From NCBI RefSeq assembly GCF_000787775.1, contig NZ_BBPM01000003.1, positions 91,189-155,188 of the forward strand: a stretch of 64,000 bases of DNA. The letters run 5' to 3'. Numbering within the stretch: the stretch's first letter is position 1; each line of letters starts with the position of its first letter. The DNA comes from Streptacidiphilus carbonis (GTDB taxonomy: Bacteria > Actinomycetota > Actinomycetes > Streptomycetales > Streptomycetaceae). The notes below the pieces were generated by a model that did not search any database, had not been told where the DNA came from, and was given only the letters and a program-made list of their open reading frames with translations. This document shows, piece by piece, positions 1 through 64,000 of the stretch. The position numbers and the translations under genes are program-made.

Positions 1-1407
1 GGAGGTGCCGCCCAGCGCCGGGTAGGCGTTGGTGACCAGCTGCTGGAACTGCGCGGCGAACCAGTTGCCGGCCGGGATGTCGTAGCCCGGGATGGCGTCG
101 GTCGGGTAGGTGCCGCCGTTGCCGTCGGTCTGGGTCCCGCTGGGGTCGCAGTGCGGGTCGCCGTGGGTGTGCGTACCGCTGGGGTAGTCACCGTCGGACT
201 CGCCCGGGGGCTTGATCCACACGTAGGCGATGATCGGGTCGCTGGCCCCGTACGGCTGCGCGGTCGGCCGCGAGCCGATGCCGGCACCGTTGACGTTGCA
301 CCAGTCACCGCGGAACGGCCGCTGGTCGACCTTGTTGGCGGTCACGTAGGAGTTGACGTCGGTCGGGCTGGAGTTCAGCGAGGTGGGTCGGGAGGAGCCG
401 CCCCAGCCGTTGCGGGAGGTGTCGATGAGCATGCCGACGCTGCTGGGGAAGCCCGCGGAGACCAGCGAGGCGTGCATCGCCTCGTCGTAGGTGTGCTCGT
501 CGAAGTAGGGGTTGTACTGGTAGAAGTTGGCCGAGTCCAGCGGCTGCCCGCCCACCTGGAGCGTGGAGTTGGGCAGGAACGGCTCGTCGGTCGGGGTGGT
601 GTTGGCGGTGTCGCTGATGAAGCCGTCCACGCTGGCCACACCCGCGGTGGTGGCCTTGGCGACCTTGGCGAACTCCTGGGCGGCCGGGCCCATGTTGCTG
701 GACCAGCCGAGCCAGCCGGAGTGGCCGATGTCCAGGTAGGTGTAGACGTTGGGGATGGCGTGCAGCTTGTTCAGGGTGTACTCGACACCACTCTCGTAGT
801 ACGGGGTTGCCGTCGCGCAGGCCGTCTTGCTCTGGTTGGTGACGGCGTTGGGCAGCGAGTCCGGCTCGATGATCGTGGAGATCCGCAGGTTGCTGTAGGT
901 GCTGCTGCCGAGCAGCGCGGCGATCGGGTCGACGTACTGCGACTCGTACTCGGTCAGGCCGGCCGCGGTGGCCGGGATCTCGCCGTTGGAGGCGAGCGCC
1001 GCGCAGTCACGGCCGGGGAGGTCGTAGACCACGACCTCGAACAGTACCGGGGTGGAGCTGCTCGCGGCCTGTGCCTCGGCCTTGTCGAGCTGCGCCTGGA
1101 GACCCAGGTGGGTGCTGTCGCCGGCGATGGCGCCGATGTGGTCCATCCAGATGGCGGTCTGGTAGCCGGCGACCTTCGCCTCGGTCGTACCGGTGGTCCC
1201 GCCGTCCGCGGCGGCCTGGGCGTTGACCTCGGAGACGTAGTCCGGGTTCAGGTAGGGCGTGGACCCCACGTAGGGGTTGGCGACGTGGGTGACCGCCGCA
1301 CTCGCGGACTGGCTGGTGGCAGCGATGGGGACGAGCATGGCCGCGCCGAGGGCGGCCGCTGCCGCGGCCGTTCGGAAGCGGGCGAGCGGGCGGGAGGGAT
1401 GTGGCAC
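1..1407 (-). CDS. Secreted glycoside hydrolase family 6 cellulase, C-terminus cut by window edge
   Basis: The visible 469 codons encode a secreted GH6 enzyme (endoglucanase or cellobiohydrolase) that would hydrolyse cellulose outside the cell. A signal peptide of about 37 residues (RxFRT, Ala-rich core, ASA|A cleavage) leads into GH6 signatures: IIEPDSLPN with the catalytic-region Asp, YLDIGHSGWLGW, IDTSRNGWGG, WCNVNGAGIG and YVWIKPPGESDG. The GTG at 1407 is preferred because an AAAGGA ribosome site lies about 8 nt upstream; a GTG two codons earlier (1413) is too close to it. The gene is divergent from the GH5 cellulase at 1704 and shares two CebR-type operators with it. The stop codon and any C-terminal linker or CBM lie outside the window. 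Family assignment is firm; exo versus endo action is not decided. Confidence 0.9.
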   Translation of the reverse strand, partial: MPHPSRPLARFRTAAAAAALGAAMLVPIAATSQSASAAVTHVANPYVGSTPYLNPDYVSEVNAQAAADGGTTGTTEAKVAGYQTAIWMDHIGAIAGDSTHLGLQAQLDKAEAQAASSSTPVLFEVVVYDLPGRDCAALASNGEIPATAAGLTEYESQYVDPIAALLGSSTYSNLRISTIIEPDSLPNAVTNQSKTACATATPYYESGVEYTLNKLHAIPNVYTYLDIGHSGWLGWSSNMGPAAQEFAKVAKATTAGVASVDGFISDTANTTPTDEPFLPNSTLQVGGQPLDSANFYQYNPYFDEHTYDEAMHASLVSAGFPSSVGMLIDTSRNGWGGSSRPTSLNSSPTDVNSYVTANKVDQRPFRGDWCNVNGAGIGSRPTAQPYGASDPIIAYVWIKPPGESDGDYPSGTHTHGDPHCDPSGTQTDGNGGTYPTDAIPGYDIPAGNWFAAQFQQLVTNAYPALGGTS

Positions 1408-1468
1408 TTTCACGGTCCTTTCGGGTGGGGTGGATCGTGATCACTAGCCGGTGAGGGGGTGGGAGTAC

Positions 1469-1482
1469 TGGGAGCGCTCCCA
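1469..1482. promoter_or_regulatory. CebR-type operator (perfect)
   Basis: TGGGAGCGCTCCCA is a perfect 14-bp palindrome identical to the operator known for the cellobiose/cellotriose-responsive LacI repressor CebR of Streptomyces. It lies 62 nt upstream of the GH6 start, so cellulase expression is likely repressed without cello-oligosaccharides. Confidence 0.9.
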
Positions 1483-1535
1483 TTCAGGGCAGGGCATGGC
1501 CGGGGACATACCTTCTGCCGACGGGCGGCAACCAG

Positions 1536-1549
1536 TGGGAGCGCTCCCG
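1536..1549. promoter_or_regulatory. CebR-type operator (one mismatch)
   Basis: TGGGAGCGCTCCCG is a second copy with only the last base changed, 67 bp centre to centre from the perfect box. It sits upstream of a TTGACG hexamer (1585-1590) on the GH5 side. The two boxes together could serve both divergent cellulase promoters. Confidence 0.85.
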
Positions 1550-1703
1550 ATGGTGGGGCCCGAGCTGACAGCGCGTCAAGACCCTTGACGATGAGCAGAA
1601 AAGTCTCGCTGTGGGGCTGTCATGAACGCAATCCATCCGCTACCTTGACGCCCGGCAACCAGTGCGAGCACCCCACCCACTCAACGGAATCGGGTGCTCC
1701 CCC

Positions 1704-3254
1704 ATGCGATCCCGCACCACACTCCTCCTCGGCACGGCCGCCGCGGTCACCGGCTTCACAGCGGCGCTGCTGCCGTTGGCCGCGTCCAGCGCCGCGGCGA
1801 CCGCCGTGTCATGCAGCGTCAGCTACTCGGTCGGCAACGACTGGGGCAGCGGGTTCACCGCCGCCGCGACCATCACCGACACCGGCGGCTCCGCCATCCC
1901 GTCCTGGACGCTGACCTACACCACCACCGGCAACCAGACCCTGCAGAGCGGCTGGAACGGCACCTGGTCCCAGACCGGCCACACGGTCACCGTCGCCGCG
2001 CCCAGCTGGAGCAGCACGATCGCCGCCGGCGGCTCGGTCACCACCAACGCCAACTTCGGCTACTCGAACACGAATTCGGCACCCACCGGCTTCGCCGTGA
2101 ACGGCGTGGCCTGCGGCGGGCCGGGCACGCCCAGCGCCACCCCGACCACGGCGCCGCCCACGACCGCACCCCCGACCACCGCACCGCCGACGACGGCTCC
2201 TCCCACCACCGCGCCGCCGACGACCGCGCCGCCCACCAACGGAACCGCGCCCGCCCTGCACGTCTCCGGCAACAAGCTGGTGAACGCCAGCGGCAGCACC
2301 GTCACCCTGCACGGGGTGAACCGCTCCGGGGCGGAGTTCGCCTGCGTCCAGGGCACCGGGATCTTCGACGGACCGGTCGACCAGACCTCCGTCGCCGCGA
2401 TGGCGAGCTGGCACATCAACGCCGTACGGGTGCCGCTGAACGAGGACTGCTGGAACGGCGAGTCCAACGTCCTGGCCGCCTACTCCGGCGCGAACTACAT
2501 CAACGCGATCAAGGCCTACGTCACCCTGCTGCACCAGAACGGCCTGGTCGCCATCCTCGACCTGCACTGGACCGACGGCGTCTACAGCGGAAACTCGTCC
2601 GCCTGCTCCACCGCCACCGCGACCTGCCAGAAGCCGATGCCGGACGCGGCCCAGGCGATCCCGTTCTGGACCTCGGTCGCCAACACCTTCAAGGGCGACA
2701 ACTCGACGGTCTTCGACCTCTTCAACGAGCCCTACCCGGACCGCGCGACCAGCACCACCGCCCAGGCCTGGACCTGCTGGCGGGACGGCGGGACCTGCTC
2801 CGGCATCAACTACCAGGTAGCCGGGATGCAGTCGATGGTGAACGCGGTACGCGGCACCGGCGCGAGCAACGTGCTGATGCTCGGCGGTCTCGCCTACTCC
2901 AACGACCTCACCCAGTGGCTGACCTACGAGCCGACCGACCCGGACCACGACCTGGCCGCCTCCTGGCACTCGTACAACTTCAACACCTGCAGCAACAGCT
3001 CCTGCTGGACCAGCCAGATCTCCCCGGTACTGGCCCAGGTCCCGCTGGTCACCGGCGAGTTGGGCGAGAACGACTGCGCCCACGGCTACCTGGACACCCT
3101 GCTCCCCTGGCTGGACAACGCCGGCGCCTCCTACCTGGCCTGGACCTGGAACACCTGGGACTGCTCCTCCGGCCCGTCCCTGATCAGCAACTACGACGGC
3201 ACCGCGACCGCCTACGGCGCCGGCTACAAGGCCCACCTGGCGGCCCTGGGGTAG
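1704..3254 (+). CDS. Secreted GH5 endoglucanase with N-terminal CBM2
   Basis: This 516-residue secreted cellulase would cut internal beta-1,4-glucan bonds. It has a signal peptide (residues 1 to about 33, MRSRTTLLLG start), a CBM2 cellulose-binding module (about 34-137, with Cys near both ends), a Thr-Pro linker made of PTTAP repeats (about 138-179), and a GH5 catalytic domain (about 183-516). FDLFNEPYPD carries the acid/base Glu (about 342) and LVTGELGEND the nucleophile Glu (about 452). An in-frame start 14 codons upstream would put a non-signal extension ahead of the signal peptide, so ATG 1704 is chosen even though its ribosome site is weak (GGAA at a long distance). It is divergent from the GH6 cellulase and probably co-regulated through the CebR boxes. 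Confidence 0.92.
   Translation: MRSRTTLLLGTAAAVTGFTAALLPLAASSAAATAVSCSVSYSVGNDWGSGFTAAATITDTGGSAIPSWTLTYTTTGNQTLQSGWNGTWSQTGHTVTVAAPSWSSTIAAGGSVTTNANFGYSNTNSAPTGFAVNGVACGGPGTPSATPTTAPPTTAPPTTAPPTTAPPTTAPPTTAPPTNGTAPALHVSGNKLVNASGSTVTLHGVNRSGAEFACVQGTGIFDGPVDQTSVAAMASWHINAVRVPLNEDCWNGESNVLAAYSGANYINAIKAYVTLLHQNGLVAILDLHWTDGVYSGNSSACSTATATCQKPMPDAAQAIPFWTSVANTFKGDNSTVFDLFNEPYPDRATSTTAQAWTCWRDGGTCSGINYQVAGMQSMVNAVRGTGASNVLMLGGLAYSNDLTQWLTYEPTDPDHDLAASWHSYNFNTCSNSSCWTSQISPVLAQVPLVTGELGENDCAHGYLDTLLPWLDNAGASYLAWTWNTWDCSSGPSLISNYDGTATAYGAGYKAHLAALG
2142..2237 (+). repeat. Tandem repeat encoding the PTTAP linker
   Basis: About six 15-nt units encode a repeated Pro-Thr-Thr-Ala-Pro linker between CBM2 and the GH5 domain. 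The units vary at third positions, as expected for an old repeat kept for its amino acid sequence. Confidence 0.85.
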
Positions 3255-3439
3255 GCCCCGGGGCCCGGAGGCTGGAACGGGGGCCGGGACGGGACCGTCG
3301 CGGGGGGCGGGGTCCGTCACCGACCGAACCCTTTCCAGGCGCCGGGCCCAGCCTGCGCGCCCGCTCCCACTGGCCCGCCGTCACCTCCACGGGGCGGCGG
3401 GCCCGTGCACGGCCGAGAGCGACCGCGACGGAACAGCCG

Positions 3440-4486
3440 TCAGTCGCGGAGCAGGGCCACCGAGGCGAGCAGGGTGGCGGTGCCCGCTGCGGCGGGGAGG
3501 GTGAGGCGCTCGCCGAGCAGGGTGATGCCGAGGAGCAGGGCGGCCACGGGTTCCAGCATCATCACCACCGACACCGCCGTCGCCCGGACCACGGTCATGG
3601 CCGCGAAGAAGAGCGAGTAGGCCAGCGCGGTGGGCACCGCGCCCAGGTAGACGAGCAGGGCCACCGCCGTACCCAGGTGGTGTGCGGAGGGGAGCAGGGG
3701 TCCGGTCGCGGCCGAGAGCGCCAGCAGGGCGAGCGCGCCGACGGCGAAGCCGCTGAGGGCGCGGTCGTAGGCGTCGTAGGTCCCGCTGTCGCGGTGCCGG
3801 CCGTCCCCGCCCTGCGCCTGCGTCTGCGCCTGCGTTAGGGCCTGCGTTCGGGCCTGGGCCTGGGTGAGCAGGTTGATCCCCGCCGAGCCGGCCGCCGAGC
3901 CGAGGGCGCAGAGCAGGCCCCAGAGCGGGGCGGTCGCATGTGACGAGGTGTCACCGCCGAAGGCGAGCAGGGTCAGGCCGGTGACCGCCAGGGCGATCGT
4001 GGCGACGCCGCGCCGGCCGATCCGTTCCCCGAAGAACACCCGCGCCCCCAGGGCGGTGAGCACCGGGGCGGCGCCGAGGGTGGCGGTGGTGCCGAGGGCG
4101 AGTCCGGCAAGGTCGACGGCGGCGAGGTAGCAGGTCTGGAAGGACGCCATCAGGATGCCGGTGCCGATCAGGACGGCGGTCCTCGGGCGTGCGCTGCCAC
4201 CGGTGCGCCGGTGCAGGAACGGCCTGGCGGCAGCGAGCAGCAGTGCGCCGACGGCGAAGCGCCAGAACGAGACGGCGATCGGCCCGAGGCCGCTGCTGCG
4301 GTGCAGGATCGCGGCGGCGGCGCCGGCGCTGCCCCAGGAGGCCGCGGCGAGGCCGATGGTGATCAGCGCGCGGCGGCGGGCCGCAGGCGTGGGTCCGGCC
4401 GACGGCGTGTCCGCGTCCTGGGCATGGACCCGGGTGCGGCCGCGACGGCGTGCGGGAAGGGACGGCAAAGAAGGCTGAGCAGGCAT
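3440..4486 (-). CDS. EamA/DMT-family transporter
   Basis: This 348-residue integral membrane protein has the two EamA repeats of the drug/metabolite transporter superfamily: about ten hydrophobic helices from residue 40 on, SWGSAGAAAAI in helix 1, GTTATLGAAPVLTAL in the first repeat and LVYLGAVPTALAY in the second. Members export amino acids, nucleosides or other small metabolites; the substrate here is unknown. Oddities are a 38-residue basic cytoplasmic N-terminus and a Gln/Ala-rich low-complexity insertion at about 208-226 in the central loop. The start has CGGAG seven nt upstream. A long structured leader with a short reading frame lies upstream (4487-4700). Confidence 0.88.
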   Translation of the reverse strand: MPAQPSLPSLPARRRGRTRVHAQDADTPSAGPTPAARRRALITIGLAAASWGSAGAAAAILHRSSGLGPIAVSFWRFAVGALLLAAARPFLHRRTGGSARPRTAVLIGTGILMASFQTCYLAAVDLAGLALGTTATLGAAPVLTALGARVFFGERIGRRGVATIALAVTGLTLLAFGGDTSSHATAPLWGLLCALGSAAGSAGINLLTQAQARTQALTQAQTQAQGGDGRHRDSGTYDAYDRALSGFAVGALALLALSAATGPLLPSAHHLGTAVALLVYLGAVPTALAYSLFFAAMTVVRATAVSVVMMLEPVAALLLGITLLGERLTLPAAAGTATLLASVALLRD

Positions 4487-4605
4487 GACAGGGCTCCGGA
4501 GATGGTCGCTGTGGTCCGCGGCGGGTCAGGACGCGGGCAGCGCTCACCGGACCGATGGCCCCTCGGTCAGCAGTGCGACCAGGGGCGACGGCGATCAGCC
4601 AAGGG

Positions 4606-4629
4606 GCCGCCCGCTAGCGGACGGGCGGC
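4606..4629. terminator. Hairpin between the crotonase and EamA genes
   Basis: GCCGCCCG and CGGGCGGC form a perfect 8-bp stem with an 8-nt loop, with no T-run. It can end the upstream crotonase-fold gene's transcript or act as an attenuator in the EamA leader. A second imperfect stem (CCCC..GGTC pairing with GACC.GGGG) lies at about 4559-4584. Confidence 0.55.
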
Positions 4630-4658
4630 GGAAGGACGGCGAGTGAGTACGGAGCCAT
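4614..4658 (-). other. Possible 14-residue leader peptide upstream of the EamA gene
   Basis: A short frame (MAPYSLAVLPPPVR, then TAG) starts 172 nt upstream of the EamA start. Its Pro-Pro-Pro codons and stop lie inside the perfect 8-bp hairpin at 4606-4629. PPP stalls ribosomes, so an attenuation-type leader is conceivable. There is no direct proof of translation: GTCCGGGGC before the ATG is only a moderate ribosome site. Confidence 0.3.
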
Positions 4659-4706
4659 GCCCCGGACCCTATCCCCAACGCGGCGCTCAGCGCAGCGGCC
4701 GGGCGG

Positions 4707-5552
4707 TCAGCGCAGCCGCCAGGGGGTTCGGGCGCCCGAGTTGAATGCGGCCTGGCCCTCGGCGAGGGAGGCGGGGTCGTCGCCGAGGGTCACCAGGGTC
4801 TTGGCGACCTCCAGCGCCTGCCGGTAGCCGAGCTCCTGGGCGTACCAGACGGCACGCAGCGTGGCCTGGACCGCGAGCGGCGGCTGCGAGGCGATCAGGG
4901 CGGCGACCCGGCGGGCCGCGTCCAGGAGTTCGGGACCCGGGACGACCTCCTGGACCAGGCCGATCTGGTGTGCCCGTTGCGCGGAGAGGCGTTCGTGCGC
5001 GCCGGTGAGCTGCATCCGCATGACCTCGCCGAGCGGCATCCGCTGCAGCATCGCCATCGACTCGAACACCGAGGCCATGCCGAAGCTGGTGTGCGGGTCG
5101 AAGAAGGTGGCGTGTTCCGCGGCGATGATGAACTCCACCTGTCCGAGCAGGTAGAACGCGCCGCCGCAGGCCATTCCGTTGACAGCGGCGATGACCGGCT
5201 TCCAGAGGTCTCCCGAGGTCTTGGGGCTGAGCCAGTCGCCCGGGTCGTCGAAGTGCAGCGGGGTGCCGCCGCGGACGCCGATGGGCCGGCCGCCGTCGCC
5301 CTCGTGGCCACCGGCCCCGGGCCCGGCGCCGTCCAGCGTGGAGCGGTCCAGGCCGGTGCAGAACGCGCGGTCACCGGCGCCGGTGAGGATGACGGCCCGG
5401 ACCTCGTCGTTCTCCCGCAGCCCGCGCCACAGTTCGCGGATCTCACGCATCATCCGCAGGTCGAAGGCGTTGTGGACCTCGGGACGGTCCAGCGTCACCA
5501 GGGCGACGTGGTCCTCCTCCTCATAGCGGAGGGTGGTGAAGTGAGTCCGCAT
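4707..5552 (-). CDS. Enoyl-CoA hydratase/isomerase (crotonase) family protein
   Basis: This roughly 281-residue crotonase-fold enzyme acts on a CoA thioester. The oxyanion-hole segments are visible (DRAFCTGLD and NGMACGGAFYL), as is the crotonase start LVTLDRPEVHNAF. A Gly-rich insertion follows GLDRS. The usual catalytic Glu pattern of plain hydratases is not clear (FGMASVFESMAML instead), so isomerase, hydrolase or ring-opening activity is possible. ATG 5552 is chosen because GGAGG is 7 nt upstream; the ATG two codons earlier abuts it. The gene is divergent from the PPOX gene, with a KstR-like AGAACACGTTCT box in between, suggesting control with steroid or CoA-ester catabolism. Confidence 0.85.
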   Translation of the reverse strand: MRTHFTTLRYEEEDHVALVTLDRPEVHNAFDLRMMREIRELWRGLRENDEVRAVILTGAGDRAFCTGLDRSTLDGAGPGAGGHEGDGGRPIGVRGGTPLHFDDPGDWLSPKTSGDLWKPVIAAVNGMACGGAFYLLGQVEFIIAAEHATFFDPHTSFGMASVFESMAMLQRMPLGEVMRMQLTGAHERLSAQRAHQIGLVQEVVPGPELLDAARRVAALIASQPPLAVQATLRAVWYAQELGYRQALEVAKTLVTLGDDPASLAEGQAAFNSGARTPWRLR

Positions 5553-5589
5553 GCGCATTCCTCCGGTCGCAGCCCTGGCGCATCATTTG

Positions 5590-5601
5590 AGAACACGTTC
5601 T
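5590..5601. promoter_or_regulatory. KstR-like operator
   Basis: AGAACACGTTCT has perfect 5-bp arms and matches the core AAC-NN-GTT palindrome recognised by KstR-type TetR repressors of actinobacterial sterol catabolism. It lies 38 nt upstream of the crotonase start and 55 nt upstream of the PPOX start. A kstR-like gene is at 7984. Confidence 0.65.
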
Positions 5602-5655
5602 ACTTGTCGGCCCGGGCCATCGTCCCGGTCGGCCGCGTCGGAGGGAAGAGGCAGG

Positions 5656-6138
5656 ATGCGGGAGCAACGGCACGGCAGGCGCGTGATGATGACCGACGAC
5701 GAGCGGGACGCGTACCTGCGCGGGCAGCGGACCTGCCGGGTGGCGACGGTCTCCGCCGACGGACGGCCGCATGTCACCCCGCTGTGGTTCGTCTGGGACG
5801 GATCGGCGCTGTGGCTGTACTCCATCACCCGCAGCCGGCGCTGGGGCGAGCTGGAGCGCGAGCCGAGGGTAGCCGTGGTGGTCGACAGCGGCGAGGACTA
5901 CGGCGAGTTGCGGGGCGTGGAACTGACCGGCTCGGTGGAGCAGGTGGCGGAGGCCCCCAGGACCGGCCTGGACTACCGGGGTCCGCACGAGCTGGCCGGG
6001 GCAGAGAAGCTCTTCGCCGCCAAGTACGGCTTCGGCGAGGCCATGTACCACGACGGGCGGCACGGCTGGCTGCGGCTCGCCCCCGAGACGCTGACCAGCT
6101 GGGACTTCCGACGGCTGAACGGGGACTTCGCCCGGTAG
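5656..6138 (+). CDS. PPOX-class pyridoxamine-phosphate-oxidase-fold protein
   Basis: This 160-residue split-barrel protein of the PPOX/FDOR superfamily probably binds F420 or FMN/heme and reduces or binds small substrates. The fold signature is visible: RTCRVATVSADGRPHVTPLWF, then LWLYSITRSRRW, RVAVVVDSG and the C-terminal LAPETLTSWDF. ATG 5656 follows AGGCAGG; an internal Met pair at codons 11-12 is an alternative. It is divergent from the crotonase gene and shares the KstR-like box. Cofactor and substrate cannot be decided from sequence alone. Confidence 0.82.
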   Translation: MREQRHGRRVMMTDDERDAYLRGQRTCRVATVSADGRPHVTPLWFVWDGSALWLYSITRSRRWGELEREPRVAVVVDSGEDYGELRGVELTGSVEQVAEAPRTGLDYRGPHELAGAEKLFAAKYGFGEAMYHDGRHGWLRLAPETLTSWDFRRLNGDFAR

Positions 6139-6220
6139 CCGCATCGGCCCGCACCTGTCCGTCCGTCAAGGTGCCGCAGGTCACACGGGTTGGCCCGGGG
6201 CGATCTGACAGGATGCTCCG

Positions 6221-7132
6221 ATGGCAGAAGCTCCGATGGCCACCGACTCCGGTTCCGGTCAGCCCCGTGTGATCTCCGACTTCGTCGATCTGCTGCGCCT
6301 CGACGACCTCGACCTCAACCTCTTCCGCGGCTGGTGCCACGCCGGCGCGCCGCTGCGCGCCTTCGGCGGGCAGGTCGCCGCGCAGGCGCTGGTGGCGGCC
6401 GGCCGCACGGTGGAGGCCGGGCGTCCGGTGCACTCGCTGCACGGCTACTTCATGCGCCCCGGCGACCCGCGCCGCCCGCTGGTGTACGAGGTGGAGCGGC
6501 TGCGCGACGGCCACTCCTACTCCACCCGGCGGGTGACCGCGATCCAGCGCGGCGAGGCGGTGTTCACCCTCTCCGCCTCCTTCAAGCGCCCCGAGGAGAG
6601 CCCCGAACGGCAGCGCGAGATGCCCCTGCTGCCCGGCCCCGAGGGGCTGCCCGACCCCTACGCGGCCTGGGCCGAGGGCGGTCCGGAGAGCTACTGGGCG
6701 ACCACCGGGCGGCTGACCCTGGACATGCGGCTGATGCCGCCCGGCACCGAGGGACTGCCGGGCCGGACCACCGGGGTGGAGGAGCAGTTCGTCTGGCTGA
6801 AGTCCGCCTCGAAGATCGCCGCCGACGACGCGCTGCTGCACGTCTGCGCGCTGGCCTACCTCTCGGACCTGACGCTGGCCTCGACCGCCGCACTGCATCT
6901 GCAGCTGCCCCGCTCGCTGCGCAAGGAGCCGCCGACGATCAACCTGGCGTCGCTGGACCATGCGATGTGGTTCCACCGGCCGTTCCGGGCCGACGAGTGG
7001 CTGCTGTTCGCCCAGCGCAGCCCCTCCGCGTCGGACGGGCGCGGGCTGGCCCAGGGCGAGTTCTACACCAGGGACGGACGGCTGGTCGCCTCGGTGGTGC
7101 AGGAGGCACTGGTCCGCGAGAAGCGGCGCTGA
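6221..7132 (+). CDS. tesB: Acyl-CoA thioesterase II (TesB family)
   Basis: This 303-residue double-hotdog thioesterase would hydrolyse acyl-CoA to free acid and CoA in the cytoplasm. TesB signatures are FGGQVAAQALVAAGRTV near the N-terminus, HSLHGYFMRPGDP, and in the second hotdog SLDHAMWFHRPFRADEWLLF followed by GRGLAQGEFYTRDGRLVASV. Length fits the family (about 285-300). It stands on its own between the PPOX gene and the Rieske gene, in a neighbourhood rich in CoA-ester enzymes. Confidence 0.92.
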   Translation: MAEAPMATDSGSGQPRVISDFVDLLRLDDLDLNLFRGWCHAGAPLRAFGGQVAAQALVAAGRTVEAGRPVHSLHGYFMRPGDPRRPLVYEVERLRDGHSYSTRRVTAIQRGEAVFTLSASFKRPEESPERQREMPLLPGPEGLPDPYAAWAEGGPESYWATTGRLTLDMRLMPPGTEGLPGRTTGVEEQFVWLKSASKIAADDALLHVCALAYLSDLTLASTAALHLQLPRSLRKEPPTINLASLDHAMWFHRPFRADEWLLFAQRSPSASDGRGLAQGEFYTRDGRLVASVVQEALVREKRR

Positions 7133-7248
7133 ACCTGTCAATCAGTCAAAAAGATGCCCGGACCGTGAACCTCCGGTACGGCGGGTGCGTATGGACTCCC
7201 GACAGAGGGCGTCAGCCCCACCAGCCTCAGCTCTGTACAGGAGTAACC

Positions 7249-7782
7249 ATGGCCGAAGAGTCCACGAAGACCAGCACCGCCCGTCGGACCGTGCTCGCGG
7301 GCGTCGGGGTGGTGGGCGCCGCCGGTGTCCTCGCCGCGTGCGGTTCGAGCAGCAGCGGCGGCAGCGCCAGCGCGGCGGGCGGGGCCAGCACCCCGGCGGC
7401 GGACCCGACCACCGCGGCGGCGGGCGGCGCCACCAGCAGCGCGCCGGCGGCCGGAGGCGGCGGCAGCAGCTCGGCGGCGGGCGGTTCGGGCGGTGGCACC
7501 GCCCTCGCGGCGACCTCGGACATCCCGGTGGGCGGCGGAAAGGTCTTCGCCGACAAGAAGGTCGTGGTGACCCAGCCGACCGCGGGCGAATTCAAGGCGT
7601 TCACGGCGGTCTGCACCCATATGGGCTGCACCGTGGGCAGCGTCTCGGGCGGCACCATCAACTGCCCGTGCCACGGGAGCGCGTTCCACATCGCCGACGG
7701 GACGGTCGCCAAGGGGCCGGCGCCCTCCCCCCTGTCCGCGGAGACCATCGCCGTCGCCAACGGCAAGATCACGCTTTCCTGA
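7249..7782 (+). CDS. Tat-exported Rieske [2Fe-2S] lipoprotein
   Basis: This 177-residue protein has a twin-arginine signal (TARRTVLAG), a hydrophobic stretch and a lipobox ending LAAC, then a Gly/Ser/Ala-rich linker (about 35-85) and a C-terminal Rieske domain. Both cluster motifs are intact: CTHMGC and CPCHGSAFH supply two Cys and two His ligands. It likely sits folded on the outer face of the membrane as an electron carrier of unknown partner. CAGGAG lies 5-6 nt before ATG 7249. Related small secreted Rieske proteins are common in Streptomyces, with no assigned role that I know of. Confidence 0.9.
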   Translation: MAEESTKTSTARRTVLAGVGVVGAAGVLAACGSSSSGGSASAAGGASTPAADPTTAAAGGATSSAPAAGGGGSSSAAGGSGGGTALAATSDIPVGGGKVFADKKVVVTQPTAGEFKAFTAVCTHMGCTVGSVSGGTINCPCHGSAFHIADGTVAKGPAPSPLSAETIAVANGKITLS

Positions 7783-7891
7783 ATCCGGCGGATCCTCGAA
7801 CGAGAACACCGTTTCACCCCACGGGCCGTGGGCCTGCCACCCCGGGGCCTGGCGCGGGGGTTCGGGGGATCGCTCCCCGGAGAGTTGGAGT

Positions 7892-7926
7892 ACCGGCGTG
7901 GACCCGGATCCCGGGTCCACGCCGGT
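7892..7926. terminator. Strong hairpin terminator after the Rieske gene
   Basis: A perfect 16-bp stem (ACCGGCGTGGACCCGG and its complement) with an ATC loop, 110 nt after the Rieske stop. The last bases overlap a second palindrome, TCAGGTGACCTGA (7926-7938), 46 nt before the TetR start, which could be an operator. Confidence 0.8.
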
Positions 7927-7983
7927 CAGGTGACCTGATGCGGCGTCATACACCTGCAACGCCGTTCCCGGTATCATGGCGGG

Positions 7984-8601
7984 GTGTCCAAGGTAGACCT
8001 GTCCCCCAGGCCGGTCGAGGCTATGTCTCCCCGCCAACTGGAACGCCGGAAACACCTGATCAGGGCCGCGATCGAGCTGGTAGCCGAGATCGGCGTCGAG
8101 CGCGTCCAGATGAAACAGGTGAGCGAACGCTCAGGGGTCGCCCTAGGGACGACCTACCGGTACTTCTCCTCGAAGGACCATCTGCTGGCCGCCGCGGTCT
8201 CGGACTGGCGCGGGATGCTGATGACAGATCTCGCGGCTGAGCTCCGCGGCTCCCCCGCCCCCCTGGCCGGGACGGACCGCGTCGTCCGCTTCGTGCACCG
8301 GGGCATGCGGGCCTTCCAGCGGCAGCCGCACCTGGCCCATCTGCTTGTGGCGGTGACGGTGTCCACCGACCCGTTCGCCAGCGAGGCGGTGGACGAGATG
8401 GCCAACGCCGGACGGGCCTCACTCCTGGCGGTGATGCCGCAGGTGCCGGCGGCGGCGCGGAGCGTGGTGCCGCACATCATCGACGCGGCCTGGCAGAGCG
8501 AGCTGGTCGCCTGGGTCACCGGGCGCAGCACCCTGGGCGACGCCTACCTCCGGCTGGAGGAGGTCATCCGGGTGGTGCTGGCTCCGTACGCGGCGGCCTG
8601 A
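7984..8601 (+). CDS. TetR-family regulator, KstR-like
   Basis: This 205-residue repressor has an N-terminal HTH (about 15-65) containing ERVQMKQVSERSGVALGTTY and RYFSSKDHLL, closely matching KstR, the cholesterol-catabolism repressor of mycobacteria (QM-x-V-x-R-x-x-VA-x-GT-x-YRYF). The ligand domain also runs parallel (FxRxPHLAHLLVAVTVSTDPFASEAVDEM; WQSELVAWVTGR). It starts at GTG 7984; the upstream ATG is out of frame. A KstR-like box lies 2.4 kb away at 5590, and the acyl-CoA ligase gene is convergent on the far side. The role in steroid or acyl-CoA catabolism is inferred from similarity. Confidence 0.82.
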   Translation: MSKVDLSPRPVEAMSPRQLERRKHLIRAAIELVAEIGVERVQMKQVSERSGVALGTTYRYFSSKDHLLAAAVSDWRGMLMTDLAAELRGSPAPLAGTDRVVRFVHRGMRAFQRQPHLAHLLVAVTVSTDPFASEAVDEMANAGRASLLAVMPQVPAAARSVVPHIIDAAWQSELVAWVTGRSTLGDAYLRLEEVIRVVLAPYAAA

Positions 8602-8622
8602 CCGGCCGACAGCCGGTCCGGC

Positions 8623-8640
8623 CGGCAGGCGGACCTGCCG
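8623..8640. terminator. Short hairpin between convergent tetR and acyl-CoA ligase genes
   Basis: CGGCAGG-CGGA-CCTGCCG forms a 7-bp stem with a tetraloop in the 54-nt convergent gap, suited to bidirectional termination. Confidence 0.5.
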
Positions 8641-8655
8641 CGGGCGGAACGGCCG

Positions 8656-10359
8656 TCAGCGCCAGGCGGTGCGTCCGTGCTCGGCGAACAGTGCGTCGAT
8701 CTTCTCCAGGTCGTCGCCGGTCAGCGGGCGGTACTCCAGTGCGCCGCCGCCCGCCGCCGTCCCGTACGGCCGCCACAGCACCGGGTCCTCGGTGCGCCAG
8801 CGCTCGGCGCGCAGCCCGGTCTTGGCGGTCTTGTGGGTGGCGGTGGCCGGCATCCGGGCGACGATGCGGACGAAGCGCGGGGGCATCTTGGTGCCCAGGT
8901 CGGGCTGGGCGGCCAGGAACCCGGCCAGCCGCGCGGCGAGTGCTGCCGTGTCGGCGTGGTCGGCGTCGGGCCGCAGCTGCACCGCCGCCATCACCTGGTC
9001 GCCCGCGACCGGGTCGGGGACCGCGTAGACCGCCACGGCCTCGGCCTGCGACCAGCGGCCGAGGATGTTCTCGATGTCGGCGACGGCCAGGTTCTCGCTG
9101 TCCACCCGCAGCCAGTCCTCACTGCGCCCGGCGAAGTGGAACCATCCCCCGGCGTCGCGGTGGAACAGGTCCCCGGTCCAGTACCAGTCGTGGCGGACCC
9201 GCGCCGCGTCCGCCGCGGGGTTGCGCCAGTAGCCCTCGAAGCCGGCCCGCGCGGTGCGGTTGACCAGTTCGCCGATCGCCTCGGCGCCGTTGAGCAGCCG
9301 GCCCGAGGCGTCGAAGCGGGAGCGCGGGCGCTCCTCCCCCGTCGCCGGGTCGACCACGGCCAGGTCGTCGTCGGGCCCCGATCCGACCCGGCCGACGGCA
9401 CCGGGCGGGGCCGCCGGGTCCTGGCGCAGATTGCAGCCGCCCTCGGAGGAGCCGTAGCCCTCCACCAGCCGGCAGCCGAACCGCGCCTCGAACCGCGCGG
9501 CGTCCACCGCCCCCGCCTCGGTGCCGAAGCCGAGCCGGAGCGGGTTGTCGGCGTCGTCCGGGCGCTCCTCGGTGGCCAGCACATAGGAGACGGCGCGGCC
9601 GACATAAGTGAAGTAGCCGGCCCGGTAGCGGCGCACGTCGTCCAGGAAGTGCGAGGCGGAGAAGGTGGGGCGCAGCGCGACCGTGCCGCCGGCCAGCAGC
9701 ATCGGCGCCCACAGCGCCATGGTGGCGTTGCCGTGGAACAGCGGCATGCAGGCGTAGCCGGTGTCGTCGGCGGTCAGCCGGTACATCTCGCGGACCTTGT
9801 CCCCGGCCCGGGCCAGCCGCCCCTGGCTGCAGATCACTGCCTTGGGCGCGCCGGTGGACCCCGAGGTGAAAGTCAGCAGGACGCGGGTGCCGGGCGCGGG
9901 GCGCCGCGCGGGCGGTTCGGCGTCGAGGTGGTCGGCGAGCAGCGCCGCGTAGTGCGGCCCGTCGCTGTCCAGGACGGGTGTCCCCAGGTCCAGGCCGTTC
10001 AGCAGCGGGAGCCTGCGCTGTCCGGTGACGACCAGGGCGCAGTCGGTGTGCCGGATGTCGCGGAGCAGGTCGGGACCGCGTCGGGTGGGGTTGATGCCGA
10101 CGGCGGTGGCCCCGGCGAGGGCGCAGGCCTGCAGCCAGAAGGCGTACTCGGGGGTGTTGTCCAGCAGCAGCCCGACATGCGGGTGGGCCGCCCGCTGCTC
10201 GGCGAGCAGCCGGGTGAGCAGTGCGGCCCGGGCGCAGGCGGCCCGGAACACCTGGTCGTGGCTGAATCCGAAACCGTCCCCGACCAGGCCGGGGCCGTGC
10301 CGCCCGCGCTGCGCGTGCACGGCGTCGAGGAGGGTGGGGCTCGGGTCGGTCGCGGGCAT
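8656..10359 (-). CDS. AMP-forming acyl-CoA synthetase (FadD-like)
   Basis: This 567-residue ANL-family ligase would activate a fatty or steroid-derived acid to its CoA thioester via an acyl-adenylate. The P-loop TSGSTGAPK, the acyl-binding GYGSSEGG, the YWTGDLFHRDAGGWFHFAGR hinge segment and a C-terminal Lys in HKTAKTGL are all present. The layout resembles the FadD17/FadD6 subset of mycobacterial synthetases used for sterol side chains and long-chain acids, but I cannot settle the substrate. The start is ATG 10359. Upstream is a 15-bp palindrome (10399-10413) that may be a TetR operator. Confidence 0.88.
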   Translation of the reverse strand: MPATDPSPTLLDAVHAQRGRHGPGLVGDGFGFSHDQVFRAACARAALLTRLLAEQRAAHPHVGLLLDNTPEYAFWLQACALAGATAVGINPTRRGPDLLRDIRHTDCALVVTGQRRLPLLNGLDLGTPVLDSDGPHYAALLADHLDAEPPARRPAPGTRVLLTFTSGSTGAPKAVICSQGRLARAGDKVREMYRLTADDTGYACMPLFHGNATMALWAPMLLAGGTVALRPTFSASHFLDDVRRYRAGYFTYVGRAVSYVLATEERPDDADNPLRLGFGTEAGAVDAARFEARFGCRLVEGYGSSEGGCNLRQDPAAPPGAVGRVGSGPDDDLAVVDPATGEERPRSRFDASGRLLNGAEAIGELVNRTARAGFEGYWRNPAADAARVRHDWYWTGDLFHRDAGGWFHFAGRSEDWLRVDSENLAVADIENILGRWSQAEAVAVYAVPDPVAGDQVMAAVQLRPDADHADTAALAARLAGFLAAQPDLGTKMPPRFVRIVARMPATATHKTAKTGLRAERWRTEDPVLWRPYGTAAGGGALEYRPLTGDDLEKIDALFAEHGRTAWR

Positions 10360-10398
10360 CGGGGATCCCCCAGGGGCGGGCTGCCGTACGAATCATTT

Positions 10399-10413
10399 CT
10401 GACGATCCGTCAG
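10399..10413. promoter_or_regulatory. Candidate TetR operator upstream of the acyl-CoA ligase
   Basis: CTGACG-ATC-CGTCAG is a perfect inverted repeat 40 nt upstream of the ligase start. Its TGACG-NNN-CGTCA core also occurs at the start codon of the TetR gene at 24331. Confidence 0.5.
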
Positions 10414-10473
10414 TTACCAGCTGTTGATACCCCGTCGCCCGCCAACGCACAAGACCGCCGTCGGCGGCGGGCG

Positions 10474-11382
10474 TCAGCCGACCGATGCGGTCAGGTCGGT
10501 GGTCTGGCCGGCCGGAGGGGCGGTGACCTCGACCGGCGTCCCGAAGTCGCCGAGGTGAATGGTCGTGACCGAGGAGACCTGCTGCGGGGCGGCCGAGGAC
10601 GAGGCCTTCGCCGAGACCGAGAGGGTGACCTTCTTCTGCACGATGTGGTGCCGGGCGTCGGCCCATACGTCGACCGGCACGTCGGACGGCAGGGAGATCC
10701 CGCCCAGACTGCCCTGGTTCCGGCTGAGGTCCACCCGGACCAGGTAGTGCGTGGTGCTGACACCGCCCACGGTCTCCGTGCCGACCTCGGTCACGTTCTT
10801 GGCGCCCTTGAGGAAGCCGAGCTGCCGGGAGGCGTCCGGTGCGCTGACGGTGTTGCCGCCGCCGGCCTTGCTCGCGTCGATCTTGATCCACGGCTTGCCG
10901 CCGCCGGTCCCACTCCGCACCGAGGCCGGGAGCAGTTCGTAGACCACCTTGTCCAGCACCCGTAGCTGCACGCTCTGCCCGTTCGTGCTGAGGGTGAACT
11001 GGCCGTTTCCGCCGCCGCTGAGCTGAGTGACGCCGCTGCCGTGGATGGTGACGGCCTTGCCGCCGCTCTGCGCCGTCTCGTCGAGCGTCATCCTGGCCGA
11101 ACCTGCCGAGGTGGTGGCCTGGGCGTCGGCCTGCAGGGCACTCGCGTCCGCGGCGCTTCCGGAGCCCGTCGGCGCCGGGGCGGAGCCGCTCGGCGCCGTT
11201 GCTGTCGCGGTGGCGGCGGCGGTCCCGGAGGCCGATGCGCCGGCGGACGGTGTCCCGGCCGCCGAGCCGGGACCGCCGGAGGAGGTGCAGGCCGAGAGCG
11301 CGAGCGCGGCTGCGGCTGCGGCACCCGTCAGGGCGGCTCGGCGTGCCGCCGATGTTGTGCCGCGCAATGGAGTTGAAGCCAT
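10474..11382 (-). CDS. Secreted lipoprotein, LppX/LprAFG-like
   Basis: This 302-residue lipoprotein has a signal peptide with lipobox LSAC (Cys near residue 31), a long Ala/Ser/Gly/Thr linker to about residue 80, then a beta-rich domain. The order of strand segments (ARMTLDET..., VVYELLPASV, PWIKIDASKAGG, THYLVRVDLS, VDVWADARHHIVQK) resembles the LppX/LprAFG family, which carry lipids across the actinobacterial envelope, or the related secreted LolA-like lipoproteins. GGAGGT precedes ATG 11382. The exact role is unknown. Confidence 0.75.
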   Translation of the reverse strand: MASTPLRGTTSAARRAALTGAAAAAALALSACTSSGGPGSAAGTPSAGASASGTAAATATATAPSGSAPAPTGSGSAADASALQADAQATTSAGSARMTLDETAQSGGKAVTIHGSGVTQLSGGGNGQFTLSTNGQSVQLRVLDKVVYELLPASVRSGTGGGKPWIKIDASKAGGGNTVSAPDASRQLGFLKGAKNVTEVGTETVGGVSTTHYLVRVDLSRNQGSLGGISLPSDVPVDVWADARHHIVQKKVTLSVSAKASSSAAPQQVSSVTTIHLGDFGTPVEVTAPPAGQTTDLTASVG

Positions 11383-11569
11383 GCCTACCTCCGGTCGGTC
11401 GGGGCGACCGGCCGGCCGCAGTCGACGGCTACCCCTGCGGGCGCCCAGCAATCGCGCACCCGTTGGAACAGGAGGGAATCCGGACTGCGGCTGTTTCACG
11501 CCGTGGATCGTGGACAGGCGATCGGACGGAATGCAGTCCAGACGCAATGACAGTGAGGAGTGATGCGAC

Positions 11570-12169
11570 GTGACGACCGTCGAGCAGTCCACCGACGTGG
11601 CCGTTCCCGTCCGCACCGCCTACAACCAGTGGACGCAGTTCGAGGAGTTCCCCCGCTTCATGCAGGGCGTCCAGCGGATCGACCAGCTCACGCCGGTGCG
11701 TACGCACTGGGTGACGAAGATCGCCGGAGTCGAGCGCGAGTTCGACGCCGAGGTGAGCGAGCAGCGTCCGGACGAGCGGATCGCCTGGCACTCCCTGGAC
11801 GGCCCCGAGCAGGCCGGAGTGGTGACGTTCCACCGGCTGGACGACACCCACACCCGGGTGATGCTGCAGCTCAGGTTCGAACCCGAGGGGTTCGCCGAGC
11901 AGGCGGGCGACAAGCTCGGCCTGATCCGCAGCCGGGTGCACGGTGACCTGGAGAACTTCCGCAGGTTCATCGAGAACGAGGGCGCCGAGACCGGCGGATG
12001 GCGCGGCGAGGTGGCGGCTCCGCCGCAGGCCGCGCCGCAGGCTCCGAAGCCGGCTCCGCCGCGGACGCCGCCGGGCGAGGAACCCGGCTACGGCTCCACC
12101 GCGGGTATCGACACCCCGTTCAGCCGGTACGATCCCGAGACCGCGCGTGAGCCCGGCGACGGGATCTGA
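11570..12169 (+). CDS. SRPBCC (polyketide cyclase/dehydrase-like) protein
   Basis: This 199-residue cytoplasmic protein has a START/Bet v1-type ligand-binding domain in residues 1-140 (VEQSTDVAVPVRTAYNQWTQ, FEEFPRFMQGV, GVVTFHRLDDTHTRVMLQL, DLENFRRFIE). The C-terminal 60 residues are Pro/Ala-rich and probably disordered. Such stand-alone SRPBCC proteins are common in Streptomyces and mostly uncharacterised. It starts at GTG with GAGGAG upstream. It is divergent from the lipoprotein gene and convergent with the PHP gene. Confidence 0.82.
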   Translation: MTTVEQSTDVAVPVRTAYNQWTQFEEFPRFMQGVQRIDQLTPVRTHWVTKIAGVEREFDAEVSEQRPDERIAWHSLDGPEQAGVVTFHRLDDTHTRVMLQLRFEPEGFAEQAGDKLGLIRSRVHGDLENFRRFIENEGAETGGWRGEVAAPPQAAPQAPKPAPPRTPPGEEPGYGSTAGIDTPFSRYDPETAREPGDGI

Positions 12170-12204
12170 GCCGACGGAATCTGAGCACCACCGCAACGGC
12201 ACCA

Positions 12205-12242
12205 CGGCGGCCCCGCCCTCCTGAGTGAGGGCGGGGCCGCCG
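12205..12242. terminator. Bidirectional terminator, SRPBCC/PHP convergence
   Basis: A perfect 16-bp GC-rich stem with a 6-nt loop (CTGAGT) fills most of the 80-nt gap between convergent genes. Confidence 0.85.
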
Positions 12243-12249
12243 TCGTCGC

Positions 12250-13881
12250 TCAGCGGACGCGCAGGAAGACCGGGTTGGTGAGCGCCGCCATGGCACCCCA
12301 GACCAGGGCCGGGCCCATGGTGTTGCCCTGGCCCGGGCTGCCGTCGGCCATCGGGTGGCGGACCTCGGCGCGGACGTAGGCGGCCAGCGAGGTGGTGGTG
12401 CGCCAGACCACCGTGCCGCTGCCGGAGGCGGGCAGCGACTCCTGGTGCATCTGGCCCTCGTCGGTGATGAAGCGGACCGTGCCGCCGGGCACGCCGGAGA
12501 CGTCGATCCGCACGTCCACCGGCGCGTCGGCCGCCGCCGTGAGGGTGCCGCCGATCCCGGCCTGCCGGCCGCCGCCGGTGACGGTGAAATCGAGGCCGAC
12601 CGCCGAGGACTCGGCGATCCAGCTGCGGCCCGCCTTGATCCCGGCCAGCACGTCCTGGGTGGTCAGATCGTCGGCCAGGACCACGTTGTGGGGCAGCCCG
12701 ATGACCTGCGGGACGCTGTGGGCGTCGCTGTTGCCCATGGCCGGGGTCCAGCGGCGGCCGGCACGCACCGCCTCGCCCAGCCTGGCGTCCCAGGTGTCCA
12801 CCGACGACTCGTCGTCGTAGGTCCAGGGACCGTTCCAGACCTCCATGGCGTCGGCGTCGTCGTAGCCCGACTTCCACTGGCAGGCGATGTAGGGGCAGTA
12901 CGGGTGGGCCGGGACCACCAGTCCGCCGGAGCGGTGGACCTGGCCGGCGAAGCGGGCGAAGGCGTTGTCGCGGGAGCGGTAGCGCCAGTCGATCCACTCG
13001 CCCGCCGGGAGGCCGAGCGCCAGCCAGTGGCCGTTGCGGGTGGTGACCTCCTCGCCGGTGACGATCAGCAGGTCGGGGCCGGCGTACACACCCCAGACCG
13101 CGTGCGAGGAGCTGGTGTTGTGGTCGGTGGAGACCATGAAGTCCAGCCCCGCCGCCCGGGCCCCGGCCGCGACCTCGGAGGGCAGCCGCCTGCCGTCGGA
13201 GTAGACGGTGTGCAGATGGCCGTCGCCCCGGTACCAGGCCCGGCCCCGGCCCTTGGCGCGCTGCGGCGGGTAGTGCGGGACGAAGGCGGCCCCGGGCTCG
13301 CCGTAGGTCAGCGTCACCTGGACCTGGTAGTCCATCCCCTGCGGCGCGACCTGGTAGGGGCCGAGCACCACGTGCCAGGTGCCGGCGCTCACCGGTCCGG
13401 GCAGATAGCCGGGCGTGGCCTCGGTGTTGCTGATCGCGAAGGAGGTACGGAAGCCGCCGGACCAGCCGCGGAAGCCCTTGCCGCCGAGGGCCGTGCCGCG
13501 CTGGTCGAAGACGCCTATGTCGCAGGAGTTCGCCGGGGTGCCGGCCGGGACGGCGGGCTTGGAGTAGGAGTACTGCACCGCGATCTGCTGCACCCCCTCG
13601 GGGACCTCGACCGGCAGGTAGACGAAGTCGGCCGCGCCGGTCTCCAGATGGCCGCCGACGGTGCGGCTGACGGTGGTGCCGGGAGCCGGAGTCGCAGCGG
13701 CCGCCGACGAGCCGTCAGCCGCCTGCGCGGACCCGGCCGGCCCGAACGCGACCGGGGCGAGGGTGATCGCCGCGGCCCCGGCGGTGACGCCGAGCAGCAT
13801 CCTGCGCCGGTCCAACGAGTGCTGCTCGCAGGGATCGTCGGGGTGGCCGCTGTCCTCGTGGGTGGTGTCCTCCGGATGCAT
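12250..13881 (-). CDS. Tat-secreted PHP-domain metallohydrolase (CehA/McbA-like)
   Basis: This 543-residue exported protein begins with a twin-arginine signal (DRRRMLLGVTAGAAA). A beta-rich N-terminal half (about 60-230) precedes the PHP domain: GDGHLHTVYSDGRRLP with two metal-binding His, FMVSTDHN, VTGEEVTTRNGHWLALG, VPAHPYCPY and GNSDAHSVP. PHP enzymes hydrolyse phosphoesters with two or three metals. Secreted members with this layout are annotated CehA/McbA family. ATG 13881 has GAGGAC at proper distance; longer in-frame starts would bury the Tat signal. The substrate is unknown. Confidence 0.87.
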   Translation of the reverse strand: MHPEDTTHEDSGHPDDPCEQHSLDRRRMLLGVTAGAAAITLAPVAFGPAGSAQAADGSSAAAATPAPGTTVSRTVGGHLETGAADFVYLPVEVPEGVQQIAVQYSYSKPAVPAGTPANSCDIGVFDQRGTALGGKGFRGWSGGFRTSFAISNTEATPGYLPGPVSAGTWHVVLGPYQVAPQGMDYQVQVTLTYGEPGAAFVPHYPPQRAKGRGRAWYRGDGHLHTVYSDGRRLPSEVAAGARAAGLDFMVSTDHNTSSSHAVWGVYAGPDLLIVTGEEVTTRNGHWLALGLPAGEWIDWRYRSRDNAFARFAGQVHRSGGLVVPAHPYCPYIACQWKSGYDDADAMEVWNGPWTYDDESSVDTWDARLGEAVRAGRRWTPAMGNSDAHSVPQVIGLPHNVVLADDLTTQDVLAGIKAGRSWIAESSAVGLDFTVTGGGRQAGIGGTLTAAADAPVDVRIDVSGVPGGTVRFITDEGQMHQESLPASGSGTVVWRTTTSLAAYVRAEVRHPMADGSPGQGNTMGPALVWGAMAALTNPVFLRVR

Positions 13882-13993
13882 GGTGTCCTCCAGTGGGTGG
13901 GTCGGGAGTGCACGATCGGTGCACCGGACCCTTCCGACCATCGTCCTCCCGTGTGAACACCGGACGACAACCCACCGTCCGTAGACTGATCCG

Positions 13994-14776
13994 ATGTCGA
14001 CGACCGCAGACACCACCGACGACCTCGGCCGCACCACCGCCTTCCGGATGGACTTCGCCCGACGACAGGCGGCCCTGCTGACCGAGTTCCCCGGCGGCAT
14101 CGTGGTGCAGGACCCGGAGTTCCCCGGATCGCACGAGCACAACCAGCTGATCGTGGACGGTCCCCTGGACCCGGCCGGACTGCCGGCCCTCGCCGACCAG
14201 GCGCTGGGCCGGCTGCCGCACCGCCGCGTCAGCGTGCTCGACGACGGGCTGGGGACGGCCTGCCTGCCGGTGCTGACCGCGGCGGGCTACAGCCATGAAC
14301 TGGAGCTGGTGATGGCCCGCCCCGGCGCGGCCGCCGAACCCGGCCTGCCGCGGGCGGAGACCGTGTCGCTCGCCGACCTGCGGCCGGCCGTGGCCCGGCA
14401 GACCAGGGCCTGGATGCCCGAGGCGGAGCAGTCGATGATCGACCAGCTGGTCGAGCGCCGCAGCGCCCGGCTGCGCGGCGCCGACGAGGTCCGCTTCCTG
14501 GCCGTCCGCGACGAGCGGCACCAGGTCGCCGCCTCGGCCGACGTCTACCTCGACCGGAAGCGGGGCATCGGCCAGATCGAGGAGGTGGTCACCCTGGACG
14601 ACCGGACCCGCCGCGGCTACGCCGGCACGCTGCTGCGGACCGCCCTCGACCTGGCCGCCGACTGCCCGCTGTTCTTCCTGGTCGCCGACGCCGACGACTG
14701 GCCCCGCCGCTGGTACGCCCGACTGGGCTTCCGGGAGCTGGGCCACACCCACGCCTTCAGCCGCACCGTCGGCTGA
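13994..14776 (+). CDS. GNAT-family N-acetyltransferase
   Basis: This 260-residue protein has a GNAT acyl-CoA-binding domain in its C-terminal half: IEEVVTLDDRTRRGYAGTLL includes the RxxGxG/A pyrophosphate loop, and WYARLGFRELGHTHAF is the terminal motif B. The N-terminal half (LPHRRVSVLDDGLG..., YSHELELVMARP) looks like a degenerate second GNAT fold. It is divergent from the PHP gene across 112 nt. The acceptor substrate is unknown. Confidence 0.84.
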   Translation: MSTTADTTDDLGRTTAFRMDFARRQAALLTEFPGGIVVQDPEFPGSHEHNQLIVDGPLDPAGLPALADQALGRLPHRRVSVLDDGLGTACLPVLTAAGYSHELELVMARPGAAAEPGLPRAETVSLADLRPAVARQTRAWMPEAEQSMIDQLVERRSARLRGADEVRFLAVRDERHQVAASADVYLDRKRGIGQIEEVVTLDDRTRRGYAGTLLRTALDLAADCPLFFLVADADDWPRRWYARLGFRELGHTHAFSRTVG

Positions 14777-14820
14777 CCCGCTCCCGCGTGACCCGCTCTC
14801 GTCCGACGCACCGTCGCCCG

Positions 14821-14851
14821 ACCGGCCGTCAGACCGAGGGCGACGGCCGGT
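14821..14851. terminator. Bidirectional terminator, GNAT/NmrA convergence
   Basis: ACCGGCCGTC pairs perfectly with GACGGCCGGT (10-bp stem, 11-nt loop) in the 108-nt convergent gap. Confidence 0.75.
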
Positions 14852-14884
14852 GCCCGGGCGGCCCGGCGGCTGCCTCGGTCCGGC

Positions 14885-15772
14885 TCAGGCCGCGTAGGCC
14901 GGCTTGAGCACCTCCTCGCACCACTGGCGGAAACTGGTGGGACTGCTCCCCTGCGGGGTGCGCGGCTCGACCGTGTCCAGACCTGCCGCCTTGGCGACCA
15001 TCATGTCGACCATCCCCTTCACCATCGCCTCGGACATCCCGTGCTCCAGCAGCGTGGCCCTGAAGACCTCGACCGGCGTCTGCCGGTAGCGCACCGGACG
15101 TCCCAGCACCTCGGACATGGTCTGCGCCATCCCGTTCATGGAGATGTCCTCGGGGCCGAGCACGGGGACGGACCCCGACCCGCTCCACGAGTGGTCCCGC
15201 AGCAGGCCGGCGGCGACGGCCGCGATGTCGCGGACGGCGCAGCTGGGGAGCTTGAGGTCGCCGGGGACGGTGAAGGAGAACACGCCCTGGCTCCTGATCG
15301 ACTCCAGTTGGCGCAGCACATTGTCCATGAACCCGGGGAGCGTCAGCGACCGGTGGCCCACGCCGGTGGCGGCGATGGCGTCGTCCATCGCCAGCGACGC
15401 CGAGACCAGCCCGGCGTTCTCGGCGCAGCCGGGGAATCCGCGGCCGAGGGCCGAGACCACCACGACCCGCTCGACCCCGTGGTTCTTGAACGCGTCGCAG
15501 GCGGCACGGCTGAAGCCGGTGTAGTGGTCCAGCAGGGTCGGCGCCCGCGGGTTCGGCGGCACCAGCCAGAAGACGCTGTCGGCGCCCTCGAACGCCCGGT
15601 CGACGACGTCGGCCTCGCTGTGCGAGCCGACGACGACCTCGGCCTGCTCGCGCACCTGCGGGGCGAGCCTGGCCGGGTCGCGGACGACCACCCGGACCGG
15701 CTCGTCACCGCCGAGCAGGTTCCCGACGACGCCGCTGCCGACGGAACCGGTGGGCGCAGTAATGACGATCAT
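14885..15772 (-). CDS. NmrA-like NAD(P)-binding protein
   Basis: This 295-residue atypical short-chain dehydrogenase of the NmrA/HSCARG type starts with a Rossmann glycine motif (TAPTGSVGSGVV). It follows the NmrA pattern (VRVVVRDPARL, FEGADSVFWLVPPNP, VERVVVVSALGRG, AVRDIAAVAAGLL). Such proteins are redox sensors or reductases. It is divergent from a LysR regulator 120 nt away, the usual setting for a LysR-controlled target. Confidence 0.87.
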   Translation of the reverse strand: MIVITAPTGSVGSGVVGNLLGGDEPVRVVVRDPARLAPQVREQAEVVVGSHSEADVVDRAFEGADSVFWLVPPNPRAPTLLDHYTGFSRAACDAFKNHGVERVVVVSALGRGFPGCAENAGLVSASLAMDDAIAATGVGHRSLTLPGFMDNVLRQLESIRSQGVFSFTVPGDLKLPSCAVRDIAAVAAGLLRDHSWSGSGSVPVLGPEDISMNGMAQTMSEVLGRPVRYRQTPVEVFRATLLEHGMSEAMVKGMVDMMVAKAAGLDTVEPRTPQGSSPTSFRQWCEEVLKPAYAA

Positions 15773-15864
15773 GGAAAGCAGACCTCCAGACGGGCGGCGA
15801 ACGTTCTGCCCGGTCGCCGCGTGCTTCCCACCCTGCGCCGGTCGGTCCGCGCCGGTCCAATACC

Positions 15865-15876
15865 TCTTCCGGAAGA
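15865..15876. promoter_or_regulatory. Candidate LysR operator
   Basis: TCTTCCGGAAGA is a perfect 12-bp palindrome inside a wider ATACC...GATACC region, 17 nt before the lysR start and 92 nt before the nmrA-like start. This is a typical place for a LysR autoregulatory site. Confidence 0.5.
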
Positions 15877-15892
15877 TTGATACCCTGGAGGC

Positions 15893-16705
15893 ATGGATCT
15901 GGACCTGCGCAAGCTGCGGTACTTCACGGCCGTCGCCGAGCTGGGGCACTTCGGCCGGGCGGCCGAGCAGCTGCACATCGCCCAGCCGGTGCTCAGCCGT
16001 CAGATCCGGGCGCTGGAGCAGGAGCTCGGCTGCGCGCTCCTGGAGCGCACCACCCGCGCGGTACGGCTGACCCCGGCGGGCGAGCAGTTGCAGAAGGACG
16101 CACCCGGCGTGCTCGCCGCCGCCCACGCGGCCACCCAGCGCACCCACGGCGCCGCCCGCGGGGCCGACCGGCTGGCCATCGGCTTCGCCCCCGGGCTGAC
16201 CCTCTCGACCGCGGTCCGCGCCTACACCCAGACCCACCCCGGGGTGGAGATCGAACTGCTGCACCTCAAGTGGTACGACCAGGCCGAGGCGCTGCGCGAC
16301 GGCCGCGCCGACATCGGCTATCTGCGGCGGCCCTTCGACGGCGAGGGCCTGCGCACCGTCCCGATCGGCAGCGAGCCCCAGGTCGCCTGCCTACCGACCG
16401 GCCATCCGCTGGCGCGGCGGCGCCGACTGGTCCGGGCCGACCTCGACGGCGAGCCGGTGCTGGACCCCGCGACCCGACGCGCCACGACGATCGAGGAGAA
16501 GTTCGAACTCGTGGCCGCCGGCGTCGGCATCGCCCTGGTGCCGCGCAGCGTCGCCCGCTACTACGCCCGCCCGGACCTGGTCCACCGCCCGGTCACCGAC
16601 ACCGGGACCTTCGAGCTCTGCCTCGCGGTGGCCGAGGGCCGGCAGCACCGGCACGTCCAGGACTTCCTCGACGTCGCGACATCAGCACTCACCGAACGCC
16701 GCTGA
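15893..16705 (+). CDS. LysR-family transcriptional regulator
   Basis: This 270-residue regulator has the winged HTH at residues 1-60 (LRKLRYFTAVAELGHFGRAA, QPVLSRQIRALEQELG) and a shortened periplasmic-binding-like effector domain after residue 85. LysR proteins normally reach about 300 residues; the central domain here seems compact. It probably controls the divergent nmrA-like gene. Confidence 0.9.
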   Translation: MDLDLRKLRYFTAVAELGHFGRAAEQLHIAQPVLSRQIRALEQELGCALLERTTRAVRLTPAGEQLQKDAPGVLAAAHAATQRTHGAARGADRLAIGFAPGLTLSTAVRAYTQTHPGVEIELLHLKWYDQAEALRDGRADIGYLRRPFDGEGLRTVPIGSEPQVACLPTGHPLARRRRLVRADLDGEPVLDPATRRATTIEEKFELVAAGVGIALVPRSVARYYARPDLVHRPVTDTGTFELCLAVAEGRQHRHVQDFLDVATSALTERR

Positions 16706-16723
16706 CGGCAGCCCGTCCGGACC

Positions 16724-17098
16724 TCAGCCCCGCGGCCCGGGATCCGTCGGAAGCAGCAGGTCCGCGAGCTCCGCCGGGGCGGCCTGGCGCCAGGAGTCGA
16801 CCACGATGTCACGGAGCTCGTCCACATCGTCGAGCGCCGCCAGACGGGCCCGCACCCAGGAGGAGTTGGCCTCGTGCGGCGGCACCCAGAACTTGTCCGG
16901 CTCGGAGGCGATCAGCTCATAGCGGTCGATCCTCGGACAGCGCACCGCGAAGGACGTCCCGTCGTCGGGGACGGTGACGAACATCCGGCCCGCGACGTGG
17001 AAGGTCGGATGGTTCCACAGTTCCTTCTCCACCGTCTGCGGCAGCGACAGGGCGATGCGGCGGACGTCGTCGGCGTCGAGCGGGGGAACTGCCTTCAT
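16724..17098 (-). CDS. MmcQ/YjbR-family protein
   Basis: This 124-residue protein fits the MmcQ/YjbR double-wing fold in length and motifs: RRIALSLPQTVEKELWNHPTF, MFVTVPDDG, FAVRC, the KFWVPPHEANSSWVRARL region and a Trp near the end. The family is annotated DNA-binding, but its function is unknown. ATG 17098 is chosen; CTGAGG abuts it. A TTG ten codons upstream is less likely. Confidence 0.82.
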   Translation of the reverse strand: MKAVPPLDADDVRRIALSLPQTVEKELWNHPTFHVAGRMFVTVPDDGTSFAVRCPRIDRYELIASEPDKFWVPPHEANSSWVRARLAALDDVDELRDIVVDSWRQAAPAELADLLLPTDPGPRG

Positions 17099-17132
17099 CC
17101 TCAGGATTCTACGGCCCGGGGGTGACAACAGG

Positions 17133-17165
17133 GCTGCCGCCCCGACGGCGAGGCGGGGCGGCAGC
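17133..17165. terminator. Terminator of the pyrimidine operon
   Basis: GCTGCCGCCCCG pairs with CGGGGCGGCAGC (12 bp, 9-nt loop), 54 nt beyond the NCS1 permease stop on the minus strand. Confidence 0.75.
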
Positions 17166-17214
17166 GGCTCGGGGGACGGCAGCGGCTCGGGGGACGCCAG
17201 CGGCTCGGGCCACG
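17161..17214. repeat. Three 18-bp tandem repeats after the NCS1 gene
   Basis: Two identical units of GCAGCGGCTCGGGGGACG are followed by a third with three changes. They lie between the permease stop and the terminator hairpin and share its right arm. Confidence 0.8.
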
Positions 17215-17218
17215 GGGG

Positions 17219-18763
<1,545 letters not shown>

Positions 18764-18777
18764 CGTGGGCCCTCGAT

Positions 18778-19788
18778 TCAGCTGAAGACAGGGATGATCT
18801 CGGATCCGTAGGCGTCGATGGTGCTCTCGACGGCGTCGTGCATGGCGTAGACGGCGAACTGGTCGACGCCCAGGGCGCGCAGCTGTTCCAGCTTCTCCCG
18901 GTGCGCCTCGACCGGGCCCAGCAGGCAGAAGCGGTCCACGATCTCGTCCGGGACGAAGGCGGTGTCGGGGTTGCCGGCCCGGCCGTGGTGGCTGTAGTCG
19001 TAGCCGGCCCGGTCCTTGATGTAGTCGGTCAGCGCCTCCGGCACCAGGTCCGAGTGCTCGCCGTAGCGGCTGACCAGGTCGGCGACATGGTTGCCGACCA
19101 TGCCGCCGAACCAGCGGCACTGCTCCCGGGCGTGGGCCAGCTGCCCGGCGCTGCCGTCGGTGACGTAGGCCGGGGCGGCGACGCAGACGGAGACCGTGCC
19201 GGGATCGCGGCCGGCCTGCTCGGCGGCGCTGCGGACGGCCTTGACCATCCACTCGGTGAGGAAGGGGTCCGCGAGCTGCAGGATGAAGCCGTCGGCCTGA
19301 CGTCCGGTCAGCTCCAGTGCCTTGGGGCCGTAGGCGCCCATCCAGACGGGCAGCGAGCCGTCCTTGACCCAGGGCAGCCGCATCGCGGTGCCGTCGACCA
19401 CGGTCTCCCGGCCCTCGGCCAGCTCCTTGATGGCGTGCATCGCCTCGCTGAGCCGGGCCAGGGTGGCCGGCTTGCGGCCGGCCACCCGCATCGCGGAGTC
19501 GCCGCGACCGATCCCGCAGACGGTGCGGTTGCCGTAGGTGTCGTTGAGGGTGGCGAACAGGGAGGCGGTGACCTCCCAGGTGCGGGTGGACGGGTTGGTG
19601 ACCATGGGGCCAACCGTCATCCGCTCGGTCTCGGCGAGGATCCGGGCGTAGGTGACGAAGGGCTCCTGCCACAGCACCACCGAGTCGAAGGTCCAGCCGT
19701 GGCCGAACCCGGCCGTCTCGGCCCGCTTCATCCGGTCGATGAGCAGCTGCGCGGGTGGGTCGGTCTGTAGTACGAGGCCGAAGTCCAT
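18778..19788 (-). CDS. LLM-class flavin/F420-dependent oxidoreductase
   Basis: This 336-residue luciferase-like TIM-barrel protein has MDFGLVLQTDPPAQLLIDRM, HGWTFDSVVLWQEPFV, MTVGPMVTNPSTR, IGRGDSAMRVAGRKP and LPVWMGAYGPKAL. It matches the group of LLM proteins regularly found with hydantoinase/dihydropyrimidinase genes. It may perform the reductive or oxidative ring step before hydrolysis. ATG 19788 has CAGGAG 7 nt upstream. The cofactor (F420 or FMN) is not proven. Confidence 0.87.
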   Translation of the reverse strand: MDFGLVLQTDPPAQLLIDRMKRAETAGFGHGWTFDSVVLWQEPFVTYARILAETERMTVGPMVTNPSTRTWEVTASLFATLNDTYGNRTVCGIGRGDSAMRVAGRKPATLARLSEAMHAIKELAEGRETVVDGTAMRLPWVKDGSLPVWMGAYGPKALELTGRQADGFILQLADPFLTEWMVKAVRSAAEQAGRDPGTVSVCVAAPAYVTDGSAGQLAHAREQCRWFGGMVGNHVADLVSRYGEHSDLVPEALTDYIKDRAGYDYSHHGRAGNPDTAFVPDEIVDRFCLLGPVEAHREKLEQLRALGVDQFAVYAMHDAVESTIDAYGSEIIPVFS

Positions 19789-19853
19789 GCTGTGGCTCCT
19801 GTCCTGAGATGGCATCAGCTGAGAGGGAGTCGGATCGATGGCTCGATCCGGAT

Positions 19854-21263
19854 CTAGATCAGGTACTGCGAGGTGCCGCGCGGCAGGTAGGTGCCGTGGC
19901 CGGGACGGCCGACGTACTCGCCGTCGTGCACCACCGCGGCGCCGCGGGAGAGCACGGTGCGGGCCCGGCCGGTGATCTGCTTGCCCTCGTACGCCGAGTA
20001 GTCGACGTTCATGTGGTGGGTGGCGGCGGACATGGTGTACCGCTCGTTCGGGTCGAAGATGACGATGTCGGCGTCGGCGCCGGGGGCGATGGTGCCCTTG
20101 CGCGGGTACAGGCCGAACATCCGGGCCGGGGTGGCGCAGGCCAGCTCGATCCAGCGGCGCCGGGAGAGGTGGCCGTCCAGGACCGCCTGGTGCAGCAGGT
20201 CCATCCGGTTCTCTACGCCGGGCATCCCGTTGGGGATCTTGGAGAAGTCGCCCCGGCCCAGCTCCTTCTGCCCGTTGAAGCAGAACGGGCAGTGGTCGGT
20301 TGACACCACCGAGAGGTCGTCGGTGCGCAGCCCGCGCCAGAGCGCGGCCTGGTGCTCACGGGGCCGCAGCGGGGTGCTGCAGACGTACTTGGCGCCCTCG
20401 AAGCCGGGCTCGGCCAGGTTGTCGGTGGACAGGAACAGGTACTGCGGACAGGTCTCGCCGAAGACGTTGAGACCCAGCCTGCGGGCGGCGGAGATCTCGG
20501 CGACTGCCTGCTCGGCGGAGACGTGGACGATGTAGAGCGGCGCGCCGCCGGCCACCCGGGACAGCTGGATGGCGCGGTGGGTGGCCTCGGCCTCCAGCAG
20601 TTCGCGGCGGACCTCGCCGTGGTAGCGGGGGTCGGTGCGGCCGGCCGCCAGCGCCTGCTCGACCAGCACGTCGATGGCGATGCCGTTCTCGGCGTGCATC
20701 ATCACCAGGCCGCCGTTGCCGCCGGCCCGCTGCATTGCGCGCAGGATGCGGCCGTCGTCGCTGTAGAAGACGCCGGGGTAGGCCATGAACAGCTTGAAGG
20801 AGGTGACCCCCTCCTCCACCAGGACGTCCATCTCCTTGAGGGAGTCCTCGGTGACGTCCGACATGATCATGTGCAGGCCGTAGTCGATGGAGCAGTTGCC
20901 CTCGGCCTTGGCGTGCCAGGCGTCCAGGCCGTCGCGCAGCGAGCCGCCCACCGACTGGATGGCGAAGTCGACGATGGTGGTGGTGCCGCCCCAGGCGGCG
21001 GCCCGGGTGCCGGTCTCGAAGGTGTCCGCGGCCTTGGTGCCGCCGAAGGGCATCTCCATGTGGGTGTGCGCGTCGACCCCGCCGGGGAGGACGTAGCGTC
21101 CGGTGGCGTCGTACTCGGTGTCGGCGGTCCAGGTCTGGGCCGCCGAGCTGCCGGTCGCGGCGAGCGCGACCACCCGCTCGCCCTCGATCAGGACGTCGGC
21201 GTGGACCTCCTCGGCGGCGGTGACGACCAGGCCGTTGCGGATGACGGTGCGGGGCAGGGTCAT
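19854..21263 (-). CDS. hydA: Dihydropyrimidinase (hydantoinase family)
   Basis: This 469-residue cyclic amidohydrolase opens 5,6-dihydrouracil/dihydrothymine to N-carbamoyl-beta-amino acids. Metal-site motifs are complete: DAHTHMEMPFGG (two His), TSFKLFMAYPG (carboxylated Lys), VMMHAEN, YIVHVSAEQA and VVSTDHCPF (Asp). Length is typical. Its ATG overlaps the aminotransferase stop (ATGA), so the genes are translationally coupled. It supplies substrate for the ureidopropionase at 22650. Confidence 0.94.
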   Translation of the reverse strand: MTLPRTVIRNGLVVTAAEEVHADVLIEGERVVALAATGSSAAQTWTADTEYDATGRYVLPGGVDAHTHMEMPFGGTKAADTFETGTRAAAWGGTTTIVDFAIQSVGGSLRDGLDAWHAKAEGNCSIDYGLHMIMSDVTEDSLKEMDVLVEEGVTSFKLFMAYPGVFYSDDGRILRAMQRAGGNGGLVMMHAENGIAIDVLVEQALAAGRTDPRYHGEVRRELLEAEATHRAIQLSRVAGGAPLYIVHVSAEQAVAEISAARRLGLNVFGETCPQYLFLSTDNLAEPGFEGAKYVCSTPLRPREHQAALWRGLRTDDLSVVSTDHCPFCFNGQKELGRGDFSKIPNGMPGVENRMDLLHQAVLDGHLSRRRWIELACATPARMFGLYPRKGTIAPGADADIVIFDPNERYTMSAATHHMNVDYSAYEGKQITGRARTVLSRGAAVVHDGEYVGRPGHGTYLPRGTSQYLI

Positions 21264-22642
21264 GCGGGTCGACTCCCTTCGGGGGCTGCGGGGGCTGCGG
21301 GGGCTGTGGGGGCTTCCGGGACTTCCGGGGCGAGGGTCTCGGCCTGGGCCCGGCGCAGCGCCTCGACCAGCAGGTCGGCGCCCTCGACGGCCTCAGCGCC
21401 GGTGAGCGAGAGCGGCGGGGCGACCCGCAGCACATTGCCGGACAGCCCGCCCTTGCCGATCAGCAGGCCCAGCTCACGGGCGTGCTCCAGGGTGGCGCCG
21501 GCCGCGGCGGGCGAGGGTTCGCCGGCCGCGTCGACCAGCTCGACGCCGATCATCAGCCCCTTGCCGCGCACCTCCCGGACCACCGGCAGTCCGGCCGCGA
21601 GCAGCCGGTCGACCAGGATCGCGCCGGTGCGCCGGGCGTTGCCCTGCAGGTCGTGCTCCAGCAGGTGGCGCAGGTTGGCCAGGGCGCCGGCGGTGGTGAT
21701 CGGGCTGCCGCCGAAGGTGGAGATCGAGTTGGCGTCCAGACAGTCCATCACCTCGGCACGGGCGACCACGCCGCCCATCGACAGGCCGTTGCCGATGCCC
21801 TTGGCGAAGGTCAGCAGGTCCGGCGGACCGGCCTCGGCGTGCGCCTGCCAGCCCCAGAAGTGCTCGCCGGTGCGGCCCCAGCCGGTCTGCACCTCGTCCG
21901 AGATCCAGAGGATGCCGTGCCGGTCCAGCACCCGCTTGAAGGCGGCGAAGAGTCCGTCCGGCCCGGAGGTGAAGCCGCCGACGCCCTGGATCGGCTCGGC
22001 GATCAGCGCCGCGACGCTGCCGCCGACCTGGCCCAGCAGGTCCTCCAGGTCCTCGGTGCAGGCGGCGATGAAGTCGGCGTCCGACAGGTGCGCGAACGGG
22101 CCCCGGGTGCGGACCCCGCCGTGCACGTAGAGGGTCTGCAGTGGCGAGAGGCTGGTGGGCGACCAGGAGCTGTTGCCGGTGATCCCGACGGTGGTGAAGG
22201 AGCGGCCGTGGTAGCTGTTCCGCATCGCCAGCACCTGGTTGGAGTGCCGGTGGGCGGTCGCCAGCAGCAACGCGGCGTCATTGGCCTCGGTGCCGGAGGT
22301 GGTGAAGAAGACCTTGGCGTCCGGGATGCCGGAGAGCTCGGCGATCTGCTCCGCGAGCTCGACCATGCCGGTCGAGAGGTAGAGCGTGGAGGAGTGGATG
22401 ATCCGGCCGGCCTGCTCGGCGACGGCCTTGGTGACCTCGGGCAGGGCGTGGGCGGTCATGGTGGTGAGGATGCCGCCGAAGAAGTCCAGGTAGCGGTTGC
22501 CGGCCGAGTCCCAGACATGCCGGCCCTCGCCGTGGGTGAGCTCGATCGGTTCGCGGTAGTAGGTGGCCAGCCAGGCGGGGGTGACGGCGCGGTGGCGCTG
22601 GTGCAGGGTACGGGTCTCGGCTGCGCGGCTCTGATCGGGCAT
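21260..22642 (-). CDS. Class III PLP aminotransferase (beta-alanine pathway)
   Basis: This 460-residue transaminase has SGTEANDAALLLAT, ISDEVQTGWGRTG and the PLP Lys in LTFAKGIGNGLSMGG. In this operon it most likely transfers the amino group of beta-alanine or 3-aminoisobutyrate, giving (methyl)malonate semialdehyde. The last 25 residues are an Ala/Pro repeat tail encoded by GGGGCTGCG-like repeats (about 21280-21312), beyond the normal fold. The gap to the upstream ureidopropionase is 7 nt. Confidence 0.92.
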   Translation of the reverse strand: MPDQSRAAETRTLHQRHRAVTPAWLATYYREPIELTHGEGRHVWDSAGNRYLDFFGGILTTMTAHALPEVTKAVAEQAGRIIHSSTLYLSTGMVELAEQIAELSGIPDAKVFFTTSGTEANDAALLLATAHRHSNQVLAMRNSYHGRSFTTVGITGNSSWSPTSLSPLQTLYVHGGVRTRGPFAHLSDADFIAACTEDLEDLLGQVGGSVAALIAEPIQGVGGFTSGPDGLFAAFKRVLDRHGILWISDEVQTGWGRTGEHFWGWQAHAEAGPPDLLTFAKGIGNGLSMGGVVARAEVMDCLDANSISTFGGSPITTAGALANLRHLLEHDLQGNARRTGAILVDRLLAAGLPVVREVRGKGLMIGVELVDAAGEPSPAAAGATLEHARELGLLIGKGGLSGNVLRVAPPLSLTGAEAVEGADLLVEALRRAQAETLAPEVPEAPTAPAAPAAPEGSRPA

Positions 22643-22649
22643 GGTCGGT

Positions 22650-23513
22650 TCAGGCCTCCGCGAGCGGGCCGTAGGCGTCGGGGCGCCGGTCGCGGTAGAA
22701 GGCCCACTGGTGCCGGACCTCCTCGATCAGGCCGAAGTCCAGGTCGCGGACGACCAGTTCCTCCTCCTTGTCGGAGGCCGGCTCGCCGACGAACTGGCCG
22801 CGCGGGTCCACGAAGTAGCTGGTGCCGTAGAAGTCGTTGTCGCCGTACTCCTCGACGCCGACCCGGTTGATCGCGGCGACGAAGTACTCGTTGGCGACGG
22901 CGGCGGCCGGCTGCTCCAGCTGCCACAGGTAGGCGGACAGGCCCCGGCTGGTGGCGGAGGGGTTGTAGACCAGCTGTGCCCCGGCCAGGCCCAGCGCGCG
23001 CCAGCCCTCCGGGAAGTGCCGGTCGTAGCAGATGTAGACGCCGATCCGGCCGACGGCGGTGTCGAACACCGGCCAGCCCAGGTTTCCCGGCTTGAAGTAG
23101 TACTTCTCCCAGAAGCCCTTGACCTGCGGGATGTGGTGCTTGCGGTACTTGCCGAGGTAGCTGCCGTCGGCGTCGATCACGGCCGCGGTGTTGTAGTACA
23201 CCCCGGGCTGCTCGACCTCGTAGACCGGGACGACGATGACCATGCTGAGCTCACGGGCCAGCGACTGCATCCGGGTGACCGTGGGTCCCTCGGGCACGGC
23301 CTCGGCCCAGCGGTAGTGCTCCTCCTCCTGCACCTGGCAGAAGTAGGGGGCGTTGAAGACCTCCTGGAAACCGATGATCTGGGCGCCCTGGGCGGCGGCC
23401 TCACGGGCGTAGCGCTCGTGCAGGTCGATCATGGAGGCGCTGTCGCCGGTCCACTTGGTCTGGACGAGTGCGGCGCGGACGGTCTGGGAGGAACTCTGAG
23501 CGGGGTCGGACAT
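22650..23513 (-). CDS. Beta-ureidopropionase (nitrilase superfamily)
   Basis: This 287-residue C-N hydrolase converts N-carbamoyl-beta-alanine to beta-alanine, CO2 and ammonia. The catalytic triad is visible: Glu in IIGFQEVFNAPYF, Lys in YRKHHIPQVKGFWEKYYF, Cys in GVYICYDRHFPEGWR. Length fits bacterial enzymes. It is the first gene of the operon 22650-to-17219 and the likely promoter-proximal gene behind the inverted repeat at 23560. Confidence 0.92.
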   Translation of the reverse strand: MSDPAQSSSQTVRAALVQTKWTGDSASMIDLHERYAREAAAQGAQIIGFQEVFNAPYFCQVQEEEHYRWAEAVPEGPTVTRMQSLARELSMVIVVPVYEVEQPGVYYNTAAVIDADGSYLGKYRKHHIPQVKGFWEKYYFKPGNLGWPVFDTAVGRIGVYICYDRHFPEGWRALGLAGAQLVYNPSATSRGLSAYLWQLEQPAAAVANEYFVAAINRVGVEEYGDNDFYGTSYFVDPRGQFVGEPASDKEEELVVRDLDFGLIEEVRHQWAFYRDRRPDAYGPLAEA

Positions 23514-23559
23514 GACACACCCTCACCTTCTACCGACGGGCAGACATGTCCACCCGTCT

Positions 23560-23575
23560 GTCTACGTGCGTAGAC
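23560..23575. promoter_or_regulatory. Candidate operator of the pyrimidine operon
   Basis: GTCTACG-TG-CGTAGAC is a perfect inverted repeat 47 nt upstream of the ureidopropionase start. A looser ACGGG...CCCGT pair around GACATGTC lies next to it. The regulator is not identified, and its arms differ from the site at the neighbouring TetR gene. Confidence 0.6.
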
Positions 23576-23656
23576 CGTAGGACGATCAACGTAATCCTGG
23601 CAATACGTCGGGCGTAACACAGCGAAGACGTTCTTGTTTCCCGCGGCGCGCGCTGA

Positions 23657-24331
23657 TCACTCCATCGGCGGCGGAAAACCCTGGCGGAACCCATCCTGAC
23701 CTCCCACGACCGGCCGTGGCCAGAGCGAGGCGATCAGCGCGCGGGTGGACAGTTCGAACAGCCGCTCCGGGTCCGGCGCCCCGGCCAGCGCGGCGGCCAG
23801 GGCCGGGTCCTGCTCCGCCGTCTCCGCGCCCCACAGCTCCGGCTCACCCGGCCGCTGCCGCGGCGCGCGCTCGCGGTTGCGCTCCACCAGGACGAAGCCG
23901 ACGACATGGAACTGCAGCACCCGGACCGCCTCGGCCGCCGCGGCGCCGCGCAGCCCGGCGGCATGGGCCTCGTGCACCAGGGCGCGCTGCGCCGGCAGCA
24001 TCATCACCTCGGTCAGCCCCCGTTCGTGCACCAGCGCGATCAGGTGGGGGCGCGCCCGCAGCTTGCGCCGCAGCGCCAGCGCGACGGACTCCGCCCGCGC
24101 CGCCGGGTCCGACCCGCGCGCCTCGATCTGGCCCATCTCACGGACGGTGCGCTGCACCAGCTCGTCCAGCAGCGCCTCCCGGTTGCCGACGTGCCAGTAG
24201 ATCGCGGTGACGGCGGCGCCCAGCTCCGCGGCCAGCTTGCGCATGGTCAGCGCCGACGGCCCCCGGTCCCGCACCAGCGCCTCGGCGGCCAGCAGCACGC
24301 CTTCCCGATCTATCGACTGACGGTCCGTCAT
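23657..24331 (-). CDS. TetR-family regulator (TetR_C type)
   Basis: This 224-residue regulator has an HTH in residues 10-55 (LTMRKLAAELGAAVTAIYWH, VGNREALLDEL) and a C-terminal domain like that of classic TetR (PHLIALVHERG, VLQFHVVGFVLVERNRE). It is divergent from the acetoacetate-decarboxylase-fold operon with a 13-bp palindrome between them, so it probably represses that operon. A second palindrome overlaps its own start codon (24318-24330). Confidence 0.88.
   Translation of the reverse strand: MTDRQSIDREGVLLAAEALVRDRGPSALTMRKLAAELGAAVTAIYWHVGNREALLDELVQRTVREMGQIEARGSDPAARAESVALALRRKLRARPHLIALVHERGLTEVMMLPAQRALVHEAHAAGLRGAAAAEAVRVLQFHVVGFVLVERNRERAPRQRPGEPELWGAETAEQDPALAAALAGAPDPERLFELSTRALIASLWPRPVVGGQDGFRQGFPPPME
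24318..24330. promoter_or_regulatory. Palindrome across the TetR start codon
   Basis: TGACGG-T-CCGTCA is perfect and covers codons 1-5. It could be an autoregulatory site, or chance within coding DNA. Confidence 0.3.
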
Positions 24332-24372
24332 CTTCCTTTGCCCTTCGGCCTTTACCCTTCACGCGTTTCGGA

Positions 24373-24385
24373 GTAACAGTGTTAC
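24373..24385. promoter_or_regulatory. TetR-type operator
   Basis: GTAACA-G-TGTTAC is a perfect palindrome of a form typical for TetR proteins. It lies 30 nt before the decarboxylase-fold gene and 42 nt before tetR, in the only gap between the divergent genes. Confidence 0.75.
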
Positions 24386-24414
24386 AGACCTCAACGCAGC
24401 AAGGGAGACCACTC

Positions 24415-25230
24415 ATGGCACGCGTACGTTACGGTCCGCGCACCGAAGCAGACATCGCCGCGGCGAGGAGCAGCCGAGCCGTCCTCCCCGACATCTGGTC
24501 CACCGGCGTCGTCGCCGTCTGGGAGAGCGACCCGGACGCGGTGGCCCAGGTGCTGCCGCCGCCGCTGAAGCCGGCCGAGCGGGCCCTGGTCCGGGTCAAC
24601 ATCAGCCAGGTCGACCTGTTCGGATCGCCGCTGGGGGCGGGGTCGTTCGCGGTCAGCGCGCAGCACGGCGCGCACAGCGGCTGGTACCCGCTGGTGATGC
24701 CGATGAGCACCGAGCGGGCGCTGATCGGCGGCCGGGAGGTGTTCGGCGAGCCCAAGAAGCTCGGCGAGGTGGCGGTGGACCGGGAAGGCCACCCGGACGG
24801 CGACCGGGTCCGGGCCACGCTGACCCGGCACGGCATCACCTTCGTCGAGGTGGTCGGCCGGGTCACCGGCGAACTGCCGGTCCCGGAACCGGTGCAGAAG
24901 CTCGATTTCTACCTGAAGTTCCTGCCCGCCGTCGACGGCGAGGGCTTCGACCTGGACCCGGTGCTGGTGCACTGCACCCGCAACGAGCGGGTCCGGCGGC
25001 TGGAGGCCGTCGAGGGCGAGGTGATCCTGCGGGAGTCGGCCTTCGACCCGGTGGCGGACCTGCCGGTGCGCCGGCTGCTGGAGATCACCATCGGCGAGAA
25101 GACCTCCGACCAGCGCGGCCGGGTGGTCGAGCGGGTCAGCGCACAGGCGCTGCTGCCCTACGTCCACCAGCGCTACGACGACCCGATGCAGGTGCTGGAC
25201 GCGCCGCCGGTACCGGGCGGTGGTGAGTGA
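24415..25230 (+). CDS. Acetoacetate-decarboxylase-fold protein
   Basis: This 271-residue protein has the ADC signature FGEPKKLGEV, whose Lys pair corresponds to the Schiff-base and pKa-perturbing lysines of acetoacetate decarboxylase, and MPMSTERALIGGREV before it. ADC-fold enzymes decarboxylate beta-keto acids, but many relatives catalyse aldol or hydration steps. ATG 24415 follows GGGAG; an upstream in-frame start at 24379 overlaps the operator and is rejected. It is the first gene of an operon in which each junction overlaps. Confidence 0.85.
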   Translation: MARVRYGPRTEADIAAARSSRAVLPDIWSTGVVAVWESDPDAVAQVLPPPLKPAERALVRVNISQVDLFGSPLGAGSFAVSAQHGAHSGWYPLVMPMSTERALIGGREVFGEPKKLGEVAVDREGHPDGDRVRATLTRHGITFVEVVGRVTGELPVPEPVQKLDFYLKFLPAVDGEGFDLDPVLVHCTRNERVRRLEAVEGEVILRESAFDPVADLPVRRLLEITIGEKTSDQRGRVVERVSAQALLPYVHQRYDDPMQVLDAPPVPGGGE

Positions 25231-26120
25231 TGGAGCTGCTTCCCGGACGGGTGGCCGTGGTCACCGGCGCCGCGAGCGGCATCGGCCTGGCTATGGCGGA
25301 GCGGTTCGCCGCCGAGGGGCTCAGAGTGGTCCTCGCCGACGTCGAGGAGCCGGCCCTGGACAAGGCCGTCGCCGGACTGCGCGAGCGCGGCGCGGAGGCG
25401 GTCGGGCAGGTGGTGGACGTCTCCGAGCGGGAGAGCGTGGTCGGCCTGGCCGACGCGGCGTACCGGGCCTTCGGTGCGGTGCATGTGCTCTGCAACAACG
25501 CCGGGGTGGGCTCGGGCGCCGAGGGCCGGATGTGGGAGCACGAGCCCAACGACTGGAAGTGGGCCTTCGCGGTCAACGTCTGGGGCGTCTTCCACGGGAT
25601 CCAGGCGTTCGTCCCCCGGATGCTGGAGGCCGGGACGCCCGGACACATCGTCAACACCTCCTCGGGGGACGGCGGGATCGCCCCGCTGCCCACCGCCTCG
25701 GTGTACGCGGTGACCAAGGCGGCGGTGGTCACCATGACCGAGTCGCTCTACGCCCATCTGCGCGCCGAGCAGGCGCAGGTCAGCGCCTCGGTGCTGTTCC
25801 CCGGCCCACACATGCTGCGCACCGGCTTGTGGGAGTCGCACCGCAACCGGCCGGAGCGCTTCGCCAAGGAGCGTCCGCGCCGCACCCCGTACCGGAGCCT
25901 CGCGCAGTGGGAGGCGGCGATGGAGGCGGCGGGTCAGCAGGTGGAGTTCACGCCGGTCGAGGAGGTGGCCGGGACGGTGGTGGACGGCATCCGCGCCGAC
26001 CGCTTCTGGATGCTGCCCGCGAGCGAGCACAGCGACCGGCAGATCCGGGCCCGCTCGCAGTCGATGCTGGAGCGCAGCAACCCCGCGTACCTGGAGAAGT
26101 TCATCATCGGAGATGACTGA
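25230..26120 (+). CDS. Short-chain dehydrogenase/reductase
   Basis: This 296-residue classical SDR has the cofactor motif TGAASGIG, NNAG (CNNAGVGSG), Ser in VNTSSGDGG and the YxxxK pair in SVYAVTK. A longer than usual C-terminus (EFTPVEEVAGTVV..., SNPAYLEKFII) is seen in SDRs of this operon type. Its ATG overlaps the previous stop (TGATG). It oxidises or reduces an alcohol/ketone of the unknown pathway. Confidence 0.9.
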   Translation: MELLPGRVAVVTGAASGIGLAMAERFAAEGLRVVLADVEEPALDKAVAGLRERGAEAVGQVVDVSERESVVGLADAAYRAFGAVHVLCNNAGVGSGAEGRMWEHEPNDWKWAFAVNVWGVFHGIQAFVPRMLEAGTPGHIVNTSSGDGGIAPLPTASVYAVTKAAVVTMTESLYAHLRAEQAQVSASVLFPGPHMLRTGLWESHRNRPERFAKERPRRTPYRSLAQWEAAMEAAGQQVEFTPVEEVAGTVVDGIRADRFWMLPASEHSDRQIRARSQSMLERSNPAYLEKFIIGDD

Positions 26121-27445
26121 TGACGACTGGTCAGAACCCTTACACCGAGCCCTATCTGATCGTCTCCTCGGACTGCCACGCCGGGCTGCCGACCGAGCAG
26201 TACCGCCCCTACCTGGAGGCCGCGCACCACGAGGCCTTCGACGGGTTCCTCGCCGAGGCGGCGCAGCGCAGGGAGTCCGCGACCCGGCTCGGGGTGCGCA
26301 ACGAGGCCTTCGCCCGGAAGTGGTTCGAGGAGCACGAGGAGGGCCTGCGCGGCGGCTGGGACGCGGCGCAGCGCGACAAGGAGCTGGACGGCGACGGGGT
26401 CGCCGGCGAGGTGGTGTTCCCCGACGCGGACGCCGTGGACAGCACCACCGCCGCACCCTTCGGCGTCGGCCTCGGGCTGAGCGGGGACCAGGACCCGGTG
26501 CTGGGCATGGCCGGGGCCAAGGCCCACAACCGCTGGCTGGCCGAGTTCATCGCCGACAGCGCGGTACCGGAGCGCCATGCCGGGGTGGCCCTGCTGCCGA
26601 TCACCGGCGAGGTGGAGGCGGTCGTCGCGGAGGTGCGCCGGGCGCACGCCTCCGGGTTGCGCGCTGTGATGATCCCCTCGATGTGGGTCGACAAAGCCCC
26701 CTATCACGACCGGCGCTACGATCCGGTCTGGGCGGTCTGCGAGGAGCTGCGGATGCCCGTGGTCACCCACTCGGGCGCGGCCCCGCGCCATGAGTACGGC
26801 GACCACCTGGGGATCTATGTCACCGAGGTGACCTTCTGGCCCTCCCGTCCGCTGTGGTTCCTGCTCTGGTCCGGCGTGTTCGAGCGGTTCCCCGGGCTGC
26901 GCTTCGGGGTGGCCGAGTCGGGCTGCTGGTGGCTGCCCAATCTGCTGTGGTTCATGGACCGGCTCTACCTCGGCGCGCACGGCGGCAAGAAGCTGTCGCC
27001 GTTCTCCGAGCTGACCATGGCGCCGAGCGCCTACGTCGACCGCAACTGCTTCATCGCCGCGACCAACACCAAGCGGCGCGAGCTGGCGCACCGCTACGAG
27101 ATCGGCGTGGACGCCATCTGCTGGGGCAGCGACTTCCCGCACCCCGAGGGCACCTGGCCGAACACCCGGCAGTGGATGCGCACCTCCTTCCACGACATCC
27201 CGATCGGGGAGACCCGGCGGATGCTGGGGCTGTCCTGCGCCGAGGTCTTCGGCTTCGACACCGCCAGGCTCGCCCCGATCGCGCGGCGGATCGGCCCCAC
27301 CCCGGCCGACCTCGGCCAGCCCGAGGACCAGTCGGCGGTCGAGGCCGCCTGGGCGCCCGCCCGGGAGGTGGGCCGGCACTGGCTGACCGGCCACGACTTC
27401 CCGTTCATCGGCACGGCGGCACCGACCGAGGGGAGGACGCTGTGA
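26120..27445 (+). CDS. Amidohydrolase_2-family metal enzyme, copy 1
   Basis: This 441-residue TIM-barrel amidohydrolase is related to ACMSD/gamma-resorcylate decarboxylases. Metal-site features are IVSSDCHAGLP at the N-terminus (D-x-H instead of H-x-H), THSGAAPRHEYG, and the C-terminal WGSDFPHPEGTWP with the catalytic Asp. Enzymes of this family often remove CO2 or hydrolyse ring-cleavage products. It overlaps the SDR stop (TGATG) and the second amidohydrolase (GTGA). Confidence 0.87.
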   Translation: MTTGQNPYTEPYLIVSSDCHAGLPTEQYRPYLEAAHHEAFDGFLAEAAQRRESATRLGVRNEAFARKWFEEHEEGLRGGWDAAQRDKELDGDGVAGEVVFPDADAVDSTTAAPFGVGLGLSGDQDPVLGMAGAKAHNRWLAEFIADSAVPERHAGVALLPITGEVEAVVAEVRRAHASGLRAVMIPSMWVDKAPYHDRRYDPVWAVCEELRMPVVTHSGAAPRHEYGDHLGIYVTEVTFWPSRPLWFLLWSGVFERFPGLRFGVAESGCWWLPNLLWFMDRLYLGAHGGKKLSPFSELTMAPSAYVDRNCFIAATNTKRRELAHRYEIGVDAICWGSDFPHPEGTWPNTRQWMRTSFHDIPIGETRRMLGLSCAEVFGFDTARLAPIARRIGPTPADLGQPEDQSAVEAAWAPAREVGRHWLTGHDFPFIGTAAPTEGRTL

Positions 27446-28686
27446 CAGAGCCTCAGGAGACCCCGGAGCGGTACACCGTCATCTCCGCCGACTGCCACGC
27501 CGGCGCCGACCTGCTGGACTACCGCCCCTACCTGGACTCCCGGTTCCACGAGGTGTTCGACGCCTGGGCCGCGACCTACGTCAACCCCTTCGCCGACCTC
27601 CAAGCCGCCGAGGCCGACCGCAACTGGGACTCCGACCGCCGGCTCGCCGAGCTGGAGCAGGACGGCATCGTCGCCGAGGTGGTGTTCCCCAACACCGTCC
27701 CGCCGTTCTACCCCAGCACCTCGCTGACGGCCGCCGTGCCGACGCCCGAGGAGTACCGGCTGCGCTGGGCCGGACTGCAGGCCCACAACCGCTGGATGGC
27801 CGACTTCTGCGCGCTGGCGCCCGGCCGCCGGGCCGGGACCTTCCAGGTACTGCTCAACGATGTGGACGCGGCCGCCGCCGAGGTGCGTCGCTGCCACGCC
27901 GCCGGGCTCACCGGCGGGGTGGTCCTGCCCGGCGTCCCGCCGGGGTCGCCGGTCCCGGAGCTGTATTCGACGGCGTACGACCCGCTGTGGGCGGTCTGCG
28001 CGGAGCTCGGCGTCCCGGTCAACCACCACGGCGGCTCGGCCGGACCGGTGCTCGGCGAGGAGCCGGCCGCCCGGGCGGTGTTCATGGTGGAGACCACCTG
28101 GTTCTCCCACCGGGCGCTGTGGCACCTGGTGTTCGGCGGCGCGTTCCGCCGGCACCCGGGGCTGCGGCTGGTCCTCACCGAGCAGGGCTCGGGGTGGATC
28201 CCGGGGGTGCTGGACATGCTGGACTACTACCACGGACGGCTGGTGGGGGCGGCGACCAGGGCCGCCACGGCCGAGTCCAAGTTCGGGACGGGGCTGGCCG
28301 AGGCGATGGGCGCGGGACCGCGCGCGGTCTGGGAGTCCAACTGCTTCGTCGGCGCGAGCTTCATGCGCGCGCACGAGGTTCCGCTGCGCGAGCGGATCGG
28401 CCTGGACAAGATCATGTGGGGCAGCGACTTCCCCCACGACGAGGGCACCTACCCCTACACCACCGAGGCCCTCCGCACTGCCTACGCGGGCCTCCCCTAC
28501 CCCGAGGTCGCCGCCATGGTCGGCGCCAACGCCGCCCGCGTGTACGGTTTCGACCTCCCGACGCTGGACGCCCTGGCCGCCAAGACCGGCCCCCTGGTCG
28601 CCGAGGTCGCCCAACCCCTCCCCGCGCCCCCGCCGGGCGCCACCAGCCCGGCCTTCGCCAAGGGCGGATCCGTCAGAGTGTGGTGA
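27442..28686 (+). CDS. Amidohydrolase_2-family metal enzyme, copy 2
   Basis: This 414-residue paralogue has the same frame of motifs (VISADCHAGADLLDYRPYL, NHHGGSAGP, IMWGSDFPHDEGTYPY) but is clearly diverged from copy 1. The two may act on successive substrates or form a heteromer. GTG 27442 overlaps the previous stop and is preceded by GGGAGGA. The C-terminal tail is Pro-rich. A strong terminator follows. Confidence 0.87.
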   Translation: MTEPQETPERYTVISADCHAGADLLDYRPYLDSRFHEVFDAWAATYVNPFADLQAAEADRNWDSDRRLAELEQDGIVAEVVFPNTVPPFYPSTSLTAAVPTPEEYRLRWAGLQAHNRWMADFCALAPGRRAGTFQVLLNDVDAAAAEVRRCHAAGLTGGVVLPGVPPGSPVPELYSTAYDPLWAVCAELGVPVNHHGGSAGPVLGEEPAARAVFMVETTWFSHRALWHLVFGGAFRRHPGLRLVLTEQGSGWIPGVLDMLDYYHGRLVGAATRAATAESKFGTGLAEAMGAGPRAVWESNCFVGASFMRAHEVPLRERIGLDKIMWGSDFPHDEGTYPYTTEALRTAYAGLPYPEVAAMVGANAARVYGFDLPTLDALAAKTGPLVAEVAQPLPAPPPGATSPAFAKGGSVRVW

Positions 28687-28693
28687 GCGGAAT

Positions 28694-28724
28694 CCCAGGG
28701 GCGCCCAGCCCGGGCGCCCCTGGG
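28694..28724. terminator. Bidirectional terminator, amidohydrolase/Uma2 convergence
   Basis: CCCAGGGGCGCCC pairs perfectly with GGGCGCCCCTGGG (13 bp, 5-nt loop) right after the operon stop. Confidence 0.88.
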
Positions 28725-28738
28725 AGGACGAGCCGGGT

Positions 28739-29284
28739 TCAGGCCTGCGGGCTCGCCGGGAGCAGCACATCCAGGTCGAGGGTGAACACACGACCGTCGT
28801 CGAGAGTGATCGGCAGGCTGCCGGTCCCGTACTTCCGGGTCAGCGCCTGGCTGTATCCGGAGGCCTGGGGCCCGGTGTGCAGCACGACCTCGCGGGCGTA
28901 CGGGTCCACGATCAGGTAGATCGGGATGCCGTAGCGACCGTACTTCTCCGTGCACTCGTCGTAGTCCTTGCGCACCGAAGGAGTCGAGACGACCTCGGCG
29001 ATCAGCAGCACGTCCTCGAAGCTATAGCGCTGGGCCACCAGCCGGGCATCCTCCAGGAAGACAGCCAGGTCGGGGGCGGAGCTCTCCTCAGCTGGAAGGC
29101 TGATGTAGACCTGCGACGTCACCTTGGCCCGACGTCCCAGCGACAGTGCAGAGTAGTACTGGATGGACTTCAACGCGTCGGCGTGCTCCTGGCTTCGCGG
29201 GACCATGATCACTTTTCCGTCGGCCCCGAAGAACACCGCATAGCCCCGAGGGAACTCAACACGCTCAATCGGGTGCGCCGCCAC
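28739..29284 (-). CDS. Uma2-family PD-(D/E)XK nuclease-like protein
   Basis: This 181-residue Uma2/DUF820 protein carries the restriction-endonuclease-like core: SAPDLAVF (Asp), LIAEVVSTPSVRKDY (Glu..Lys) and KYGRYGIPIYLIVDP. Uma2 genes are numerous and mobile in Streptomyces and cyanobacteria, and their role is unknown. Codon choice is visibly less GC-biased here than in its neighbours, suggesting a separate history. Confidence 0.85.
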   Translation of the reverse strand: MAAHPIERVEFPRGYAVFFGADGKVIMVPRSQEHADALKSIQYYSALSLGRRAKVTSQVYISLPAEESSAPDLAVFLEDARLVAQRYSFEDVLLIAEVVSTPSVRKDYDECTEKYGRYGIPIYLIVDPYAREVVLHTGPQASGYSQALTRKYGTGSLPITLDDGRVFTLDLDVLLPASPQA

Positions 29285-29387
29285 CGACCCTCCTTCGGTC
29301 CGATCGCGACCAGCCTAGCCATCGGGCACCCTACGGACCGGTAACAACCTCTGTACAGGGGTTCTCTGCGGCTCTACGCTCCCGTTC

Positions 29388-30269
29388 ATGCCGAACCTGC
29401 CCGATGCCGTGCTCTGGTCCGTGCCCGCCTTCGTCCTGCTCACCGTCGTGGAGATAGTGTCGTTCCTGGTCCATCCGGACGAGGACGAGCAGGGGTACAC
29501 CGGGAAGGACACCGCCACCAGCCTGACCATGGGGCTGGGGAGCCTGGTGACCAACCTGGGGTGGAAGATCCCCGCATTCGCCCTGTACAACCTGGTGTAC
29601 GCGCTGACGCCGCTGCGGGTGCCGGTGCTGTGGTGGACCACGGTGCCGCTGATGCTGCTCGGGCAGGACTTCTGCTACTACTGGTCGCACCGCAGCACGC
29701 ACCGGGTGCGGCTGCTCTGGGCGCAGCACGTGGTGCACCACTCCAGCCGGCACTACAACCTGTCGACCGCGCTGCGGCAGCCCTGGACGGACCTGACCTT
29801 CGGGATCTTCTACCTGCCGCTGGTGCTGGTCGGGGTCTCCCCCGCCGCGGTGGCGTTCTGCTCCTCCGTCAACCTGGTGTACCAGTTCTGGATCCACACC
29901 GAGCGGATCGGCAAACTGCCCCGCCCGCTGGAGTCCGTGCTGAACACCCCCTCGCACCACCGGGTGCACCACGCCTCGCAGGGCGGCTACCTGGACCGCA
30001 ACTTCGGCGGGATCCTGATCGTCTGGGACCGGCTGTTCGGCAGCTTCACCGCCGAGGGCGACCGGCCGGTCTACGGCCTGACCAAGAACATCAGCACCTT
30101 CAACCCGCTGCGGGTGGCCACCCACGAGTACGCCGCGATCGGCCGCGACCTGGCCGCCGCGCGCAACTGGCGCGAGCGCGCCGGGTACCTGTTCCGCGGC
30201 CCCGGCTGGCAGCCGGCCGACCTGACGGACCGGCAGTCCCCGGTCCCGGAACCCAAGGTCGCCGCGTGA
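29388..30269 (+). CDS. Fatty acid hydroxylase/sterol desaturase superfamily membrane enzyme
   Basis: This 293-residue, 4-5 helix diiron membrane oxygenase has all His boxes: HRSTH, HVVHHSS, the HTERIGKL segment and HHRVHH. The set resembles the AGMO/TMEM195-like branch, which cleaves ether bonds of alkylglycerols, as well as sterol C5-type desaturases. The next gene overlaps it (GTGA) and encodes a lysoplasmalogenase-like protein, which favours an ether-lipid role. That role is inference from pairing. Confidence 0.88.
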   Translation: MPNLPDAVLWSVPAFVLLTVVEIVSFLVHPDEDEQGYTGKDTATSLTMGLGSLVTNLGWKIPAFALYNLVYALTPLRVPVLWWTTVPLMLLGQDFCYYWSHRSTHRVRLLWAQHVVHHSSRHYNLSTALRQPWTDLTFGIFYLPLVLVGVSPAAVAFCSSVNLVYQFWIHTERIGKLPRPLESVLNTPSHHRVHHASQGGYLDRNFGGILIVWDRLFGSFTAEGDRPVYGLTKNISTFNPLRVATHEYAAIGRDLAAARNWRERAGYLFRGPGWQPADLTDRQSPVPEPKVAA

Positions 30270-30937
30270 GGCTGCGGGCGTACGCCGGGCTGTCCGTCGC
30301 CCACCTGGTGTTCATCCTGCTCGGCTGGGGCATCGCCCGGGACGTCAGCAAGCCGCTGCTGATGCTGCTGCTCGCCGCCGCCGTGGCCGCGGCGGCGCCC
30401 CGGCTGCTGCTGGGCGCGCTGCTGGCGTCCTGCGCCGGGGACACCTTCCTGATCTTCGGCGGGACCTGGTTCCTGCTGGGCATGGGCGGGTTCGCGGTGG
30501 CCCATGCCTGCTACGTCACCCGCTTCGTCCGCGGCGGCGCCCTGCGCGACCGCCGACGGCTGCTGCGTACGGCGGTGCCGTACGCGGTGGCCTGGGCCGT
30601 GCTGATCACCCTGCTCTGGCCGGACCTGGACGCCGGCCTTCGCATTCCGCTGGCCTGCTACAGCCTGCTGCTCACCGGCACCGCGGTGACCTCCGGCTGC
30701 GCCGGGCTGCGCACCGGCCTCGGCGGCGGGCTGTTCCTGCTGTCGGACTCGCTGATCGCCAGTGCGCTGGCGCACTGGCCGCAGCCGCCGGCGGCGGACT
30801 TCTGGGTGATGCTGACCTACCTCGTCGGTCAGTACCTGCTGGCGACCGGGATCGCCACCGCCTACAGCGCCAGGTCGACCACGACCGGGGCGTGGTCCGA
30901 GGTGCCCTTGCCCTTGCGGGCCTCGCGGTCGACGTAG
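30266..30937 (+). CDS. YhhN/TMEM86-like membrane protein (lysoplasmalogenase family)
   Basis: This 223-residue, seven- or eight-helix protein of the YhhN family, whose vertebrate member TMEM86B hydrolyses lysoplasmalogen, contains SKPLLMLLLAA, CAGDTFLIFG, HACYVTRFV, LSDSLIASAL and LTYLVGQYLLATG. These match the conserved Asp-bearing motifs of the family. GTG 30266 overlaps the hydroxylase stop. The last 25 residues run antisense into the 3' end of the exonuclease III gene (76-nt convergent overlap) and lie beyond the usual family end. Confidence 0.8.
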   Translation: MRLRAYAGLSVAHLVFILLGWGIARDVSKPLLMLLLAAAVAAAAPRLLLGALLASCAGDTFLIFGGTWFLLGMGGFAVAHACYVTRFVRGGALRDRRRLLRTAVPYAVAWAVLITLLWPDLDAGLRIPLACYSLLLTGTAVTSGCAGLRTGLGGGLFLLSDSLIASALAHWPQPPAADFWVMLTYLVGQYLLATGIATAYSARSTTTGAWSEVPLPLRASRST

Positions 30938-31692
30938 GAGTCGCTGACCGCCTCCACGAAGGGCTTGTTGGCGTAAGTGAAGTCGATCCGCATGCCGTAG
31001 TTCTTGGGGAAGGCCAGCCCCCGGTAGTCCCAGAACGTGAAGGGGTGGTCGTACTTGAGCGCGCGCGGGAAGACGTCGGCCAGGCCGACGTCGCGCAGGT
31101 CGGCGAGGGCCTGCCGCTCCGGCGCGGTGACATGGGTGGCCCCCACGAACTTGGACATGTCCCAGACGTCCTGGTCGGTGGGCGCGACGTTGAAGTCGCC
31201 CAGCACCGCGAACGGACGCGGTCCCGCGGTGTCCTCGCGGACCGCGTCGCGCAGCGCCGCCAGCCACTGCAGCTTGTAGGCGTAGTGGGCGTGGTCCACC
31301 TCGCGGCCGTTGGGAACGTACACCGACCAGACCCGGACCGGGCCGCAGGTCGCGGCGATGGCCCGGGCCTCCTGCTCGGGCTCCGGCTCCAGCAGCGAGG
31401 GCTCGGCGTCGGCTGCGGGGTCGGCCAGGTAGCCCGGCTGGGCGGGCAGGCCGCGCACCACGTCCTCGATGCCCAGCTTGGACAGCACAGCCACGCCGTT
31501 CCAGCGGCCGGTGCCGTGCGCGGCGGCTTCGTAGCCGAGCTCGCGCACCGCCTCGTAGGGGAAGGCGTCGGCAGCGCACTTCAGCTCCTGCAGGCACAGC
31601 ACGTCGGGCGCGGCCGAGCCCAGCCATTCGAGCAGCTTGGGCAGCCGGGCGTTGACCGAGTTGATGTTCCAGGTGGCGACGCGGACGGTCAT
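30862..31692 (-). CDS. xth: Exodeoxyribonuclease III (AP endonuclease)
   Basis: This 276-residue EEP-fold DNA-repair nuclease shows VATWNINSVNARL, LCLQELKCA (metal Glu), the YVPNGREV loop, VLGDFNVAPTDQDVWD (Asp/Asn pair) and the terminal TSDHAPVVVDL with catalytic His. An acidic Pro/Glu insertion (AADAEPSLLEPEPEQ) lies between PGYLADP and EARAI. Length is near the family norm. Its 3' end overlaps the YhhN-like gene. Confidence 0.94.
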   Translation of the reverse strand: MTVRVATWNINSVNARLPKLLEWLGSAAPDVLCLQELKCAADAFPYEAVRELGYEAAAHGTGRWNGVAVLSKLGIEDVVRGLPAQPGYLADPAADAEPSLLEPEPEQEARAIAATCGPVRVWSVYVPNGREVDHAHYAYKLQWLAALRDAVREDTAGPRPFAVLGDFNVAPTDQDVWDMSKFVGATHVTAPERQALADLRDVGLADVFPRALKYDHPFTFWDYRGLAFPKNYGMRIDFTYANKPFVEAVSDSYVDREARKGKGTSDHAPVVVDLAL

Positions 31693-31772
31693 CGGGAGCT
31701 CTGCTTCCTGGCGGTGGATCGGACGGGCGGTGGGCCATGGACAACCTACCGCCCGCCACTGACAGCGGCCCG

Positions 31773-33590
31773 CTACTGCGGTCCGACCGGCCACACCGCC
31801 GCCGCGGCACCGCCGCCGCGGCGCACCGGCTCGGCCGCGGCCTGCAGCCGTCCGTCCGGCAGCGCCTGGATCCCGGTCGCCGCGCCGATCTCCGCGGGCC
31901 TGGACGAGAACACCTCGCCGAGCCCGGTCAGCGCCGCCGCGTCCGGCGAGTCCAGGAACGCCTGCTCGACGTCGGAGACGGCGCCGTTGCGCTGGCTGGC
32001 CCGGGGCGCGGCGATGGCCTGCTCCAGCGACAGCCCCCGGTCGACATGGCCGAGCAGGGTCTGCAGCACCGTGGTGATGATGGTGGCGCCGCCGGGCGAG
32101 CCCAGCGCGAAGTCGAACCTGCCGTTCCTCAGCACGATCGTCGGCGACATGGACGAGCGCGGGCGCTTGCCCGCCGCGGGCAGGTTGGGGTCGGGCACGC
32201 CGGCCACCGGGGCGGCGAAGTCGAAGTCGGTCAGCTCGTTGTTGAGCAGGAAGCCGCGGCCCGGCACGGTCATCGCGCTGCCGCCGGTCTGCTCGATCGT
32301 CAGGGTGTAGGAGACCACGTTGCCCCAGCGGTCGGCGACCGTCAGATGGGTGGTGTTGGTGCCCTCGTAGGTGGTGGGCGCCGGGGTGCCGGCGGTGGAG
32401 CAGCCGCGCGCCGGGTGCCGGGGGTCGGCCGGGGCCAGCGGGCTGGTCAGGCTGGAGTCCGGCTTGATCAGGCAGGCGCGGGAGTCGGCGAACCGCTGCG
32501 ACAGCAGGGCCCTGGTCGGTACGTCGACCTGGCTGGGGTCGCCCACCCAGCGGTTGCGGTCGGCGAAGGCGATCCGGCTGGCCTCCAGGTAGTCGTGCAG
32601 GTACTGGGTGGAGGAGGCGTCCTTGAGGTCGAAGTCCTGCAGGATGTTCAGCGCCTCGCCGACGGTGGTGCCGCCGCTCGACGAGGGCGCGATGGAGTAG
32701 ACGTCCAGGCCCCGGTAGCCGACCTCGGTCGGCGCCTGCTGCTTGACCTGATAGGCCGCCAGGTCCGCCGTCGACAGCTTCCCTGGACGGGCGTTCCAGC
32801 CCGAGGCCGGGTCCACCTGCGGATGCTGCACCAGCGCGGTGATCTCCCGGCCGAGGTCGCCCCGGTAGAGCGCGGCGGTGCCCTGGCGCTCCAGCTCGCG
32901 GTAGGTGGCGGCGAGGTCGGGGTTGCGGAACACGCTGCCCACGGCCGGGGGCCTGCCGCCGGGCAGGAACAGCGCGCGGGTGGCCGGGAAGGCCGCGAAG
33001 CGGGTGGCGTTGTCGGCGGTCTGCTGGGCGAAGGTCGCGTCGACGACGAAGCCGTGGTCCGCGAGCTTCTCGGCCGGCTTGAGCGAGTCCGCGAAGGAGC
33101 GGGTGCCCCACAGCTGCAGCGCCCGGGCCCAGGTCTGCGCGCTGCCGGGGGTCCCCACCGACAGCCCGCTGCTGACGGCGTCGGCGAAGGCCAGCGGTTT
33201 GCCGTCGGAGCCGATGAAGAGGTTCTGGTCGGCGGTCCGCGGGGCGGTCTCCCGGCCGTCCAGGGTGCTGACCCGGTGGGTGCGGGCGTTGTAGTAGACG
33301 AAGTACCCGCCACCGCCGATCCCGGAGGAGTACGGCTCGGTGACGCCCAGCGCGGCGGCGGCCGCGACGGCCGCGTCCACGGCGTTGCCGCCGTTGCGGA
33401 GCACGGCGACGCCGATGTCGGTCGCCTCCGCGGACACGCTGGCGACCGCGCCGCCGTAACCGGCCGCCTCGGGCTGCTTCGCCGCGGGAGCGGCCGACGG
33501 CGCGGCGGCGGGCGACGGGACCGTGCCTGCCGTGGCGACCAGGGCCACGGCTAGGACCAGGGGTGATGCCAGTCGTAACGCCGAACTCAT
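31773..33590 (-). CDS. ggt: Secreted gamma-glutamyltransferase
   Basis: This 605-residue Ntn-hydrolase precursor is cleaved autocatalytically at a Thr to large and small subunits. It transfers or hydrolyses the gamma-glutamyl group of glutathione-like peptides outside the cell. A signal peptide (residues 1-27) is followed by GGNAVDAAVAAAAALGVTEP, SGIGGGGYF and, at the processing site, NTTHLTVADRWGNVVSYT. GSPGGATIITTVLQTL completes the active site. GGAGG precedes ATG 33590. Confidence 0.94.
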   Translation of the reverse strand: MSSALRLASPLVLAVALVATAGTVPSPAAAPSAAPAAKQPEAAGYGGAVASVSAEATDIGVAVLRNGGNAVDAAVAAAAALGVTEPYSSGIGGGGYFVYYNARTHRVSTLDGRETAPRTADQNLFIGSDGKPLAFADAVSSGLSVGTPGSAQTWARALQLWGTRSFADSLKPAEKLADHGFVVDATFAQQTADNATRFAAFPATRALFLPGGRPPAVGSVFRNPDLAATYRELERQGTAALYRGDLGREITALVQHPQVDPASGWNARPGKLSTADLAAYQVKQQAPTEVGYRGLDVYSIAPSSSGGTTVGEALNILQDFDLKDASSTQYLHDYLEASRIAFADRNRWVGDPSQVDVPTRALLSQRFADSRACLIKPDSSLTSPLAPADPRHPARGCSTAGTPAPTTYEGTNTTHLTVADRWGNVVSYTLTIEQTGGSAMTVPGRGFLLNNELTDFDFAAPVAGVPDPNLPAAGKRPRSSMSPTIVLRNGRFDFALGSPGGATIITTVLQTLLGHVDRGLSLEQAIAAPRASQRNGAVSDVEQAFLDSPDAAALTGLGEVFSSRPAEIGAATGIQALPDGRLQAAAEPVRRGGGAAAAVWPVGPQ

Positions 33591-33728
33591 GCGAACCTCC
33601 GGTGAGGGTGAGAGCGCAGTGCGGTGACGGTGTACCGACCATTGCGTCACAGCGCACAGCGGTCGCACAAGAACTCCCACGAGTGACAGCGCCGGGTCGG
33701 TGCGGGCGCCCCGGAGGGCGTCGGTCAT

Positions 33729-33784
33729 GATGGTGGGCGGCAGCCGGACGGTTGGCGGCGGCCGGATGGTGGGCGGCAGCCGGA
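33729..33784. repeat. Pair of 20-bp direct repeats upstream of the CtaG-like gene
   Basis: GATGGTGGGCGGCAGCCGGA occurs identically at 33729-33748 and 33765-33784, with related GGCGG/CCGG pieces between and after. The pair lies between ggt and the CtaG-like gene. Confidence 0.8.
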
Positions 33785-33824
33785 GGGCGGTCGACAGCCG
33801 ACAGCACTGAGGAGGGCGACGGCG

Positions 33825-34829
33825 ATGGCGGTACTGGCGGGCGTCGGCTACTCCGGGCCCCCGGCCTGGACGCTGGGCCGGGTGTTCAGCGACTGGCAGG
33901 CCGAGCCGGTGGTGCTGGCCCTGGCGGTGCTCGGGACGGCCGGCTACCTCTACGGCGTCGCCCGGATCCGGCGCGGCGGCGGGTCCTGGTCCTTCGGCCG
34001 CGTCTTCGCCTATCTGCTGGGCATGGCGCTGTGGGTCTTCACCACCTGCTCCGGCGTGGGCGTCTACGAGAAGGTGCTGTTCACCGACCGCGCGGTGCAG
34101 TCCGTGCTGCTGCTGATGGTGGTGCCGCTGCTGCTGGCCATGGGCGCGCCGGTGACCGTGCTGGTCGAGGCCGCGCCGGAGCGCCGGCGCGAACGGCTGC
34201 GGGCCGCGATGCGCGGGCGGGCCGCCCAGGTGCTGATGTTCCCGCTGGTGTCGACGGTGCTGCTGATCGTGCCGCCGTGGCTGCTCTACTTCAGCCCCTG
34301 GTACCGGCTGTCACTGACCACCACCGGGTTCAACATCCTCTTCCATGTCGCCTTCGTGCTGTTCGGCCTCGCCTACTTCTGGCCACGGCTGCAGCTGGAC
34401 CCGGTGGCCCGGCACTACCACCCGCTGCTCGGCATCACCATCACCGTCGCCGAGGTGATCTTCGACGCGGCGCTGGGCTTCGTCCTGGTGTTCGGCTCGA
34501 ACCTGCTGCTGCCGCACTACTGGGAGACCCTGAACCGGCCCTGGGGCATGTCCGCGCGGACCGACCAGTCCTGGGGCGGCGCGGTGCTGTGGGGGCTCGG
34601 CGACATCGCCGGGGTGCCCTTCCTGGTGGCGCTGATCATCCGGGTGGTCCGCGAGGAGCGGGTCCGCACCGCCGAGGTGGACGCCCAGCTGGACCAGGAG
34701 GCCGAGATCCGGCAGCAGCGCCAGCGCACCGAAGGGGTGCTGGCCGAGCCGGAGGACATGATGCGGCCCTGGTGGCTGGACGACCCCAACCTGGCCCACC
34801 GCTACGGCAACCAGGGCCGGCAGGGCTGA
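33825..34829 (+). CDS. Cytochrome c oxidase assembly protein, CtaG (caa3) family
   Basis: This 334-residue, seven-helix protein of the caa3_CtaG family is linked to copper delivery to cytochrome oxidase. Visible signatures are FTTCSGVGVYEKVLFTDRAV, LMVVPLLLAMGAPVTVL, FHVAFVLFGLAYFWP, HPLLGITITVAEVIFDAALG and a charged C-terminal tail ending in MMRPWWLDDPN. Streptomyces usually encodes several paralogues. This one has no copper gene next to it in the window. Confidence 0.87.
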   Translation: MAVLAGVGYSGPPAWTLGRVFSDWQAEPVVLALAVLGTAGYLYGVARIRRGGGSWSFGRVFAYLLGMALWVFTTCSGVGVYEKVLFTDRAVQSVLLLMVVPLLLAMGAPVTVLVEAAPERRRERLRAAMRGRAAQVLMFPLVSTVLLIVPPWLLYFSPWYRLSLTTTGFNILFHVAFVLFGLAYFWPRLQLDPVARHYHPLLGITITVAEVIFDAALGFVLVFGSNLLLPHYWETLNRPWGMSARTDQSWGGAVLWGLGDIAGVPFLVALIIRVVREERVRTAEVDAQLDQEAEIRQQRQRTEGVLAEPEDMMRPWWLDDPNLAHRYGNQGRQG

Positions 34830-34875
34830 CTCCCCAGCACCGCCGCACCGCGGCACCATCGCACCGCGGCACCGA

Positions 34876-35658
34876 CTACCGGCGGTTCTTCATGTACTTC
34901 TCGTAGTCGGCGACGACTTCCTCGGTGGAGCCGTCGGCCCGGATCACACCGCTCTCCAGCCAGATGGTGCGCTCGCAGGTGTCGCGGATCGAGTTGTTGT
35001 TGTGCGACACCAGGAACACCGTGCCGGCCGACTCCCGCAGCTCCTTGATCCGCTGCTCGCTGCGCCGCTGGAACGCGGCGTCCCCGGTCGACAGCGCCTC
35101 GTCGATCAGCAGCACGTCGTGGGTCTTGGCCGCGGCGATGGAGAACCGCAACCGGGAGGCCATGCCCGAGGAGTAGGTGCGCATCGGCAGCGAGACGAAG
35201 TCGCCGCGCTCGTTGATGCCGGAGAAGTCCACGATGCCCTGGTACTTGCCGCGGACGTCGGCGTGGGACATGCCCATCGCCAGGCAGCCCAGCACCACGT
35301 TGCGCTCACCGGTGAGGTCGTTCATCATCGCCGCGTTCACGCCCAGCAGCGACGGCTGGCCGTCGGTGTAGATGGCGCCCGACGCGGTCGGCAGCAGTCC
35401 GGCCACCGCCGACAGGGTGGTCGACTTGCCCGAGCCGTTGGAGCCGATCAGGCCGATGGCCTCGCCCTTGTAGGCGGTGAAGCTGATTCCCCGGACGGCG
35501 TGCACCTCGGAGATGGCCGGGGAGGACTTCCGGCGCACCATCCGGGACAGCGCCGAGGTGGCCGAACCGCGTCCGGCGCCGGTCCCGTAGATCTTGTAGA
35601 CGATGTGCACCTGGTCCACGATCACCGTGGGGACTCGCCGGTCGGAGTCCTCAGCCAC
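34876..35658 (-). CDS. ABC exporter ATPase, TagH/Wzt-like
   Basis: This 260-residue ATP-binding subunit of a polysaccharide/teichoic-acid exporter has Walker A GLIGSNGSGKST, the family-typical Y-loop (TYSSGMASRLRFSIA acts as signature) and Walker B LLIDEALSTGD, followed by His switch VSHNNNSI. It lacks the C-terminal carbohydrate-binding extension of some Wzt proteins. It overlaps the permease gene by 8 nt and is the last gene of the operon. Confidence 0.9.
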   Translation of the reverse strand: MAEDSDRRVPTVIVDQVHIVYKIYGTGAGRGSATSALSRMVRRKSSPAISEVHAVRGISFTAYKGEAIGLIGSNGSGKSTTLSAVAGLLPTASGAIYTDGQPSLLGVNAAMMNDLTGERNVVLGCLAMGMSHADVRGKYQGIVDFSGINERGDFVSLPMRTYSSGMASRLRFSIAAAKTHDVLLIDEALSTGDAAFQRRSEQRIKELRESAGTVFLVSHNNNSIRDTCERTIWLESGVIRADGSTEEVVADYEKYMKNRR

Positions 35659-36544
35659 GGCCGTACTCCTCCTCGGCCTTCCAGAAGAAGACGTACCCCC
35701 CGATCCCGACCACCAGCGACCAGGCCAGCGACGACAGCCAGACGTGGTGCGGCAGGCTGGTCGAGGACACCGAGTCCATCAGCGCGTAGCGCATCAGGTT
35801 GTTGAAGATCAGCGCGGGATTGGCGTTGAGAATCGCGGCGATCCAGCCCGGGGCGTGCGCGGTGAAGGTGGTGACGCTCCAGAAGACTCCGGAGGTGTAC
35901 ATCCAGGTGCGCATCAGGAAGGGCATCAGCTGGGCCATGTCCGTGGTCTTGGCGCCGATCCGGGCCATGAACATCGCCAGTCCGGCGTTGAACACCGACT
36001 GCAGGAACAGGATCGGCAGGATCAGCAGCCAGCGCAGGGTGAACGGCTCGCCGGTGGCCAGCACGATCACACCGAGGACGCCCATCGAGAACAGCAGCTC
36101 CTGCAGCTGGATCACGGTGAAGGCGATCGGCAGACAGGCCCGCGGGAAGTGCAGCGCCCGGATCAGTCCCAGGTTGTCGGCGATCGAACGGGTGCCCGAA
36201 AGGACCGCTGACTGGGTGAACTGGAACACGAACACGCCGGTGCACAGGTACGCGATGAAGTTCGGGATGCCGCGGTTGGTCCCCAGCAGCAGGCCGAAGA
36301 TCAGGTAGTACACGGCGGCGTTCAGCAGCGGCGTCGCCACCTGCCAGATCTGCCCCAGCCGCGCCGCCGTGTACGCCGCCGTCAGCCTGGCGGTGGCGAA
36401 GGCCACGATGAAGTGGCGCCGGGACCACAGCTGCCGGGTGTATTCGATGAGCGGGGGCCGCCGGCCGCTGACGGCCAGTCCGTAGCGCTCTGCCAGTGCG
36501 GCGCTGCTCAGCGCGGTGTCCTCGCGGACGTCGTACTCAGTCAC
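35651..36544 (-). CDS. ABC-2 permease, TagG/Wzm-like
   Basis: This 297-residue, six-helix ABC-2 membrane subunit exports a lipid-linked glycopolymer or glycoconjugate. Signatures include YTRQLWSRRHFIVAFATARL at the cytoplasmic start, LGQIWQVATPLLNAAVYYL, ALHFPRACLPIAFTVIQL and a final helix ending FFWKAEEEYGRG. GTG 36544 starts with MTEYDV. A 216-nt gap without a gene separates it from the upstream glycosyltransferase. Confidence 0.9.
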   Translation of the reverse strand: MTEYDVREDTALSSAALAERYGLAVSGRRPPLIEYTRQLWSRRHFIVAFATARLTAAYTAARLGQIWQVATPLLNAAVYYLIFGLLLGTNRGIPNFIAYLCTGVFVFQFTQSAVLSGTRSIADNLGLIRALHFPRACLPIAFTVIQLQELLFSMGVLGVIVLATGEPFTLRWLLILPILFLQSVFNAGLAMFMARIGAKTTDMAQLMPFLMRTWMYTSGVFWSVTTFTAHAPGWIAAILNANPALIFNNLMRYALMDSVSSTSLPHHVWLSSLAWSLVVGIGGYVFFWKAEEEYGRG

Positions 36545-36760
36545 ACCCCGACATTCTCATGCGCCCGGGGGCTCGGCAGCACATAAGCAGCAACCGACAC
36601 CAAATGGCGCAGTTCCCGCCATCGTACGTTCACCGGGGCTTCCCGAGCAGCCGTCCCACAGGCCTCAGAGGCCCCGTCGGACGCATCCGTCGCACCTGTC
36701 GGTCCGGCAGGTCCCCCGTCGGCCCGCCCCCACGTCACACCCGTCACCCTGGTCGCACCG

Positions 36761-37654
36761 TCAGATGACGGGGGGCCGCCCCAGCCTGGTCATCCGCCAG
36801 ACCGTGCGCCAGCGGATCGGCCGGCGCGGACCGCAGGGGGTGCGCCAGCCCTCGGCGAAGCCGGCGAACCAGGCCCTGAGCGCCGGCCCCGAGGGGCGCC
36901 GGGCCAGCGTGAGCAGCAGCCAGACCCCGGTGTACACCGGCACCAGCAGCGCGGGCAGGTTGCGCCGCGCCAGCCAGACCCGGTTCCGAGCGATGTTGTG
37001 GTTGTAGACGGCGTGCCTGCTGGGCGGGGTCTTCGGGTGGTGCAGCAGGATGTCGGCCCGGTACTCGATGTCCCAGCCCGCGTCCAGCGCGCGCCAGGCC
37101 AGGTCGGTCTCCTCGTGCCCGTAGAAGAACTCGCCGGGCAGCTGGCCCGAGGTCGCGAACACCTCGCTGCGGACCGCGCTGGCGCCGCCGAGGAAGGTGG
37201 TGACCTTGGAGGACTGCATCGGGTCGGCGGCGCGCAGCCGGGGCACGTGCCGACGCTGGGTCTCCCCGCTCTCCGGGTCGGCGATCCGGAAGCTGACGAT
37301 GCCCAGCCGGGGCTCTGCGGTGAAGGCGGCGCGGATCCGCTCGGCGTCCCCGTCCTGCGGCAGCAGCCCGTCGTCGTCGAGGAAGAGCACCACGTCGACG
37401 TCGGAGCCGTTGTGGCCGAAGGCCTCGATGCCGACATTGCGCCCGCCGGGGATCCCGAGGTTCTCCGCGGTCTCCACGCCGCGGACGCCTTCCGGCAGTT
37501 CGGGCAGGTCGGCGAGCGGGACCCCGTTGGCGACGACCACGGTCTGCACGGCGGGGCCGCGCTGGGCGGCGACCGAGTCCAGCAGCGCCTTGAGCTCGAC
37601 CGGGCGGGTGCCCTGGGTGAGGACGACGGCGCCCAACCGCAGCGGGGCGCTCAC
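36761..37654 (-). CDS. Family 2 glycosyltransferase
   Basis: This 297-residue GT-A enzyme has the donor motif VVLFLDDDG (DxD) and PGGRNVG upstream, plus the acceptor-side EEFFYGHEETDLAWRAL-type ED motif (FYGHEETDLAWR). The C-terminal part carries a membrane-associated stretch (LLVPVYTGVWLLLTLARR). It transfers a sugar, possibly to the lipid-linked product of the neighbouring genes. GTG 37654 overlaps the CDP-alcohol transferase stop. Confidence 0.88.
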   Translation of the reverse strand: MSAPLRLGAVVLTQGTRPVELKALLDSVAAQRGPAVQTVVVANGVPLADLPELPEGVRGVETAENLGIPGGRNVGIEAFGHNGSDVDVVLFLDDDGLLPQDGDAERIRAAFTAEPRLGIVSFRIADPESGETQRRHVPRLRAADPMQSSKVTTFLGGASAVRSEVFATSGQLPGEFFYGHEETDLAWRALDAGWDIEYRADILLHHPKTPPSRHAVYNHNIARNRVWLARRNLPALLVPVYTGVWLLLTLARRPSGPALRAWFAGFAEGWRTPCGPRRPIRWRTVWRMTRLGRPPVI

Positions 37655-38484
37655 TTCAGCCTGCTCGACAGCACGATGCTGACCAGGTGCAGAACGGTCT
37701 GGAGCATCGCGATCCCGGCCAGGACCGCGACCGCGAGGCGGGTGAAGAACAGGTCCCCCTGGGCGAAGTCGGCGATCCCGGCGGCCAGCAGCACCAGCGA
37801 GGCCTCGACGCCGCCGATCAGGCGGTGGAACTTCAGGGCGGCGACCAGCTTGCGGGCGGTGGCGACGCCGGCCGCGCGCGGCACGGCGGCGGAGTCCTTG
37901 ACCGCGGTCAGGCCGCGGCGGATCCGGGCGACGTCCACCAGGTCGGTCTCGGCCTTGATCATGATCGCGCCGAGCGCGGCCAGGGTGCCGAGGAAGGCCC
38001 ACATCCAGTTGACCGCGCCGACGTGCTTGAACAGGTCGGCGGCCCGCAGTCCGGCGCCGGTCAGCAGCGCGGCCTCGGACATGTAGTGGCCGACCCGGTC
38101 CAGGTAGACGCCGGTGGTCGAGGTCTGCCTGCGCCAGCGGGCCAGCTCGCCGTCGACGCAGTCCAGGCACAGGTAGGCCTGGATCAGCAGCGCGGCGAGG
38201 ACCGCCCCGGTCAGGCCGGGGACCAGCAGCGCGGCGCCGCCGAGGATGCCGGTGAGCATCATCAGCCAGGTCAGCTGGTTGGGGCTGACCGGCGCATTGA
38301 CCAGGTGCCGGGTGATCCTGGAGGAGATCTTGCGCATGTAGAGGCGGCCGGCCCAGTGCTCGTCGGAGCGGCGCTGGAGCATCCCCTCGGGGTGGGCGAC
38401 GGCGCGGAACTCCGCCAGGGTCGGCTTGCCGCCCTTGCCGTCGTGCTCGCCGTGGTTACGCGGAGGTGCTGACGTGTTTGACAT
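37651..38484 (-). CDS. CDP-alcohol phosphatidyltransferase family membrane enzyme
   Basis: This 277-residue integral membrane enzyme would transfer a phospho-alcohol from a CDP-alcohol. The motif D-xx-DG-xx-AR-x8-G-xxx-D-xxx-[D] is present as DCVDGELARWRRQT...GVYLDRVGH. The last catalytic Asp is replaced by His, an unusual feature to check. Six hydrophobic helices follow. It lies between the dehydrogenase and glycosyltransferase genes and overlaps both. Confidence 0.88.
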   Translation of the reverse strand: MSNTSAPPRNHGEHDGKGGKPTLAEFRAVAHPEGMLQRRSDEHWAGRLYMRKISSRITRHLVNAPVSPNQLTWLMMLTGILGGAALLVPGLTGAVLAALLIQAYLCLDCVDGELARWRRQTSTTGVYLDRVGHYMSEAALLTGAGLRAADLFKHVGAVNWMWAFLGTLAALGAIMIKAETDLVDVARIRRGLTAVKDSAAVPRAAGVATARKLVAALKFHRLIGGVEASLVLLAAGIADFAQGDLFFTRLAVAVLAGIAMLQTVLHLVSIVLSSRLK

Positions 38485-39523
38485 AGTCGGTGTACGCGTC
38501 CCGGATGGCAGTGGGGTCGAGGTCGAGGTGCTCCAGGATGGTGAAACGTCCTGGGCGCGTCTGCGGAGCGTAGTGCACCGCGGCGATGAACTCCTCGTCG
38601 GTGAAGCCGATCTGGTCGGCCGTCACCGGCAGGCTGTGGCGCGCCAGCACGGCCGCCATCTGCGCGCAGAGGTCCAGGTCGCCGCGCAGGTAGGTGGCGA
38701 AGGCGCCGCCGAGGCCGACCTGCTCGCCGTGCTGGGCGGAGCGGGTCGGGTACAGGATGTCCAGGGCGTGGCTGATCTCGTGGCAGCCGCCGCTGGCCGG
38801 ACGGCTGCTGCCGGCCACGTTCATGGAGATGCCGGTGAGCACCAGCGCCTCGGCGAGCGCGCCGAGGAAGTCGTCGTCGCCGAGGCAGCCCGGGTGGCGC
38901 AGCATCATGTTGCCCGAGGTCCGGGACATCGCCGCGGCGAGGCCGTCCACGGCCTCGCCGGTCTCCCGGTAGGACAGCTCCCAGTCGGCGATGCAGGAGA
39001 TGTTGGAGACCGCCTCGCCGATCCCGGCGGCCACGAAGCGCGGCGGGGCCTGCCGGATCACGTCCAGGTCCACGATGATGCCGATCGGGCTGGGCACCCC
39101 GTAGGAGCCCCGGCCCGCGTCGTTGTCCAGGGTGGAGACCGGGGAGCAGATTCCGTCGTGGGCCAGGTTGGTCGCCACGGCGACCATCGGCAGGCCGACC
39201 CGGGCGGCTGCGTACTTCGCCGCGTCGATGATCTTGCCGCCGCCGAGGCCGACCACGGCCTCGTAGTGGCCCGAGCGCATCTGGTCGGCCAGCCGCACGG
39301 CCGAGTCCAGGGTGCCGCCGGCCACCGGGAACCACTCGGCGCCGGGCAGCTGGTGTGCCAGCCGCTCGCGCAGCGCCGCGCCCGAGCCGCCGCTGACGGT
39401 GACCGCGAGCCGGCCGGAGGCCGAGATGCGCTGGTCGGCGAGGATCGAGCCGAGGTCGTTCAGGGCCCCGGCCCTGATGTCGACGACCAGCGGGGAGGGA
39501 ACCAGTCGGGTCAGTACCGGCAC
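38456..39523 (-). CDS. Glycerol-1-phosphate dehydrogenase-like (AraM-type) oxidoreductase
   Basis: This 355-residue enzyme of the iron-type dehydrogenase superfamily is closest by motif to NAD(P)-dependent sn-glycerol-1-phosphate dehydrogenases: VVGLGGGKIIDAAKYAA, metal ligands in ATNLAHDGICSP (Asp), GGCHEISHALD (His) and QHGEQVGLG (His). Such enzymes reduce DHAP to G1P. In bacteria G1P feeds unusual lipids. GTG 39523 with GGAGA upstream; it overlaps the nucleotidyltransferase by 13 nt and the CDP-alcohol transferase by 29 nt. Confidence 0.85.
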   Translation of the reverse strand: MPVLTRLVPSPLVVDIRAGALNDLGSILADQRISASGRLAVTVSGGSGAALRERLAHQLPGAEWFPVAGGTLDSAVRLADQMRSGHYEAVVGLGGGKIIDAAKYAAARVGLPMVAVATNLAHDGICSPVSTLDNDAGRGSYGVPSPIGIIVDLDVIRQAPPRFVAAGIGEAVSNISCIADWELSYRETGEAVDGLAAAMSRTSGNMMLRHPGCLGDDDFLGALAEALVLTGISMNVAGSSRPASGGCHEISHALDILYPTRSAQHGEQVGLGGAFATYLRGDLDLCAQMAAVLARHSLPVTADQIGFTDEEFIAAVHYAPQTRPGRFTILEHLDLDPTAIRDAYTDYVKHVSTSA

Positions 39524-40266
39524 GCGATCTCCCGTCCCTTGGCCAGGTCGTCGTGGTTGTCGATCTCGACCCAGGACACCTCGCCGATGGGCTGCACGTC
39601 GACCCGCTGCCCGCGGTCCACCATCTCCTGGTAGCCGTCCTCGTAGTACAGCTGCGGGTCCCGCTCGAAGGTGGCCTGCAGCGCCGAGGCCAGGTCGTCG
39701 GCGGCGTGCGGGTTGATCACGGTGAGGCCGATGTACTCGCCGGTGGCGTCGGCCGGCTCCATCAGCTTGGTGATCCGGCGCACCCCGGTGGCCGGGTCGA
39801 CGACGACCTTCATCTCCTCGTCGGCCAGCTTCTTCACGGTGTCCAGCGCCAGCAGGACGCCGGGCGCGGTACCGGCGGCCGTCAGCCGCTCATTGGCGTC
39901 CAGCATGGTCCGCTGCACCGAGGCCGGGTGCACGGTGTCCCCGTTGGCCAGCAGCAGGCCCTCGCGGAACAGCTCGCGGGCGCACCACAGCGAGTAGGCG
40001 TTGTTCCACTCCTCGGCCTTGTCGTTGTCGACCAGGGTGAGGGTCAGGCCGTACTTCTGCTCCAGGGCGGCCTTGCGCTCGTACACGGCCTCGGCCTTGT
40101 AGCCGACCACGATGGCCACGTCCTTGATACCGACCTCGGCGAAGTTGCCCAGGGTCAGGTCGAGGATGGTCCGCTCGCCGTCCACCGGCACCAGGGCCTT
40201 GGGAAGGGTGTCGGTGTACGGGCGCAGACGGCGTCCGGCGCCTGCGGCCAGAACGAGGCCGATCAT
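39511..40266 (-). CDS. Sugar/polyol-phosphate nucleotidyltransferase (cytidylyltransferase-like)
   Basis: This 251-residue NTP transferase has AAGAGRRLRPYT, LPKALVPV (Lys), the metal/nucleotide motif LLANGDTVHP and a C-terminal VEIDNHDDLAKG. It resembles CTP:phosphocholine or inositol-phosphate cytidylyltransferases rather than six-sugar pyrophosphorylases. It would make the CDP-alcohol used by the transferase at 37651, plausibly CDP-glycerol from G1P. ATG 40266 has GGAG upstream; it is the first gene of the operon. Confidence 0.85.
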   Translation of the reverse strand: MIGLVLAAGAGRRLRPYTDTLPKALVPVDGERTILDLTLGNFAEVGIKDVAIVVGYKAEAVYERKAALEQKYGLTLTLVDNDKAEEWNNAYSLWCARELFREGLLLANGDTVHPASVQRTMLDANERLTAAGTAPGVLLALDTVKKLADEEMKVVVDPATGVRRITKLMEPADATGEYIGLTVINPHAADDLASALQATFERDPQLYYEDGYQEMVDRGQRVDVQPIGEVSWVEIDNHDDLAKGREIACRY

Positions 40267-40508
40267 GGTGTCTCCGGTCCTAGATGATGTACGGGAGCCC
40301 GCCTGGAGGTGGACGTGCCGTTGCGATCGTAGGCGCTTCGGGGGATCCGGCCACAAACAGGGGGCGACGATCATCATCCCGGACGGCGGCACCGGGCTAC
40401 AACCTTGGGGTATGTCGGGGACCTCGCCCGGCCGGTACGGCAGACTGTTCCGAAGCAATGGGCACGCCTGCCACGCCTGCCGCTCGACCCACGCCGAAAG
40501 GTCCTGCA

Positions 40509-41081
40509 TTGTCGACCACTGAACCGACCACCCTGACCGCGACCGAGATCCTGCTGGAACTGGTCGACGAGCAGGGACGGACCATCGGGACAGCGGAGAA
40601 GCTCGCCGCCCACCAGGCCCCCGGGCAGCTGCACCGGGCCTTCTCCGTATTCCTGTTCGACACCGAGGGCCGGATGCTGCTCCAGCAGCGGGCCCTGGCG
40701 AAGTACCACTCGCCCGGTGTCTGGTCGAACACCTGCTGCGGGCACCCCTACCCCGGCGAGACCCCGTTCGCGGCCGCCGCGAGGCGCACCGCGGAGGAGC
40801 TCGGAGCGGCGCCGGTACGGCTGCAGCAGGCGGGCACGGTGACCTACAACCACCCGGACCGCACCACCGGGCTGGTCGAGAAGGAGTACAACCACCTCTT
40901 CGTCGGCATCTCCGCCCCCGAGCAGCGGCCGGACCCCGACGAGGTCGCGGCTGTGCGCCTGGTCACCCCGACGGAGCTGGCGGCCCTGCGGGCCGAGAAG
41001 CCCTTCTCGGTCTGGTTCGGCACCGTCCTGGACGCGGCCCTCCCGGCCGTCCGCGAGCTCCTGCCGGGGGCGGGCTGGTAG
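40509..41081 (+). CDS. idi: Isopentenyl-diphosphate delta-isomerase type I
   Basis: This Nudix-fold enzyme converts IPP to DMAPP for isoprenoid synthesis. The catalytic Cys is in WSNTCCGHPYPGE and the catalytic Glu in EKEYNHLFVG; the Nudix-like RRTAEELG helix is intact. TTG 40509 (AAAGG 7 nt upstream) gives 190 residues, close to Streptomyces homologues. An in-frame ATG at 40458 lacks a ribosome site but cannot be excluded. It is divergent from the nucleotidyltransferase operon. Confidence 0.92.
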   Translation: MSTTEPTTLTATEILLELVDEQGRTIGTAEKLAAHQAPGQLHRAFSVFLFDTEGRMLLQQRALAKYHSPGVWSNTCCGHPYPGETPFAAAARRTAEELGAAPVRLQQAGTVTYNHPDRTTGLVEKEYNHLFVGISAPEQRPDPDEVAAVRLVTPTELAALRAEKPFSVWFGTVLDAALPAVRELLPGAGW

Positions 41082-41117
41082 CGGGTCTACGCAGTTCTTC
41101 GACTGCGGACCGTAAAC

Positions 41118-41217
41118 GGCTGGGCGCGCAGTTCCCCGCGCCCCTGAGGTGTTGCCACTGACCCACCGCGGGAAAGAGGCTCCTATCCAGGGGCGCGGGG
41201 CACTGCGCGCCCAGCCC
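41118..41217. repeat. Inverted repeat element at the idi/GH35 convergence
   Basis: Two about 30-bp arms (41118-41147 and 41187-41217) are inverted with two or three mismatches. Each contains GCGCAGTTCCCCGCGCCCCT or its complement, a sequence I recall as widely dispersed between Streptomyces genes. The pair can fold into a long hairpin with a 39-nt loop and probably acts as a bidirectional terminator. A related element is at 52483-52572. Confidence 0.8.
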
Positions 41218-41237
41218 GGCAGACGCCGCAGCCGAAC

Positions 41238-43337
41238 TCAGTGGGTCAGCACCCGCAGGCTCCCGCCGACCCGGGCGAGATCGGCCGGCACCTGCCCCAG
41301 CACCTTCTCGCCGTCCACCGCGACCATCGGGACGACCGCCGAGCCGAGGAACGAGTTCAGCCCCGTGAGCAGGAAGTCGCCGAGCTCCCCCGACACGATC
41401 CGAAGGATCCCCGCGCCGCCCTTCGCGCCCTGGACGGTCACCTCCGCGCTGCGGCCCGCGCCCAGCGGCAGGTGGACCGTGACCGGGCCCTCGTTGTCGC
41501 TCTGGATGAGCACGGTGAGGTATCCGGTGTCCTCCGACCCGGCTACGGTCCGCCAGTAGGCGTCGGCGTTGCCGGTGACCACCTGCGGCCCGTCGAGCAG
41601 CGGACCGTCCGTCGGGCCCGCGCCGGTCCCGGCCAGTGCCTCCGCCAGCACCGTGCACGGCCGCAGCAGCTCGTCCAGTCGCGGAACCTCCCCGCCCAGC
41701 AGGTCCACCCGGTGCCCTGCCGCCATATGTCCGGTCAGCAGCTCCTGCACCCGGCGGTGCATGAACGCGCCGCCGTGCAGCACCAGGTGCGGGTGGTCCG
41801 CCAGCGCCTCGGCGGTGACGGACTCCAGGTCCACGATCCGGTAGTCCTGGCCCTCGGTGCGCATCCGCTCGTGGAAGGCCCGCAGCGCCCGCCCGCAGGC
41901 GGCCCCGCCGACCGGCTCGGCCGACCGGTCCGAGGGCGTCCAGGCGGACACCGCAGCGTACGGCGCGTACAGCGCCCAGGTCGGGCCGGCCACCTGACGC
42001 GCCGCCAGGAACTCCGCGCCGTGGACCTCGAAGAAGTCCGCGAGCATCCGGACCGTGCCGGCCTTGTCGGTCGGGCGGCCCTGGGCGTCGATCGGCGGGC
42101 AGTCCGGGTAGGGCGGAGTGTGCATGACGTCCATGTCCGCGCCCCAGCCCGAGGTGGCCACGCCGGTGTAGACGTTGATCCCGGTGGCGCCGGCCGCCAG
42201 CGCCAGCAGGCTCTGGTGGAAGCTGGTCGCACCGGCCGCGTACGCGCGGTCGTAGAGCTCCGAGAAGCCCCAGTTCTCCTCCAGGTTGGGCCCCGGGGCG
42301 CGCTTGGCGGCCAGTACGTAGCGGGCGTGCGAGTCGTGGTCGGTGGAGACCACGCCCATCCAGTTGGTGAAGCCGTAGTGGATGCCGTTCCAGCGCTCCG
42401 GGCGGACCCGGGAGAGCCAGCCGTCGAAGGAGTGGTCGTGCTCGGCCGGCGGGTTGAGGTTGACCAGCACCGGAACGCCCGGGGCCAGCGCCTCGGTCCA
42501 GCCGTGGTACGCCTCGGCCAGCAGGTCGGCGTGGTAGCGGCCCCAGTCGGCGCGGGCCAGCTGCTCCTGCACCGTGGACGCGTTGCGGCGCTCGCGCGGC
42601 GGCTCGACCTCGGCCCAGTCGCCGTAGCCGGTGCCGTGCGCCTGGTTGTACGCGTCCAGGCTGCCGTAGTACCCGCTCAGCCCGCTGCGGAAGAAGGCCA
42701 GGCCGGACGCGCTGTAGTCGTAGGACCAGAGCGGCAGGGCGCCGTCGGTGAACAGGCCCTCGTTGGCTATCTGCACCATCACCACCGGGCCGTCGGGGGC
42801 GATCGTGGCCTGCAGCACCTCCTTGCCGACGGCCCGCATCCAGTCGCCCACCCGGGCGGTGAAGTGCCCGCCCAGCGGGGCCGGCAGCGGCCAGCGCTCG
42901 ACCCTGCCGTCCGGGCCCAGCCGCGACCCCGGCCACAGGTTGGGGTTGCCCTCGGCGTCGAGGATGGGCTCGACCTCGGGGTTGTGCGCCGGGCAGATCC
43001 AGTCCGGCAGGCCGCCGTAGTTGGTCTCGGCGTGGATGAACGGGCCCGGCTTGGCGATCACGCTCAGGCCCAGCTCGGAGCAGATCCGCAGATAGCCGAG
43101 CAGGTCCCGGTCCGGGCGGGTGGCGCCGGTGAAGTCCGGCAGCACGTCCGGCTCGGGCTGGTGGTGCCGCCAGGGGATGTAGCTGGTGACGACCCGGATG
43201 CCGGTCTCGTCACGAAGGCTCCGCAGCCGCTCCCGCCACACCGACGGGTTGTCCCGGTAGTACGGATAGTCGGCAGTGGCGAGCAGGCCGGGGGCGCCGT
43301 CGGTGTGGAGCACGCCGTCACGGAGCTCGATGCGCAC
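41238..43337 (-). CDS. GH35-like beta-galactosidase family enzyme
   Basis: This 699-residue cytoplasmic enzyme has no signal peptide. GH35 landmarks are PWRHHQPEPD, KPGPFIHAETNYGGLPDW and the acid/base segment VVMVQIANEG. The nucleophile region is less typical (NLEENWGFSE). Activity on beta-galactosides or another beta-linked oligosaccharide is likely, but the divergence from standard GH35 leaves specificity open. GTG 43337 follows GAGG. It is 68 nt downstream of the GH1 gene in the same direction, so probably co-transcribed from the LacI-controlled promoter. Confidence 0.82.
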   Translation of the reverse strand: MRIELRDGVLHTDGAPGLLATADYPYYRDNPSVWRERLRSLRDETGIRVVTSYIPWRHHQPEPDVLPDFTGATRPDRDLLGYLRICSELGLSVIAKPGPFIHAETNYGGLPDWICPAHNPEVEPILDAEGNPNLWPGSRLGPDGRVERWPLPAPLGGHFTARVGDWMRAVGKEVLQATIAPDGPVVMVQIANEGLFTDGALPLWSYDYSASGLAFFRSGLSGYYGSLDAYNQAHGTGYGDWAEVEPPRERRNASTVQEQLARADWGRYHADLLAEAYHGWTEALAPGVPVLVNLNPPAEHDHSFDGWLSRVRPERWNGIHYGFTNWMGVVSTDHDSHARYVLAAKRAPGPNLEENWGFSELYDRAYAAGATSFHQSLLALAAGATGINVYTGVATSGWGADMDVMHTPPYPDCPPIDAQGRPTDKAGTVRMLADFFEVHGAEFLAARQVAGPTWALYAPYAAVSAWTPSDRSAEPVGGAACGRALRAFHERMRTEGQDYRIVDLESVTAEALADHPHLVLHGGAFMHRRVQELLTGHMAAGHRVDLLGGEVPRLDELLRPCTVLAEALAGTGAGPTDGPLLDGPQVVTGNADAYWRTVAGSEDTGYLTVLIQSDNEGPVTVHLPLGAGRSAEVTVQGAKGGAGILRIVSGELGDFLLTGLNSFLGSAVVPMVAVDGEKVLGQVPADLARVGGSLRVLTH

Positions 43338-43405
43338 AGGGGATCCTCTCAGGGGCGGGGATGCGGGGATGGATCGGTTGCGGCAGCACGAAGGCTGAGG
43401 CGGCG

Positions 43406-44872
<1,467 letters not shown>

Positions 44873-44919
44873 GGTTCTCCAAGTCGGGGCGTGGTGGGTT
44901 ACTGCAGCACAGCGAACGG

Positions 44920-44931
44920 GAGAGCGCTCTC
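44920..44931. promoter_or_regulatory. LacI-family operator, bgl side
   Basis: GAGAGCGCTCTC, a perfect 12-bp palindrome, shares its central GAGCGCTC with the CebR box but has different flanks. It lies just after the predicted GH1 promoter. Confidence 0.82.
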
Positions 44932-45090
44932 TCGCACATGGGGAGTGTTGCGCCCGTCCTCCCCGACCGTCAAGAGCCCTATTGGAAGGCGTGCTTGTCT
45001 CCGAGAGGTGAAGCCAGGTCACATCCCTGCAACACCGCTGGCTTCGAGTCTTGACAGCAATCGCAGCCGGGGCCAAGCTCCGAGCAAGCG

Positions 45091-45102
45091 GAGAGCGCTC
45101 TC
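45091..45102. promoter_or_regulatory. LacI-family operator, lacI side
   Basis: This is an identical GAGAGCGCTCTC copy, 171 bp centre to centre from the first, just after the predicted lacI promoter. Paired sites at this distance could support DNA looping. Confidence 0.82.
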
Positions 45103-45183
45103 TCTGCTCGGTCGGCGAGTTAACTCTTTGTTGCCGGAACGTGATTGACGTGACGCAGATTACCCTGCTTGACTCCCCGACGA

Positions 45184-45203
45184 AACCGGTTACGGAACCG
45201 GTT
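45184..45203. promoter_or_regulatory. Tandem AACCGGTT boxes upstream of lacI
   Basis: AACCGGTT occurs twice with 12-bp periodicity (45184-45191 and 45196-45203), the second within the palindrome GGAACCGGTTCC. The central CG with AA/TT flanks fits a LacI-type half-site pattern. The boxes are 31 nt before the lacI start. Confidence 0.5.
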
Positions 45204-45234
45204 CCCCACCGATCAATGACGAACGGAGGCGGAC

Positions 45235-46239
45235 GTGCCGATCACCATCGCCGACGTGGCCAAGCACGCCGGGGTCAGCAAGACCACGGTCTCCCGGGTC
45301 CTCAACGGCAAGGGCGAGCTCAACGCGGCCACGGCCGCCCGGGTCCGCCAGGTGATCGCCGAGCTCGGCTACGTCCCCAGCGCAGGAGCGGTCGGCCTGG
45401 CCCGTGGACGGACCCAGGTCGTCGGCATGCTGGTGCCCTCGCTGACCTGGCCCTGGATCGGACAAGTGCTCCAGGGCGTGGTCGACGTCGTGGAGGCGGA
45501 GGGCTTCGGCCTGCTGCTGTTCACCTGCAACCGCGGCGAGGAGTCGCTGCGCCGCTTCGCCCAGCAGGTCTCGGCGAAATCCTTCGACGGACTCCTGGTG
45601 ATAGAACCCGAGGGAACCCTCGACTACATCACCGAACTGCATGAGGCAGGCCTCCCGGTCGTCCTGATCGACGACCGCGGCCACCAGCCGCTGTTCCCCT
45701 CGGTCGCCACCACCGACCGCGCCGGGGGCGCCGCGGCCGCCCGCCACCTGCTGGAACTCGGCAGGCTGCGGCCGGTCGTGGTCACCGGTCCGGAGAGCTT
45801 CGGCTGCGTCCAGGACCGGCTGGCCGGATTCGCCGACGAGTACGCGGAGGCAGGCCACCCCCTGCCGCCCGAGCACGTCCTCCTCGGCGACTTCACCTTC
45901 GAGCAGGGCCGCAGCACGGTGAGCCGGCTGCTGTCCGACGGCGGCTCGTTCGACGCGGTGTTCGCCCAGAACGACCTCTCGGCCACCGGAGCGCTCCTCG
46001 CCCTGCGCGAGGCCGGACTGCGGGTCCCGCAGGACGTGTCCGTCGTCGGCTTCGACGACGTGGAGATGGCCTCCTACAGCGAACCGGCGCTGACCACCGT
46101 GCACCAACCGCTGCGCGAGATGGGCGACGCCGCCGCCCGGATGCTGCTCGCGCACTTCAAGGGCGCACCGCTGCCGACCGCGGCCGAGGTACTGCCCACC
46201 CACCTGATCGTCCGGGACTCCACCCGTCCCCGGATCTGA
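45235..46239 (+). CDS. LacI-family transcriptional regulator
   Basis: This 334-residue repressor has the LacI HTH and hinge helix ([24 protein letters not shown]), then a periplasmic-binding-like effector domain ([31 protein letters not shown]-like [46 protein letters not shown]). It likely senses a beta-glucoside or oligosaccharide and represses the GH1/GH35 genes and itself. The GTG start has GGAGGCGGAC upstream. It differs from CebR in both operator sequence and neighbours. Confidence 0.92.
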
Positions 46240-46348
46240 CGCCGAACCGCACAACCACACAGCACCACCCTGAGCAGGCAGGACCGCCACCGGCGCCCTG
46301 TCGCAGTGAGCCACACCCTCAAACCGACATCTTCCGAAGTGGGGATCA

Positions 46349-48031
46349 ATGCGCGTCAACCGCACCGCAACCGCACTCTTCGCCGGCGGCCTGGCGATAA
46401 CCTGCCTCGCCGCGTGCAGCAGCAGCAACCCTGGGACCAAGAGCAACAACGGCTCCTCCGGCGGCGCCACCGTCCTGAAGATCGGCATGCCCGATGCGAC
46501 GCTGACCGCCAACAACAACCCCTACCTCAACTCCTCGGCGGCAGCGGCCCTCGGCTACCGCTTCATGATCTACGAGCCCATGGCGATGCCCAACGACGCC
46601 AAGCCCGCCGACCCGGCCAAGCCGTGGCTCGCCACCAAGTGGGACTGGACCAACAACTACAAGACCGTCACCTTCACCCTGCGTGACGGCGTGAAGTTCT
46701 CCGACGGCTCCGCGATGACCGCCGACGACGTGGCCTACTCCTTCCAGATCCTGAAGGACAAGCCCGCCCTCAACTTCAACGCGCTGGACATCGCCAGCAC
46801 CAGCGCCAGCGGCAGCACCGTCACCGTCAACTTCAACACCTCGCAGTTCGTCACCCAGGCCAAGGTGCTGAAGACCTTCGTGATCCAGAAGAAGCAGTGG
46901 TCCGCGATGGCGGACCCGACCACGGACGTGGTCTCCAACCCGATCGGCACCGGCCCGTACACGCTGAAGTCGATCAACACCCAGAACGCCATCCTGGACG
47001 CTCGGTCCAGCGGCTACTGGCAGGACGCGCCGGCGGTCAAGGAGCTGCAGTACACCTCGTACTCCGGCAACGACACCATGACCACCGCGCTGACCAGCGG
47101 CGCGGCCGAGTGGTCCTACGTGTTCATCCCCAACGCCAAGACCATCTACGCCGCCAAGGACCCGGCCCACAACCACCTGTTCTTCCCGCCGAACCTGAGC
47201 GCCGACGGCCTGTGGATCAACACCACCGTCAAGCCGTTCGACAACGCGGCGCTGCGCGGGGCGATGGCGATGGTCATCAACCGCGAGGACATCTTCAACC
47301 AGGGCGAGTCGGGCTACTTCAAGCCGCTGGTCAACAGCGTCACCGGGCTGCCCACCCCGGCCGGCAACTCGTTCATCGCCCCGCAGTACGCGGGCAAGAC
47401 CGCCTCGGTGGACGTGGCCGGCGCCAAGGCCAAGCTCACCGCCGCCGGCTTCAAGTACAACGGCAGCACCCTGGTCGACCCCAGCGGCAAGCCGGTCACC
47501 ATCACCCTGACCGACCCGGCCGGCTGGTCCGACTACCAGACCGACCTGAGCATCATCGCCGACAACTTCTCCCAGATCGGGATCAAGGCCACCATCGACA
47601 AGGCCGACGAGAACGCCTGGACCAAGGCCATCGGCGCCGGCAACTTCCAGGCGGCGATGCACTGGACGAACGGCGGCTCCACGCCGTACGACTTCTACGA
47701 GAACATCATGGACGGCGCCAACCTCAAGCCCATCGGCACCGACAGCCCCAACGGCAACTACGGCCGCTTCAACAGCCCGCAGGCCACGCAGGCCCTGAAG
47801 GACTACGCCAACGCCGCCGACGACGCCTCCCGCGCCAAGGCCCTCAGCACCATCGAGGACATCATGGTGCAGCAGACGCCGATGATCCCGACCTCGGCCG
47901 GCAACGTGGGCGCCGAGTACTCCACCAAGAACTGGACCGGCTGGCCGGACGACTCCAACGTGTACGCGGGCGGGCAGCCGACCATCCCCAACGCGCTGCA
48001 GGTCGTGCTCTCGCTGAAGCCGGCGAAGTAG
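46349..48031 (+). CDS. Opp/Dpp-family substrate-binding lipoprotein
   Basis: This 560-residue SBP_bac_5 solute-binding protein is lipid-anchored: the signal peptide ends in lipobox CLAAC. Family features are [34 protein letters not shown] and [11 protein letters not shown] near the C-terminus. Relatives bind peptides, nickel or, in several thermophiles, cello- and other oligosaccharides. Because it follows lacI and beta-glycosidase genes, an oligosaccharide ligand is favoured. A 17-bp hairpin downstream probably raises its transcript level over that of the transporter. Confidence 0.9.
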
Positions 48032-48074
48032 CAGCCGCCCGACCACCCCGTCCCCCCGCAGATCGTCCCCCGCG

Positions 48075-48114
48075 CCCCGGTCCCGTCCCGTCTCCCCACG
48101 GGACGGGACCGGGG
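48075..48114 (+). terminator. Intra-operon hairpin after the binding-protein gene
   Basis: A perfect 17-bp stem with a 6-nt loop, 43 nt after the stop. As in many ABC operons it can stabilise the upstream mRNA and attenuate the downstream genes. Confidence 0.85.
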
Positions 48115-48144
48115 GCACCCGACCCACCACGAATGGATACCGGG

Positions 48145-49313
<1,169 letters not shown>

Positions 49314-49317
<4 letters not shown>

Positions 49318-50294
49318 AGTACTTCCTGCAGCGGCTGGCGTTCTACGTCTTCACCGCCTGGGCCGCGATCACCATCAATTTCTTCATCCCCCGGCTGATA
49401 CCCGGCGACCCGGTGATGGCCCTGATCAACAAGAACCGGGGCCAGATCGACTCGCACGCGATCGCCTCGCTCTACATCCTGTTCGGGCTGAACAAGCACC
49501 AGAGCCTCTGGCACCAGTACACCGCCTACCTGGCCAAACTGGCCCACGGCGACCTGGGCATCTCCTTCTCCAACTTCCCCACCCCGGTCTCCACCATCCT
49601 GGGCAACGCACTGCCCTGGACCATCGGCCTGGCCGGCGCGGCGACCGTCATCAGCTTCCTCATCGGCACCCTCCTGGGTGTGCTGTCCGGCTGGCTGCGC
49701 GGCTCCCGCCTGGATTTCCTGCTGCCGGTCACCACCTTCATCTCCTCGATCCCGGCGTTCTGGCTGGGCCTGCTGACGGTGGCCACGGTGATCGCGGTGG
49801 GCAGCAGCTTCCCGGTCTCCGGCGGCTACGACCCCGGGCTGATCCCGCACGCCGACACCACCTTCATCGGCAGCGCCATCGAGCACAGCTGGCTGCCGCT
49901 CGGGATGCTGGTGATCACCACCATGAGCGGCTGGATCCTCAGCATGCGCAACATGATGGTCACCGTCGGCTCGGAGGACTACATCACCGTCGCCCACGCC
50001 AAGGGGCTGTCGGACCGCCGGGTGATGTTCAGCTACGCGGCCCGCAACGCGCTGCTCCCCAATGTCTCCGGGTTCTCGCTGGCGATCGGCCAGATCCTGG
50101 GCTCCACGGTGCTGGTGGAGATCGTCTTCAACTACCCGGGCATCGGCTACGAGATGCTGCAGGCCGTCGGCTCCACCGACTACCCGCTGATGGAGGGCGT
50201 CTTCCTGTGCATCACCCTGGCGGTGCTGCTGGCCAACCTGCTGGCCGACATCGCCTATCTGATCCTCGACCCGCGCACCCGCAAGGAGGGCTGA
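49314..50294 (+). CDS. Opp/Dpp-family permease (DppB-like)
   Basis: This 326-residue, six-helix permease has [15 protein letters not shown] after helix 1, an EAA-type coupling loop ([20 protein letters not shown]) and [19 protein letters not shown] at the end. It forms the membrane channel with the next gene product. GTG 49314 overlaps the ATPase stop; the next gene is 3 nt away. Confidence 0.92.
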
Positions 50295-50297
50295 GCG

Positions 50298-51398
50298 ATG
50301 GCCACCGCCGCGTCCAATGTGACTGCCGTCGCCCCCACGGACCCCGGCGCGACCGCGCCGGACTCCTCCCGGTCCAAGCGCCGCCACCTGCGCTTCCTGT
50401 CCAGCCCCAAGGCCGCCGTCGGGGCCGGGCTGCTGCTGTTCTTCACCGTCCTGGCGATCGTCGGCCCCTACATCACGCCCTACGACCCGAGTGCGCGCAG
50501 CAACGACCTGCTGCAGGCGCCGTCCTGGCACCACTGGTTCGGCACCACCCACCTCGGCCAGGACATCTTCAGCCAGGTCGTCGACGGTACCCGCAGCGTG
50601 ATGTACGTGGGCTTCCTGGCCGGCCTGGTCGCCAGCGTGCTGGCCGTGCTGATCGGGGTGACCTCCGGCTACCTCGGCGGATTCGCCTCCGACCTGCTGT
50701 CCGCGCTGACCAACGTCTTCCTGGTGATCCCGGCGCTGCTGCTGATCATCATCATCACCTCCAGCCTGCCCACCGGCGGCGAGACCGTGGTCGGCCTGGT
50801 GATCGGCTTCACCTCGTGGGCCTGGGGCGCCCGGGTGCTGCGCGCGCAGACCCTGTCGCTGCGCCGCCGCGACTTCATCGAGGCGGCCCGCGCCACCGGC
50901 GAGTCGACCTGGCGCATCGTCATCTTCGAACTGCTGCCCAACCTGAGCGCGGTGATCATCTCCGGCTTCATCGGAACGATGATCTACGCGGTGATGAGCG
51001 AGATCATCCTGGCCTTCATCGGCGTCCCCGGACTGGCCGACTGGAACTGGGGCACCGTCCTCTACTGGGCGCAGAGCCAGCAGGCGCTGGCCCAGGGCGC
51101 CTGGTGGTGGTTCGTGCCGGCCGGGCTCGCCATCGCCATCCTGGGCACCTCGCTGTCGCTGGTGAACTTCGGCATCGACGAGTTCGTCAACCCGCGGCTG
51201 CGCAACAACGGCGAGCGCGGGGCCAAGGGCGCCGACGGCCGCCCGGTGCGGATGCGGGTCGGCTTCACCCCGGTCGTCATCCCGATCCCGGACGAGGAGC
51301 CGGAGACCGCAGCCGGGTCCGGTACCGGCAGCGGCTCCGCCACCGGCACCTCCGGCCTGGTCGGATCCACCAGCACGAGTGAGGACGTAGCACAGTGA
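50298..51398 (+). CDS. Opp/Dpp-family permease (DppC-like)
   Basis: This 366-residue permease partner has FGTTHLGQDIFSQVVDGTR, the EAA loop RRDFIEAARATGESTWRIVI and a final helix near WWWFVPAGLAIAILG. Its N-terminus carries a 35-residue cytoplasmic lead and the C-terminus a Gly/Ser/Thr-rich tail of about 60 residues, longer than in DppC. It overlaps the next ATPase by GTGA. Confidence 0.92.
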   Translation: MATAASNVTAVAPTDPGATAPDSSRSKRRHLRFLSSPKAAVGAGLLLFFTVLAIVGPYITPYDPSARSNDLLQAPSWHHWFGTTHLGQDIFSQVVDGTRSVMYVGFLAGLVASVLAVLIGVTSGYLGGFASDLLSALTNVFLVIPALLLIIIITSSLPTGGETVVGLVIGFTSWAWGARVLRAQTLSLRRRDFIEAARATGESTWRIVIFELLPNLSAVIISGFIGTMIYAVMSEIILAFIGVPGLADWNWGTVLYWAQSQQALAQGAWWWFVPAGLAIAILGTSLSLVNFGIDEFVNPRLRNNGERGAKGADGRPVRMRVGFTPVVIPIPDEEPETAAGSGTGSGSATGTSGLVGSTSTSEDVAQ

Positions 51399-52444
51399 GC
51401 ACCCAGACCCCGGGCTACAAGTCCCCCGGCCCGCGCACGCCCGCGGGCAAGGAGCCGGTCCTCGAGATCCAGAACCTGTGCGTCGACTACGGCCTGGGCA
51501 AGGAATCGGTCCAGGCGGTCCGCGACGTCAGCCTGACCCTGCACCGCGGCGAGGTGCTCGGCCTGGCCGGCGAGAGCGGCAGCGGAAAGTCCACCCTGGC
51601 CTACGGCCTGACCCGGCTGCTGCCCCCGCCCGGCGTGATCACCGGCGGCAAGGTCGTCTACCACCAGCCGGGCGGCGACCCGGTGGACGTGCTCCGGCTG
51701 AACGACGCCGGGCTGCGGCAGTTCCGCTGGGCCGAGACCTCGATCGTCTTCCAGGGCGCGATGAACTCGCTGAACCCGGTGCACACCGTCGCCTCCCAGC
51801 TGATGGACGTCATCGCGGCGCACGAACCGAGGATGAGCAAGTCGGCCCGGCTGGAGCGGGCCAAGGAACTGCTGAAGCTGGTCGGCATCTCCCCGGACCG
51901 GCTGGGCAGCTACCCGCACCAGCTGTCCGGCGGCATGCGCCAACGGGTGATGATCGGCATGGCGCTGGCGCTGGAGCCGCAGGTCGTCATCATGGACGAG
52001 CCGACGACCGCGCTGGATGTGGTGATGCAGCGTCAGATCCTGCGACAGCTGGTCGATCTGAGGGAGCGTCTGGGCTTCTCGGTGCTGTTCATCACCCATG
52101 ACCTGTCGCTGCTGGTCGAGTTCTCGGACCGGATCGCCATCATGTACGGCGGCCGGATCGTGGAGGAGGCCCCGGCGGCCAAGCTGTACCGGGACTCGCT
52201 GCACCCCTACAGCCACGGCCTGCTCAACGCCTTCCCGCCGCTGCGCGGGGAGCGGCGGGAGCTCAGCGGCATCCCGGGCTCGCCGCCGGACCTGCGGTCG
52301 ATGCCCACCGGCTGCGCGTTCCACCCGCGCTGCCCGAAGGCCTTCGACCCCTGCCGCACCGAGCTGCCGCCGCTGGCCGTCCCCGCGGACCGCGCCGACG
52401 GCGACCGCACGGTCGCCTGCTGGCTGCACCCCGGGGGCGGCTGA
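51395..52444 (+). CDS. Opp/Dpp-family ABC ATPase (DppD-like)
   Basis: This 349-residue second ATPase has Walker [24 protein letters not shown], signature [15 protein letters not shown], Walker [11 protein letters not shown] and the C-terminal [14 protein letters not shown] cluster. With the other four genes it completes the importer: one binding protein, two permeases and two ATPases. It therefore does not depend on the shared MsiK ATPase used by CUT1 sugar importers in Streptomyces. Confidence 0.92.
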
Positions 52445-52482
52445 CCGGGATCTGACGGATCGTCGGGGTGCGGGCTGTGCAG

Positions 52483-52572
52483 GGCTTGTCGCGCAGTTCC
52501 CAGCGCCCCTATGGGGCTGCAGCCGGACCACTGTGGGTCGGTTGCAGCCACCAGGGGTGGCGCGCCCAGCCG
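52483..52572. repeat. Second inverted repeat element at the dppD/dedA convergence
   Basis: 52483-52512 is a copy of the 41118 arm (GCGCAGTTCCCAGCGCCCCT core, one change). 52551-52572 is a shortened inverse copy. Between them GGCTGCAGCCG and CGGTTGCAGCC (52515-52549) form an inner stem with one mismatch. Like the first element it lies between convergent genes. Confidence 0.75.
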
Positions 52573-52573
52573 G

Positions 52574-53248
52574 CTACGGCCCGATCACCAGCTCCCTGAC
52601 CTCGACCTCCTCGACCGGCAGCGTTACGACGACGTCGGCAGCCCCCCGCTGCTCCCGCAGCGACCTGCGCCGCAGTACCAGCGCGGCCGCCGCGAGCAGC
52701 ACCGCCGCGCCCGCACCCAGCAGCGGTCCGACCGAGGTCAGCCGGGTGTACGAGGCCCCCACCGCGTACCCCGTCATCGACTCGGCGGTCGCCCAGAGCG
52801 CCCCCGCGGCCAGGCTGTACGGCGCGATCCTGCGGAACCTGAGCCCGGCCGCGCCGGCGAGGTGCGGCGCCAGCGTCCGTACCACCGGCATGAAGCGGCA
52901 GAGGAAGACCGCCGCCCCGCCGCGCCGGGCCAGCAGCCGGTAGGTCCGGGTCAGCATCCCCCTGGGGATCCGGCGGCCGACCGCGCCGGTGCCCAGCCGC
53001 GGTCCCAGCGCCCGTCCGGTCCGCTGCGCGAGCAGGTCCCCCACCAGCACCGCGGCCACCGCGGTAGCGATCACCAGCGGCAGCTGCACGGTGCCGGTCC
53101 GCGCCAGGAATCCCGAGATCAGCAGCGTGGTCAGGCTCGGCGCGAACGCGCTGAGCAGCAGCACCGACTCGGCCAGCACCACCGCCGCCACCGCCCCGTA
53201 CACCGCCGGGGGCGGCAGCTGAACCAGCAGCTGCTGGATCCAGCTCAT
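52574..53248 (-). CDS. DedA-family membrane protein
   Basis: This 224-residue protein belongs to the DedA/VTT superfamily linked to lipid scrambling and membrane homeostasis: SAFAPSLTTLLISGFLA, GDLLAQRTGRALGP, RFMPVVRTLAPHLAG (conserved Arg pair) and GALWATAESMTGYAVG. A basic C-terminus follows the last helix. GGAGGT precedes ATG 53248, which overlaps the stop of the small upstream gene (ATGA). Confidence 0.88.
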   Translation of the reverse strand: MSWIQQLLVQLPPPAVYGAVAAVVLAESVLLLSAFAPSLTTLLISGFLARTGTVQLPLVIATAVAAVLVGDLLAQRTGRALGPRLGTGAVGRRIPRGMLTRTYRLLARRGGAAVFLCRFMPVVRTLAPHLAGAAGLRFRRIAPYSLAAGALWATAESMTGYAVGASYTRLTSVGPLLGAGAAVLLAAAALVLRRRSLREQRGAADVVVTLPVEEVEVRELVIGP

Positions 53249-53496
53249 CGCGGGGCACCTCCGCCTGGGGCGGGCAGGCGAGCCGCCGCCACGCGGGCCG
53301 GGGGCACCCGTGCGGGCGGCTGCCGGCCCGGGCGCACGACCGACTGCCAGGCCGTTCGCAGTGATGCCCATCCGGTCTGCGCCGCCTCGACGAGGAACAG
53401 CCACCCGTCCGCGTCCCGCTGCGCCAGTACCCGCCGGTCGATGCTCGCCTGTTCCGTCAGTTCCGTCGTTTGCGTCGGTCCCGTCATACGCTCCAT
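53245..53496 (-). CDS. Small hypothetical protein coupled to dedA
   Basis: This 83-residue protein of unknown function has an acidic N-terminal third, a Trp-rich middle (GWLFLVEAAQTGWASLRTAW) and an Arg/Pro/Ala-rich end. It overlaps the dedA start by ATGA, which supports translation. No family is recognised. A second ATG at 53487 is an alternative start. Confidence 0.5.
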   Translation of the reverse strand: MERMTGPTQTTELTEQASIDRRVLAQRDADGWLFLVEAAQTGWASLRTAWQSVVRPGRQPPARVPPARVAAARLPAPGGGAPR

Positions 53497-53665
53497 GGAT
53501 CCAACGCTAGAAGGAGGCGGCGCTCGGGTGATCCGCCCAGAGGACCCGGCCTACCCCTAGGAATCTCAGGGTCCGAACGCACTCTGCTCTCCCTCTCGGG
53601 TACGACCCGGCGTACTGCGAATCGTGTGGGAAGCAGCTCACCGTGACCGTTGTTGCACCGGTGTG

Positions 53666-54754
53666 ATGGTTGACCAGGAAGCAGTACAGCATCGAACCGA
53701 CGTCGTGGTGATCGGCGCCGGGCAGGCCGGGCTGTCGGCCGCCTTCCATCTGCGCCGCCGCGGGTTCGAGCCAGGCAGGGGCTTCACCGTCCTGGACGCC
53801 GACCCGGCCCCCGGCGGGGCCTGGGCGCACCGGCCGCCGACCCTCACCATGGCCGCCGTGCACGGCTTCCACGAGCTGCCAGGCATGCCGCTGCCGCCCT
53901 TCGCCGAGCAGCGCCCGGCGCGCGAGGCGCTGCCGGAGTACTTCGCCGCCTACGAGCGCGCCCACGACCTGCCGGTGCTGCGCCCGGTCCGGGTCCACGC
54001 GGTACGTGAGGCCGGCGAAGGACGGCTGCTGGTGCAGTCGGACGCCGGGCAGTGGACCGCGCGGGCGCTGGTCAACGCGACCGGGACCTGGACCAGGCCG
54101 TTCATCCCGGCGGTCCCGGGCGCCGCCGACTTCCGCGGCCGGCAGCTGCACAGCTCGCACTACCTCGGCCCACAGGAGTTCGCAGGCCGGCGGGTGCTGG
54201 TGGTGGGCGGCGGGGCCTCGGCGATCCAGGTCCTGGCCGAGACGGCAGCCGTCGCCGACACCCTCTGGGTGACCAGGCGGCCGCCGGTCTTCCGCGAGGA
54301 CCGGTTCACCCCGGAGCTGGGCCGCGCCGCCGTCGCCATGGTGGAGCGCCGGGTCCGCGCCGGCCTGCCGCCGGCCAGCGTGGTCTCGGTCACCGGGCTG
54401 CCGCCGTCGCCGGCGCTGCTCCGGGCCAGGGAGCTGGGCGCACTGAACCGGTTGCCGATGTTCGAGCGGCTCACCCCGGAGGGCGCGGTCTGGCCGGACG
54501 GCCGCACCGAACGCCTCGACGCCGTCGTCTGGGCCACCGGCTTCCGCCCCGAGGTGGGCCACCTGGCGCCGCTCAACCTGCGCTCCCCCGGCGGCGGCAT
54601 CCGCCTGGACGGGACCAGGGCGGTCGCCGACGCCCGGATCCATCTGGTCGGCTACGGCTCCTCCGCCAGCACCGTCGGCGCCAACCGGGCCGGGCGGGCA
54701 GCAGCGGTCGCGGTGGACCGGTTCTTGCAGGATCGTGCGCGGTCACTCGTCTGA
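53666..54754 (+). CDS. FAD/NAD(P)-dependent flavoprotein monooxygenase-like
   Basis: This 362-residue protein has two Rossmann motifs: FAD site VVVIGAGQAGLSAAFHL near the N-terminus and NADPH site VLVVGGGASAIQVLAE in the middle. NATGTWTRPFIPAVPG and WATGFRPEVGHLAPLNL are typical of the ArsO/TrkA-like flavin monooxygenase group. Substrate unknown. ATG 53666 lacks a strong ribosome site; an in-frame GTG at 53624 is possible. Confidence 0.85.
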   Translation: MVDQEAVQHRTDVVVIGAGQAGLSAAFHLRRRGFEPGRGFTVLDADPAPGGAWAHRPPTLTMAAVHGFHELPGMPLPPFAEQRPAREALPEYFAAYERAHDLPVLRPVRVHAVREAGEGRLLVQSDAGQWTARALVNATGTWTRPFIPAVPGAADFRGRQLHSSHYLGPQEFAGRRVLVVGGGASAIQVLAETAAVADTLWVTRRPPVFREDRFTPELGRAAVAMVERRVRAGLPPASVVSVTGLPPSPALLRARELGALNRLPMFERLTPEGAVWPDGRTERLDAVVWATGFRPEVGHLAPLNLRSPGGGIRLDGTRAVADARIHLVGYGSSASTVGANRAGRAAAVAVDRFLQDRARSLV

Positions 54755-55003
54755 TGTGTTCAACTCATGAATCCTGGCATCGCTATTGACGCTGCGTCAC
54801 CTTGATGGCTTGATGTGAGGCACGTCGCAGCGGTCTTCCTGGCCGACAGGCCCTGAAGGGCGTCCGACCCAGCCGAGCCACCCCTCGGCGCCCCCTCGTG
54901 ACGGCTTCCCACGGCACCTGGGGGCTCCGGGCTCGGCCCCGCCCCGGTGATCGACTGCGAAAAGCGCTGTGCCGAAGCCTGCTCGTAGCGGATCATCTCC
55001 TGC

Positions 55004-56167
55004 ATGACTCTTCTGCATCAGGCCGGTCCGAGCGACGGGACGGCCGGTTCCGTCGAGCCCGCCGACCTGCTGCCGCTACGCATCAGCCTGGACGACGGGA
55101 ACGGCCCCGGCGACGTCGTGGACGCCCTCGCCCTCGCCTCCTTCGCCACCGGCTCCCAGCCCTGGGCCAGGTCCGCCTCGATCAGTCCGGCCAGGCCGGA
55201 CGCGACGCTGCTGCCGCCCGGAGCGCGGGTGATCCGCCGCAGCGAGGCGGACAACCGCACCGTGCTGCTGGCCGACGGCCCCGGCTGGACCCTCAAGGCG
55301 TCCTGGTGGCGGAACGGCGGCACGGTCAACGCGGACGTCACCGTCACCGCCACCGACGACGAACTCGCCAAGGAGGTCCTGGCCCAGGCCGTCGAGGGCG
55401 CGGAGGAGGAGAAGCCCACCGAGGAGGACGTCGTCGCCATGGGCTTCTGGCACCTCGCCGCCGGTCGCGGCCCGGTCCGGGCCCGGCGCAGGATCGAGGC
55501 CCCGGGCTGGGACGCGGTACGCGGGAACTACACCCGCAGCGTCGTCGACTCCTTCGACGGCCTGATGAGCCTTCAGCCCGACCAGGTGATGGGCCGGCTG
55601 CTGCTGATGCACGGCCCGCCCGGCACCGGCAAGACCACCGCGCTGCGGACCCTGGCCCGCGCCTGGCGGGAGTGGTGCTCGGTGGAATGCGTGCTCGACC
55701 CGGAGCGGCTGTTCTCCGACCCCGGCTACCTGATCGAGGTCGCGCTCGGCCCGCAGCGCCCCCACCACGGCGGCAGCGACGACGGCGCCGAGGAGCAGTG
55801 GCGCCTGCTGCTCCTGGAGGACTGCGACGAACTGATCCGCGGCGGCGCCAAACGCGCCGCCGGCCAGGCCCTCTCCCGACTGCTGAACCTGACGGACGGT
55901 CTGCTCGGCCAGGGCCGCAAGGTCCTGGTGGCGGTCACCACCAACGAGGACCTGGAACGCCTCCACCCCGCCGTGGTCCGCCCGGGCCGCTGCCTGGCCC
56001 GCATCGAGGTCGGTCCGCTCACCGAGGCCGAGGCCGGCGACTGGCTGTCCGCCGCCGCCCCGACCCCGTCGGGTGGCGCGACCCTCGCCGAGCTGTACGC
56101 CCTCCGCCAGGGCCCCGGCATCCTGCTGCCGACCCCCGCACCGGCGGGCGACGGGCTGTATCTGTAG
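55004..56167 (+). CDS. AAA-family ATPase with DUF5925-like N-terminus
   Basis: This 387-residue protein has an N-terminal domain of unknown function (1-170) and a C-terminal AAA ATPase: Walker A HGPPGTGKTTALRTLA, Walker B LLLLEDCDELI, sensor 1 VAVTTNED and sensor 2 PGRCLARIEV. Such proteins are widespread in Streptomyces, with no assigned role known to me. It is preceded by a 249-nt gap in which I see no gene. Confidence 0.87.
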   Translation: MTLLHQAGPSDGTAGSVEPADLLPLRISLDDGNGPGDVVDALALASFATGSQPWARSASISPARPDATLLPPGARVIRRSEADNRTVLLADGPGWTLKASWWRNGGTVNADVTVTATDDELAKEVLAQAVEGAEEEKPTEEDVVAMGFWHLAAGRGPVRARRRIEAPGWDAVRGNYTRSVVDSFDGLMSLQPDQVMGRLLLMHGPPGTGKTTALRTLARAWREWCSVECVLDPERLFSDPGYLIEVALGPQRPHHGGSDDGAEEQWRLLLLEDCDELIRGGAKRAAGQALSRLLNLTDGLLGQGRKVLVAVTTNEDLERLHPAVVRPGRCLARIEVGPLTEAEAGDWLSAAAPTPSGGATLAELYALRQGPGILLPTPAPAGDGLYL

Positions 56168-56201
56168 CCCGTCTGCCTGGTGCATACTGCTCCCACCACT
56201 A

Positions 56202-56216
56202 GCACGCGTCGCGTGC
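56202..56216. promoter_or_regulatory. Candidate PadR operator
   Basis: GCACGCG-T-CGCGTGC is a perfect palindrome 21 nt before the PadR-methyltransferase start, where it would overlap the promoter or transcription start. Confidence 0.6.
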
Positions 56217-56237
56217 CATTGAGGGGAGGGTGCCGCC

Positions 56238-57296
56238 GTGCGCACCAACGATGCCCAGATGCTCACACTCTTCGTCCTCGCCGACGGCCCGCTGCACGGG
56301 TACGGGATCAACACCGCCATCGAGAAACTGACAGGGGCCCGGCTCGGGCGCGGGAGCCTGTCGGGGGCGCTCGCCCGGCTTGAGGCCAAGGGGCTGATCG
56401 AGCGGATGGAGCTGCAGGGGCGTCAACTCCCCTTCCGGCTGACCCTGCTGGGACAGGAGACGCTGGAGCTGGAGCTCGCCTCCACCGCACGGGTGGCCGA
56501 GCAGCTCTTCGAGACGGCGGTGCCGGACCGGGTCGGCTACCAGGACCGGCTCGCCGCCACGGAGTTCGTCCAGTCCTATAAGCAACTGGCGGTGGAGGCG
56601 CTGGCGGTGCGTCCCGGCCAGGCCGTGCTCGATCTGGGCTGCGGTCCGGGGACCGACCTCGCCGCGCTGGCCGAGGCCGTGACGCCGTCCGGGGCGGTGT
56701 TCGGGATCGACTCCGGTGCCGAGATGCTCGACCGGGCCCGGGCCAGGACCACAGGGCTGCCCCAGGTGTCGCTGCAGCGCGGCGACATCCACGCGCTGCC
56801 GTACGCCGAGGGTAGCTTCGACCGGGCGCACACCGACCGGGTACTGCAGCATGTGGCCGATCCCGCCGGGGTGCTGGCCGAGGTGCGGCGGGTACTGCGA
56901 CCCGGTGGGAGGCTGGTGATGGCCGAGCCGGACTGGGAGACGCTGGCGGTCGACCACCCCGAACTGCAGCTCTCCCGCGCCTACACCCGCCACATCGCCG
57001 AGCGGATCGTCCGCAACGGCGCGCTCGGACGGCAGTCGGCCCGGCTGGCCGTCGACGCCGGCTTCACCGTCTCGGCCGTGCTGCCCGTCGTCTCGGTCTT
57101 CCGGGACGTCCGGGAGGCCGACCAGGTGCTCGGTCTGCGGCGCAACACCGAACGCGCGGTGGCCGCGGGCTACTTCCGTCCCGACGAGGCCGAGCGCTGG
57201 CTGGCGCATCTCACCGAGGGGCCGTTCCTGGCCTCGGCCACGCTCTACCTCACCGTGGTGGACGTCCCCGCGGAGGCCGGCCCGTACAACGGATAG
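56238..57296 (+). CDS. Fusion of a PadR-type HTH domain and a SAM-dependent methyltransferase
   Basis: This 352-residue continuous reading frame encodes two domains. Residues 1-95 form a PadR/winged HTH (FVLADGPLHGYGINTAIEKL, GSLSGALARLEAKGLIER). Residues 120-270 form a class I methyltransferase with motif I LDLGCGPGTDLAAL (131-144), motif II GIDSGAEMLDRARA and RVLRPGGRLVMAEPDW. A regulator that binds or uses SAM, or an enzyme tethered to DNA, would both fit. GTG 56238 follows GAGGGGAGGG. The next gene, in the same direction, encodes an ABCG-type transporter. Confidence 0.85.
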   Translation: MRTNDAQMLTLFVLADGPLHGYGINTAIEKLTGARLGRGSLSGALARLEAKGLIERMELQGRQLPFRLTLLGQETLELELASTARVAEQLFETAVPDRVGYQDRLAATEFVQSYKQLAVEALAVRPGQAVLDLGCGPGTDLAALAEAVTPSGAVFGIDSGAEMLDRARARTTGLPQVSLQRGDIHALPYAEGSFDRAHTDRVLQHVADPAGVLAEVRRVLRPGGRLVMAEPDWETLAVDHPELQLSRAYTRHIAERIVRNGALGRQSARLAVDAGFTVSAVLPVVSVFRDVREADQVLGLRRNTERAVAAGYFRPDEAERWLAHLTEGPFLASATLYLTVVDVPAEAGPYNG

Positions 57297-57370
57297 GCTC
57301 TGGGCCCGATCGGACCGGGCAGCGACAGCGGCAGCGGCAGCCGACGGCGGCAGAGGTGACGGGGAGTCAG

Positions 57371-59122
57371 ATGCAGGAACAGGGCGGGACGGTCAGGTCC
57401 GGTGCGGCCCGGATCACGGCCCGGCGGGTGGGGGTGGACGCCGCCCGGGGCGGGGCGGAGATCCTGCGCGGGATATCGCTGACGGTCCTGCCCGGGCAGT
57501 TGCTGGCGCTGGCGGGGAGCAGCGGTGCGGGGAAGACCACGCTGCTCGAGGTCCTCGCCGGGGTACGCGCCCCCGACCGCGGCTCGGTCACCGCGGCGCC
57601 GGGAGCGCTGGGGTTCGTTCCGCAGGACGACATCATCCACCGGGATCTCCCGCTGGCCCGGACACTGGAGTACGCGGCACGGCTGCGGCTGCCGTCCGGG
57701 ACCGGGAGCACCGAGGTGCGGGCCGCGGTCGACCGGGTGCTCGGCGCGCTGGGGCTGACCGAGCGGGCCGGGTTGCGAGTGGGACGGTTGAGCGGGGGCG
57801 AGCGCAAGCGTGCCAGCATCGCGGTCGAGTTGCTGACCCGGCCCGAGGTGCTGTTCCTGGACGAGCCGACGTCCGGTCTCGACCCCGCGACCGGCGCCGA
57901 ACTCATCACCCTGCTGCGGGAGCTGAGCAGGCAGGGCACGGCGGTGGTGCTCACCACCCACACTCCGGCGGACCTGTCCGGCTGCGACAGCGTGGGCTTT
58001 CTGAGCCCGGACGGGCGCCTGGTCCACCTGGGCCCACCGGAGGGGCTCAGTACCCGCTTCGGCGTCGACACCGTCGAGGAGGTCTACGGGGCGGTCACGG
58101 AGAACACCGAGGACGCTGGGGACGCTGGGGACGCTGGGGACGCTGGGGACGCTGGGGACGCCGAGGATTACGTCGTCCAGGACCTGGCAGGGACCGGACC
58201 CGACCCGGCACCGGGCCCCGGCGGCCCGCGTCCGCTCGGCTCGTTCGGCCAGTGGGCGCTGCTCACCCGGCGCAGTGCGGACATCATGCTCCGCAACCGG
58301 CTGTCGGTCGCGGTGCTGGCCGGCTCGCCGGTGATGATCGTGGCGATGTTCGTGATGCTGTTCCGGACCGGGGCGTTCGACGCGTCCGACCCAAGTCCCG
58401 CCACCTCGGGGATGATCCTTTTCTGGATCGCCTTCGGAGCCTTCTTCTTCGGCCTCACCTACGGCCTGCTGCAGATCTGCACCGAGGTGGCCGTCGTCCG
58501 CCGGGAGCGGCTGACGGTGCTTCGGCTGGGTCCCTATGTGCTCTCGAAGGCGACCGTGCTCCTGCCGGTCCTGGCGGCGGCCGACGCGCTGCTGCTGGTC
58601 GTGCTGCGGGCGCTGGACCGGCTGCCGGCGGCCGGTTGGCCGGTCTACGGGTCGCTGTTCGCGACCACCGTGCTGGCCTCGGCCGCCGCGCTGGCCATGG
58701 GTCTGCTGGCGTCGGCGGCGGTGTCGGAGCCCGGGCAGGCGACGCTGATGCTGCCGCTGCTCTGCTTCCCGCAGGTGCTGTTCTCCGGCGCCTTCGTCCC
58801 GGTGCCGCAGATGGCGTGGCCCGGTCGGGCGTTGAGCTGGGCGATGACCAACCGCTGGGCGTTCGAGTCGCTGGGCAGCGGGATCGGCCTGGACGCGCTC
58901 TGGGCGCACGGCCGCTCCCCCCTCGGGCCACCGCTGCTGTCCTCCTACGGGGACACCTTCGGCGGACCGACCGCACGGGGCTGGGTCTGGCTGGCCGGCT
59001 TCACCGTGCTGTTCCTGGCCGGGGCCTGGGCGGTGCTGGCCCGGCGCTGCCCGCAGGCCCGGGCGGCAGGGACCCGGGCCGGGGTCCGCGGGCCGGAGGT
59101 CAGCAGCGCAGCCGCGGGCTGA
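57371..59122 (+). CDS. ABC half-transporter, ATPase fused to ABC-2 permease (ABCG-like)
   Basis: This 583-residue protein has a nucleotide-binding domain (Walker A GSSGAGKT, signature LSGGERKRASIAVEL, Walker B LFLDEPTSGLD) followed by six ABC-2-type helices, the order of White/ABCG half-transporters. The linker contains repeated Gly-Asp-Ala units. ATG 57371 has GGGGAG 5 nt upstream. It follows the PadR-methyltransferase gene, suggesting an efflux function under that regulator. Its 3' end overlaps the convergent class V gene by 23 nt. Confidence 0.9.
   Translation: MQEQGGTVRSGAARITARRVGVDAARGGAEILRGISLTVLPGQLLALAGSSGAGKTTLLEVLAGVRAPDRGSVTAAPGALGFVPQDDIIHRDLPLARTLEYAARLRLPSGTGSTEVRAAVDRVLGALGLTERAGLRVGRLSGGERKRASIAVELLTRPEVLFLDEPTSGLDPATGAELITLLRELSRQGTAVVLTTHTPADLSGCDSVGFLSPDGRLVHLGPPEGLSTRFGVDTVEEVYGAVTENTEDAGDAGDAGDAGDAGDAEDYVVQDLAGTGPDPAPGPGGPRPLGSFGQWALLTRRSADIMLRNRLSVAVLAGSPVMIVAMFVMLFRTGAFDASDPSPATSGMILFWIAFGAFFFGLTYGLLQICTEVAVVRRERLTVLRLGPYVLSKATVLLPVLAAADALLLVVLRALDRLPAAGWPVYGSLFATTVLASAAALAMGLLASAAVSEPGQATLMLPLLCFPQVLFSGAFVPVPQMAWPGRALSWAMTNRWAFESLGSGIGLDALWAHGRSPLGPPLLSSYGDTFGGPTARGWVWLAGFTVLFLAGAWAVLARRCPQARAAGTRAGVRGPEVSSAAAG
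58112..58156 (+). repeat. Five perfect 9-bp tandem repeats in the ABCG-type gene
   Basis: GACGCTGGG is repeated five times without change, coding Asp-Ala-Gly units in the linker between ATPase and membrane domain. Perfect DNA identity suggests recent expansion; copy number can vary without breaking the frame. Confidence 0.92.
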
Positions 59123-60518
59123 GCTGTTCGTCCCCCACTCGCCGGTCCCGGTAGGAATCGGCCAGGAAGCCGAGGAAGGCGTCCACGTCGGCCTGGTTGG
59201 AGGAGAGGCCCAGCGAGACCCGGACCGCGCCACCGGAGGGCAGTCCGAGCCGGGACAGGTAGTCGTCGATGGTGCCGGTGGTCCGCCGGACCGCACCGGC
59301 CAGCAGCCGGCGCGGGATGCCGAAGGCGCCCTCCCCCGCACCGGGGTTGCAGAAGCAGCCGGTCCGCAGCGAGATGCCGCGGGCGCTGCTCTCCCTGCTG
59401 ACGATCCGTTCGTCCACCACGGCACCGTCCGGGGCCAGCACATTGAGGGTGACGCTGCCGCCCCGGCGCTCGGTGGTCTCCGGGCCGTAGAGGCGGACCA
59501 TCGGCGCCCCGTTGCCGTGGCGCAGCGCGCGCAGGCCCTCGAGGAGTCCCGCCGTCAGCCCCATGACGTGCTCGTGGATCGCGTCGATGCCGATGCCCCG
59601 GACGTGGGCCAGCCCGGTCGCCACGTCCGGGATGCTGAGGAAGTTGAGGGTGCCGTCCTCGAACGCGGTCTCGTCGTCGGTCATCCGGTGCCACTCCCCC
59701 TGGGCGCTGACGACCTGGATGGTGCCGCCGGAGAACCAGGGCCGGCGCAGCCCGGCCAGCGCCCCGCGCCGGGCGACCAGGCAGCCGATGCCGGTCGGGT
59801 AGCCGAAGACCTTGTACCAGCTGACGGTCACGAAGTCGGGGCGCACCCGGCTCAGGTCCAACGCATTGCTGGGAAGGTAGGCGGCCGCGTCCAACAGGAC
59901 GTCGTAGCCCCGCTGCTGGGCTGCCGCGATCCACTCCAGCGGGTGCTGGACACCGGTGAAGTTGCTCTGCGCGGGATAGGCCAGCAGACCGGGGCGGCGG
60001 CGTGAGCGCGGGCTGAGGCTCCGCAGCAGGGCCTCCTCCGAGATCCGCAACTCCGGCCCGTCGAAAGGCACATAAACGGTCCGCGCGCCCTTGGCGCGGG
60101 CGAACTCCCGTAGGCCGTTGACCGAGTTGTGGTTGTCCAGCGGCAGCACCAGCCGGCTCCCCCGGCCGAACCGGTAGGCCTCGCCGACGACCCGGCAGGC
60201 GCCGCTGGCGTTGGCGGTGAAGACCGCCGCGTACTCCTCCGGATCGGCGTTGAGGTGCCGCAGCACGGCCGCGCGGGTCTCGGCGACCAGCCGGTCGGAG
60301 GCGGCGGCGGTGGGGTTCTCCGAGTGCGGGTTGCCGAAGCAGTCGCCGGTTATCCGCGCGGCGTGGGCGGTGAGTTGCGACTCCGCCGGCAGCCCGGCCC
60401 CGGTGTGGTCCAGGTAGACATGGCCCTTGCGGTCGAGATAGCCGTACTCCTCGGCGCGCAGCCGCGCGAAGGAGGATCCGGATGCGGGGACGGATGCTGG
60501 CACGGATGCGACGGACAT
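59100..60518 (-). CDS. Class V PLP enzyme, molybdenum-cofactor-sulfurase-like
   Basis: This 472-residue aminotransferase-V-fold enzyme has YLDHTGAGLP at the N-terminus, LLDAAAYLPSNAL (PLP Asp), SWYKVFGYPTGIG (PLP Lys) and a Cys-bearing loop TGCFCNPGAGEGAFG. These features match the sulfurase domain of Mo-cofactor sulfurases (ABA3/HMCS type) more than IscS. No MOSC domain is attached. GGAGGA precedes ATG 60518. It runs in the same direction as the ECF-GH128 gene, 31 nt after its stop. Confidence 0.87.
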   Translation of the reverse strand: MSVASVPASVPASGSSFARLRAEEYGYLDRKGHVYLDHTGAGLPAESQLTAHAARITGDCFGNPHSENPTAAASDRLVAETRAAVLRHLNADPEEYAAVFTANASGACRVVGEAYRFGRGSRLVLPLDNHNSVNGLREFARAKGARTVYVPFDGPELRISEEALLRSLSPRSRRRPGLLAYPAQSNFTGVQHPLEWIAAAQQRGYDVLLDAAAYLPSNALDLSRVRPDFVTVSWYKVFGYPTGIGCLVARRGALAGLRRPWFSGGTIQVVSAQGEWHRMTDDETAFEDGTLNFLSIPDVATGLAHVRGIGIDAIHEHVMGLTAGLLEGLRALRHGNGAPMVRLYGPETTERRGGSVTLNVLAPDGAVVDERIVSRESSARGISLRTGCFCNPGAGEGAFGIPRRLLAGAVRRTTGTIDDYLSRLGLPSGGAVRVSLGLSSNQADVDAFLGFLADSYRDRRVGDEQLSPRLRC

Positions 60519-60549
60519 GGTTCCTCCTGCGGCGGGAACGACTACCGCA

Positions 60550-62505
60550 TTATCCGCCCGCACTCTCGAACGCCCGTCCGGCATCCGTGGCCACCGGACC
60601 GCTGCGGAACAGCCCGGTACTGGCCGCCGTGTCCGAGGCGGGGAGAGCGAACCAGGCGTAGCGCTGCAGGTAGTCGAGACCGGCGAGCATCTTCGTGGAG
60701 GCGGTGACGAAGGCGGCCTGCTGCGGGCCGGTCGGGTAACTGCTGGTGCCGCCGGAGAAGTTGATGAGCGCGTACTCGGTGAGCCAGATCGGCAGGTGGT
60801 AGCGGTCGTGGACGGCCTGGAGGTAGCCGCGCAGCTGGGCGACGGCGTCCGTGGTGGTGAAGTCGCCGCCGTACCAGTGCAGGGCGATGAAGTCGACCCG
60901 GTAGCCCTTGGCCTTGGCCCCGCTCATGAACCGGTCCAGCCAGCCCCCGGCGGTGTCGCCGCCGTAGGCGACGGCGGGGCTGCCCAACACCTTCCCGGTG
61001 GCCTCCAGCTGCGGCCAGAACTGCAGTGCCTGATCGACCGTCATATGGGACTGGGCGGACATGTCGGGCTCGTTGAAGCCCAGCAGGTAGGGACCGGCGC
61101 TCTTCGCCTGTGCCAGCGCGGTCGCGGTGACCGATCCGGATCCCCAGATCATCGGCACGAAGCCGACACCGGTCGGGGTGGTGATGCCCGAGTGGGTGGT
61201 GGACCAGGTGTAGTACCAACTGGCCCCGGACTGGGTGAGCGCGCTGTTCACGCCGCTGAAGCTCCAGGCGCTGACCCCCTTCTTGGACGAACTCGCCGGG
61301 ACGACCGGCGCCTGGACGGCGGGGGCCTTCGATGCACCGGGCGCGGCGCTGCGCGATGCGCTCGCGCTGTTGGAGGCGGTGCGGCTGTGCGTCGCCGCGG
61401 GAGACGGCGGGGCTGACGGCGTGGTCGGTGACGGTACGTCAGGCGCGGTCGCCGCCGCGGCGGACCGGTCGGCGGCAACCGGCCCGGTGTCCGCGGCCGG
61501 GCCAGTGCCCAGGCCCGCCACCAGCAGCGCGGCGACCGCGACGCCTGCGACCCCGGTGGCGGCGGCCGAGACCGCGAACACCCGTCCGTGCAGCAGCGCC
61601 CGGCCGCCCTTCGATGCCGCGCGGTGCCCGCGGCGTAGCGCCGCGGTGTGCGGCAGAGCGCTCTGCGCATTCTGCGCGCCCCGCGCGCCCCAGTCGGCCA
61701 GCGCCGGCGGCACCGGGAGCAGCGGCAGCCCGCCCAGCAACTGCCCGACCGGGAACAGCGACCGGCTCTGCCCGTCGCACACCGCGCAGTCACGGATGTG
61801 CCGGGCCAGGCGCTTGCGCCAGAGCGCTCCCGGCGTACCGTCCCAGGTCCGGGTCAGCTCGTACAGACCCGGGCAGCCCGGCTCGGCCCGGAGCGCGCGG
61901 ACGATGGTCCGCGCCGTCTGCATCTGCTCCTTCATCCGCTGGACCCGGACCGAGGTGTGCCGCGCCGACAGCCCCAGCGCCTCGGCCAGTTCGGACCGGC
62001 CGATCTCGCCGGTCTCCTCCAGCCACCACAGCGCGAGCAGCGCCCGGTCGTCCTCGTCCAGCCAGCGGGTCGCCTCGGCGACCTCGCGGCGCTGGTCGGT
62101 CAGGCCGAGCCTGAGCACGGTGAGCGCGGTGAAGTCCGAGGCCGGGTCGGGTATCTCCTCGGCCGTGTCCAGACCCGCCTGGCGGCTCCGGGAACTGCTG
62201 CGCTCCCGCTCCCGGTCGCGGACCTGGCGCACCGCGATGGCGACCAGCCAGGACCGGTACGCCTCGGGTTCGCGCAACTCGCCCAGCCCGCGGACGACCC
62301 GCAGAAGGGTCTCCTGGACCACGTCGTCGGTGTCCGGATGCCCGTCCAGGGCTCGGCCGACGATGTTGTAGACCAGCGGCAGCGACTCGGCCACCAGCAG
62401 GTCCAGGGCCCGGGCGTCGCCCCCGCGGGCGGCCAGCACCGTGCCCGCGCTCGCCGCGCCGGTCCTCCTGCTCCGTCCGCCTGAGGTCGTCCCGCCTGAG
62501 GTCAT
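60550..62505 (-). CDS. ECF sigma factor fused to a transmembrane extracellular GH128-like glucanase domain
   Basis: This 651-residue, five-part protein runs: sigma region 2 (about 34-96; NIVGRALDGHPDTDDVVQET), sigma region 4 (about 141-201; LAEALGLSARHTSVRVQRMK), an anti-sigma-like zinc motif HIRDCAVC (His236, Cys240, Cys243), one membrane helix (about 309-332), a Ser/Pro/Ala linker (about 336-408) and a C-terminal glycosyl-hydrolase domain (409-651). The last domain resembles GH128/Asl1 endo-beta-1,3-glucanases, with both catalytic Glu kept: LLGFNEPDMS (479) and IWLTEYAL (577). Topology would place the sigma part inside and the glycosidase outside. It probably activates genes, including the divergent thaumatin-like gene, on sensing a beta-glucan. 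ATG 62505 is the best start. Confidence 0.9.
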   Translation of the reverse strand: MTSGGTTSGGRSRRTGAASAGTVLAARGGDARALDLLVAESLPLVYNIVGRALDGHPDTDDVVQETLLRVVRGLGELREPEAYRSWLVAIAVRQVRDRERERSSSRSRQAGLDTAEEIPDPASDFTALTVLRLGLTDQRREVAEATRWLDEDDRALLALWWLEETGEIGRSELAEALGLSARHTSVRVQRMKEQMQTARTIVRALRAEPGCPGLYELTRTWDGTPGALWRKRLARHIRDCAVCDGQSRSLFPVGQLLGGLPLLPVPPALADWGARGAQNAQSALPHTAALRRGHRAASKGGRALLHGRVFAVSAAATGVAGVAVAALLVAGLGTGPAADTGPVAADRSAAAATAPDVPSPTTPSAPPSPAATHSRTASNSASASRSAAPGASKAPAVQAPVVPASSSKKGVSAWSFSGVNSALTQSGASWYYTWSTTHSGITTPTGVGFVPMIWGSGSVTATALAQAKSAGPYLLGFNEPDMSAQSHMTVDQALQFWPQLEATGKVLGSPAVAYGGDTAGGWLDRFMSGAKAKGYRVDFIALHWYGGDFTTTDAVAQLRGYLQAVHDRYHLPIWLTEYALINFSGGTSSYPTGPQQAAFVTASTKMLAGLDYLQRYAWFALPASDTAASTGLFRSGPVATDAGRAFESAGG

Positions 62506-62571
62506 CTCGTTCCGTGTCCCTTCGCCCGGTGTGCGGCGCCCCGCTGTACAGGAGACGGGGTGAGCCGCCGC

Positions 62572-62604
62572 GGACAACGGAAACCTACGGGATTTCTGTT
62601 GTCC
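62572..62604 (+). promoter_or_regulatory. ECF-type promoter within an inverted repeat
   Basis: GGAAAC (62579-62584) and GTC (62601-62603) are 16 nt apart, the -35/-10 pattern of ECF promoters, 28 nt before the first Met of the thaumatin-like frame. GGACAAC (62572-62578) and GTTGTCC (62598-62604) form perfect 7-bp inverted arms around it. A target of the divergent ECF factor is the natural reading. Confidence 0.55.
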
Positions 62605-62630
62605 TGTGGGACCTCGCCCGTCTCCGATAC

Positions 62631-63678
62631 ATGGGAACCAGAGGACGTAGTTCCGGAACGTGGATGCGGTGGAAGTGGTGGGCGGCGCTGGCCGCCACCG
62701 GAGTGGCGGTGCTCGCCGTGGTCATCAGCACCACATCCGCGCAGTCGGGGCCGGCTCCGACCACCGTGGCGGTGGCGCAGCCGTCCGTCCCGGGGGCGGA
62801 CGCCGCTCCGTCCCCGTCCCTGTCCGCGGCCCCCCCCCGCATCCCTGTCCCCCCGCGCCGCCGCCTCGCCGACCCACCCCTCCGCCGGCGCCCCGGCCTC
62901 GACCGCCCGTCCCGCCGCCACCGCTGCTGCTGCCTCCCGGACGCGGACCGCCTCCGTACCCGCGTCGCCCGCAGCTGCCGGCCACCGCAGCGTCACCTTC
63001 GTCAACGCCGTCTCGCAGACGATCTGGGTGGCGGCCGGTCAGCAGACCGCGCAGCCCGCGCTGAGTACCACCGGCTGGGTGCTGAAGCCGGGTCAGTCGC
63101 TGACCGTCTCCGTCCCCGACCACTGGAACGGCCGTTTCTGGGGCCGCACCGGGTGCTCCTTCAACGCCGCCGGATCCGGCCACTGCCAGACCGGGGACTG
63201 CGACGGCAGGTTCCAGTGCCCCGGCTACGGCTCCATCCCGGCGACGCTGGCCGAGTTCAACCTCAACGCCTGGAGCGGGCTGGACTTCTACGACGTCAGC
63301 ATGGTCGACGGATCCAATCTGCCGATGTGGATCAACCAGGTCGGCGGCAGCTCCAAGGACGCGATCAGCGCCGACGGCTGCTCGGCCGCCGGCTGCACCA
63401 AGCCCGTGGTCTGCCCCGCCCCGCTGCAGATCCACGCCGGCGGGGCGGTGGTCGGCTGCGAATCGCCGTGCGGGGTGTTCGGGACGGACCAGTACTGCTG
63501 CCGGGGCCAGTGGGCGGCACGCTCGGCCTGCGACCCCACCAAGTGGCCGGTGGACTACGCGGCCGACTTCAAGCGGGCCGAGCCGTTCGCCTACTCCTAC
63601 TGCGACGACGACGCCACCAGCACCTTCACGGCGACCGGGGAGGCCGGTTACCGGATCACCTTCGGCCTGTCGCCGTAG
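62631..63678 (+). pseudogene. Secreted thaumatin-like protein, split by a poly-C frameshift
   Basis: The N-terminal part (from ATG 62631, or 62664) encodes a signal peptide (MRWKWWAALAATGVAVLAVV) and a Ser/Pro/Ala linker. The C-terminal part, in the next frame, encodes a complete thaumatin domain: VTFVNAVSQTIWVAAG, WGRTGCSFN, GDCDGRFQC, PATLAEFNLN, DFYDVSMVDGSNLPMWI, CPAPLQ, CESPCGVFGTDQYCC and YSYCDDDATSTF. Removing one C from the run of nine at 62830-62838 joins the two. Thaumatin-like proteins bind beta-1,3-glucan and are often antifungal. The frameshift is a sequencing slip, a mutation or a phase switch. Confidence 0.8.
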
Positions 63679-63781
63679 GGCTGCCGCTTCTTGGAAGAGC
63701 CCAGGTGATATAAGACCTTCTTGGGTCGGCGCCGAAACAATCGTCATTGTCTTATCGATCCGCGGAGGTAATGCTGGTGGC

Positions 63782-64000
63782 ATGACCTCTGAGCAGATCC
63801 CCTCCCTCGCACCGGACGAGTTCGCGCCGGAGACCGCCTACCTCAACACCGCCTCGATGGGCCTGCTGCCCGCCCGTACCCGCTCCGCGCTGGTCGCGGA
63901 CCTCGCGGAGTGGGCGGCCGGTCGCGCCAACCCGGTGGCGTACGACGCCCCCGTCGGCGACTCCCGGGCCTCCTTCGCGCGGCTGGTCGGGGTGCGGCCC
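63782..64000 (+). CDS. Class V aminotransferase-fold protein, 3' end outside window
   Basis: The first 73 residues match the N-terminus of class V PLP enzymes (cysteine desulfurase/isopenicillin-epimerase type): ETAYLNTASMGLLPARTRSA and VGDSRASFARLVGV. A four-codon frame (ATG CTG GTG GCA TGA, 63771-63785) begins right after GGAGGT and its stop overlaps this ATG, so translation may be coupled to it. It is the second class V PLP gene flanking the ECF/thaumatin pair. Confidence 0.72.
   Translation, partial: MTSEQIPSLAPDEFAPETAYLNTASMGLLPARTRSALVADLAEWAAGRANPVAYDAPVGDSRASFARLVGVRP

Follow-up and report, generated by a model that had tools for sequence, protein, structure and literature searches.

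Actinobacterial ECF sigma factors of the ECF52 and ECF53 kinds carry a zinc-finger and transmembrane extension, in some cases with a predicted glycosyl hydrolase domain, and activation by proteolysis has been proposed (PMC10766802, PMC8999054). The proteins with enzyme domains are so far computational predictions that lack experimental validation (PMC10766802). SCO4117 (ECF52) has a carbohydrate-binding module, and controls development (PMC5826349). RsgI6 of Clostridium thermocellum is a membrane sensor with an outer GH10 domain that controls the sigma factor SigI6 through a series of proteolytic steps (PMC4711584, PMC12203970). IutY of Pseudomonas putida (ECF243) has the sigma factor and the membrane anti-sigma factor in one protein, and is activated by proteolysis (PMC8999054).

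We have analyzed a 64,000-nucleotide stretch of the Streptacidiphilus carbonis genome (contig NZ_BBPM01000003.1), here called the window. It encodes a protein whose sigma-ZAS-TM-GH128 architecture matches the published ECF52/ECF53 description, a likeness that concerns the architecture. Like those proteins it has an ECF sigma factor, a zinc-finger-type domain, a transmembrane segment and an outer carbohydrate-related domain in the same chain (PMC10766802, PMC8999054, PMC5826349). The preliminary description had stated that ECF factors with C-terminal sugar-related extensions occur in actinobacteria, and the ECF52/ECF53 literature bears this out (PMC10766802, PMC8999054). The window protein differs in that its outer domain is identified as GH128 subgroup I with an intact active site, and in that we can predict a particular promoter for it and a thaumatin gene as its target. 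It does not carry the outer carbohydrate-binding module smart00776 of the SCO4117 type; the only outer Pfam match is PF11790. In RsgI6/SigI6 the sigma and anti-sigma factors are two proteins and the GH10 domain is nearly inactive. An RsgI anti-sigma factor is a separate protein that pairs with a sigma factor of SigI type, whereas the sigma factor of the window is of ECF type and fused. IutY differs in responding to aerobactin (iron-starvation surface signaling) and has no sugar domain.

Architecture and conservation of the fusion

The preliminary description had read sigma regions 2 and 4, an anti-sigma-like HxxxCxxC, one membrane helix, a Ser/Pro linker and a GH128-like domain with both catalytic Glu residues in one continuous frame. 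Profile, structure, hydropathy and alignment evidence agrees with this on every part. The features of the protein, with the evidence for each, are as follows.

60550..62505, minus strand: sigma-ZAS-TM-GH128 protein, 651 aa (frame, profile matches, hydropathy, alignment)
62197..62397, minus strand: sigma region 2, residues 37-103 (PF04542)
61906..62088, minus strand: sigma region 4/HTH, about residues 140-200 (TIGR02937 to residue 197; helices in model)
61720..61893, minus strand: zinc anti-sigma-like domain, residues 205-262 (alignment conservation; helices in model)
61777..61800, minus strand: HxxxCxxC motif, HIRDCAVC, residues 236-243 (sequence, alignment)
61510..61584, minus strand: transmembrane helix, about residues 308-332 (hydropathy and charge bias)
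61294..61509, minus strand: outer linker rich in Ala/Ser/Pro/Thr, residues 333-404 (composition of residues 334-408, alignment)
60556..61293, minus strand: GH128 subgroup I domain, residues 405-650 (Pfam, PDB sequence match, model, Foldseek)
61069..61071, minus strand: catalytic Glu479, equivalent to E102 of AmGH128_I (alignment, structure match)
60775..60777, minus strand: catalytic Glu577, equivalent to E199 of AmGH128_I (alignment, structure match)

The frame is uninterrupted over its 651 codons, and encodes, from the N-terminus, the ECF sigma domains, the HxxxCxxC zinc domain, one membrane helix, the linker and the GH128 domain. An artefact of a long GC-rich frame was ruled out because the complete fusion is encoded intact by 18 of the 46 loci fetched from a scan of GTDB species genomes. 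Its carriers belong to several actinobacterial families (Streptacidiphilus, Actinacidiphila, Streptomyces, Planotetraspora, Cellulosimicrobium, Micromonospora and a MAG). Two copies are frame-broken, those of Phytohabitans suffuscus (L033) and Cellulosimicrobium arenosum (L039), and the break in the former lies in the linker, past the membrane helix. Most Micromonospora GH128 loci encode a membrane-anchored GH128 protein with neither sigma factor nor promoter motif.

TIGR02937 matches residues 33-197 with 60.3 bits, above its cut-off of 42.9 bits, and PF04542 covers residues 37-103, so that both sigma2 and sigma4 of an ECF factor are present. The zinc domain gave no Pfam zinc-finger match in a search of the 651-aa protein. 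Yet it has HxxxCxxC within a helical domain following sigma4, as expected of a ZAS domain; the His and Cys residues are invariant in an alignment of 19 fusions, as are 20 of the 58 positions of the domain. The lone strong hydrophobic segment is residues 311-329, with a mean Kyte-Doolittle value of 2.14, and the net charge is +6 on the presumed cytoplasmic side of the helix against −2 outside.

In the Pfam search PF11790 (Glyco_hydro_cc) matched residues 424-645 with E=5.8e-48, in the C-terminal region where the preliminary description had expected it, and there was no second outer match. A PDB sequence search found the AmGH128_I structures 6uaq, 6uas, 6uat and 6ufl as the closest solved relatives, with E about 1e-90 (5.7e-91 for 6uaq). 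A single-sequence AlphaFold model was poor (pLDDT 41), and we used instead an AlphaFold2 model built from 47 sequences. In this model pLDDT is around 95 across most of the GH128 barrel. Nearly all of residues 261-397 score below 50, and the model says nothing about the membrane region. Foldseek superimposed the outer domain on 6uaq with TMt 0.97, an rmsd of 1.4 Å and 60% identity. The two share fold, subgroup and catalytic residues, but the solved chain has 263 residues with no sigma or membrane part. The entries 6uat, 6uas and 6ufl carry mutations at E102 and E199 of AmGH128_I, and the corresponding E479 and E577 are invariant in all 19 aligned fusions. Judged by sequence and model, the outer domain belongs to GH128 subgroup I and is a predicted endo-beta-1,3-glucanase. 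Enzymes of family GH128 are retaining (PMC10956234).

Mean identity to the window protein over the 19 fusions is 0.76-0.77 for the sigma regions, 0.71 for GH128 and 0.54 for the zinc domain, but 0.27-0.38 for the two linkers and transmembrane segment (about 0.28 for the linkers). The enzyme domain is thus conserved about as well as the sigma domains, and both linkers far less. In a sigma tree the GH128-bearing sigma domains form one clade, with support of 0.83.

The promoter motif and the thaumatin-like gene

Upstream regions of the fused sigma genes have in common TTTCYGTTRTC-N15-SGTCTCC, which resembles the −35/−10 pair of an ECF-type promoter. The window has two copies, back to back (62583 and 62593), between the sigma gene and a divergent thaumatin-like gene.

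62551..62583, minus strand: predicted autoregulatory promoter, TTTCCGTTGTC-N15-CGTCTCC (motif comparison and scans)
62593..62625, plus strand: second copy of the motif, facing the thaumatin-like gene (motif scans)
62631..63678, plus strand: thaumatin-like gene with membrane helix, linker and thaumatin domain, the last at 62998-63675 (PF00314, PDB match, neighbor conservation)

We prefer ATG 62505 as the start of the sigma gene over TTG 62577 (675 aa), because the conserved −10 element (62551-62557) falls between these codons; a start at the TTG, upstream of that element, was ruled out.

The start of the thaumatin-like gene lies 126 bases from that of the sigma gene. Its thaumatin domain is of plant type (PF00314, E=6e-65), and the best PDB match is 2ahn (E=3.8e-45). 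The thaumatin-like protein family includes glucan-binding and antifungal members. The frame is broken as sequenced, near a run of nine C at 62830-62838, whereas the S. jeojiense ortholog is a single frame; the break is either an assembly error or a true frameshift. The divergent neighbor is also found in S. jeojiense, A. oryziradicis and four Planotetraspora species. In S. niveus (L045) thaumatin and GH128 are fused in one protein, and in Actinacidiphila most thaumatin genes do not adjoin a sigma gene. Aminotransferase class V-like genes, read by eye, flank the sigma/thaumatin pair on either side, at 59100-60584 (minus strand) and from 63783 onward (plus strand).

All loci were scanned for the motif allowing two mismatches, with reversed sequences as control. 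It precedes nearly every fused sigma gene (18 related genes and that of the window), with a spacer of 15 bases, or 16 in a few, and each divergent thaumatin gene has it upstream on the other strand (six loci and the window). The reversed sequences of these loci gave zero sites. In the 8.46 Mb genome there are just two exact copies, both at the sigma/thaumatin locus; allowing two mismatches adds two places genome-wide, against one in the control. Sites with at most one mismatch occur in 146 of 249 genomes of the family, and the backwards control gave four sites in total. Motif sites also precede alginate-lyase-like, beta-helix-like, CAP and thaumatin genes. An exact copy also precedes the gene of a conserved secreted protein of at least 498 residues in L114, L116, L122 and other loci, for which Pfam gave no confident family; a gene resembling it is the immediate downstream neighbor of the own-genome paralog L083.

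As an independent test, by protein family, we examined thaumatin genes more widely using GTTRT-N17/19-GTCTCC within 650 bases upstream, taking Streptomycetaceae thaumatins of at least 48% identity. The motif is present before 22 of 24 plant-type genes, mostly at loci with no sigma gene, and before none of six distant thaumatins within the same 650 bases. There were no sites in 1.69 Mb of reversed control. A fixed N15 spacer had first given 6/31 sites, and one base more gave 22/30; this relaxation was chosen after the first result was known, while the control stayed at zero. Given that 22/30 is reached only with the relaxed spacer, the spacer varies by one base.

Paralogs with other outer domains

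The same genome encodes three more sigma-ZAS-TM proteins, with 47-49% identity. Two have an outer domain of no assigned family and one has a GH99 domain; elsewhere the outer domain is CAP or a Pel9A-like beta helix. The GH99-like protein (L085, 718-2739; PF16317) is a possible mannan sensor, and the beta-helix proteins of Catellatospora (L042, L047) are possible pectin sensors. The C43 paralog adjoins a protein 43% identical to its own outer domain (E=3e-40). This neighbor weakly matches a cell-wall anchor and has a two-mismatch motif upstream. At L090 the own-genome paralog (823-2598) adjoins an exported protein (2807-3670) having the same outer domain with 43% identity, and a Pfam search of that domain gave no match. 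In Streptomyces (L099, L103, L104, L107) a sigma-ZAS-TM-CAP protein adjoins a membrane CAP protein whose gene has the same promoter motif.

Putative sensor and exported protein are matched in several cases: a CAP sensor with a CAP protein, a sensor with an exported protein of the same domain, and the GH128 sensor with a glucan-related thaumatin. From these pairs we tentatively suggest, as a possibility rather than an expectation, a family of one-protein sensors in which each outer domain has its counterpart in the exported protein under the sensor's control, giving an inducible antifungal response in which wall contact leads to transcription. The suggestion of an antifungal response comes from the likeness of the exported proteins to plant pathogenesis-related proteins, among which CAP corresponds to PR-1 and thaumatin to PR-5, and beta-1,3-glucanase is functionally like PR-2.

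A possible route from glucan contact to transcription

The preliminary description proposed a one-protein sensor of beta-1,3-glucan. This fits all of the evidence, and the observations that would have refuted it turned out otherwise: the GH128 match is strong, there is a membrane helix, and relatives conserve the frame. Sensing, hydrolysis and proteolytic release are putative steps. The two most informative features, the divergent thaumatin-like gene and the shared promoter motif, were not part of that description. We consider it probable that the protein is a self-contained ECF52/ECF53-type transmembrane switch. Its sigma domain would be tethered under the membrane and kept inactive by the putative inhibitory action of the fused zinc anti-sigma domain. 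Contact of the GH128 domain with the putative signal, beta-1,3-glucan (from fungal or oomycete walls, or as laminarin or curdlan), would release the sigma part, most likely by cleavage within or close to the one membrane helix; proteolysis as the putative course of release is suggested by the anatomy and by the precedents IutY, SCO4117 and RsgI6. The freed sigma factor, putatively the one that reads the motif, would transcribe from TTTCYGTTRTC-N15/16-SGTCTCC promoters, driving its own gene by positive feedback as well as the thaumatin-like gene. The product of the latter would be exported with a putative antifungal role. The placement of the two copies suggests that glucan contact is wired straight to gene expression.

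The outer domain might instead act purely as a binding module whose catalysis has been lost in practice. RsgI6-GH10 binds despite very low activity (PMC4711584), and GH128 subgroup VII includes oligosaccharide-binding proteins, but the invariance of both Glu residues in the fusions argues against a pure binding module. We think this module possible but on the unlikely side; it is a variant of the switch and compatible with it. The signal could also be internal, because the best-studied relative, SCO4117, acts on sporulation and antibiotics (PMC5826349), so that GH128 would place the sensor in the cell's own wall or read a self glycan as an indication of envelope or developmental state. The closeness of the outer domain to subgroup I endo-beta-1,3-glucanases in sequence and fold, and a predicted partner that is a plant-type thaumatin, make this unlikely.

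A sensor of redox state or zinc, with the zinc domain as the true detector and the enzyme as a mere tethered glucanase, appears very improbable. The HxxxCxxC motif is indeed invariant, and many zinc anti-sigma factors respond to oxidation (PMC8999054). However, outer domains differ by subfamily, and the CAP and unassigned types match the neighboring exported protein; a purely cytoplasmic sensor is disfavored because it leaves this matching unexplained. There is a small chance that the motif is read by a different sigma factor, with the GH128-bearing sigma gene and the thaumatin gene simply co-regulated. It may be common to several sigma factors, because paralogs with similar promoters exist; three sigma-ZAS-TM paralogs are present in this genome, and in Streptomyces the motif fronts other gene families too. 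Yet it stands right before genes of the GH128-bearing sigma clade across families, the usual sign of autoregulation, and both exact genomic sites are at the sigma/thaumatin locus. Weighing against the transmembrane switch are the thaumatin genes of Actinacidiphila, mostly remote from the sigma gene, and the broken frame of the window's own thaumatin gene, but it remains our preferred reading.

The features that appear to be new are the promoter, the precise identification of the outer domain as GH128, the connection to thaumatin, and the pairing of outer domains with exported neighbors. For an ECF52/ECF53-type protein with an enzyme domain, there are now precise predictions of beta-1,3-glucan as ligand, of a 33-base promoter motif and of a thaumatin-like target gene. 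If these are true, soil actinobacteria may sense fungi through contact with an enzyme, and respond with proteins like those of plant defense.
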